From: Nitrospirota bacterium
Lineage (GTDB): Bacteria; Nitrospirota; Thermodesulfovibrionia; Thermodesulfovibrionales; UBA6898
NCBI GenBank assembly: GCA_016235245.1
Contig: JACRLO010000024.1
Location: forward strand, 1-39,757
Direction: 5' to 3'
DNA length: 39,757 nt
A program made the position numbers and the translations under genes. The first letter of the stretch is position 1. Every line of letters begins with the position of its first letter. Below the pieces are notes generated by a model. It was not told the origin of the DNA. It worked only from the letters and a program-made list of their open reading frames with translations, and did no database searches. This document shows positions 1 through 39,757 of the stretch, in pieces.

Positions 1-102
1 GCCCCCTAAAGGTCTGTGGTAGACTACCACGTTGATAGGCTGGAGGTGTAAGCGTAGTAATATGTTCAGCTGACCAGTACTAATTGACCGTGTGGCTTGA
101 CC
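1..102 (+). rRNA. rrl: 23S ribosomal RNA, 3' end (partial)
   Basis: The first ~100 bases match the well conserved 3' terminus of bacterial 23S rRNA: the helix around GGTAGACTACC, the block reading TTGATAGGCTGGAGGTGTAAG, and the final segment with GACCAGTACTAATTGACCG followed by GGCTTGACC. The 3' boundary is estimated from the usual end just after the GCTTGACC block. The gene is cut by the start of the window. No 5S rRNA follows before rpoD. Confidence 0.93.
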
Positions 103-182
103 CTTATTTCTCTTCCCTCCTGTTGTCAAAAAAACTTCTTGCCAAAAGAAAAAAACGTAGTAAGATAAAAACACATAAATAC

Positions 183-209
183 AAGGGGGCCGACAGAGCC
201 CCTTTTCTT
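183..209 (+). terminator. Probable intrinsic terminator of the rRNA operon
   Basis: An AAGGGG(G)C arm pairs with GCCCCTT across a 7-base loop, with one bulged G, and runs into a T-rich stretch (TTTTCTT). It lies about 80 bases after the 23S 3' end and 20 bases before the rpoD start codon, so it would end rRNA transcription or attenuate read-through into rpoD. The U-tract is interrupted, so strength is uncertain. Confidence 0.6.
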
Positions 210-230
210 ATCCTCAGAAAAAGGTGACAG

Positions 231-1775
231 ATGAAGGAACGTGACATATTTGAAGAGATCATTGATGTCGGCAAGCGCCGGGGTGTGCTTACCTATGACC
301 AGATCAATGAGGCTCTTCCGTCTGAATACTTTTCTCCCGATGAAATAGAAGATCTCATGGACCTCCTGCAGGACATGGGGGTAAAGGTTACCGACTCGGT
401 AGAGGATGAAACGCCCATCGAAGAGGAACTTGATGAAGAACCGGTTGAATACGAAAAAACCGAAGACCTCGTGCAGGCATATTTCCACTCTATGGGAGAC
501 ATCTCTATCCTGACGAAGGATGAGGAAACCGAGCTTGCCAAGCGCCTGGAAGAGGGAAGAAATATCATCCGTGATATCGTTGTGGCAATGCCTCTCTACA
601 AGAATGTAGAGGAGCAGCTTGCGCTTGAGCGTGAGCTGCTTGGCGAGGAAGAGGAGATCGAAGATCAAGAGGTTGAAGAGGGCGAAGAGGAAGAGAAGCC
701 TGATGAGGCATTAATCAAGAGCCTGAAAATTCTCGACGAACGCATGCGAGAAATAGAATCTTCTGACCGAAAGATCGGTCGGCATGGAAATCTCAAAGAC
801 CTCAAGAAACTCATAAACGACAAGAAGAAGAAAGAAATCAATCCGCTGAAGCTTAACGAACTGGCAAAAGAGATACAGGCTAAATACAAAAAAGTTGAAG
901 CGGAAATAGGAATCAAGATTGATGAGCTGAAAGAGAAATGGGACAGGGTTGCCAGGGCACGGTCGCTTGTTATGGAGGCGAAAAATGAGCTTATTACGCG
1001 AAACCTCCGTCTTGTAGTCAATATTGCAAAAAACTATGTTGGAAGAGGTCTTCCTCTCCTTGATCTTATTCAGGAAGGCAACATCGGACTGATGAAGGCG
1101 GTTGATAAGTTCAAGTATGAGAAAGGCTTCAAATTTTCGACCTATGCAACGTGGTGGATACGCCAGGCAATAACACGCGCACTTATTGACCAGACAAAAA
1201 CCATACGTGTTCCCGTGCATATGATGGAGTTTTATAATCGTGTTACCAAGGCTTCGAGAGAGTTGACTCAGGCATTGGGCAGAGAGCCGAGCAATGAAGA
1301 GATTGCAAAGAAGCTGGGTGTTCCTACCCGGAAAGTTGAAGAGGTTTTCCGCGCGATACAGGATCCCATTGCGCTGCAGACTCCAGTTGGCGATGAAGAC
1401 ACAGAATTGGAAGACTTTATCGGCGATAAAAACAGTCCATCTCCCTATTCCGATGCTGAAAGAAACGAGATCTCTGATCAGATCCTAATGATTTTGAAGA
1501 CGCTGACACCAAAAGAAGAAAAGGTGATCAGGATGAGATTTGGCATTGGTGTTGACAGGGATCATACCCTCGAAGAAGTCGGCAGACATCTTTCAATTAC
1601 ACGCGAACGAGTAAGACAAATAGAAGCAAAGGCCCTTAGAAATCTAGCGATTGCTGCAGAAAGGATACTTCTGCTTTTCTGCCTCTGTTATCAGATTTCC
1701 CTTTGTGATGGCATCTGTGCTTTGTCTGACGACTGCCACGGAAGTCGATTCCTGTACTTTAATTACCTGTATTAG
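231..1775 (+). CDS. rpoD: Primary RNA polymerase sigma factor RpoD (sigma-70) with aberrant C-terminus
   Basis: Housekeeping sigma factor that directs RNA polymerase to -35/-10 promoters. Region 1.1 lies at about residues 4-52, region 1.2 near 78-110, an acidic non-conserved segment at 140-165, region 2 (RNLRLVVNIAKNYVGRG, then the WWIRQAITRAL melting segment) in the middle, and region 4.2 (HTLEEVG..ITRERVRQIEAKALRNL) up to residue 472. The ATG has an AAGGTG ribosome site 5-6 bases upstream. The oddity is after L472: the family normally continues with a basic tail of the RHPSRS..L..FL type and stops within about 15-20 residues. Here 42 unrelated residues follow, read from the antisense of the LysM gene. 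Neither alternative frame restores the tail. The DNA-recognition helix is intact. A rearrangement or an assembly chimera would explain this. Confidence 0.93.
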   Translation: MKERDIFEEIIDVGKRRGVLTYDQINEALPSEYFSPDEIEDLMDLLQDMGVKVTDSVEDETPIEEELDEEPVEYEKTEDLVQAYFHSMGDISILTKDEETELAKRLEEGRNIIRDIVVAMPLYKNVEEQLALERELLGEEEEIEDQEVEEGEEEEKPDEALIKSLKILDERMREIESSDRKIGRHGNLKDLKKLINDKKKKEINPLKLNELAKEIQAKYKKVEAEIGIKIDELKEKWDRVARARSLVMEAKNELITRNLRLVVNIAKNYVGRGLPLLDLIQEGNIGLMKAVDKFKYEKGFKFSTYATWWIRQAITRALIDQTKTIRVPVHMMEFYNRVTKASRELTQALGREPSNEEIAKKLGVPTRKVEEVFRAIQDPIALQTPVGDEDTELEDFIGDKNSPSPYSDAERNEISDQILMILKTLTPKEEKVIRMRFGIGVDRDHTLEEVGRHLSITRERVRQIEAKALRNLAIAAERILLLFCLCYQISLCDGICALSDDCHGSRFLYFNYLY

Positions 1776-2657
1776 TCCATTTGAGACCGTAAACTTCCCT
1801 TTATTGGCCGTTTTCAGGAGATCGCCAACTTTCATATTATCCTTTTTCCCCTTATCAATATAAACAATGTCAAACTGGCCGTTATTAAGGCGAAGTTGCC
1901 GAGCCTCGACAATGTATCCATTAATTTTTGGCGTTCCGCACTCTATTTCAGAGACAAACGGCGGGGTTTCTTTCTGATAGGCTACAAGTATATCTTCAAT
2001 GTTTACATCAGAAAAACTTTCTATAATCTGAGCAGGTGTCTGCCCGTCATATTCGGACTTTTTTATTTCGGCAATGCCGGTAATTTCAATAAGATAGCCC
2101 AGGATACTTTTTGTGACAGGATGCTTTACAACGGGACCTTTTCTCAGAAGATAGAAACGGTCGCCAGGCTTAGCAGCCGCCTTTGTCTTTACGAAGACCA
2201 TATCATGGGTGCCCAAAAGGGTTTTTCCTGAAGGCGATCCAATGACTAGTCCCAAATCATTTATCGCACTTGCAATATAGCCACTTGATATATAGGCATT
2301 AGCGTTGACAAGCGGCTTGGGTTTAGGTGGTGCCGGCTCAGCTATCGGGATGGGAGCAGGCTTGGGCTGTTCTGGCTCGATAACAGGCTCTTCCTTTTGT
2401 ATCTCCTTCTGGAGCAGATAAAGAGGTATCTTTACGATCTGCCCCGGTATAAGCTTATCTGGATTCGCAATGTCCGGGTTTTCCTTCCAAACCTTTGGCC
2501 AGAGAAAAGGATCATTAAGCTCCTTCCTGGATATATCCCAAAGGGTATCACCCTGCTGCACTTTATAATCCTTAATCTCCTGCTCTTGAGCAAGCGCAAA
2601 CGTTGTTACGCCCACCAGGACGATTACAATCAACATTATTAGTTTTTTATTCAGCAC
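1644..2657 (-). CDS. Secreted or envelope LysM-domain protein
   Basis: Peptidoglycan-binding protein of about 337 residues. An N-terminal hydrophobic segment (residues 5-23, ending ALA) is a likely signal peptide. One LysM domain spans about residues 30-80 (YKVQQGDTLWDISRK...PDKLIPGQIVKIP). A proline-rich linker (about 88-115) follows, then a beta-rich C-terminal region of unknown role. Translation starts at GTG with an AAGGAG ribosome site 8 bases upstream, which decides the start. A good promoter lies upstream at 2695-2723. Its 3' end overlaps the rpoD reading frame in a convergent arrangement by 132 bases. The stop codon TAG is antisense to the last normal rpoD codon, so if the junction is artificial the true C-terminus of this protein may also differ by a few residues. 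Confidence 0.85.
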   Translation of the reverse strand: MLNKKLIMLIVIVLVGVTTFALAQEQEIKDYKVQQGDTLWDISRKELNDPFLWPKVWKENPDIANPDKLIPGQIVKIPLYLLQKEIQKEEPVIEPEQPKPAPIPIAEPAPPKPKPLVNANAYISSGYIASAINDLGLVIGSPSGKTLLGTHDMVFVKTKAAAKPGDRFYLLRKGPVVKHPVTKSILGYLIEITGIAEIKKSEYDGQTPAQIIESFSDVNIEDILVAYQKETPPFVSEIECGTPKINGYIVEARQLRLNNGQFDIVYIDKGKKDNMKVGDLLKTANKGKFTVSNGLIQVIKVQESTSVAVVRQSTDAITKGNLITEAEKQKYPFCSNR

Positions 2658-2694
2658 GATACTTCTCCTTTTTTAAAGTTATTCCTCAACTAAA

Positions 2695-2723
2695 AACATA
2701 ACCGGAAACACCAAAACTGTCAA
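2695..2723 (-). promoter_or_regulatory. Sigma-70-type promoter for the LysM gene
   Basis: On the minus strand, TTGACA (2718-2723) and TATGTT (2695-2700) are separated by exactly 17 bases. Predicted transcription starts about 30 bases before the GTG start codon, leaving room for the AAGGAG ribosome site. Prediction from consensus only. Confidence 0.65.
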
Positions 2724-2828
2724 GCATAATCTCGCCTTGTGTCAAGCCTTGCTTACATGCTTCTTCCGGCCAGTTGCAAAAAATATGTCTTTAACAGAAA
2801 ATATAACAAAAAGCAATCAGGAGTTCAG

Positions 2829-3056
2829 ATGTCAGGAATAGAAATATATGTCAAGAATGAACAGGAAAAAGCACAGTTAATAAAGGACTATCTTGCTCCC
2901 GATGATCTTTATCTCAGGGCGCTCGATACTCTGAAGGATGAGATGATAAGCCAGGGAGTGGACCTTGATACCGGAGAGGGTAAGAAGAAGTTCATACTTG
3001 CGGTCAGAGAGTTGAACTCCCGGTTTGGAACAGAGCTGCACAAAGAACTTCCTTAA
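2829..3056 (+). CDS. Small conserved-looking protein of unknown function
   Basis: I do not recognise this 75-residue protein. It is soluble, rich in charged residues and probably helical (MSGIEIYVKNEQEK..., ending in a segment around FILAVRELNSRFG). The reading frame is open further upstream to 2739, but the ATG at 2829 has AGGAG six bases before it and is the better start. It is followed after 11 bases by the alkD-type gene on the same strand and may share its transcript. No metal, nucleotide or DNA-binding motif is evident, and no function is offered. Confidence 0.7.
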   Translation: MSGIEIYVKNEQEKAQLIKDYLAPDDLYLRALDTLKDEMISQGVDLDTGEGKKKFILAVRELNSRFGTELHKELP

Positions 3057-3067
3057 CCTTTTCCCCT

Positions 3068-3826
3068 ATGCAGCCTCTGCCGCGCCTGAAAGCTGATCTT
3101 CTGAAGATTGCCAATCCTGAAAAAGCGAAAACCCTTGCCCGTTTTTTTAAAACAGGCAAGGGTCAATACGGCGAGGGTGATATCTTTCTCGGTATTATGG
3201 TGCCTCAACAGCGGCGAATAGCAAAGAAGTATGCAGCCCTCTCCCTTCAGGACATTAAAGCACTCCTTGCAAGCAAGGTTCATGAACACCGGCTTATCGC
3301 TCTGTTTATTCTGGTCGGTCAGTATCAGAAGGCTGATGAGCAGGTTAAAAAGAAGATAGCGGACTTCTACCTTACTCACGCCTCCTGCATCAATAACTGG
3401 GATCTTGTGGATCTTTCTGCGCCCCATATCCTGGGTGATCATTGTTATGGGGAAAATCCGACTATGCTGTATCGCCTTGCAGAATCAGACAATCTCTGGA
3501 AAAGGAGAATTGCTATTATGGCAACCTTTGCGTTTATAAGAAAGGGCAGCTTCAAAGAGGCACTTGCTATCTCCGGGATGCTGCTGCACGACAGACACGA
3601 CCTGATCCATAAGGCCGTGGGCTGGATGCTTCGGGAAATCGGCAAAAGGGATGTACAAAGAGAAGAAGAGTTCCTGAATAAGCATGCTCATGAGATGCCC
3701 CGCACCATGCTCAGATATTCTATAGAGCGGTTCGATGATAAGAAAAGACGCTACTGGATGAACAAAAAAGGACCCTGTCTCAGCATCCCGTTAAAGAAAC
3801 GGTCAATAGAGAGGGGCAGAGAATAA
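3068..3826 (+). CDS. alkD: DNA alkylation repair protein, AlkD family glycosylase
   Basis: All-helical HEAT-like-repeat DNA glycosylase that removes cationic alkylated bases (such as 3- and 7-methylpurines) to start base excision repair. At 252 residues it is close to the family size (about 235). The segment INNWDLVDLSAPHILG (from residue 109) carries the expected tryptophan and catalytic aspartate pattern (W111 and D115, corresponding to W109/D113 of the Bacillus AlkD). An arginine pair at 146-147 and W186 in AVGWMLREIGKRD match the other DNA-contacting positions. The ATG has no clear ribosome site, and the gene begins 11 bases after the small upstream gene, which suggests coupling. Its stop codon lies in the loop of a strong hairpin. 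Family assignment is firm; the substrate is inferred from the family. Confidence 0.9.
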   Translation: MQPLPRLKADLLKIANPEKAKTLARFFKTGKGQYGEGDIFLGIMVPQQRRIAKKYAALSLQDIKALLASKVHEHRLIALFILVGQYQKADEQVKKKIADFYLTHASCINNWDLVDLSAPHILGDHCYGENPTMLYRLAESDNLWKRRIAIMATFAFIRKGSFKEALAISGMLLHDRHDLIHKAVGWMLREIGKRDVQREEEFLNKHAHEMPRTMLRYSIERFDDKKRRYWMNKKGPCLSIPLKKRSIERGRE

Positions 3827-3843
3827 CTCCTCTGCCCCTCTCT
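3808..3843. terminator. Bidirectional hairpin between convergent alkD and clpB
   Basis: A perfect 14-base-pair inverted repeat (AGAGAGGGGCAGAG with its complement) encloses an 8-base loop that contains the alkD stop codon TAA. It sits between two convergent genes and would form in both transcripts. There is no U-tract on either side, so it may act as an RNA-stabilising or factor-assisted 3' end rather than a classical terminator. Confidence 0.65.
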
Positions 3844-3876
3844 ATGAAATGCATATCAATCGCTGTAGTTCGTAAG

Positions 3877-6516
3877 TTATGAAGCGATCTCAGCAGCAAT
3901 CTCTCTGCTGAAGGTGACCTGTCCGTTGTCGACATCAACCTCAACAGTATCACCTTCCTGAAACGAACCATCGAGGATCTTCTTTGCGAGCTCGTTCAGG
4001 ATCATCTTCTGAAGCACTCTCTTGAGCGGCCTTGCACCATATGTGGGATCAAACCCTATCTCAGCGAAGTATTCTTTTGCCTTCTCGGTCAGCTTCACGT
4101 CAATATTTTTCTCCCTGATATATTTCTTCATCCGCTCAACCTGGATATCAACAATACTGGCGAGGAGTTTCCTGGTAAGCGGATTAAATATAATTATCTC
4201 ATCGACCCGATTCAGGAACTCTGGCTTGAAAAATGCCTTCAGGTCCTGCATCACCCTATCTTTGAATTCCTGCCCGGAATTATCTATCCAATAGGCGTCA
4301 GGGTTTTTTTCTTTTTCTATAAGCATTTCCTGAATATGCGTACTCCCAAGGTTGGATGTCATAATTACTACGGTATTCCTGAAATCGACGGTTTTACCGT
4401 GACTATCCGTAAGTCTGCCATCATCAAGGAGCTGCAAAAGAAGGTTGAACACCTCAGGATGAGCCTTCTCGACCTCATCAAAGAGCACAACAGAGTATGG
4501 CCTTCTTCTGACTGCTTCGGTAAGCTGCCCGCCTTCTTCATACCCAACATAGCCGGGGGGCGCTCCTATGAGCCTTGAGACGGTATGACGCTCCTGATAC
4601 TCGGACATGTCGATTCTGATCATCGCATTTTCATCATCAAACAGGAACTCCGCCAGGGCCTTTGCAAGCTCCGTCTTTCCGACCCCGGTGGGCCCAAGGA
4701 ATATAAACGATCCGATCGGCCTGTTCGGGTCCTGGATGCCTGCGCGTGCCCTTCTGACAGCATCTGAGACAGCCTCAATTGCTTCGTCCTGCCCGATAAC
4801 CCGCAATCTGAGGCGGGCATCCATATGAAGCAGTTTCTTTATCTCGCCCTCAAGCATCTTTGTTACGGGGATGTTCGTCCATTTTGAAACAACCTCTGCT
4901 ATATCTTCCTCGTCGACCTCTTCCTTGAGCATTTTCCCCTTTTGCTGAGCACCAATAAGCATGGTATTCTCCGCTTCAAGGGACTTCTGAAGTTCAAGAA
5001 GTCTTCCATATCTCAGTTCCGCAGCCTTAGCGAGGTCTCCTTCACGCTCAGCCTTCTCAGATTCGCTCTTCGTCAGTTCGATTTGCTCCTTCAGATTCCG
5101 AATTTTGAAGATAACTTCTTTTTCGCTCAGCCACTGAGCTCTGAGTTCACCCCTCTGGCCATCAAGAGCTGACATTTCCTTTTCTATCTTTTGGAGCTTG
5201 TCTTTTGATTCCTTACCGTTGTCTTTCATCACAGCCTGCTTTTCAATCTCAAGCTGCCGAATCCTGCGCTCTATCTCATCAAGCTCAACGGGCATACTGT
5301 CGATCTCCATTCTGAGCTTTGATGCAGACTCATCGATCAGATCGATTGCCTTGTCCGGCAGAAACCTGTCGGTTATGTAGCGGTGAGAAAGCACTGCCGC
5401 AGAGATTAGCGCCGAGTCCTTTATTTTTACGCCGTGATGTACTTCGTATTTGCCTTTAAGGCCTCTCAATATTGAGATTGTATCTTCAACAGACGGCTCC
5501 TTGACCAGGACAGGCTGAAATCGTCTTTGCAGCGCCGGGTCTTTTTCAATATATTTACGGTATTCTCCAAGGGTAGTCGCACCGACACAGCGAAGTTCTC
5601 CCCTAGCCAATGCCGGCTTGAGCATATTGGATGCATCAACAGAGCCCTCAGCGGCTCCCGCGCCTACAAGGGTATGGAGTTCGTCAATGAAAAGGATGAT
5701 TCTGCCTTCTGCCTCTTCGATTTCCCTGATCACAGCCTTCAGCCGGTCTTCGAACTCGCCCCTGAACTTTGCTCCTGCAATAAGGGCTCCCATATCAAGG
5801 GCCACGACTTTTTTATTTTTCAGGGTTTCGGGTACATCACCGGCAATAATCCTCTGTGCCAGACCTTCAGCCATTGCGGTTTTCCCGACTCCAGGATCAC
5901 CAATGAGAACAGGATTGTTCTTGGTCCTCCTCGAAAGTACCTGGATAATCCTCCGGATCTCTTCATCACGACCGATTACCGGATCCAGCTTTCCTTTGGC
6001 TGCAAGCTCGGTAAGGTCCTTGCTGAACTTTTTCAGAGCTTGGTACTTTTCTTCGGGGTTCTGGTCAGTGACACGCTGGCTTCCACGGATCTCCTGCAGT
6101 GCTGCGAGGAGTTTTGCAGGATCCACGCCATATTTTTTAAGAATGTCTGAGGAAGGACAACTGACCGAAAGTACTGCTATCAGGAGAAGTTCTACACTGA
6201 CATACTCGTCTTTCAGCCGTTCTGCCTCTTTTTTTGCTGCTTCAAAAACTTCTTTCAATTTCGGTGTAATATAGATCTGGCCAACAGGTGTTGCGCTTAT
6301 CACCTTCGGCATACGGTCCAGGGCAGTCTCGATGTCCTTTTTCAGGAGCAGCGTGTTTACCCCAACCTTTTTTATAATCTGTAAAGCAACACCTTCTTCG
6401 TCATCGAGCAGAGACCAGAGAAGGTGCTCCACATCGATCTGCTGGTGTCCCTTTCTCTCGGCAAGTCTCTGCGCATTCTGCACTGCCTCCTGGCTTTTTA
6501 TCGTAAACTTATCCAT
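3877..6516 (-). CDS. clpB: ATP-dependent disaggregase ClpB
   Basis: Hexameric AAA+ chaperone that threads proteins out of aggregates together with the DnaK system. It has the full architecture in 879 residues: a Clp N domain (1-145), NBD1 with Walker A GDPGVGKT at 206-213 and Walker B FIDEL at 276-280, a long charged coiled-coil M domain (about 405-530) that marks ClpB rather than ClpA or ClpC, and NBD2 with GPTGVGKT at 608-615. The ATG has an AAGGAG ribosome site. It is the last gene of dnaJ-hspR-clpB, 11 bases after hspR. Regulation by HspR together with dnaJ is likely from the operon structure. The C-terminus ends in a short AAEIAS tail. Confidence 0.97.
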
Positions 6517-6527
6517 GATAGTTCTCC

Positions 6528-6875
6528 TTACTCTGTTTTCAAGGCCCTGCGTAGTTTATCTCTAAAGTCCTTCCTGATCTCATCTTCAAGATGTTCCATC
6601 ATCTCCTCCATCTCCTGCTGGAGCACCTCCATGCGATGCCTCATCCTGAGAATAATATCAACGCCGGCTCTGTTTACACCGAGCTCCCTGGTCAGTTGAA
6701 GGATGAGATTGAGTTTTTCAATGTCGCTCTCCGAATATATCCTCTGTTTCTTTGCCCGGCTGGGCTGTATGAATCCTTCTCTTTCATAAAGACGCAACGT
6801 CTGGGGATGCACATTCAGGAGCTTTGATACGATGCTGATCAGATAAACGGGCTCGTCCTTGTCACGTCTCTTCAT
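6528..6875 (-). CDS. hspR: HspR, MerR-family heat-shock repressor
   Basis: A 115-residue MerR-type regulator. The winged helix-turn-helix (residues 9-45, with [21 protein letters not shown] and EGFIQPSR) is the signature of HspR, followed by a coiled-coil dimer helix (about 78-110). In known systems HspR binds HAIR operators, uses DnaK as co-repressor and controls dnaK, clpB or cbpA operons. Here it lies between dnaJ and clpB. Its ATG overlaps the dnaJ stop codon by four bases (ATGA), so it is translationally coupled, and autoregulation of the whole operon is the simple inference. No dnaK or grpE is present in the window. Confidence 0.92.
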
Positions 6876-7960
6876 TTCCTCACCATTCCTTTTCTTGGTG
6901 ACTCCTTGTAGAGTGCCTCAATACTCTGAATTGCAGCCTTCTCCTGCTCGGTAAGATTCTTGGGTACAGCCACTTTTATTGTCACGAACTGATCGCCTCG
7001 CCTGCCTGTTTTTGAAGAGGGGAAGCCTTTGCCCGAGAGTTTGAACTTTTGGCCGCTCTGTGCCCCCGGAGGCAGCGTCATAAGGGTCCCGCCTTCCATG
7101 GTCGGTATCTCAATCTTGGCCCCGAGTGCTGCTTCTCCAAAGGTAATCGGCAGATCGAGGTAAATATCGTTTTCTTTTCTGGTAAACAGCGGATGCGGCC
7201 TGATGGTAATTTCAATCTGCAGGTCCCCATAGCTGCCACTGCCGTGTCCTGCAGCTCCCATGCCCTTTAGCCTTACACGCGAGCCCGTGTCAGCCCCGGC
7301 AGGAATCTTTACCTTAATCGACTCTGTGTGAAGCATCATGCCTCTTCCGGCACAATGTCGGCACGGCTTTGTGGTCTTTCTGCCCGTTCCGCTGCATGGA
7401 GGGCAGGGCTGGGCCATCTTAAAGAATCCTTTTGATGCGGTCACCTTGCCGGTGCCTTTACAGTTGTCGCACTGTTGAAACGTTTCTGCTCCTGTGCCAT
7501 GGCATTCTTTACATGCGACCTCCCTGTTGAACGTTATCGGTTTTGTGACGCCAGAGAAGGCCTCCTCCATCGAAAGCTCAAGACCCATTACCAGGTCAGA
7601 CCCTCTCAGGTCAGCCTCATGTTGCCCACCACCATTACTGAAGAGATCGGAAAAAATGTCCCCAAAACCACCAAAATCAAATCGGTCGCCGGAGGTGTAG
7701 GCCCGATAATCGAAGCCAGGGCCGCCGCTGTCAAAAGGAGATTTGCCAAACTGGTCATAATCAGCTCGTTTTTTCTCATCGCCTAACACCTCATATGCCT
7801 CACTCAGTTCTTTGAACTTATGCTCAGCAGTCTTGTCTTTGGGGTTGAGATCAGGATGGTATTTGCGTGCCAGCTTCCGGAATGCCTTTTTGATCTCATC
7901 CTGGGAGGCTTTTTTGTCCACTCCCAGCGTTGCGTAGTAATCTTTCGCATTATTGGCCAT
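6872..7960 (-). CDS. dnaJ: DnaJ, Hsp40 co-chaperone
   Basis: Type I J-protein of 362 residues that delivers substrates to DnaK and stimulates its ATPase. The J domain (7-72) has HPD at 35-37, followed by a Gly/Phe-rich region (72-115) and a zinc-binding domain with four CxxCxGxG repeats beginning at C150, C164, C186 and C200. A C-terminal substrate-binding and dimer domain completes it. The ATG has AAGGAG at 7966-7971. It heads the dnaJ-hspR-clpB operon, an arrangement reminiscent of HspR-controlled cbpA/dnaJ operons. Whether this is the only DnaJ of the cell or a second copy cannot be told from the window. Confidence 0.95.
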
Positions 7961-7979
7961 GATTTCTCCTTGTTTCCAT

Positions 7980-8009
7980 ATGATATAACCTTAGTCGATT
8001 CATGTCAAG
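7980..8009 (-). promoter_or_regulatory. dnaJ operon promoter with possible HspR (HAIR-like) site
   Basis: On the minus strand TTGACA (8003-8008) and TATCAT (7980-7985) are spaced by 17 bases, a near-consensus sigma-70 promoter. The predicted start is only about 13 bases before the dnaJ ATG. The -35 box lies inside CTTGACATGAATCGACTAAG (7990-8009), which loosely resembles the HAIR consensus CTTGAGT-N7-ACTCAAG but is one base short and has mismatches. The promoter is well supported; the operator is a weak suggestion. Confidence 0.6.
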
Positions 8010-8068
8010 TATGTTTCTATGAATATAACTATAGTGCCTGATAGGATAATTGAAATCTTCGAGGAAAA

Positions 8069-9949
8069 TTACTTGGTTGGTTTCAGACGTCGCAGTTTTT
8101 CAACGGCAACCATCAGAATTGAAAGCGCTGCCGGGGTCATGCCCTGTATTCTGCCGGCCTGACCGAGACTGTCTGGTCGAATCTCTTCAAGTTTAAAGAG
8201 GAGCTCTCTTGATATTCCCGGCAACAAACGGTAATCAAAATCAGACGGAATTTTTTTGTTTTCGATCCCCAGAAGCCTCTCTGCAGCTTCCATCTGCCGC
8301 CGGATATATCCTTCATACTTTGTCTGAATTTCAACCTGTTGCTCAATATCGTCATTCAGCAGGGCAAAGGAAGGGGCAAGCTCCTTTATTACGGCATAGG
8401 AAACTTCAGGCCGCTTGAGAAGTTGGTCGAGCGTGATGTCTTCGTTGATAACGGATGTGCTGAGGGCATTCAGCGTGTTGTTGATCACAGATGGTTTTAT
8501 CCTGACTTTTCTGAGTCTCTGCGTTTCTTCTTCAATCTTTGCCTTCTTATCTACAAACCGGTCATACAGATCGCCGGCTAACAACCCGATGTCATGGCCT
8601 TTTTCCATAAGCCTGAGGTCTGCATTGTCATGCCTCAAAAGAAGCCGGTATTCTGAGCGAGAGGTGAACATGCGGTATGGCTCCTGAGTCCCTTTTGTAA
8701 CCAGGTCATCAATAAGAACGCCGATATATGCTTCATGTCGTCCAAGGATGAGGGCCTCTCGCCCCTGAATTTTCAGGGCAGCATTGATGCCTGCCATTAG
8801 CCCCTGAGCAGCAGCCTCTTCATACCCTGATGTGCCGTTAATCTGGCCTGCAAGGAACAGGCCCTCAATCTTCTTTGTCTCAAGAGAGTGCTTTAGCTGT
8901 GTAGGGGACACAAAGTCATATTCAATGGCATAGGCGGGCCGCATGATCTCGACCTCTTCGAGGCCTGGGATAGTTCTCAAAAAACTGAGCTGAATATCAT
9001 AGGGAAGACTGGTAGAAACACCATTTGCATAATACTCTGTTGTTTCAAGTCCTTCCGGTTCGAGGAAAACCTGATGCCGCTCTCTGTCAGCAAACCTGAC
9101 GATCTTGTCCTCGATAGAGGGGCAATAGCGCGGACCGATGCCGGTTATCTTGCCGCTGTACATGGCAGAACGCTGCAGATTTTCCCTTATTATGGCATGA
9201 GTTTCCTTGTTCGTATAGGTTATGTAACAGGGTAGTTGTGGGTTTACGATCTTTTCGGTGCCATGCGAAAACGGAAGTGGAGGATTGTCACCATATTGTG
9301 CTTCAGTTTTTGAAAAATCAATGGATTTTGCATCCAGCCGTGCAGGTGTTCCTGTTTTTAGTCTGCCGAGTTTCAATCCAAGCTGAGCGAGACTATTGGA
9401 AAGTCCGACAGAAGGGAGCTCGCCTGCCCGACCTGCTTCAAAACTGTCGTGGCCTATATGCATCAGGCCTTTAAGGAACGTTCCGGCAGTAATAACCACG
9501 CACTTTGTGTCATAGACAGTTCCAAGGGATGTCTTCACTCCGCATATCTTGTTATCAGGCGCAAGAATTTCCTCAATGGTCGCCTGCTTGATGTCGAGCT
9601 TCTCCTGCTCCTCAAGCATTCTCCGCATTCTGAGCCTGTACAGGACCCTGTCAGCCTGAGCCCTCAAAGACCAGACAGCAGGCCCTTTTGACTTGTTCAG
9701 CATCCGAAATTGAATGCCAGCCTTGTCAGTCACCTTTGCCATCTCGCCGCCAAGCACATCGATCTCCCTTACAAGATGACCCTTGGCAAGTCCGCCAATC
9801 GCCGGATTGCAGGACATCTGTCCAATAGTGTCGAGGTTCATCGTGAAGATACAGGTTGAAAGCCCCATGCGTGCAGACGCCAGAGCAGCCTCACAGCCGG
9901 CATGTCCGGCTCCGATAACGATCACCTCATATGTTTTATTCATAGTCAT
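8069..9949 (-). CDS. mnmG: tRNA uridine-5-carboxymethylaminomethyl modification enzyme MnmG (GidA)
   Basis: FAD-dependent enzyme that with MnmE modifies the wobble uridine at C5 in certain tRNAs. The Rossmann motif GAGHAG is at residues 13-18, and the family blocks [21 protein letters not shown] and [11 protein letters not shown] follow. At 626 residues it is full length. The C-terminal helical domain ([26 protein letters not shown]-type block) is present. Two ATGs lie six bases apart (9949 and 9943) and neither has a convincing ribosome site. A TATAAT box lies just 8 bases upstream of the first ATG, suggesting a nearly leaderless transcript. It stands alone on the minus strand; mnmE and rsmG are not in the window. 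Confidence 0.97.
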
Positions 9950-9957
9950 GAATTCTT

Positions 9958-9963
9958 ATTATA
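9958..9963 (-). promoter_or_regulatory. -10 box immediately upstream of mnmG
   Basis: A perfect TATAAT on the minus strand ends 8 bases before the mnmG ATG. No good -35 hexamer is seen at the proper distance. If used, the transcript would begin within about 2 bases of the first ATG. Confidence 0.45.
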
Positions 9964-9989
9964 AGATAATTCCTGTTATCAGCGCACCG

Positions 9990-10003
9990 GAAGGCCTGCC
10001 TTC
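9990..10003. repeat. Short inverted repeat between mnmG and the DUF1015 gene
   Basis: GAAGGC and GCCTTC flank a CT dinucleotide in the 119-base divergent intergenic region. It could be a protein-binding site affecting either gene, or chance. Confidence 0.3.
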
Positions 10004-10029
10004 AATGCTGGAATAAACCGCAATCTGCA

Positions 10030-10038
10030 TGCTAAAAT
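10030..10038 (+). promoter_or_regulatory. Possible extended -10 promoter for DUF1015-gap-pgk
   Basis: TGCTAAAAT fits an extended -10 element (TGn followed by TAAAAT) about 30 bases before the ATG of the DUF1015 gene. There is no strong -35 box. A predicted start near 10045 leaves room for the GGAGAGA ribosome site. Confidence 0.4.
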
Positions 10039-10068
10039 AGCAAATCTTTAATCCCACGGAGAGAATAC

Positions 10069-12344
<2,276 letters not shown>

Positions 12345-12347
12345 TCC

Positions 12348-13583
12348 ATGGCCAAGCAGAATGGGAATCCGATGCCGATCAAGGATGTTCTTGGGAAACT
12401 CGCTATTGATGATCTGAGGCTGAAAGGCAAGCGGGTCTTTATCCGGGCAGATTTCAATGTTCCTCTGGATGACAACCTCCGGATTACGGATGACAGCAGG
12501 ATTCGTTCGACTCTGGCAACGATCAACTATGCGATAGACGAAGGAGCAAGGGTCATCCTTGCATCCCATCTCGGCAGGCCAAAGGGAAAACCTGACCCCC
12601 GGTACAGCCTTGCACCTGTTGCAAAGAGGCTGCAGAGACTGCTTGACAAGGATGTGATATTTGCTCCTGACTGTATCGGTTCCCAAGTCGAAAATATTGT
12701 TTCGAAGATGAAGGATGGTGATGTGGTTCTTCTGGAAAACCTGAGGTACCATGCTGAAGAGGAGAAGAATGATGAAGACTTCTCAAAGAAACTGGCAAGC
12801 CTTGCAGACTTTTTCATCAATGATGCATTTGGCGCTGCTCACAGGGCTCATGCATCTACGGTAGGGATTACCAGGTTTCTCACATCGGCAGCCGGATTCC
12901 TGATGAAAAAGGAAATTGAATATCTCAAGGGAGTTGTGGATAACCCGATCAGGCCATTTGTCGCGATATTGGGCGGCGCAAAGGTATCAGGGAAGATTGG
13001 CGTGCTCGAGCATCTTGAAAACAAGGTGGACAAAGTCATCGTGGGCGGCGGCATGGCCTTCACCTTTATCAAGGCAATGGGTGATGAGGTCGGCGACTCG
13101 CTGGTTGAGACTGAGATGATCGAGACAGCTCAGAGGATCAGGAAAAAGCTCAAGTCAACCGGCATTAAGTTCTATCTGCCTGTTGACTGTGTTATTGCGC
13201 AGAGCCTTGAACCTGGTGCTGAAACTAAGATCGTGCCTACGCTCGAGATTCCGAAGGGATGGAGGGCGCTGGATATCGGGCCTGCAACCGTGAAGCTTTT
13301 CTCAGAGGCGCTTGAGAATGCAAAGACAATCCTCTGGAACGGCCCCATGGGAGTCTTCGAAGTAGATGCTTTTTCGCGTGGGACCTATGCCATAGCGAAT
13401 GCTGTAGCCGATGCCTATGCTCTCACTATTGTGGGCGGTGGAGACACTGACCTTGCAGTACATAGGGCTGGCGTGACCAATGCGCTTTCTTTCATCTCAA
13501 CAGGCGGCGGTGCATCTCTGCAACTTCTTGAGGGCAAGGAACTTCCGGGTATCGCAGCGCTAACAGACAGAAAAGCCGAGTAG
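12348..13583 (+). CDS. pgk: Phosphoglycerate kinase
   Basis: Transfers phosphate between 1,3-bisphosphoglycerate and ADP, the step after GAPDH. Signature blocks are RADFNVPLD (about 34-42), SHLGRPKG, LENLRYHAEEEKND, NDAFGAAHRAHAST, GGAKVSGKIGVLEHL and the nucleotide loop GGGDTDLAV near the C-terminus. Length is 411 residues. The N-terminus has about a dozen residues before the usual start; an ATG lies 8 codons in (residue 9), but the first ATG follows AGAGGG and fits operon spacing with gap. The gene is followed by a strong terminator. Triosephosphate isomerase, often fused or adjacent, is absent here. Confidence 0.97.
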   Translation: MAKQNGNPMPIKDVLGKLAIDDLRLKGKRVFIRADFNVPLDDNLRITDDSRIRSTLATINYAIDEGARVILASHLGRPKGKPDPRYSLAPVAKRLQRLLDKDVIFAPDCIGSQVENIVSKMKDGDVVLLENLRYHAEEEKNDEDFSKKLASLADFFINDAFGAAHRAHASTVGITRFLTSAAGFLMKKEIEYLKGVVDNPIRPFVAILGGAKVSGKIGVLEHLENKVDKVIVGGGMAFTFIKAMGDEVGDSLVETEMIETAQRIRKKLKSTGIKFYLPVDCVIAQSLEPGAETKIVPTLEIPKGWRALDIGPATVKLFSEALENAKTILWNGPMGVFEVDAFSRGTYAIANAVADAYALTIVGGGDTDLAVHRAGVTNALSFISTGGGASLQLLEGKELPGIAALTDRKAE

Positions 13584-13605
13584 CAGCAAAGACGAAAGGC
13601 ACAAT

Positions 13606-13650
13606 AAAAAAAGCAGGGCAAGTCTTCTTGCCCTGCTTTTATGTTTTTTA
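13606..13650. terminator. Strong bidirectional terminator between pgk and hisG
   Basis: A perfect 14-base-pair stem (AAAAGCAGGGCAAG with its complement, 13609-13622 and 13627-13640) has a TCTT tetraloop. It is followed on the plus strand by ATGTTTTTT and on the minus strand by TTTTTATTG, so it can end both the gap-pgk and hisD-hisG transcripts. Confidence 0.9.
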
Positions 13651-13665
13651 AACACTGAGAAGTTG

Positions 13666-14550
13666 CTACGGTATTACCTTGTTCAGCCGATATTCAACAA
13701 TGCCTGATGCGCCGGCTTTTTTAAGTCTTGGTATCAGTTCGCGGACCTTTCTTTCATCGATAACAACGTCGAGATCATACCAGCCACTGTCAGAAAGGGC
13801 CGATATGGTGGGTGAGTGCATAGCCGGCAAAATGGTCAGCAGACGTTTCAGGTCGGTCTGTTTAACGTTCATCTTCATGCCGACCTTTTCCTCTGCAGCA
13901 AGCGCCCCTTTAAGAAGCATAACCAGGTTCTCCATCTTCTGCTGCTTCCATCTGTTCTGCCAGGCCTTCTTGTTTGAGATGAAGCGAGTGCTTGACTGGA
14001 GTATCGTCTCGACAATCCTGAGATTGTTTGCGCGAAGAGAAGACCCTGTCTCGGTCAGTTCAACGATAGCATCAGCGAGATGAGGGGGCTTCACTTCCGT
14101 GGCGCCCCACGAAAAATCTACCTCTGCCTTGATCTTGTTCGCCTTCAGGTATCGCTTTGTGAAGCCTACAAGTTCAGTCGCTATTCTCTTGCCGTTGAGG
14201 TCCTTAATGGTCTTGATTTTTGAATCATTGGGGACAGCAACGACCCAACGGACCGGTTTCAGCCCTTCCTTTGCATACGTCAGTTCAGCGACCTCTTTTA
14301 TGTCAGCGTTCTGTTCCATGATCCAGTCATATCCTGTGAGACCGCAGTCGATAATGCCGCTTTCAACGTACCGGGCCATTTCCTGCGCCCTGATCAGCAT
14401 GGACTCTATCTCCACATCATCGAATATCGGATAGTAAGAGCGGCCGGACACAGCCACATGATAGCCTGCCTTTCTGAAAAGCTTTAAGGTCGCTTCCTGC
14501 AGGCTTCCTTTCGGCAGGCCAAGCCTGAGAATTTTCTTTGTTTGTTTCAT
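13666..14550 (-). CDS. hisG: ATP phosphoribosyltransferase, long form HisG
   Basis: First step of histidine synthesis: joins ATP and PRPP to give phosphoribosyl-ATP. The catalytic part shows [15 protein letters not shown] (residues 8-22) and the [10 protein letters not shown] block. At 294 residues it is the long form, with an ACT-like C-terminal domain (about 210-290) that senses histidine, so it should not need a separate HisZ. It starts at an ATG 33 bases downstream of the hisD stop and is the second gene of a hisD-hisG pair. Feedback inhibition by histidine is expected from the family. Confidence 0.96.
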
Positions 14551-14583
14551 TCAATCTTCCTTTCTGAATATACAATACATAGT

Positions 14584-15870
14584 TTACGTCAAGAGTTCTT
14601 CTTTCCTCACACGAATCGTGTTCCCATGCGCCTCAAGTCCTTCTATATCAGCGATAGCTTCGACGACAGTGGAAAGACGAAGAAATCCTTCCCTGGTGAA
14701 GCCCAGAACACTTGAACGCTTATAAAAGTCATACACCCCAAGGGGTGACGAGAAGCGTGCGGTGCCGCCTGTGGGAAGCGTATGGTTAGGTCCTGCAGAG
14801 TAATCCCCTAACGCCTCAGGACTCCAGGGGCCAAGGAACATGGCTCCTGCGTTTTCGATCAGCGGCACAATATCAATCGGTTTTTTTGTCATGATCTCAA
14901 GATGTTCAGGTGCAATTGAGTTTGAGAGCGCAACGGCTTCCTTGATGTTTTTTGTAACAATGATGGCCCCATAGTTTTCGAGTGAAGCTTTTGCGATCTT
15001 TTTTCTCTTCAGCTTGTTGAGCTGACGTTCAATCTCTTTTGCTGCTGCCTCGGCAAGTCTCCGGGAATCTGTAATCAGGATAGAGGAAGCAAGCTCGTCA
15101 TGCTCTGCCTGGCTCAGCATGTCTGCTGCCACGAACGCCGGGTGTGTTGAGCTGTCGGCAATGATAAGAATCTCACTGGGGCCGGCGACCATGTCTATGT
15201 CAACGATCCCAAATACCATCTTCTTTGCTGTTGCAACAAAGATATTGCCCGGACCGACGATTTTGTCCACTTTCCTGATGCTCCTGGTGCCGTAGGCAAA
15301 GGCTGCTACTGCCTGGGCCCCGCCAATACGGTAGACCTCTTTTACGCCTAACATTTCAATAGCGGCCATGACATAGGGGTTCATCAACCCGTCAGGCGCA
15401 GGAACGCAGAGCGCTATCTCAGCCACCCCAGCCACCTGCGCAGGGATGACATTCATAAGAACGGTTGAGGGATATGCGGCTTTGCCGCCCGGGATATATG
15501 CGCCGATTCTTTTGAGGGGCCGAATCGCCTGACCAAGGATTGTGTCGCCCTCAGTGAAGGACCAGGAGTGTTCCTTCTGCATCTCATGGAACCGTCTGAT
15601 GCGTTTTGCCGAGACCTCGAAGGCCTTGATGATTTTGGGGTCAGCCTTCCCTGCTGCCTTCCTGATCTCTGCTTCGCTCACCTTCAGCCTGGAGGCTTTT
15701 TTATCATCAAACTTTTGGGTATATTTCAGGACCGCCGTGTCACCGTTTTTACGGACATCAGCAAGGATAGTCTCCACCGTGCGGAGCACAGAGCTGCTTA
15801 CAGAAACATTGCGGGATTGCAGTTTTTTGAGAAATGCCGACAGGTCGCTGCTCTTGCTTATTATTTTCAT
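14584..15870 (-). CDS. hisD: Histidinol dehydrogenase
   Basis: Zinc enzyme that oxidises L-histidinol twice with NAD to give histidine, the last step of the pathway. Family blocks are present: PGGKAAYPSTVLMNVIPA, VAGPSEILIIAD, LSQAEHDE with the zinc-site Gln and His, APEHLEIM with the catalytic Glu-His pair, and GPNHTLPTGGTARF. It is 428 residues, a normal length. The ATG has no ribosome-binding sequence, and the -10 box of a good promoter lies eight bases before it, so translation probably begins on a leaderless or nearly leaderless mRNA. It is the first gene of hisD-hisG; no other his genes are in the window. Confidence 0.97.
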   Translation of the reverse strand: MKIISKSSDLSAFLKKLQSRNVSVSSSVLRTVETILADVRKNGDTAVLKYTQKFDDKKASRLKVSEAEIRKAAGKADPKIIKAFEVSAKRIRRFHEMQKEHSWSFTEGDTILGQAIRPLKRIGAYIPGGKAAYPSTVLMNVIPAQVAGVAEIALCVPAPDGLMNPYVMAAIEMLGVKEVYRIGGAQAVAAFAYGTRSIRKVDKIVGPGNIFVATAKKMVFGIVDIDMVAGPSEILIIADSSTHPAFVAADMLSQAEHDELASSILITDSRRLAEAAAKEIERQLNKLKRKKIAKASLENYGAIIVTKNIKEAVALSNSIAPEHLEIMTKKPIDIVPLIENAGAMFLGPWSPEALGDYSAGPNHTLPTGGTARFSSPLGVYDFYKRSSVLGFTREGFLRLSTVVEAIADIEGLEAHGNTIRVRKEELLT

Positions 15871-15878
15871 GGTGATTA

Positions 15879-15907
15879 ATTCTATCGTGTAGCCTGCAAT
15901 TATTCAA
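15879..15907 (-). promoter_or_regulatory. hisD promoter placed for a leaderless transcript
   Basis: On the minus strand TTGAAT (15902-15907), 17 bases, then TAGAAT (15879-15884). The ATG of hisD is eight bases beyond the -10 box, so transcription should start at or within 1-2 bases of the ATG. No Shine-Dalgarno sequence is available. Confidence 0.6.
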
Positions 15908-15971
15908 GCAAAGAGAAGCGGGACGCAAAGAATGACTACTTCTTCACAAAAACTATGGCAAAGGATACATG

Positions 15972-16382
15972 CTAAACGGTGAATTCATTCAGCTGCTCAA
16001 TGAATTCTTCGAGGTGTCCTTCCTCTTCATGCAGAATATGCGTAAGCAGTTTCTTGATCTTCTCATCAGGGATGATCGCAATATGATCCTTGTACATGGC
16101 GATGGCACCTTTTTCGAGTTCGATCAGTCTCCTAAGATATCCTTTGGGGCCGCCTTTGCCAAAGTTCAGCTCACGGTGCTCCATCGACGGTATGCCTCCC
16201 AGATCAACGATCAGTTCGGAAAGTTTTTCTGCATGCCTCATCTCGTCTTTTGCGATCTCTTCCATTTCCCTGCTCGGCCTGCATTGGGGCGTTACAAAAC
16301 TGTCTCTCATATAGATGAGGATCGCCTCGATTTCACCGGTCAGGTCCTGATTCAGAAGGTTTATAATGGCCTGTTTCTTCAT
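15972..16382 (-). CDS. Ferritin-like diiron protein
   Basis: A 136-residue four-helix protein of the ferritin/bacterioferritin-like superfamily. Iron ligands are visible as E17 in the first helix, E47-M-R-H50, a glutamate near 90, and E120-E-G-H123. It is shorter than classical bacterioferritin and has no obvious haem methionine assignment, so iron storage, iron delivery or peroxide protection are all possible. The reading frame stays open upstream, but the ATG at 16382 has a strong AAGGAG site and lies 13 bases after the M16 stop, so it is the last gene of an apparent tonB-M16-M16-ferritin run. Confidence 0.88.
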   Translation of the reverse strand: MKKQAIINLLNQDLTGEIEAILIYMRDSFVTPQCRPSREMEEIAKDEMRHAEKLSELIVDLGGIPSMEHRELNFGKGGPKGYLRRLIELEKGAIAMYKDHIAIIPDEKIKKLLTHILHEEEGHLEEFIEQLNEFTV

Positions 16383-16395
16383 GTTCTGAGCTCCT

Positions 16396-17724
16396 TCAGT
16401 ATTTAAGCTTTGCTTTTTCCAGGTTGCCGATAACAACGAGGACATAATTCTTCGTATCGAGATATTTCTTTGCCACCCTGAGGATATCCTCCTGAGTGAC
16501 CGCATTGATGAGGGAAGGATACTTATCAACATAATCCATCCCAAGGCTGTTAAACTCCACAGCAAGAGCAAAGCCTGCTATTTTGCTGTTAGAGTCAATG
16601 CGCAGGGGGAAACTTCCGGTAAGATATGATTTCGCATCCTGAAGCTCCCTGTCACTCACAGGTTCTGCTTTAATGCGCTCCATTTCCCTGAGGACTTCGT
16701 CGATAGCAGCATTTGCAGACTCATTTTTTGTCTGGAGGCCTGCCTGGAAACTGCCGCTGAACCTGCTTGCAGAAAAGAAGCTGTGCACATCATATGCAAG
16801 ACCCTTGTTGTCGCGGATATTGTCCATAAGGCGCGATGCAAACCCGCCGCCCCCCAAAATGTAGTTCATAACAGACACTGCGTAGTAGTCGGGGTTGTCA
16901 CGGCTTATGCCGAGATGTCCAATGATAATGTTTGACTGGGTGAGGTCCTTGTTTGTTTTGATAACGGTCGGATTATTTTTTGCGCGGATACCGGGAAGGG
17001 GTATTGAAGGGATGTTTTTTTCTTCCCATTGGCCTAAATGCCTGTCCAGGAGAGCCTTCAATTCATCCCTGCTGATGTCGCCTACGACAGACATGATCGC
17101 GTTGTTTGGTGCAAAGAAGGAGGCATGAAAGTCAATAATGTCCTGCCTGCTGATCAGGTCAAGGGACTCAATGGTTCCCTGTACCTGCCTTGCATAGGGA
17201 TGCTCCCCAAACACAGCCTTTGAAAAAGCGATAGAGGCAAGAGCGCCGGGCTCTTCGTTTTGCTGGATGAGCCAGTTCCTGGTGATCCTTTTCTTTCTCT
17301 TTAGCTCCTCTTCGTTAAAGGCAGGGTTCATCAGTATGTCAGAGAGGAGATCAAAACCAAGATCAATGTCCTTCTTCAGGACTGAAAGGGAGATTGTGGT
17401 ATAGTCAGCACCTGCTGAGGCGCTGAGCGAACCGCCCACAAATTCAATTGCTTCACTGATCTGCCGTGATGTTCTTTTTTGTGTTCCTTCACTCAAAAGC
17501 GCTGCAGTCAGATATGCGAGCCCCGCCTTGTCAGAAGGTTCGACAACGCTTCCGGCCCTGACTGCCATGACGATTGTGACAATCGGCAGTGCCTTTCGCT
17601 CTGCATGGAGAAGGACCATGTTGTTTGAAAGTATATCCTTTTCAGCCAAAGGACTGCCGGATGCCTGAGATGCAAGAAAAATAGCAAGCAGCATGATAAT
17701 GAAATGTTTAACAATTTTTTTCAT
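16396..17724 (-). CDS. M16 peptidase-family protein, probably catalytically inactive subunit
   Basis: Periplasmic (signal peptide, residues 1-23) M16 zinc-peptidase-fold protein of 442 residues. The family position for the inverted zinc motif HxxEH reads AYLTA (residues 70-74 in KAGLAYLTAALLSEGT), so both zinc histidines and the catalytic glutamate are missing. The rest of the fold is well kept, including the C-terminal GGGGFASRLMDNIRDNKGLAYD-like substrate-grip block. It overlaps the active M16 gene by four bases (ATGA). The pair matches the known design of heterodimeric M16 peptidases, with one catalytic and one structural subunit. The substrate is unknown. Confidence 0.9.
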   Translation of the reverse strand: MKKIVKHFIIMLLAIFLASQASGSPLAEKDILSNNMVLLHAERKALPIVTIVMAVRAGSVVEPSDKAGLAYLTAALLSEGTQKRTSRQISEAIEFVGGSLSASAGADYTTISLSVLKKDIDLGFDLLSDILMNPAFNEEELKRKKRITRNWLIQQNEEPGALASIAFSKAVFGEHPYARQVQGTIESLDLISRQDIIDFHASFFAPNNAIMSVVGDISRDELKALLDRHLGQWEEKNIPSIPLPGIRAKNNPTVIKTNKDLTQSNIIIGHLGISRDNPDYYAVSVMNYILGGGGFASRLMDNIRDNKGLAYDVHSFFSASRFSGSFQAGLQTKNESANAAIDEVLREMERIKAEPVSDRELQDAKSYLTGSFPLRIDSNSKIAGFALAVEFNSLGMDYVDKYPSLINAVTQEDILRVAKKYLDTKNYVLVVIGNLEKAKLKY

Positions 17725-19040
17725 TGCGCCACTCCCTTTGCGAGCGGAATCAGAATGCCTGTCGTCTTTTGTTCGTCAATGAGATATTTCTTTGCAGCGC
17801 GGCTCACATCTTCAGGCGTTACCTTGCGGATACCTTCAAGATATTTGTCGATAAACTTCCAGCCTACGGTCATCTCAAATGAGCCGATCGTTTTAGCCTG
17901 CATGTAAATCGAATCCTGCTGCATGATGAACGATGCCTCGACCTGGTTCTTTGCCTTCTGGACTTCCTGGGCTGAAGGAAGCTCGTTTTTGATCTTTTCA
18001 ATTTCCTCAAACATGGCCTTTTCAACATCCTCTATCTTTTTGCCCTGGCCTGCCGTTGCCCCAGAGAAGAAGAGAAAGGGAGCCTTATAAAGACCCTCGT
18101 ACCCAGCCCATGCAGATACGGCTATCTGCTTCTCATAAACAAGCGAGCGATAAAGTCTGGAGCTCTTCCCATCCGAAAGAATGCTGCCTAACACATCAAG
18201 GGCAAATCCATCCGCATGGGTAATATTCGGAGCCTTATAGACCGAAAGGAGATAAGGGAGTTCAGCTTCTTTTTTTACATAAATCCTGCGCTCCCCTTTC
18301 TGCTCGTCCTCTTCGACGGTTATTGCCGGAATTGGAGGCCCTGCAGGGATGCTGCCGAAGGCTGCCTTTATTTTGGCCAGGATCTCCCGCTGATTTACGT
18401 CTCCAACTACTATGATCACTGCGTTGTTCGGTGCATAATATGTCCTGTAATGACTGACAAGGTCATCAGGGTTGAGCGTTTTCAGGTCAGACATCCAGCC
18501 GATAACAGGCCAGCGATAGGAATGGTTTTTAAACGCAGCAGCAAAGACTTCTTCCATCACAAAGTTCTGCGGGTCATCCTCATAGCGCATTCTGCGCTCT
18601 TCCATTACTACATCGCGTTCTGAAAGCACTGACTCCTTTGTCAGGATAAGGTTCTGCATGCGGTCCGCCTCAAGCTCGATCGGCAGGCTGATGCGGTCAG
18701 ATGCAAGAAGTTCGAAATATCCGGTATAGTCCTTTGACGTAAACGCATTATCTGTGCCGCCTGACCGCTGAATGGTCTGGGAAAATGTCTTGGGCCCGTG
18801 ATTTTTTGTTCCCTTGAACATCATATGCTCAAGCAGATGACTCAGGCCGGTCTTGCCGGTCTTCTCATTGAGTGAGCCTACCCTATACCAGATCTGGAAT
18901 GTGGCTGTCGGAGCTTTGTGGTCCTCGACGATCAGGACCTTGAGGCCGTTGTCGAGCATATACTCATTGATCGGCAGTGCATAAGACGAAGCAACAAACA
19001 GTAAACTGATAAAAAATGCTGCAAAGGTTTTCTTTTTCAT
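17721..19040 (-). CDS. M16 family zinc peptidase, active subunit
   Basis: Secreted M16 (pitrilysin/MPP-like) peptidase of 439 residues. After a signal peptide (1-21), the zinc motif HLLEH is at residues 68-72 (TGLSHLLEHMMFKGT), with the third ligand glutamate expected in the MEERRMRYEDDP segment. It is the short, two-domain form that works as a dimer. The partner is the inactive M16 gene immediately downstream. It follows tonB by 50 bases. M16 pairs beside envelope genes are thought to degrade peptides in the periplasm; no substrate can be named from the sequence. Confidence 0.94.
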   Translation of the reverse strand: MKKKTFAAFFISLLFVASSYALPINEYMLDNGLKVLIVEDHKAPTATFQIWYRVGSLNEKTGKTGLSHLLEHMMFKGTKNHGPKTFSQTIQRSGGTDNAFTSKDYTGYFELLASDRISLPIELEADRMQNLILTKESVLSERDVVMEERRMRYEDDPQNFVMEEVFAAAFKNHSYRWPVIGWMSDLKTLNPDDLVSHYRTYYAPNNAVIIVVGDVNQREILAKIKAAFGSIPAGPPIPAITVEEDEQKGERRIYVKKEAELPYLLSVYKAPNITHADGFALDVLGSILSDGKSSRLYRSLVYEKQIAVSAWAGYEGLYKAPFLFFSGATAGQGKKIEDVEKAMFEEIEKIKNELPSAQEVQKAKNQVEASFIMQQDSIYMQAKTIGSFEMTVGWKFIDKYLEGIRKVTPEDVSRAAKKYLIDEQKTTGILIPLAKGVAQ

Positions 19041-19090
19041 ACTTCTATTTTACCGATATAGCATTATACTTGCCAAAGGATAATGAAAAC

Positions 19091-19945
19091 CTACCTGATG
19101 CCGTAGCCGAACATCGTATAGAAAAAGTGACCGTTGATCGTATAGGAGTCCATGCCCCAGCTATCAGGGATGGGCCAATACGGTTCGCCGTCCCTGATAG
19201 CCTTGAGAGCTGCATCATCAAGCATCTTATATCCTGAAGTTCTTATTAGTTCCAGAGCCCCTAGCCTTCCATCCTTCCTGATAGTGAAGCTGATTTTAAG
19301 GTCTCCATAGAGTCCTTTTTTGCTCGCTTCAGGCGGATACTCCCAGATGCTCTCGATCTTCTCCTTCAGTTTTCTCATATATCCGGCGTACCGATAATCC
19401 TGCGATTCAAAGGTGATTTGGTCATTTTTTTTCTTAGCACCATCACCTTTTCGAGCCGCATCGCCTCTCGCATTAATGTCGAAAAGTTTTTCCCGATTTG
19501 ATGCCTCACGCTTGCTTGCCTGGCTGCTGCTTTTGAGGAAGCCAGGCTTGGAAGAACTCTCTTCAGGGGGTTCATCGCCATGGGCCTCGCTTTTTCCAGG
19601 CTTTGGCGATGCTCCTTCGGGGAGTGGCTTCCCGTCGTCCTTCCCTTGCCCCGGGACCATAGGCTTATCCTGTGAGGGCGAGGTTTTTGGAGGAATCTTG
19701 GTAACAGGAGGCAGCGGTTTCAGGGATTTGGGAACGACTGGAAGAGGTCTGGCGTCGGGCGGGACCGGAATCGGTTTTGCCGGCGGCGAAGGCAGTATCT
19801 CAGGGCTTTTTGCCTGCTCAGGGGTAACGAGTTGGGTAAAAAATTCCCGCGCCTTACGGGTCTTTTGCTCCGGCAGAAAATATATGCCGATGAGGATGAT
19901 CGCATGGAGTGCTACGGAAATAAGCAGAAACCTTTTTATGGCCAA
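19091..19945 (-). CDS. tonB: TonB-type energy transducer
   Basis: Inner-membrane protein that couples the proton-motive force to outer-membrane receptors. One N-terminal transmembrane anchor (about 6-24), a long proline/lysine-rich periplasmic linker (about 45-140), a charged segment, and a C-terminal TonB domain (about 188-284) with IRKDGRLGALELIRTSGYKMLDDAALKAI. Translation starts at TTG with AGGAAAGAG upstream. A TTGAAA-N16-TATACT promoter precedes it. exbB and exbD are not in the window. The C-terminal extension after the usual end (DSWGMDSYTINGHFFYTMFG) looks typical of gliding/Ton-like variants rather than E. coli TonB, so TonB-family is the safe assignment. Confidence 0.85.
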   Translation of the reverse strand: MAIKRFLLISVALHAIILIGIYFLPEQKTRKAREFFTQLVTPEQAKSPEILPSPPAKPIPVPPDARPLPVVPKSLKPLPPVTKIPPKTSPSQDKPMVPGQGKDDGKPLPEGASPKPGKSEAHGDEPPEESSSKPGFLKSSSQASKREASNREKLFDINARGDAARKGDGAKKKNDQITFESQDYRYAGYMRKLKEKIESIWEYPPEASKKGLYGDLKISFTIRKDGRLGALELIRTSGYKMLDDAALKAIRDGEPYWPIPDSWGMDSYTINGHFFYTMFGYGIR

Positions 19946-19977
19946 TGGTTCTCTTTCCTGTTGAAGATATCTAACGT

Positions 19978-20005
19978 AGTATAAACCTCATTCAGCAATT
20001 TTCAA
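19978..20005 (-). promoter_or_regulatory. Promoter upstream of tonB
   Basis: On the minus strand TTGAAA (20000-20005) and TATACT (19978-19983) are 16 bases apart. The predicted start is about 26 bases before the TTG start codon of tonB, making the tonB-M16-M16-ferritin run a separate transcription unit. Confidence 0.55.
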
Positions 20006-20054
20006 AGGGTCTTGCGTCAAGAACGCTCACCATAAGGAGAAGGACTGTTGTTAT

Positions 20055-20561
20055 TCAGAAACTGGGGGGGAAAGGACAGTGAATCTTTGCCTTTCTGAGC
20101 GAAGAAGGTCCTGCGAGGTAATAGGCAGCGATCTTAAAAAAGAAATTTCCGACCGTGCCAGATACTGTTCCGTCCCTGTTTTCTGACCATATCATGGTCT
20201 TATGGAGGTTGTTGATCGCGATGATAAGGTACACATGGTCAGCGCTCATTCCATCAACATCTTCCCGGCTGGGACGTGGCAAGCCCTTTTGAGGCCCAAA
20301 CTGCGTATGGGAATGAAAATCCCCGACAATCTGAAGTCTGTCCATCCGTTCGAGAATAGGCAGGATCTGCTTGTGGCTTCTGTCAAGGGATACAACGCCT
20401 TTCGGTTTTCTGTCGGCAGTCTGAAGGCTGTAGGCATGCTCCACAATATAACGATCCTTCAGCTTATAGCCGAGCAGAAAACCAAGACACTCTTTTTTGT
20501 ACACCTCTGCTGAACTCAGCAACAGATCTATAAAAGCGTTTTCTGATAAATAGACTCTCAT
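20055..20561 (-). CDS. JAMM/MPN+ metalloprotease-like protein
   Basis: A 168-residue stand-alone Mov34/MPN/PAD-1 (JAB) domain. The zinc-site residues are E24 (KKECLGFLLG), H83-S-H85 (GDFHSHTQFG), S98 and D101 (PRPSREDVDG). The spacing from the second histidine to the serine is longer than in the common HxHP..PSxxD form, and threonine replaces the proline. Bacterial JAMM proteins remove C-terminal extensions from ubiquitin-like sulfur carriers or cleave isopeptide-type bonds, but no ThiS/MoaD-like, E1-like or cysteine-synthase gene is adjacent. The ATG at 20561 overlaps the uspA stop as ATGA, which decides the start over an upstream TTG. Function beyond the fold is unknown. Confidence 0.85.
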   Translation of the reverse strand: MRVYLSENAFIDLLLSSAEVYKKECLGFLLGYKLKDRYIVEHAYSLQTADRKPKGVVSLDRSHKQILPILERMDRLQIVGDFHSHTQFGPQKGLPRPSREDVDGMSADHVYLIIAINNLHKTMIWSENRDGTVSGTVGNFFFKIAAYYLAGPSSLRKAKIHCPFPPSF

Positions 20562-21010
20562 TCCCAATGCTTAGGAAGGCGTACTGACAGAACAGGGCAA
20601 GGAGCATAGCGTACTACCTGCTCTGCGGTGCTGCCAAAAAGGAGCCTGTCAAGGCCGGTTCTGCCATGAGTTGCCAGGACAATAAGATCGATCTTGTTTG
20701 TTTCTGCAAACTTGGTGATCTCCTCATAGGGGATGCCTTTCATTACAACATGTTCAATGCCCTTGAACCCTCTCATCTCTTCGATAAAGGTCTTCTCAAG
20801 CTCTGTTTTCGCGCCTTTTTCGAGATCCTTATACATTTCTTCAACAGAGATGTGAGGGACATACCATCCTGTTGTTCTGGCAACGTCATAAATGACGTGC
20901 ATAAAGAACAGTTTTGCATCGTAGCGTTTTGCGAGATCCACGGCATACGGCAGAGCGTTCTTTGAACCCTCTGAAAAGTCAGTTGCAAAAAGGATTGTGT
21001 TGAGCTTCAT
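20558..21010 (-). CDS. Universal stress protein UspA family
   Basis: A 150-residue single Usp domain. It begins MKLNTILFATDFSEGSKNAL and carries the ATP-binding form of the motif, THGRTGLDRLLFGSTAEQVVRYAPCPVLSV, near its C-terminus, so nucleotide binding is likely. The frame is open upstream, but the ATG at 21010 has a strong GGAGGT site and starts one base after the galT-like stop codon. It is coupled by ATGA to the JAMM gene. Usp proteins respond to starvation or stress; a specific role here is unknown. Confidence 0.92.
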   Translation of the reverse strand: MKLNTILFATDFSEGSKNALPYAVDLAKRYDAKLFFMHVIYDVARTTGWYVPHISVEEMYKDLEKGAKTELEKTFIEEMRGFKGIEHVVMKGIPYEEITKFAETNKIDLIVLATHGRTGLDRLLFGSTAEQVVRYAPCPVLSVRLPKHWE

Positions 21011-21011
21011 C

Positions 21012-22043
21012 TTAAACCTCCCTAAGGTATTTGGCTGCGTCTTCAGGTGATGTCGGCAGAATATAAAAGCCTGATCCCCATTCAAATCCGCTTGTTCTTA
21101 AGAACCGCGGCATGATCTCAAGGTGCCAGTGAAAGTCCTCCCCGAGGGTGTGCCAATGGTCTTTTCGGGGAACCCTGTTTGGTGCAGAATGTATGAAGTA
21201 ATTATACGAAATGTTCGGAAAGAGTGCCTTCAGTTTTTTTATTGCAGAAGAGAGGATGAGAGCCAGGTCTTCAAGTTCGTCTGGACGAATATCCTGGAAT
21301 GCGCAGTTATGTCTTTTCGGCAGTATCCATGTCTCAAAGGGAAACTTTGATGCATAAGGGCAGAACGCCGCATAATGGCGCGTTTCGAGAATTACTCTGC
21401 TGCCGACCCTCAGCTCCTCGCGCATGACATCACAGAAGATGCATCGCTCCTTATAGGCAAAATACTGTTTGGCGCCATCGAGCTCTTCCTTGACCCTCTT
21501 GGGGATTACCGGTGTGGAGGCAAGGTGAGAAACGGGATGATCGAGATGGCTGCCGGCTGATATCCCGTGGTTTTTATAGATGAGGGTGTATCGCAGGCGG
21601 GAATCTTTTTCAAGGTCTGCAATGCGGTCCCTATACGTCTGGACAACGCGCGTCATCTGTTCAAGGCCCATGTTCTCAGGCTGGACATTATGGTAAGGTG
21701 ATTCAATGATAACCTCATTCGCTCCAATGCCGTTCATTTTGTCATACATGCCCTCGCCTCTTCTGCCGAGGTCTCCCTCAACCGTGAAGACAGGGTTGGT
21801 GTGTGGAATAACTCTGCTCCACCAGGCATCAGAAGCGCCTGTTGACGAAGTGTTCCGAATGCGCATGATCTCTCCCGCCGTCTCGCTCTCGCGGCCAGCG
21901 CAGAGAATACAGCCCTTATCGCTGAGGCGTTCAGAAGCAAGTTCCTGCCGGTATTCGGAGGGAGGAGCAGACTCACTGAGTACTGCTATCCATCTTCCCA
22001 GCAAGGGATCTTTTCTCAGTTCAGTGGGGGCAGTTTTTTTCAT
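21012..22043 (-). CDS. GalT-like nucleotidyltransferase lacking the usual nucleophilic His
   Basis: A 343-residue protein of the galactose-1-phosphate uridylyltransferase / ADP-glucose phosphorylase branch of the HIT superfamily. Visible zinc-site residues are C45-I-L-C48, H118 and H169. The C-terminal HWHLEIMPR block (305-313) and following GSGFYILPTSPEDAAKYLREV-type tail also match. The catalytic HxHxQ loop, normally like HPHSQ or HSHSQ, reads H169-P-V-S-H173 within a well aligned GSHLDHPVSHLASTPVIP stretch: the nucleophilic second histidine is valine and the glutamine is histidine. The DNA there is plain, so no frameshift is suspected. It may have another reaction or none. It overlaps coaX by 23 bases. 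Confidence 0.85.
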   Translation of the reverse strand: MKKTAPTELRKDPLLGRWIAVLSESAPPSEYRQELASERLSDKGCILCAGRESETAGEIMRIRNTSSTGASDAWWSRVIPHTNPVFTVEGDLGRRGEGMYDKMNGIGANEVIIESPYHNVQPENMGLEQMTRVVQTYRDRIADLEKDSRLRYTLIYKNHGISAGSHLDHPVSHLASTPVIPKRVKEELDGAKQYFAYKERCIFCDVMREELRVGSRVILETRHYAAFCPYASKFPFETWILPKRHNCAFQDIRPDELEDLALILSSAIKKLKALFPNISYNYFIHSAPNRVPRKDHWHTLGEDFHWHLEIMPRFLRTSGFEWGSGFYILPTSPEDAAKYLREV

Positions 22044-22791
22044 AGAGTATCTTTAATCCCTCTAAGGTCAGTTCCGGTTTAAGGAGATGAGGCCTTTTGA
22101 TAAAATTATTGACCAGGAAACTGTATCCTCCCGTTACTATCGTATTGAACATCAGTCCTGTTTCCGTCTCCATCTCTTCAATAAGCCTCTCAACAGCACC
22201 TGCCGTGCCTATTAATAGCCCTGACAGTATGCAGCCTGTCGTGTCCTTTCCAAGGACTGATTCAGGCTCTTTAAGCTCAACCTGTTTGAGCTTCGAAGTC
22301 TTTGCTCCAAGAGAGTCATTCATAAGGCCTATGCCCGGCATGATCGAGCCTCCGATATAACAGCCTTGCCCATCGACAACCGTAATCGTCGTTGCAGAGC
22401 CAAAATCTATTATCGCAGCCGGCCCTTGAAAAAGAGAAAAAGCCGCTGTTGCATTTGCTATCCTGTCTGTCCCGAGTTGTTCAGGAGCAGATATTCTAAA
22501 CCCTATTGCCGAAAGAGTACTGTCAAGAACCAGGATGTTGGTTTTTCCTTCTCCTGAAAGCCCTTTCAGGACTTTTCTGAAAACATTAGTATGGCTCGGG
22601 ACTACTGATGATATTATACCGTTGATAGCTGATTTTGCTATATTATTTTCTTTCATGTATGAAAGCAATAACAACTTATATTCGTCCTCTCCCTTTAAGG
22701 GATGGGTCGGAATACGCTGCATAAAAAGGCCATTGTCCAGGAAATAACCTATAGTTATCGAGGAGTTGCCGATGTCTGTTGCAATAAGCAT
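22021..22791 (-). CDS. coaX: Type III pantothenate kinase
   Basis: Phosphorylates pantothenate, the first step of coenzyme A synthesis. It is an ASKHA-fold kinase with DIGNSSITIG at residues 6-15, the pantothenate-site GTDRIAN block near 107-113, and IDFGSATTITVVDG as the second phosphate motif. Length 256 residues is typical. It follows birA after about 57 bases, and the paired order birA-coaX is common in bacteria. No ribosome site is evident before the ATG; a TATAAA lies about 17 bases upstream, so it may also have its own short-leader promoter. Confidence 0.96.
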   Translation of the reverse strand: MLIATDIGNSSITIGYFLDNGLFMQRIPTHPLKGEDEYKLLLLSYMKENNIAKSAINGIISSVVPSHTNVFRKVLKGLSGEGKTNILVLDSTLSAIGFRISAPEQLGTDRIANATAAFSLFQGPAAIIDFGSATTITVVDGQGCYIGGSIMPGIGLMNDSLGAKTSKLKQVELKEPESVLGKDTTGCILSGLLIGTAGAVERLIEEMETETGLMFNTIVTGGYSFLVNNFIKRPHLLKPELTLEGLKILYEKNCPH

Positions 22792-22848
22792 AATAATAGT
22801 TAATTTATATCGAACGTTCCTACTATATGTATGTGTGTATACAAAAAT

Positions 22849-23814
22849 CTAAGATAGAAATGAAATATCTCCAGAACTGATAGTTTTTCGTTCGCCGGAG
22901 TGCATTCTCAGAATGAGCATACTATTTTCATCAATATCTTCAGCAATGCCTGACCAAGTGTCATCCCGCATGATGACTTTGATCTTTCGGCCCAACGTGG
23001 AAGAGTTTGTTCTCCATGCATCGAGCAAAGGCTTCTTCCCCTCTTTTTTTAGAATGCCATACCATTTTTCAAACTCCCTTAGCAGTTGAAGAATGATCTT
23101 GTTTCTCCGATGATTTTTCCCAGTCTCAATTTTTACAGATGTTGCAGTATCCTTTATTACTTCGGGAAGATTTCCGGCGTTCATGTTCACGTTCATCCCA
23201 ATACCGATAACGGCGACTGCTACCCTGTCAGGGTCCGCACGTACCTCGGTCAATATCCCGCCCAGTTTCTTATCGGACATAACCAGGTCATTCGGCCACT
23301 TGATCGATACGGCAATATTACATGACTTCTGCAATGTCAAAGCTCCTGCCACTGCAGCGACAATAGTAAGCATGGTCGTATCCCTCGGCTCAAGTTCAGG
23401 CCGGATTATCAGGGTTATATAGATGTTCTTGCCGGCCGGAGACTCCCATGTCCTGCCGAGCCTGCCCTTGCCTCTTGTCTGGTGGTCAGCCACAAGCACT
23501 GTGCCCGGCGCAATTTCACCTTTGGTCACAAGAGACATGGCAAGATCATTTGTGGACTCAACTGAATCATGAACAATGAGTCTCTTCCAGAGATCGCTTC
23601 TGCTATTCAGACGCAGGTAATCCTCGCCGAGGTCCGGTGCGCTTTTAAGGCAATAGCCCTTTGAAGGTAATGCCTCGATGATATACCCTTTATTTCTGAG
23701 TGCAAGAATTTTCTTCCATACCGCAGCTCGCGATATCCCCAGACGGTTGCTGATGTCCTGACCGGAAATGATATCATCAGCACCCTGGAGCAGACTGAGA
23801 ACCGATTCAGACAT
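22849..23814 (-). CDS. birA: Biotin--protein ligase / biotin repressor BirA
   Basis: Activates biotin as biotinyl-AMP and attaches it to carboxylase carrier proteins. It is the bifunctional form of 321 residues: an N-terminal winged helix (about 14-58, ISGQDISNRLGISRAAVWKKI) for DNA binding, and a ligase domain with GKGRLGR at 115-121 and the SIKWPNDLV block containing the active lysine. The C-terminal SH3-like domain is present. The DNA-binding domain implies control of biotin genes, although none lie nearby. It begins 37 bases after the hydrolase gene and precedes coaX. Confidence 0.96.
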   Translation of the reverse strand: MSESVLSLLQGADDIISGQDISNRLGISRAAVWKKILALRNKGYIIEALPSKGYCLKSAPDLGEDYLRLNSRSDLWKRLIVHDSVESTNDLAMSLVTKGEIAPGTVLVADHQTRGKGRLGRTWESPAGKNIYITLIIRPELEPRDTTMLTIVAAVAGALTLQKSCNIAVSIKWPNDLVMSDKKLGGILTEVRADPDRVAVAVIGIGMNVNMNAGNLPEVIKDTATSVKIETGKNHRRNKIILQLLREFEKWYGILKKEGKKPLLDAWRTNSSTLGRKIKVIMRDDTWSGIAEDIDENSMLILRMHSGERKTISSGDISFLS

Positions 23815-23851
23815 TGGATCTTGTGGGGTTAGGCAGGTTTTGAGGTCCTTG

Positions 23852-24547
23852 TTATTCTTCAGGGAGAATCTCTACGAAAATCTTACCCTTCAGTTTTTCC
23901 GCAAACTTCCTGGCGTCATCTGCAGAGCCAACGATGGAGCCATAATGCATGGGGATAGCAGTCCTGGGCTTGATATCAAGCGCAGCCTGAACAGCCTCTT
24001 CAGCCGTCATAACGTACGTCCCTGATACAGGGAGCAACGCAATGTCTGCCCTGAACGTTTTCATCTCTGGAATGTAGTCAGTATCACCCGCAAGGTATAT
24101 GCGCTCACCGGATATGGTAAAGATATACCCGACCCAACCCCTGTCTTTTGTATGGAACTGCTTATTGGTGTTGTATGAGGGCACAACCTCTATCTTGATG
24201 CCGGAAATATCAAGCTTATCTCCAGGCTTAACGATCTTGATGTTGCCCTTAAGTTTGGCAGCGCAGTCAACTGGCGCAACTATGACTGTGTTCGGCCCCT
24301 GGAGCATCTTGATATCGTCAGGCGAGCAATGGTCACGATGCTCATGGGTGATCAGGATTATGTCGGCATGGTCAGCCGTTTTTACCTTAAATGGATCGGT
24401 GTAGAGAACTTTTTCGCCTGTTATTTTAAAGGTGTCATGGCCGAGCCAGTGGATGTTCTTACCCATTGCAAAACCCTCCTTGTGCCCTGTGAGCAGAAAC
24501 AGTAAAGCCAGCGAAGTAAAAAAGAATGACCTGAATAGCGTTTTCAT
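23852..24547 (-). CDS. Metallo-beta-lactamase-fold metal-dependent hydrolase (UPF0173-like), exported
   Basis: A 231-residue MBL-fold protein. The metal motif is H68-E-H70-R-D72-H73, with further expected ligands in the AGDTDY and PMHYGS segments. Unlike many UPF0173 members it has an N-terminal hydrophobic stretch (about residues 4-21) that looks like a signal peptide or anchor, which would place it in the periplasm; an internal ATG at residue 28 would give a cytosolic form starting at MGKNIHWLGHDTF. It is divergent from cheR. An extended -10 box ends seven bases before the ATG and no ribosome site is seen, so the transcript may be leaderless. Substrate unknown. Confidence 0.88.
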   Translation of the reverse strand: MKTLFRSFFFTSLALLFLLTGHKEGFAMGKNIHWLGHDTFKITGEKVLYTDPFKVKTADHADIILITHEHRDHCSPDDIKMLQGPNTVIVAPVDCAAKLKGNIKIVKPGDKLDISGIKIEVVPSYNTNKQFHTKDRGWVGYIFTISGERIYLAGDTDYIPEMKTFRADIALLPVSGTYVMTAEEAVQAALDIKPRTAIPMHYGSIVGSADDARKFAEKLKGKIFVEILPEE

Positions 24548-24553
24548 AACGGC

Positions 24554-24562
24554 ATTATATCA
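24554..24562 (-). promoter_or_regulatory. Extended -10 promoter of the MBL-fold hydrolase gene
   Basis: TGATATAAT on the minus strand is an extended -10 element with a perfect TATAAT (24554-24559). It ends six bases before the ATG at 24547, so transcription is predicted to start at the initiation codon itself. No clear -35 box is needed for an extended -10. Confidence 0.5.
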
Positions 24563-24582
24563 CACAGGCAAAAGATAGTATA

Positions 24583-25470
24583 ATGGTGCAAAAGAAAGGG
24601 CTTGCCATAAAAAACATCGACAGCAACAACGGCCTGAAACAGCTTCTTGCATATGTCCACGAAATGCGCGGTATTGATTTTTCGCTCTATCGCCAGGCGA
24701 CAGTGTCGCGGAAACTTGAACTGAGACTGCAGGAGACGAAAAGCAGGGGCTATAAAGAATACCTCTCCTATCTCAAAATGAATCCTGATGAGCTTGAGCC
24801 CCTGATCAGGACGCTGACCATAAAAGTGAGCAATTTTTTTAGAAATCCGGTTGTATTCGAACTGCTCTCATCAAGTGTCCTTCCTGAGCTCGCAGCCGAT
24901 TTCGGTTTTCTGAAGGTATGGAGTCTAGGATGTGCACATGGTGAGGAGCCCTATTCGGTTGCCATGATCCTTCGTGATTTTCAGGTGCAGGAGAACCTCT
25001 CCTTTCCCCATCATATTCAGGGGACTGACGTTGACCCAGAGGCAATCGAAAAAGCACGAAAGGGTGAGTATTCGGCCGAAGAGCTTTTCGAGACAAAAAG
25101 GAAATACCTTGATGCATATTTCATGAAGCTGCCCAATGAATTTGGGACAAGCCTCGGAAATGAGCGGTATCAGTTAAAGGATGAGATCAGATCAATGGTC
25201 AGATTTTCGAGCGACAATATTATGAACATGCTGCTTCATAAAAGGGTTTATCTCGGGAGCTACAATCTCATACTCTGCAGAAATGTCCTGATCTATCTGA
25301 ACAGGGAGATGCAGGAGGTGATGATCAGGGCGATTGGCGACATCCTGTATGACAAAGGCTATCTGATACTCGGAGAGGCTGAAACCATGGCTGAAAGCGT
25401 GCGGCAGGAGTTTGAACAACCCTTTCCCGGCATCAAGATCTTCAGGAAAAGACGGTCAGCAGCGCCTTGA
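24583..25470 (+). CDS. cheR: CheR-type chemoreceptor glutamate methyltransferase
   Basis: SAM-dependent methyltransferase that methylates glutamates of chemoreceptors. A helical N-terminal domain (about 18-85, ending TIKVSNFFRNPVVFELL) precedes the SAM domain with VWSLGCAHGEEPYS at 112-125 and ILCRNVLIYL near the C-terminus. Length 295 residues is typical. No cheB, cheA, cheW or receptor gene is near, so it is an orphan copy that may serve another receptor-like or signalling system. The start ATG sits inside a TATAAT string, and its ribosome site is weak. Its 3' end overlaps nagA in convergent orientation by 15 bases. Confidence 0.92.
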   Translation: MVQKKGLAIKNIDSNNGLKQLLAYVHEMRGIDFSLYRQATVSRKLELRLQETKSRGYKEYLSYLKMNPDELEPLIRTLTIKVSNFFRNPVVFELLSSSVLPELAADFGFLKVWSLGCAHGEEPYSVAMILRDFQVQENLSFPHHIQGTDVDPEAIEKARKGEYSAEELFETKRKYLDAYFMKLPNEFGTSLGNERYQLKDEIRSMVRFSSDNIMNMLLHKRVYLGSYNLILCRNVLIYLNREMQEVMIRAIGDILYDKGYLILGEAETMAESVRQEFEQPFPGIKIFRKRRSAAP

Positions 25471-26331
25471 TCCTGTCTTGCCGATATAGCGCAGGGGGTT
25501 GTCTGTTGATGCCTTCAGAATCTTAGCATCAGGTATGCCGATGCGCTGAAGTTTCTTCACTGCCCCCCCTATGGTCAGGCCGCTGCCTGCAAGGATGCCA
25601 TGGCTATAGACAACACCCTCGGCTGATCTGTTGCCCATTACAGAATCCGAGACAATAATGATCTTTTCGAGCGGCTTGCATCTGAAGATCAGCTCAAGGG
25701 TTTTTGGATGCAGGTGGACGCCGTCTGCTATTACCTCAATAGAGAGATCCCTGTCCATGAGGCCAAGACCTGCGAGCCCAGGCTCCCTGTGATGGAAAGG
25801 CCGCATGGCATTGAACAGGTGGGTTATACCGGTTGCCCCTGCCTTCTTGGCATCGACTGCCTGCCTCAGCGTTGCATCAGAATGGCCCATGTTGACCCTG
25901 ATCCCCATGTCAGCGCATTTTTCGATCACCTTGATAGCTCCCGGCAGCTCCGGCGCAATAGTGATGATCCTAGCGATATCTTCGTAACCACCTATCAGCT
26001 TTTTGAGCGCTGCAAGGGTTGGCCTAATAAAGGTGTCCTTGTCCATAGCACCGCATCTGAGAGGATTCAGGAACGGCCCTTCAAGGTTCAAACCCAGTAT
26101 CTCTGCGCCAGATTCTCGTCCCTTTGTCTGCATATCCATTGCCATTCTGACGGCCTTCAGGCCCTTTCTCATCTCATCAATATGGCCCGAATAGATCGTC
26201 GGAAGGATGGCGCTTGTCCCTGCCTTTGCATGGGCCTTTGCCAGGGTCAGGATATCTTCGTATGCGTCTGTCCGCGTATCGTATCTGTTGATACCATGAG
26301 TATGAAGATCGACAAAACCGTGGAGCTTCAT
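25456..26331 (-). CDS. nagA: N-acetylglucosamine-6-phosphate deacetylase-like amidohydrolase, short form
   Basis: TIM-barrel amidohydrolase expected to remove acetate from GlcNAc-6-phosphate. Metal and catalytic elements are visible: H10-T-H12, E84 in LNLEGPF, GHSDAT, THLFNAM..FHHREPG, DGVHLHP, and the aspartate in IVSDS. At 291 residues it is far shorter than the usual ~380, because it starts right at the GFVDLHTHG strand and lacks the N-terminal beta-sandwich part. The ATG at 26331 overlaps the stop of the ribbon-helix-helix gene as ATGA, which confirms this start. No nagB, nagE or sugar transporter is nearby, so the true substrate could differ. Confidence 0.85.
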   Translation of the reverse strand: MKLHGFVDLHTHGINRYDTRTDAYEDILTLAKAHAKAGTSAILPTIYSGHIDEMRKGLKAVRMAMDMQTKGRESGAEILGLNLEGPFLNPLRCGAMDKDTFIRPTLAALKKLIGGYEDIARIITIAPELPGAIKVIEKCADMGIRVNMGHSDATLRQAVDAKKAGATGITHLFNAMRPFHHREPGLAGLGLMDRDLSIEVIADGVHLHPKTLELIFRCKPLEKIIIVSDSVMGNRSAEGVVYSHGILAGSGLTIGGAVKKLQRIGIPDAKILKASTDNPLRYIGKTGSRRC

Positions 26332-26519
26332 AACATCTTTCCGCGTCGGGTGAAGAAATCGCTCAAGGCAAGCCGTATGACCCCGCCCTTTGACCATTTT
26401 CTACCGGTATCTTTTGCCAGTTCGTGCGAGGCTTCTTCGAGAGCTTCAATCACCTCTTCCTCAAGATAGACAGAGGTCTTAACCAGTTTTTCGTGCTCCT
26501 CTTCGTGGTTGTGTTCCAT
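26328..26519 (-). CDS. Ribbon-helix-helix small protein
   Basis: A 63-residue protein with the ribbon-helix-helix pattern: a beta strand (LVKTSVYLEEE), then two helices (VIEALEEASHELAKDTG and SKGGVIRLALSDFF), preceded by a His/Glu-rich start. Such proteins are CopG/Arc-like DNA-binding dimers, often autoregulators or antitoxins. It is translationally coupled (ATGA) to the short nagA gene, so it may regulate that pair. No toxin gene is adjacent. Confidence 0.75.
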   Translation of the reverse strand: MEHNHEEEHEKLVKTSVYLEEEVIEALEEASHELAKDTGRKWSKGGVIRLALSDFFTRRGKML

Positions 26520-26609
26520 AGTCCAAGTTTAAACAATTTCACAGACCCTGTATAGGGGACAACTGCTGCTGATGACATGGCCAGGACATTCTGGTAAAGT
26601 TATTGGGAA

Positions 26610-27404
26610 ATGAGATTTATGAAGATCACCAGCAGTGCAAACAAGCATATCAGGGACATAATCCAGATCAGGGAGACACGTGCAAAGTTCAGGCATGCTG
26701 CATTTCTGGTCGAAGGGCCGCATCCTGTCGAGATGGCCCTTGCTGCAGGGGTCCAGATCAAAGAGGTCTTTGTGACCGAGGCATTCATCAATGCCAAAGA
26801 ACACCGCACTCTCCTCGGGAAAATCACGGCCGCCATCTTTGAAGTTTCCGAGCAGATCCTGAATAAGATCACGGATACCGAGACGCCGCAGGGCATTGTG
26901 GCACTTGCCGGATATACACCGGGCACGCTCGATACGCTGATTTTGAACGAAGCCCCTCTGCTGGCTGTTCTTGATGCCATACAGGACCCGGGTAATCTTG
27001 GGACGATCATCAGGACAGCAGATGCAGCTGGCACTGATGCGGTCATCCTGCTCCCGGGCACATGCGATGCATTTATGCCGAAGGTGATCAGGGCGACAGC
27101 AGGGAGTCTCTTCAATGTTCCGCTTCTGTACGCAGAGCCTGCTACGCTTGTCGACTGGTTAAGCAAACAAAAGGTCCGGCTCGCGGTGACTGCTGTAGAT
27201 GCAGAAAAGACCGTATTCGATACTGACCTCAGCGGGGGCATTGCGATCGCCTTTGGCAACGAAGCCCATGGCGTAAACGATCAACTCAGAAAAGCTGCTG
27301 ATCTTTCCCTCAATATCCCAATCCTCGGCAAGGCCGAAAGCCTCAATGTCGCCACGTCTGCTGCGATATGTCTTTATGAGGCAGTGAGGCAGAGAAGAAA
27401 ATAG
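26610..27404 (+). CDS. SpoU/TrmH-family RNA 2'-O-ribose methyltransferase
   Basis: Trefoil-knot SPOUT methyltransferase of 264 residues that methylates ribose 2'-OH in rRNA or tRNA. An N-terminal substrate-binding domain (about 5-100) is followed by the knot domain with the three motifs IQDPGNLGTIIRTADA, AFGNEAHGV and SLNVATSAAICLYE. The first ATG is used here; another ATG three codons later is equally possible because neither has a strong ribosome site. It is distinct from the rlmB gene at 37.3 kb. The target nucleotide cannot be predicted; an RlmB-, TsnR- or TrmH-like position are all open. Confidence 0.9.
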   Translation: MRFMKITSSANKHIRDIIQIRETRAKFRHAAFLVEGPHPVEMALAAGVQIKEVFVTEAFINAKEHRTLLGKITAAIFEVSEQILNKITDTETPQGIVALAGYTPGTLDTLILNEAPLLAVLDAIQDPGNLGTIIRTADAAGTDAVILLPGTCDAFMPKVIRATAGSLFNVPLLYAEPATLVDWLSKQKVRLAVTAVDAEKTVFDTDLSGGIAIAFGNEAHGVNDQLRKAADLSLNIPILGKAESLNVATSAAICLYEAVRQRRK

Positions 27405-27450
27405 ATTGTGATCGAAATTGCAGATAGACACACATCGGCAGAAGATCGAG

Positions 27451-28119
27451 CTATTCAAACAAGATTTCACCAAAACAATCCGGCAGATGAAAATTCTTTT
27501 CCGGCAGAGGTGTCCATGAGACCCAGTGAGGATGGGAGGTCTCGTCACCGCATTTGTAGAAATTGGCGCGCCAGGGCTGACCTTTGACCTTGCCTAACGA
27601 GCCGACGTATTTTTCGAGCAGGCTGAAAGGGATAAAAAACTCAAGGAACCAAGTGACCGGCTCTGTTATCTCGGGTTCAACAATCTCAGGCATGGAATGA
27701 TAGATCAGAACCTGCTTTCCGTCTTCCTCGGGAAGCTTCACAAAATCCTGAAAGCCTTCAGCTTTTCGTGTCGGATCAATAATATAGCTGCAGAGCAGTG
27801 CGCCGCTGCAGTTGAATTCAAAGTTGAAATATCCGCTGTCTTGCTTCGGCTTAACAAAGAACTCAACGCAACTGTCTTTGTACACAGGCGACAAGAATTC
27901 ATTATGAATGCTTCTTACATACCGGTCCCTGACCTTAAAGATGCCGAAGATGCCGTCCGGGTTGTACAGAAGCCTTACCGCTGTTTCGGGTCTGTGCCCG
28001 ACCCCTTCGGGACGGAAATGGATAAGCTCAAGGGTCTCTGCCCGGTCCCATGCAGGTCCATCCCACTGCCCGATCAGGTCAGGCATGATGGCGGCAGAGC
28101 GGACAATGTAATGAGGCAT
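27451..28119 (-). CDS. CBM9-like carbohydrate-binding family protein, cytosolic
   Basis: A 222-residue beta-rich protein resembling the family 9-like carbohydrate-binding fold: PETAVRLLYNPDGIFGIFKVRDRYV, then the block DSCVEFFVKPKQDSGYFNFEFN, and WRANFYKCGDE...HWVSWTPLPEKNFHLPDCFGEILF at the C-terminus. It has no signal peptide, unusual for a sugar-binding module, and no catalytic domain. Its ATG overlaps the stop of the editing-domain gene (TAATG). It is the last gene of the proA-led operon. Ligand and role are unknown. Confidence 0.8.
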   Translation of the reverse strand: MPHYIVRSAAIMPDLIGQWDGPAWDRAETLELIHFRPEGVGHRPETAVRLLYNPDGIFGIFKVRDRYVRSIHNEFLSPVYKDSCVEFFVKPKQDSGYFNFEFNCSGALLCSYIIDPTRKAEGFQDFVKLPEEDGKQVLIYHSMPEIVEPEITEPVTWFLEFFIPFSLLEKYVGSLGKVKGQPWRANFYKCGDETSHPHWVSWTPLPEKNFHLPDCFGEILFE

Positions 28120-28529
28120 TAAAATTCTTTGAAGACTTTTGCGAGGGAGTCGCCTGCAACATGCATTTTAAATTCATTGAAATAACCGAAGGGGGTCTGC
28201 ATGACCGTGTACCCGGTGCGTTCGAGCCTGATGATCACGTCATCAAGCAGGCGTTTGGCAAACTCGGGAGAGGATTTACTTGACGAGAGGTGATTGAAGG
28301 AGTGGAGAACGACATTCTTTGTGCTGAACTTGCCGGCAAGCCACTTGACGTTCTTTACGAATTTCTCACAGACACTGCCGTATTTTTCCTCATCCTCTGC
28401 CTCGCAGTGAAAAAAGAAGACAACAGCATCAGGCATGGATTCCTCGATCTCGATATCAGGGGCGGTCTCAAGGGTCTTTGAGGCGGTCTTGTACCACCAT
28501 TCTTTGGTATAGAACATCAGGAGCTTCAT
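28119..28529 (-). CDS. Stand-alone archaeal-type threonyl-tRNA synthetase editing domain
   Basis: A 136-residue protein whose sequence resembles the N-terminal editing domain of archaeal threonyl-tRNA synthetases (tRNA-Thr_ED, a DTD-like fold that removes serine wrongly attached to tRNA-Thr). Landmarks: start MKLLMFYTKEWWYK, the middle strand VVLHSFNHLSSSKSSPEFA, and the C-terminal segment GYTVMQTPFGYFNEFKMHVAGDSLA, which parallels the archaeal APFG(W/Y)..EF..H..GHPLAE pattern. No synthetase domain follows. It abuts nif3 exactly (TAGATG) and overlaps the CBM9-like gene by one base. A trans-editing role on mischarged tRNA is inference from the family; another aminoacyl or nucleotide substrate is possible. 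Confidence 0.82.
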   Translation of the reverse strand: MKLLMFYTKEWWYKTASKTLETAPDIEIEESMPDAVVFFFHCEAEDEEKYGSVCEKFVKNVKWLAGKFSTKNVVLHSFNHLSSSKSSPEFAKRLLDDVIIRLERTGYTVMQTPFGYFNEFKMHVAGDSLAKVFKEF

Positions 28530-29291
28530 CTAGAGTCCTGTCGGATGGTCTATGAATTCAATCCTGAGGCCAAACTTCTTTTTGAGCATATTCCCGACAG
28601 CCTTCACCCCGAGGGTTTCCGTGGCATAGTGGCCGGCAAATACGACATTCAGTTTCATCTCTTCCGCAAGGGTGTAAGCACTGTGCGACGGCTCTCCTAC
28701 AAGGAGGGTGTCGATACCGGTCTTTTCCGCATCATAGATCGCTGACCAGCCTCCCCCGGAGACAACGCCGACCTTCTTCACCTTTTTCCCGAAACCGAGG
28801 GCAGTAGATCTTGTGTCCAGTGTCCTGTCTACCCTGCTGATAAAATCTTTCAGGGGAAGTTCATTCTTCAGGCTGCCCCAATAACCGATACTTTTCCCGT
28901 GGTATTCGCCGAACTCTCCCATCCTCTTTATCTCGAGGACCCTGAGCAGTTCGGCATTATTGCCGTAATCAGGATGCCAGTCAAGGGGAAGGTGGCAGGC
29001 ATAGAGCGAGATATCTGTTTCAAGGAGCGCTTTGATCCGCGTTTTCATGACGCCATCGATGGAACGAATTCCTCCCCATATAAGGCCATGATGGACAATA
29101 AGAAAATCGATATTCTTTTGAGCCGCCGCCTGAAAGACATAATCGCAGGCATCGACTGCAATGCCGATATTGCCGACAGTTTCAGAGCCTTCGACCTGAA
29201 GGCCGTTAGCGCTTTCATCTTTGGGGAATTCGGATAGTTTCAGATCGCTGTTGAGGAAAGATACAAGTTGGCTGAGTGCAATAGTTTTCAT
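28530..29291 (-). CDS. Nif3/DUF34-family dinuclear metal-centre protein
   Basis: A 253-residue Nif3-like protein, probably a hexamer with a two-metal site. Ligand blocks are VHHGLIWGG (H67-H68), HLPLDWHPDYGNN and GHYATETLG near residue 220. The family is linked to GTP cyclohydrolase-I-type or metal-insertion roles, but its function is not settled. The ATG overlaps the stop of the LapAB gene (ATGA), and its own stop abuts the next start without a gap, so it is tightly built into the operon. Confidence 0.93.
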   Translation of the reverse strand: MKTIALSQLVSFLNSDLKLSEFPKDESANGLQVEGSETVGNIGIAVDACDYVFQAAAQKNIDFLIVHHGLIWGGIRSIDGVMKTRIKALLETDISLYACHLPLDWHPDYGNNAELLRVLEIKRMGEFGEYHGKSIGYWGSLKNELPLKDFISRVDRTLDTRSTALGFGKKVKKVGVVSGGGWSAIYDAEKTGIDTLLVGEPSHSAYTLAEEMKLNVVFAGHYATETLGVKAVGNMLKKKFGLRIEFIDHPTGL

Positions 29292-30586
29292 TCCTGTCTT
29301 ATTGCGTCGCAGATATGCTGTACTGACGACGAACAGCGTCCTGACCAGTCCTCAGCGCGGTACCCGCAATGGTTGCAGCAGTAGGGCAGCCTGAACGCGG
29401 TCTTGATATCTGCTGCCTTTTTGAATTCCTGAACAGCCCTTTCAAGCTGCCTCTTCCTCATATAGAGATTACCCATAAGCAGATGGAGTTCAGGGTATGA
29501 AGCGCCGCCTGTATCGATGCCGGAAAGAGTGTCAAAGGCGTCATCGATCATCTCAAGCCTGTGGAAGAGTTTGCCAAGAAAGAACTTGGTGACCGGATCA
29601 TTGGGGTTGCGGGATATGCCGCTTCTGTATATTCGGATCAAACGGGACGGTTCGCTGATGCTGATGAGCAGATCCTCGAGGCGTGCAAGCAGGATCTTCG
29701 ATTCAGTGGCTGCATAGGCATTTTCGAGCATGTTGATAGCTTCTTCACTCTCACCTTCCTGAAGCAGCACCTCTGCAAGCCCCAGGATTGCAGGGACAAA
29801 ATCTTTTTCAGTCCTCAGGATGTTTCTGAATGCTTTTTTTGCCTTTTCGAGCTGGCTGTTTTCGAGGCTGTGGCGGCCATATTCATATTCATAGCCGATG
29901 AGATTCTCCTGTTCGCGCTTTTTATCCTTTTCAGAATGTTCGTGCTTGAGAATAGACTTCTGGATCGAGACAACGTCGTCCCATCTGCCCTGCTTTTCAA
30001 GGACCTCGCGTTTCCTGTACATGGCCGTCAGATTGGCATCGTCAACGTCGAGGATCTCATCAAGATAGCGTAGGGCTTCCGGCCACCTTCCTGATTTTTC
30101 GAGAAGGCTGTCGAGGGCAAAAAGGGTTTCGATCCTCTTGGGTTCCAGTTCACGCGCACGCTGATAACGGGCATTTGCCTTCTGAAAATCATCTGCTACG
30201 GCTGCAATGTCGCCGAGGCGGAGCAGGGCGTCAATATGGTCAGGCTCTTCCTTAAGGATGCCCTCAAGTGCTTCTGTTGCCGCCTCTTCATTTTTGGCAA
30301 GAAGAGAGTTCAGTGCCCGGGAATAGAGCTCCTGTACTTTTATCTCCTGTTTTTGTTTTTTCTGGTATTGCCAGTTGTCAATAAATTTTTTCGTATCCCT
30401 GATCGTAAAAAAGATGAAAGCAATAAAAACGCCGACTGCTATAGAAAGGAGTATCAGGGCGAATTTCTGAACTTCGTAAATCTGTCCAAAGGGAACGATA
30501 ATCGAAACTGTTCCCTGGTTAAAAATAGAGAAGACGGAAAGCGCAAAAAGGAAGAGAACGAATAAGAAGATCGATAACTTGCCCAT
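29288..30586 (-). CDS. LapA-LapB-like fusion: membrane TPR protein with zinc ribbon
   Basis: A 432-residue inner-membrane protein. Two N-terminal transmembrane segments (about 4-24 and 41-64) flank NQGTVSIIVPFGQIYEVQ, the LapA (DUF1049) layout. A long TPR region (about 85-395) and a C-terminal rubredoxin-like ribbon starting C404-N-H-C407 follow, the LapB (YciM) layout. In E. coli LapA and LapB are adjacent separate proteins and LapB guides FtsH to LpxC to set LPS synthesis. Here they are one chain. The second metal pair is odd: C418-S-S-S-V-Q-H-I-C426 rather than CPxC, possibly due to a small indel. It overlaps rlmH by one base (TGATG). Confidence 0.85.
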   Translation of the reverse strand: MGKLSIFLFVLFLFALSVFSIFNQGTVSIIVPFGQIYEVQKFALILLSIAVGVFIAFIFFTIRDTKKFIDNWQYQKKQKQEIKVQELYSRALNSLLAKNEEAATEALEGILKEEPDHIDALLRLGDIAAVADDFQKANARYQRARELEPKRIETLFALDSLLEKSGRWPEALRYLDEILDVDDANLTAMYRKREVLEKQGRWDDVVSIQKSILKHEHSEKDKKREQENLIGYEYEYGRHSLENSQLEKAKKAFRNILRTEKDFVPAILGLAEVLLQEGESEEAINMLENAYAATESKILLARLEDLLISISEPSRLIRIYRSGISRNPNDPVTKFFLGKLFHRLEMIDDAFDTLSGIDTGGASYPELHLLMGNLYMRKRQLERAVQEFKKAADIKTAFRLPYCCNHCGYRAEDWSGRCSSSVQHICDAIRQE

Positions 30587-31026
30587 CAGTGATGATAACC
30601 TCTTTTCTGCAGAATGGTAAAGGCGCGGTAAAGCTGCTCTAAAAAGATGAGTCGTGACATCTCATGGGTAAAGGTCATGGACGAGAGGCGGATCTTCTTT
30701 TTTGCCTTTGCCTTCACATCCTCTGAAACGCCATATGCGCCGCCAAAGAGAAACGTTGCTGAAGACCCCTGTTTTTCGATAAATTTGGCAAACTCAACAG
30801 AGTCAAGGGTCTCGCCCTTTTCGTCGAGCAGCATGTACGGGGCCCTGAGGTCCTGTATCCGTCCGCTTTCCTTGGCTAACATTCTGCTGATGTCCTTTAC
30901 CTTTTCTTCCCTGATCTCAGTTACGGTAACCTCTGCATAGGGCTTCAGGAGCTTCAGGTATTTCTGCAGCCCCTCATGAATGAACGGCTCTTTTGTCTTT
31001 CCCACCCATATCAGGTTGATCTTCAT
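30586..31026 (-). CDS. rlmH: 23S rRNA pseudouridine-1915 N3-methyltransferase RlmH
   Basis: SPOUT methyltransferase that modifies pseudouridine 1915 in helix 69 of 23S rRNA on the assembled ribosome. At 146 residues it is full length. The SAM loop FLFGGAYGV (about 93-101) and the C-terminal knot MTFTHEMSRLIFLEQLYRAFTILQKRGYHH are characteristic, including the terminal Tyr-His. Its 5' end overlaps the 3' end of rsfS by 53 bases in another frame, and its stop overlaps the next ATG. rsfS-rlmH pairing is widespread. Confidence 0.97.
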   Translation of the reverse strand: MKINLIWVGKTKEPFIHEGLQKYLKLLKPYAEVTVTEIREEKVKDISRMLAKESGRIQDLRAPYMLLDEKGETLDSVEFAKFIEKQGSSATFLFGGAYGVSEDVKAKAKKKIRLSSMTFTHEMSRLIFLEQLYRAFTILQKRGYHH

Positions 31027-31369
31027 GGAGTTCTATGGTCTTTGCATCCATCCAGAGTTTTTCAAGGCTGTAGTATTCACGCGTCTCCTGTTCGAATACA
31101 TGTATGACCACATCCCCGTAATCGAGCAGGGCCCAATGGCCGTATGTGAGGCCTTCCCTGCCCATAGGCCTGATGCCCTCCAGCAGGAGTTCATGCTCTA
31201 TAAAATCGACGACAGCCTTGACCTGGGTCGTGCTTTCACCTGAACAGATCACAAAATAATCGGCAATGACCGTGAGACCTGTTAGTTCAAGAATAACAGG
31301 GGCATGAGCTTTTTTCTGGAGAGCTGCTTCTGCTGCCTTGAGGGCTAAATCTCTTCCTATGAGCGACAT
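30974..31369 (-). CDS. rsfS: Ribosomal silencing factor RsfS
   Basis: A 131-residue protein that binds ribosomal protein L14 and blocks joining of subunits during starvation. Family blocks ILELTGLTVIADYFVICSGES, VKAVVDFIEHEL and WALLDYGDVVIHVFEQETREYYSLEKLW are all present. The C-terminus runs about 20 residues past the usual YYxLExLW end, and that extension is what overlaps rlmH. It overlaps nadD by 13 bases, the common nadD-rsfS-rlmH order. Confidence 0.97.
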   Translation of the reverse strand: MSLIGRDLALKAAEAALQKKAHAPVILELTGLTVIADYFVICSGESTTQVKAVVDFIEHELLLEGIRPMGREGLTYGHWALLDYGDVVIHVFEQETREYYSLEKLWMDAKTIELHEDQPDMGGKDKRAVHS

Positions 31370-32055
31370 TCCCGCCTTACAGCCCTATCCTGTGGTTTCC
31401 TGATTGCATACAGTTTATGAGAAATTATATAGGATTCAACATCTGCTGGCAACAGGTATTTCAGGCTTTTCCCCTGCGCTATGCGGGATCTGATATCGGT
31501 TGCCGAGATATTGATCGGCGAGACATTAAGGAGCATGACCGTATTTCCGTTTGCGAGTTTTGTTGAATATGACGATGGAGCCCCTGCATCAAGCTTAGTG
31601 AGAATCTCCTTCTTGAAAGACAAGTAAGGGGAGGTGGACAGATCAGCGAACCTGCATCCCGGCCGCGAAAGGACCAGAAAATGTGCAAGGCTGAGGAGAT
31701 GCTCAGGCATGTACCAGTTCGGGATGTCAAGAAAAGCGTCGATACCCAGTATGAAATAAAGGCTGTCATCCGGATAGAGATGATGAAGTCTTTCAAGGGT
31801 ATCGACGGTATAGGACTTCTTCCTGGTCCTGCATTCCAGGTCAAGGAGATCGAAGCGCGGGTTATTCCCTGTTGCAAGCTTTACCATTTCATACCGGTGG
31901 CGGGCAGAGGCAATGTCTTCTGTCTTGAGGGGCGGGTTGCCTGAGGGGATGAACAGCACGGAATCAAGTCCGGCAAGCTCCAGGGCCTCTTCTGCAGCGC
32001 GCAGATGGCCGAAATGGACCGGATTAAACGTCCCGCCTAATATCCCGAGCTTCAA
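31357..32055 (-). CDS. nadD: Nicotinate-nucleotide adenylyltransferase
   Basis: Joins nicotinate mononucleotide and ATP to make deamido-NAD in NAD synthesis. Nucleotidyltransferase motifs are GGTFNPVHFGHL (7-18) with H14 and H17, and ISATDIRSRIAQG near the C-terminus. Length is 232 residues, slightly longer than average because of a tail (RKPQDRAVRRECRS) that overlaps rsfS. It begins ten bases after proA, in the conserved proA-nadD-rsfS-rlmH order. Confidence 0.97.
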   Translation of the reverse strand: MKLGILGGTFNPVHFGHLRAAEEALELAGLDSVLFIPSGNPPLKTEDIASARHRYEMVKLATGNNPRFDLLDLECRTRKKSYTVDTLERLHHLYPDDSLYFILGIDAFLDIPNWYMPEHLLSLAHFLVLSRPGCRFADLSTSPYLSFKKEILTKLDAGAPSSYSTKLANGNTVMLLNVSPINISATDIRSRIAQGKSLKYLLPADVESYIISHKLYAIRKPQDRAVRRECRS

Positions 32056-32065
32056 GATGGACTGA

Positions 32066-33322
32066 TCACTCCCTCAACTGGCCGTTGCCAAGGACAATGA
32101 ACTTGGTGCAGGTCAATTCTTCAAGCCCCATCGGACCGCGCGCATGGATCTTGTCGGTCGATATGCCGATCTCTGCGCCGAGGCCGAACTGGTACCCGTC
32201 ATTCAGGCGTGTCGAGGCATTGATCAGCACTGCAGAGGAATCGACCTCCCGCAGGAACCGCATGCCTTTTGCATAGTCCTTTGTGACAATGGTGTCTGAA
32301 TGGGCTGAACTGTAAGTCGCAATATGGTCCATCGCAGCGTCAATGTCCTTTACTACCTTTACATTGAGGACCAGGTCGAGGTATTCGTTATAGAAATCAT
32401 GCTCCCTGGCCGCATCAACAGAAGGGACGATCTTCCGTGTCTCAGGGCATCCCTTGATAGCAACGCCTGCGTCCTTGAACCTCTTGAGCATTGCGGGCAG
32501 AAACGTCTTTGCGATCTTCTTGTCAACGAGCATCGTCTCCATCGAATTACAGGTGCCGGGCCTCTGGACCTTTGCATTAAAGCAGATGTCTTCGGCCATC
32601 TGCAGGTCAGCGTCCCGGTCGACAAATACATGGCAGATACCCTTGTAATGCTTCAGAACCGGTATGCGTGAATTCTCGGTCACGGTCCTGATAAGGCCTT
32701 CGCCGCCCCGGGGGATGATCAGGTCAATGATGCCTTCAAGCTTCAGCATCTCCATGACCGCTGTCCTGTCAGGCAGGTCGATGAACGTGATCGCCCCTTC
32801 ATGCAAGCCCTGCAGCCTTGCCGCATCCCGCAGGATCTTCACGATCGCCTTGTTCGAATTGATCGCCTCGGAGCCGCCGCGCAGGATGACCGCATTGCCG
32901 GCCTTGAGGCAGAGGCTTGTCGCATCAGCAGTGACGTTCGGCCTGGACTCATAGATGATGCCGATCGAGCCGATCGGCACACGCATCTTGCCGACGGTCA
33001 TGCCGTTCGGCCGCTGCCACATCTTGATGATCTCGCCTGCAGGATCAGGGAGCGCGGCAACCTCAACCAGCCCCTGGGCCATCTCGTCAATGCGCTTCTG
33101 GTTCAGGGTAAGCCTGTCGATCATTGCCTTTGAGAGGCCCTTTTCCCGTGCGAATTTGAGGTCCTTCGCATTTTCCTTTATCAGTTCTTTTGACCGTTTT
33201 TTGAGTGCCTCGGACATGGCCAGGAGCGCTGCATTCTTCTGTTGTGAAGATGCCCTGCCCAAAGAACGCGCACCCTCCTTTGCCTCTTTTGCCTTTGCGA
33301 GCACATATGCCTTTATGTCCAT
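32066..33322 (-). CDS. proA: Gamma-glutamyl phosphate reductase
   Basis: Reduces glutamate-5-phosphate to its semialdehyde with NADPH, second step of proline synthesis. Aldehyde-dehydrogenase-fold blocks are present: VPIGSIGIIYESRPNVTADA, LKAGNAVILRGGSEA, LIIPRGGEGLIRTV, and the catalytic cysteine in QRPGTCNSMETMLV. The start chosen, ATG at 33322, has GGGAGG nine bases upstream; an ATG 12 codons earlier has no ribosome site. The product is 418 residues. It heads the eight-gene minus-strand operon. proB is not in the window. GC-rich, selective third positions suggest good expression. Confidence 0.97.
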   Translation of the reverse strand: MDIKAYVLAKAKEAKEGARSLGRASSQQKNAALLAMSEALKKRSKELIKENAKDLKFAREKGLSKAMIDRLTLNQKRIDEMAQGLVEVAALPDPAGEIIKMWQRPNGMTVGKMRVPIGSIGIIYESRPNVTADATSLCLKAGNAVILRGGSEAINSNKAIVKILRDAARLQGLHEGAITFIDLPDRTAVMEMLKLEGIIDLIIPRGGEGLIRTVTENSRIPVLKHYKGICHVFVDRDADLQMAEDICFNAKVQRPGTCNSMETMLVDKKIAKTFLPAMLKRFKDAGVAIKGCPETRKIVPSVDAAREHDFYNEYLDLVLNVKVVKDIDAAMDHIATYSSAHSDTIVTKDYAKGMRFLREVDSSAVLINASTRLNDGYQFGLGAEIGISTDKIHARGPMGLEELTCTKFIVLGNGQLRE

Positions 33323-33445
33323 GAGAACAGCCTCCCTTATGGGCAGTGATTTATTCATAGCGTAATGGTCTTAGCATACAAAAAGCGGTCTGCTTTTGAA
33401 AAGGCGCGCCCCTGCAGGAAACTGCCGGTACGAACAGATCATGCC

Positions 33446-33475
33446 TTGCGAAATGCTCCTGCCAATACGTACAAT
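33446..33475 (+). promoter_or_regulatory. mutL promoter placed for a leaderless transcript
   Basis: TTGCGA (33446-33451), 18 bases, then TACAAT (33470-33475). The mutL ATG follows five bases after the -10 box, so the predicted start coincides with the initiation codon. No Shine-Dalgarno sequence precedes the ATG. Confidence 0.5.
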
Positions 33476-33480
33476 GTCCC

Positions 33481-35166
33481 ATGCCAAAGATAACGGTTCT
33501 TCCTACAGATCTCTGCAATAAAATCTCGGCCGGTGAGGTGATCGAGCGGCCTGCCTCTGTGGTAAAAGAGCTTCTTGAGAATTCTCTCGATGCCGGGAGC
33601 ACTGAGATTAAAATCGAGGTGAGCCGCGGCGGCAAGCGCCTGATGCGGATCTCGGACAACGGCATCGGCATGGATAGAGACGATGCGCTTCTCTGCTTTA
33701 AGCGTCATGCGACCAGCAAGATAACCGAATATGACGACCTTTTCAATATCAGCACGCTGGGGTTCCGTGGTGAGGCCCTGCCTTCGATCGCCTCTGTTTC
33801 CCGGCTCAGACTTGTCACCGGGCTGAAGGGTTCGGCTGTTGGAGTCTCTCTTGAACTGGATGGCGGTGAACTGAAAGATATCAAGGATGCACCGGTGTCA
33901 GGCACCACACTCGAAATAAAAGACCTCTTTTTCAATACCCCTGTCAGGAAGAAGTTCCTCAAGGCCGACAGCACCGAGCTGTTCCATATTATAGACATTA
34001 TTACGAAAGAGGCGCTTTCTCATCCTGAGACCGCCTTGTCGCTCTTTGCGGACAGCGCAGAGACGATCAGTCTTGCAAAAGCCTCAGGGTTCAGGGAGAG
34101 GATCATGCAGGTGTATGGAGAGGAGTTTCTTGGCGGCCTTATAGAGGCCTCTTTCAGCATGGATGGGCTGGCAATGCATGCCTTTGTATCGGGCAGCGCC
34201 AATTTCAGAAAGACCAGATCACACCAGTTCATATTCCTTAACAGGCGGCCGATAAAGGACCAGTCAGTGGCGCATGCAGTCTATAAGGCATATGAAGGTA
34301 TTCTACCTCCTGACAAGCATATGCTCTTTTTTCTTTTCCTGCAGATCGACCCCCAAAAGGTCGACTTCAATGTACACCCGACCAAAAGAGAGGTGCGGTT
34401 TGAAGATAAGGAGACGATCTACCGGTTTATTGTCTCTCATCTGCGGGATGCGATCAGGTCGGCACATAAAGAATATGCAGAGGAGTTCAATCAGCCTGAG
34501 GCTGCTGAGGGTCTTGCATCGATGACAGGAGGGTCTGGTCTGTCATATGCCCAGCCCATGTCATTTGGGACATCTGTGATAGCCGAAAATCTTGAGTTTC
34601 CATACCGCGCTTCTTTGCCCCATATCTATCTTGGGGATACCTTTGTGGCTGTTTCAGGAAAAGGAGGCCTCACCCTTCTGGACCACCACGCAGCTCATGA
34701 GAGGGTCCTCTTCGAAAAACTGCTCAAAGGCATGGAGATGCAATCCACGCAGCTTCTTTTTCCCCGGCAGGTCCAGGTGTCGGGCAAGGAATACCGGGTT
34801 TTGCTCGAACAGAAAGAGATCGTCAGGACCTTCGGCATAGAGATCGATGACTTCGGCAATAATACCGTGATTGTGAGGGCAGTGCCTGCAGAGATTGTAG
34901 ATGCCGACATCCCCGGTCTCCTTTCTGATATTGCTGCCGGACTTCTCGATGAGCATACCTCAGGCCGGCCTCTGCGCTATGACCTTGCTGCGCGCATCGC
35001 ATGCCACGGCTCAATCCGCGGCAAAAAGATCCTTTCCCCGGACGAACTTGCAAAGCTGCTTGAAGACCTTGAAAAGACAGAGCAGCCTGACCAGTGCCCT
35101 CACGGCAGACCGACAAGGATCTTCTATTCGCTCCATGATTTAAGCAAACTTTTCAAGCGCACATGA
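33481..35166 (+). CDS. mutL: DNA mismatch repair protein MutL, endonuclease type
   Basis: GHKL ATPase that links mismatch recognition by MutS to strand incision. N-terminal motifs: LLENSLDAG with E33/N34, DNGIGM (59-64), HATSKI and GFRGEALPSI. The C-terminal domain has the metal-nuclease motif D401-H-H-A-A-H-E407-R-V-L-F-E412 (the usual DQHAxxE with Q to H), ACHGSIRGKK around 507-516 and C539-P-H-G-RPT. It therefore should nick DNA itself, as in bacteria without MutH. Length 561 residues reflects a short linker. It overlaps miaA by four bases, the common mutL-miaA-hfq order. No ribosome site is seen. Confidence 0.97.
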   Translation: MPKITVLPTDLCNKISAGEVIERPASVVKELLENSLDAGSTEIKIEVSRGGKRLMRISDNGIGMDRDDALLCFKRHATSKITEYDDLFNISTLGFRGEALPSIASVSRLRLVTGLKGSAVGVSLELDGGELKDIKDAPVSGTTLEIKDLFFNTPVRKKFLKADSTELFHIIDIITKEALSHPETALSLFADSAETISLAKASGFRERIMQVYGEEFLGGLIEASFSMDGLAMHAFVSGSANFRKTRSHQFIFLNRRPIKDQSVAHAVYKAYEGILPPDKHMLFFLFLQIDPQKVDFNVHPTKREVRFEDKETIYRFIVSHLRDAIRSAHKEYAEEFNQPEAAEGLASMTGGSGLSYAQPMSFGTSVIAENLEFPYRASLPHIYLGDTFVAVSGKGGLTLLDHHAAHERVLFEKLLKGMEMQSTQLLFPRQVQVSGKEYRVLLEQKEIVRTFGIEIDDFGNNTVIVRAVPAEIVDADIPGLLSDIAAGLLDEHTSGRPLRYDLAARIACHGSIRGKKILSPDELAKLLEDLEKTEQPDQCPHGRPTRIFYSLHDLSKLFKRT

Positions 35167-36113
35167 AGAAGATCATCGTTCTGTTAGGTCCAACAGGTGT
35201 GGGCAAGACAGCTGCTTCTGTCCTCCTGGCCAAGGAACTGAACACTGAGATCATCAGCGCAGACTCCATGCAGATATACCGGCATATGGACATCGGCACG
35301 GCAAAGCCGACTGAGGTTGAAAGATCCGGAATCAGGCACCACATGATCGATATTGTTGAGCCTTCCGAGGCATACAGCGCAGGCAGGTATATCAGTGATG
35401 TTGCCCCGATCATCGATGGGCTTTTTCAGAAGGGCAAGACACCAGTCATAGTCGGCGGAACAGGCCTTTACATCAAGGCGATGACGCGGGGCATATTCAG
35501 CGGCCCGTCTTCAGACCTTGAGCTGCGGGAGGGCCTGCTTGCCAGGGAAGAAGAGCATAAGGGATCTCTCTATGCCCATCTCTGCGAGCTCGATCCTGAG
35601 ACTGCAGGCAGGACCGAAAGAAATAATATCCGCAGGATTATCAGGGCGATCGAGGTATGCATGAAAAGCGGCAGTTCCCTGTCATCTCTCCAGAGGAGCC
35701 TCACCATGCCCCTGCCGTACGATTTCATCAAGATAGGCATTACCCGGGAGCGGGGCGAGCTCTATCAGATGATCGATGCTCGGGTGGACGCGATGTTCAG
35801 GGCAGGGCTTGTTGACGAGGTGAAGGCGATCATGCGGATGGACCCTGACCGGACGCCGCTCCAGGCCATCGGGTACAAAGAGATCGTGCGGTACATGGAC
35901 CATGAGATAGACCTGCAGGAGGCAGAGCGCCTGATCAAGCGGAACTCCCGGAGATATGCAAAGCGCCAATTCACCTGGTTCAGGCAGGAGCAGGGTATTG
36001 CCTGGATAGATGTAACGGGCAAGAATAATAGCCATGAGGTCTTTCAGGCAGTAAAGCAGGTCCTCTCGGATATCTTTCCGCCAACTTCAGCAATGAGCAG
36101 TGAAAGTGCTTGA
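35163..36113 (+). CDS. miaA: tRNA dimethylallyltransferase MiaA
   Basis: Adds a dimethylallyl group to N6 of A37 in tRNAs that read codons starting with U. Walker A GPTGVGKT is at 9-16, then EIISADSMQIYRHMDIGTAKPT with the catalytic aspartate, GGTGLYIKA, and RRYAKRQFTWFR near the C-terminus. It is 316 residues, normal. The ATG overlaps the mutL stop. The product likely acts on the tRNA-Tyr(GTA) encoded at 38.3 kb among others. Confidence 0.97.
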   Translation: MKKIIVLLGPTGVGKTAASVLLAKELNTEIISADSMQIYRHMDIGTAKPTEVERSGIRHHMIDIVEPSEAYSAGRYISDVAPIIDGLFQKGKTPVIVGGTGLYIKAMTRGIFSGPSSDLELREGLLAREEEHKGSLYAHLCELDPETAGRTERNNIRRIIRAIEVCMKSGSSLSSLQRSLTMPLPYDFIKIGITRERGELYQMIDARVDAMFRAGLVDEVKAIMRMDPDRTPLQAIGYKEIVRYMDHEIDLQEAERLIKRNSRRYAKRQFTWFRQEQGIAWIDVTGKNNSHEVFQAVKQVLSDIFPPTSAMSSESA

Positions 36114-36138
36114 ATAAAAGCGTCGAATAATTTATCGT
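36110..36138 (+). promoter_or_regulatory. Possible hfq promoter
   Basis: TTGAAT (36110-36115) and TATCGT (36133-36138) are spaced by 17 bases, overlapping the end of miaA. The predicted start is about 35 bases before the hfq ATG. The -10 is imperfect. Confidence 0.45.
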
Positions 36139-36178
36139 AATAAAAATATAACTGTAATAAAAAAAAGGGAGACAGGGG

Positions 36179-36415
36179 ATGCCCACGTCAAAAAGTCAGA
36201 GCCTGCAGGACAATTTCCTTAATCAATTGAGAAAGGATAAGTTGCCCGTACTTATTTACCTTACCAATGGTGTGCGTCTGAAGGGGGTTGTCAAGGCATT
36301 TGACAATTTTGTCATTCTCCTTAAAGACGCGAACCAGCAGCTTGTGTACAAGCATGCTGTGTCGACTATTGTTCCTGAACGGGACATTGATATCCGCTTT
36401 GAAGAGCGCAGCTGA
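36179..36415 (+). CDS. hfq: RNA chaperone Hfq
   Basis: Hexameric Sm-like protein that pairs small RNAs with mRNAs. At 78 residues it is a compact form. Sm1 spans about residues 8-50 ([23 protein letters not shown]) and Sm2 shows the signature [12 protein letters not shown] (59-70). It lacks the long acidic C-terminal tail of enterobacterial Hfq. It lies 65 bases after miaA with an AGGGAG ribosome site, in the standard miaA-hfq order. Confidence 0.97.
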
Positions 36416-36479
36416 GCGCATCCCTTCTTTTTTATCACATAGGCGTTATATATGACTATTTCTTGGAGGTATTAATTAG

Positions 36480-37145
36480 ATGCTTAAGGCGATGCGGCAC
36501 CATGCCAAATATTTATATTTTCTGTTTTTTATTGTGATCCTTTCCTTCCTCTTCTGGGGAGTGGGCACGGTAGATCAATCAAGCAATGCCCAGATCGTTG
36601 CAGAAGTGGGCAAACGCAAGATCTCTGCCCAGGACTATGGCAGGGTCTATGACAATTATTACAGGTCTTACCGCGATGTGTACAAAGATAAGTTCGATGA
36701 GGAGATGCAGAAGAAGCTCAATCTCAAGGATAAGGCCATTGAAACGCTTGTCGGCCAGACCATTCTGCTTATTGCGGCTGAAGAGAACGGGATCAAGGTG
36801 AGTGACAGCGAAGTAAAAGAGGCGATTCTGAACGAGCCTGTTTTTGCAAAGAACGGTGTTTTTGATAACGAGATTTACCAGAATACGCTCCGTCTTTCGA
36901 GACTTACCCCCGGTGTGTATGAGTTGAACAAGAGGGAAGAGCTGACCATACAAAAAATGAGCAGACTCATACAGACCGCTGCGATTATCCCTGATGCCGG
37001 ATTTGATAATGTCTCTGCTGATGAGCAGACAAAAAAGATGATCAAAGATGCCATGGCAAAAGATGCACAGGAAAAAGTTCTTCGATCCTACATAGAGGGC
37101 ATGAAAAAGAAACTGAAGGTGAAAATCAATACTGAGCTTCTCTGA
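36480..37145 (+). CDS. SurA_N/PpiD-like membrane-anchored chaperone without PPIase domain
   Basis: A 221-residue periplasmic protein anchored by one N-terminal transmembrane helix (about 11-30), followed by a SurA/PpiD-type N-terminal chaperone domain (QIVAEVGKRKISAQDYGRVYDN..., KAIETLVGQTILLIAAEENGIKVSDSEVKEAI, FDNEIYQNTLR). The chain ends soon after this domain, so the parvulin peptidyl-prolyl isomerase domain of full SurA or PpiD is absent. The ATG has TTGGAGG ten bases upstream. It lies 64 bases after hfq on the same strand. A role in folding newly exported proteins is inferred. Confidence 0.85.
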   Translation: MLKAMRHHAKYLYFLFFIVILSFLFWGVGTVDQSSNAQIVAEVGKRKISAQDYGRVYDNYYRSYRDVYKDKFDEEMQKKLNLKDKAIETLVGQTILLIAAEENGIKVSDSEVKEAILNEPVFAKNGVFDNEIYQNTLRLSRLTPGVYELNKREELTIQKMSRLIQTAAIIPDAGFDNVSADEQTKKMIKDAMAKDAQEKVLRSYIEGMKKKLKVKINTELL

Positions 37146-37159
37146 TGAAGTAGCCTGAG

Positions 37160-37211
37160 GGCAAGGAACTCTTGCCTGGCTGACGCGGGAGCAGTCATGC
37201 GATCTGCTCCC
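37160..37211 (+). terminator. Two hairpins after the SurA-like gene
   Basis: A small hairpin (GGCAAG / CTTGCC, 37160-37176) and a stronger one (GGGAGCAG / CTGCTCCC, 37187-37211, nine-base loop) lie 15 and 42 bases after the stop codon. The sequence after the second (CTATTATATCT) is only partly U-rich, so termination may be incomplete. Confidence 0.45.
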
Positions 37212-37260
37212 CTATTATATCTCTCCCGCCTTTGTTGCCGTATTTAAGGATAATTTGGAA

Positions 37261-38085
37261 ATGAGCAGAAAGAGAGAGACATTTCACTTTTCAAAAAGAA
37301 CTGACCGTGACCGGGCGAGGTCAAAATCCAGTGAAGAATGGATCTGCGGGCTCAATCCTGTGCTGGAAGCTGTCAGGGCCGGAAGAAGAGTCCATAAGGT
37401 TTTTCTTGCTTTCTCCAGAAGAGACAGGGCCGATATTGAGCAGGAGCTGGCAGGCAGGAGTATCGCTGTTCAGAAGGTTGACCTCCAGTTTTTTGATGAG
37501 CGCTTTCATAAAGGCCATCAGGGGATAGCGGCAACCGTAGAGCCTCGGGAGTATGCTGATTTCGATGACCTTATTGAAATCCCACGGACAAAAAAGGAGG
37601 TGCCTCTTTTCCTTATTCTTGACGGTATTGAGGACCCGAGAAATTTTGGATCGATCCTGAGGGTTGCTGATGCAGGCGGTGTTCATGGGGTCGTGATACA
37701 GTCACACCGGTCAGCTTCTCTGACGCCGGAGGCTGTCAAGGCCTCTGCAGGGGCATCAGAGCATGTGATGATATCCATGGTCCCTAACATCAAGCATGCG
37801 ATCAATTCGATGAAGGAATCGGGTATCACCATTGTCGGTGCTGAAGCTGAAGGAGAAAACTCGGCTTGGGATATGGATTTTACGGGCCCCGTTGCATTAG
37901 TCGTTGGTTCAGAGGCTGAGGGAATGCGTAGAACAGTAATGGAGCGTTGTGATCACATTGTAAGGCTCCCTATGCAGGGGAAGGTTAATTCGCTCAATGC
38001 CTCAGTTGCTACAGGGGTTATTGTTTTTGAGATAATGCGCCAAAGGATGAAAAGGAACGAGATTTGCAAAGAAAAAAAGGCGTAA
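37261..38085 (+). CDS. rlmB: 23S rRNA (guanosine-2251-2'-O)-methyltransferase RlmB
   Basis: TrmH-family SPOUT enzyme expected to methylate G2251 in the 23S peptidyl-transferase P loop. An N-terminal L30e-like substrate domain begins at WICGLNPVLEAVRAGRRV (about 26-43), and the knot domain has DGIEDPRNFGSILRVADA, VVGSEAEGM and NSLNASVATGVIVFEI. The ATG at 37261 is chosen over a TTG two codons earlier; AAGGA lies ten bases upstream. Length 274 residues includes a basic N-terminal leader. It precedes the tRNA-tuf cluster, a familiar order. A weak hairpin with seven Ts follows the stop near 38094-38107. Confidence 0.93.
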   Translation: MSRKRETFHFSKRTDRDRARSKSSEEWICGLNPVLEAVRAGRRVHKVFLAFSRRDRADIEQELAGRSIAVQKVDLQFFDERFHKGHQGIAATVEPREYADFDDLIEIPRTKKEVPLFLILDGIEDPRNFGSILRVADAGGVHGVVIQSHRSASLTPEAVKASAGASEHVMISMVPNIKHAINSMKESGITIVGAEAEGENSAWDMDFTGPVALVVGSEAEGMRRTVMERCDHIVRLPMQGKVNSLNASVATGVIVFEIMRQRMKRNEICKEKKA

Positions 38086-38111
38086 TCCGGCAAGACCTTG
38101 TTTTTTTCTGG

Positions 38112-38140
38112 TTGACTGTACTATAATCGTACCCTTATAT
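38112..38140 (+). promoter_or_regulatory. Promoter of the tRNA-tuf operon
   Basis: TTGACT (38112-38117) is followed after 17 bases by TTATAT (38135-38140). The predicted start is about 60 bases before the first tRNA. A TATAAT string inside the spacer (38121-38126 region) is too close to this -35 to be its partner. Confidence 0.6.
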
Positions 38141-38206
38141 TACATATTTCTGAAACACCTATAGGTTTACTATTGCCTTTTTGGGGCATTTTGGTTTTTC
38201 GGCATT

Positions 38207-38282
<76 letters not shown>

Positions 38283-38347
38283 TAAGTTTTTTTACCGATA
38301 GCTCGTAGCGCAGGAAGGGCTATGAGACGAGTGTGTGTTTTTGAACT

Positions 38348-38432
38348 GGAGAGGTACCCGAGTGGCCAAAGGGGACGGGCTGTAAACCCGTTGGCTTCGC
38401 CTACGGAGGTTCGAATCCTCCCCTCTCCACCA
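38348..38432 (+). tRNA. tRNA-Tyr (anticodon GTA)
   Basis: An 85-base class II tRNA with long variable arm (GTTGGCTTCGCCTACG region), acceptor GGAGAGG/CCTCTCC, anticodon loop CTGTAAA and encoded CCA. It decodes UAU and UAC and is a likely substrate-type tRNA for MiaA. Confidence 0.96.
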
Positions 38433-38532
38433 GCACCATGGGTAACAGACATGGTTGCTGCTAAGGTTGGAAGTAATGGATGGCGAGACAAGCAAACTAT
38501 TTTTATCGGATAGTTGCGTTAATTGGAAGCAT

Positions 38533-38607
38533 GCGGGAGTAGCTCAGTGGTAGAGCGTCAGCCTTCCAAGCTGAGGGTCGCGGGTTCGAATCCCGTTTCC
38601 CGCTCCA
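38533..38607 (+). tRNA. tRNA-Gly (anticodon TCC)
   Basis: Acceptor GCGGGAG pairs with TTCCCGC with a terminal G-U pair, D-loop AGCTCAGTGGTAGAGC, anticodon loop CTTCCAA, T-arm GGGTTCGAATCCC and encoded CCA. The 100 bases between it and tRNA-Tyr hold no recognisable gene. Confidence 0.96.
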
Positions 38608-38620
38608 TGAGCAGTAACTT

Positions 38621-38696
38621 GCCCATGTAGCTCAGTCGGCAGAGCACTTCCTTGGTAAGGAAGAGGTCACCGGTTCGATTCCGGTCATGGGCTCCA
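38621..38696 (+). tRNA. tRNA-Thr (anticodon GGT)
   Basis: Acceptor GCCCATG/CATGGGC, anticodon stem CTTCC/GGAAG with loop TTGGTAA, T-arm CCGGTTCGATTCCGG and encoded CCA. Second threonine isoacceptor in the cluster, 13 bases after tRNA-Gly and 65 bases before tuf. Confidence 0.96.
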
Positions 38697-38761
38697 GATT
38701 TAAAGATATTAAAGAACTCTGCAGGCTTTGGCAGTGCCAGCCGGCAGCGCAAGGAGGCGAA

Positions 38762-39757
38762 ATGGCAAAGGCAAAATTTGAGAGGACGAAACCGCATTGC
38801 AACGTGGGAACGATTGGACATGTAGACCACGGCAAGACGACGCTGACCGCAGCAATCACAAAGGTGCTGGCGATGAAGGGGCAGGCAACGTATCGTGCCT
38901 ATGACTCGATCGACAACGCGCCGGAGGAGAAGGCTCGAGGGATAACGATCGCGACAGCCCACGTAGAGTATGAGACAGACAACCGTCACTACGCACACGT
39001 TGACTGTCCTGGGCATGCCGACTATGTCAAGAACATGATCACCGGAGCAGCGCAGATGGATGGAGCTATTTTGGTGGTGTCAGCAGCAGACGGGCCGATG
39101 CCGCAGACGAGAGAGCACATATTGCTTGCGCGGCAGGTAGGGGTGCCATATATCTGCGTATTCATGAATAAGGTAGATATGGTTGATGACCCGGAGCTTC
39201 TTGATCTTGTAGAGCTTGAGGTGAGAGAGCTTCTGTCAAAGTATCAGTTTCCGGGAGACAAGATACCGATCATCAAGGGCAGCGCACTGAAGGTAGTAGA
39301 AAATGCAAGCACAGACCCTGCAGCAGAGGAATACAAATGCATATGGGAGCTGATGAGTGCAGTTGACAGTTATATACCGACACCCGAGCGTCCGATAGAT
39401 AAGCCGTTTCTGATGCCGATAGAGGACGTATTTTCTATTTCAGGGCGCGGCACGGTAGTGACGGGCAGGGTAGAGCGAGGCATTGTCAAGGTAGGCGAAG
39501 AAGTAGAGATAGTCGGCCTTGGAGAGACCCGGAAGACCGTAGTGACGGGCGTGGAAATGTTCAGGAAACTTCTTGATGAGGGCAGGGCGGGCGACAATAT
39601 TGGAGCGCTTCTGAGGGGCATCGGCAAAGAAGATGTCGAAAGAGGGCAGGTATTGGCAAAGCCGGGGAGCATCACCCCGCACACCAAGTTCAAGGCAGAG
39701 GCATATATTCTGACGAAGGAAGAGGGCGGAAGACATACGCCGTTTTTCAAGGGCTAT
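38762..39757 (+). CDS. tuf: Elongation factor Tu (3' truncated by window end)
   Basis: GTPase that brings aminoacyl-tRNA to the ribosome. The first 332 of about 400 residues are present. G1 is GHVDHGKT at 19-26, then [14 protein letters not shown] (effector region), DCPGHADYV (G3), NKVD (G4) and GSALK (G5). Domain 2 ([26 protein letters not shown]) is complete and domain 3 is cut off at FFKGY. The start ATG has AAGGAGG upstream. It follows the Thr-Tyr-Gly-Thr tRNAs, a common tufB-type arrangement normally continued by tRNA-Trp, secE and nusG. Codon choice differs somewhat from neighbours, with many GTA, ACA and GCA codons. Confidence 0.98.

Follow-up and report, generated by a model that had tools for sequence, protein, structure and literature searches.

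What can a protein with the fold of galactose-1-phosphate uridylyltransferase (GalT) do once the histidine that carries the nucleotide has been replaced? This question is raised by galT2 (positions 21012..22043, minus strand), a gene in the 39,757-nucleotide stretch of Nitrospirota DNA analysed here (the window), which encodes a 343-residue protein. Both GalT halves are recognized in its product, which scores 37.2 bits against PF01087 (cut-off 22.1) and 47.6 bits against PF02744 (cut-off 29.2), and it also passes the NCBIfam model TIGR00209 (galT_1; 107.3 versus a cut-off of 102.1 bits). The AlphaFold2 model (pLDDT 85.8, pTM 0.86) has the two-half HIT fold along its full length, superposing on PDB 1z84 with a Z-score of 36.8 and an rmsd of 2.4 over 305 residues. 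The protein in 1z84 and 2h39, Arabidopsis ADP-glucose phosphorylase At5g18200, is the best solved relative (E 5e-52, 33% identity), while E. coli and human GalT (1hxp, 1gup, 5in3) superpose with a Z-score of about 34. By ancestry, the galT2 product is a paralogue of bacterial enzymes of the GalT and ADP-glucose-phosphorylase type. A search of plasmids returned only distant GalT relatives, and a literature search of incomplete coverage found no paper on GALT or histidine-triad pseudoenzymes or on Omnitrophota uridylyltransferases.

The place of the HxHxQ catalytic loop is taken by HPVSH (residues 169–173; 21525..21539, minus strand), encoded by CAT CCC GTT TCT CAC. Aligned with about 140 homologues in addition to E. 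coli GalT and At5g18200, the protein has H169 at the E. coli zinc ligand H164, V171 (21531-21533, minus strand) at the nucleophile H166 and H173 at Q168, in agreement with the original prediction, which had described a GalT-like protein with exactly these replacements. In human GALT this histidine carries the nucleotide and the H186A variant is not uridylylated, while Q188 contacts the phosphate and ribose (PMC5081055). With an aliphatic residue in place of the nucleotide-carrying histidine, the chemistry of the family would no longer be possible, and we infer that the galT2 product is without nucleotidyl-transferase activity.

The orthologue set was drawn from 61 related genomes together with a species-level genome collection. 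The gene is present in 25 of the 27 genomes examined of the window's family, and all 25 orthologues have Val, Ile, Leu or Ala at position 171, so that the case of a lone variant among close homologues retaining HxHxQ, which had been raised against the prediction, proved false. The codon itself is read correctly, since independent genomes of the same genus carry GTT (L005, L006), GTA (L008) and CTG (L011), and ATA and GCT occur in other genomes; an assembly error is excluded because the codons differ among genomes. Lone variation and sequencing error are thus both ruled out by the orthologues lacking His171 and their independent codons. In the sister group of eight, six likewise lack the nucleophilic histidine. 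The enclosing clade of 33 sequences, joined with bootstrap/SH-aLRT support of 97/99 when the loop columns are left out (the bootstrap being not fully settled), has V in 15, I in 8, L in 7, A in one and H in two at this position, a loss in 31 of 33. The recently lost enzyme that had been suggested as one outcome finds no support here, as the loss of the nucleophile is common to the whole family and most of its sister group.

It has been proposed that H173 might act as a stand-in catalyst, with the nucleophile shifted by two residues. A histidine does occupy this position in 13 of the 33 sequences of the clade, the two nearest relatives among them, but the other 20 have Y (8), L (4), Q (4), F (2) or others including S and N; four relatives of the same genus read HPLSQ and one clade member HPVSS. 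Since residue 173 varies, it is no conserved substitute nucleophile. We regard this explanation as scarcely credible. A HIT-type nucleophile at H307, in the HWHLE segment, was also considered and rejected: H307 is the counterpart of the iron ligand H296 in E. coli and equally invariant in GalT1, the intact paralogue, so it would explain nothing special to galT2.

The changes extend well beyond the loop. The original prediction had identified the altered loop within an otherwise preserved scaffold, but it missed the loss of both pocket arginines, of NKFP, of Ser161 and of an Asn, which are absent already from relatives whose loop remains HPHSQ. The RAKRP motif is represented by ESAPP (residues 24–28; 21960..21974, minus strand), which lacks a counterpart of E. 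coli R28 through a deletion and has a proline in place of R31, and the nucleotide-binding NKFP motif (E. coli N77-D78-F79) by HTNP (residues 81–84; 21792..21803, minus strand). At the positions of E. coli N77, F79, S161 and Q168 the galT2 product has H, N, H and H, and the clade is variable. Compared with the E. coli enzyme, H166, Q168, R28, R31, D78, F79 and S161 are all replaced or deleted, residue 81 (N77) is variable and H298 has become Glu, and At5g18200 keeps HSHSQ, an N-L-Y-P nucleotide motif, RAKRP, S181 and N334, all of which galT2 has lost. Across the 33-sequence clade R31 is replaced throughout, K78, F79 and S161 are replaced, and the Arabidopsis N334 equivalent is Leu in 33 of 33. 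N158, E321, Y327 and K157 remain conserved.

The wider GalT2 clade (73 sequences, 59 from Nitrospirota and 14 from Omnitrophota) allows these losses to be ordered. Six early-branching Nitrospirota sequences retain HTHSQ or HPHSQ and R28, with N77 already Ser and S161 changed to A, L or Q. In the next 53, the R28 equivalent is lost in all 53 and R31 in nearly all, together with most of NKFP, S161 and the Arabidopsis N334 equivalent; 20 of these still retain the nucleophile, but only eight of the 20 have Gln168 (the others having E, S, L, M, Y or G). The 33-sequence clade lies within the 53 and is where the nucleophile itself goes. Changes to the pocket preceded the disappearance of the catalytic residue, and the nucleophile was the last to be lost. 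As a pathway, the nucleotide-binding Asn and Ser161 would have been lost first, both pocket arginines, the remainder of NKFP and an Asn second, the Gln following the nucleophile third, and the nucleophile fourth. Syntenic orthologues survive that keep the nucleophile, lack the Gln or lack both residues, so that present-day genomes still record how an enzyme was retired step by step. The same order implies that relatives reading HPHSQ are unsafe evidence for GalT activity. Inside the nucleophile-less clade, one near-identical pair (L059 and L061) reads HPHSL, a His without the Gln; the histidine would either have returned once or been lost more than once.

The metal sites have been retained. 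The C45, C48, H118 and HWHLEIMPR elements described originally are all present. C45 and C48 (21900..21911, minus strand), H118 (21690..21692, minus strand) and H169, equivalent to the E. coli zinc ligands C52, C55, H115 and H164 and to C63, C66, H133 and H184 of At5g18200, are invariant in 33 of 33, as are C201 and C204 (21432..21443, minus strand), H245 and H305 of the second zinc site, which align with Arabidopsis C216, C219, H255 and H310. The counterparts of the E. coli iron site (E182, H281, H296 and H298) are E187, H285, H307 and E309, with Glu in place of H298, again in 33 of 33. H118, the C201/C204 pair and the H305-W-H307-L-E309 segment (21117..21131, minus strand) are invariant in all groups. 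The C-terminal half also aligns with FHIT (Z-score about 9.8), and HWHLEIMPR resembles the HxHxHxx motif of the HIT hydrolases FHIT and HINT; unlike in those enzymes, the middle histidine is more likely a metal ligand, as for E. coli H296, and the third is Glu. Further residues (Y156, R212, C228, C247, N289, T317, L329 and S332) are fixed in 33 of 33 but not in intact GalT1, as is the HWHTLG part of an insert, RKDHWHTLGED (residues 293–303; 21135..21167, minus strand), that is common to the GalT2 clade and a few other GalT-like proteins.

These observations bear on whether the protein is still an enzyme, catalyzing a different, non-covalent reaction such as the hydrolysis or phosphorolysis, with assistance from a metal, of a nucleotide or a phosphosugar without a His-nucleotide intermediate. 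Near or complete invariance of the metal sites, E321, N158 and Y327, and the clade-specific residues fixed in 33 of 33, which indicate new constraints on the protein, speak for this; the residues that contact the nucleotide phosphates in known GalTs, however, are lost and variable with no single conserved alternative, and a hydrolase signature was not found in the galT2 product. We consider such an activity unlikely, although the conserved N158, E321, Y327 and K157 may permit a slow or non-covalent reaction in the altered pocket.

Could the gene simply be decaying? Such decay would be consistent with the absence of galT2 from some relatives (G012, G025 and families f3, f6 and f10) and with one metagenome-assembled copy (L013/L039, genome G018) that carries an in-frame TAA early in the gene, close to residue 30. 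Against this, in ten genera of the family and in other families besides, the proteins have kept their full length and show no variation at the metal sites, and position 171 has remained aliphatic instead of varying randomly. Pairwise Nei-Gojobori estimates for unsaturated pairs give a dN/dS of about 0.06–0.15 (median 0.10), lower than that of the adjoining coaX (median 0.24); the medians for uspA, birA and the JAMM gene are 0.12, 0.12 and 0.08. The galT2 product is a constrained protein and is not decaying, and recent loss of an enzyme by gene decay is very improbable. The view of a scaffold preserved without its nucleophile, rather than simply decaying, is upheld by this selection together with the synteny and the metal sites. 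Loss of the gene in some lineages does imply that its role is not essential everywhere. In family f4, two genomes (G052 and G029; loci L161 and L162) keep coaX-uspA-JAMM and have cleanly lost galT2, and their relative G041 has a fast-evolving copy reading HPHSE (L128).

Taken together, loss of the catalytic residue in 31 of 33 sequences under purifying selection suggests that galT2 is probably a retained pseudoenzyme, stabilized by metal, in which the nucleotidyl-His intermediate would be impossible and which has a binding or partner role. The fold, metal sites and two-half architecture were retained under purifying selection, and the product would most likely act as a metal-stabilized binder of a small ligand or of a protein partner. 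The product lacks the defining catalytic features, and galactose-1-phosphate uridylyltransferase is therefore the wrong name for it despite its GalT fold and descent. Databases in which it is listed as a galactose enzyme probably misstate its function. The curated TIGR00209 model is an annotation trap, accepting a protein without the catalytic histidine, and automatic calls of galactose and nucleotide-sugar pathways in these Nitrospirota would rest in part on a protein unlikely to perform that chemistry.

The gene stands in a conserved operon. All on the minus strand, the cluster runs birA-coaX-galT2-uspA-(JAMM)-tonB: a biotin ligase gene (22849..23814) with which the conserved cluster begins, the type III pantothenate kinase gene coaX (22021..22791), which shares 23 bases with the start of galT2, galT2 itself, the universal stress protein gene uspA (20558..21010), whose probable ATG at 21010 lies one base from the galT2 stop, a Prok-JAB/JAMM metalloprotease-like gene (20055..20567) and a TonB-like gene (19091..19945) that ends the conserved cluster. 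The order birA-coaX-galT2-uspA is syntenic across the order, usually followed by the JAMM and TonB-like genes, whether or not the nucleophile is present. Genomes without galT2 mostly have birA-coaX-uspA or coaX-uspA with no gap in its place. G012 and G025 lack galT2 as well as the JAMM gene but retain uspA, which normally separates them. Among 61 genomes, 40 of the 47 with GalT2 also have the JAMM gene, compared with 2 of the 14 that lack GalT2 (Fisher p 2e-6, not phylogeny-corrected); this co-occurrence is a correlation and our best lead to a partner. The galT2 product probably shares a process with the JAMM and UspA proteins encoded nearby. In early-branching Nitrospirota (L064–L068), galT2 reads HTHSQ or HPHSQ and comes after birA-coaX; in L064 a response-regulator gene directly precedes galT2 and nadC precedes birA.

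An intact paralogue in the same genome, GalT1 (L001/L154), has the same architecture and metal residues and is 44% identical to the galT2 product, but keeps HTHTQ, NKFP and ERGKRP where galT2 is altered. It is encoded elsewhere, far from galT2, with valS and nadC ahead of it and a GT5 glycogen-synthase gene behind it, a position suggesting that glycogen-type nucleotidyl transfer is probably the job of GalT1. On the pseudoenzyme reading of galT2, it is GalT1 that would perform nucleotidyl transfer. A dead subunit could instead tune GalT1 from within a hetero-dimer. In the GALT homodimer an arginine from the opposite chain lies near the active site (PMC5081055); the human equivalent of the pocket arginines, Arg48, reaches in from that chain. 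GalT1 is present in 45 of 47 GalT2 genomes, the two exceptions being 70% and 83% complete; since GalT1 is near-universal, this co-occurrence says little. Moreover, the two genes are far apart and Nitrospirota GalT2 lacks both R28 and R31, so that completion of a GalT1 site in trans is unlikely and a hetero-dimer is not favoured. We judge this arrangement quite unlikely.

The Omnitrophota proteins, a sister clade, also have an altered NKFP, a lost nucleophile and intact metal sites, but differ in that the nucleophile has become Arg (HxRSQ, in 10 of 14), that the Gln and both pocket arginines (R28 and R31) are kept, and that the gene stands directly before an intact GalT1 gene in a fixed cluster, priA-def-fmt-galT2-galT1-gapdh. 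The His-to-Arg loss arose separately. Given the opposite-chain arginine of the GALT dimer (PMC5081055), retention of R28 and R31 makes a hetero-dimer a real possibility in this phylum, and these HxRSQ copies speak in favour of such an arrangement. A broader proposal is that GalT2 represents a novel type of HIT-fold protein, once a nucleotidyltransferase and now a sensor of a ligand or a regulatory partner acting with the JAMM protease and UspA, with the Omnitrophota branch independently inactivated and regulating its intact tandem neighbour; in our estimation this is improbable.

Tandem GalT pairs are seen at L072:3995-6091, L075, L093 and other Omnitrophota loci, where the loop of the HxRSQ copy is one to two residues longer. 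A second tandem GalT-like open reading frame is also found in Riflebacteria (L095:5006), on a long branch, with HSHSH at the loop and DSSP replacing NKFP. The genome of the window itself encodes a third GalT-like protein of the DUF4921 type, with HSHSQ (G000:C7:36781-37905; L155:5781-6905), adjoining genes for a CCG/4Fe-4S protein and RNase E/G.
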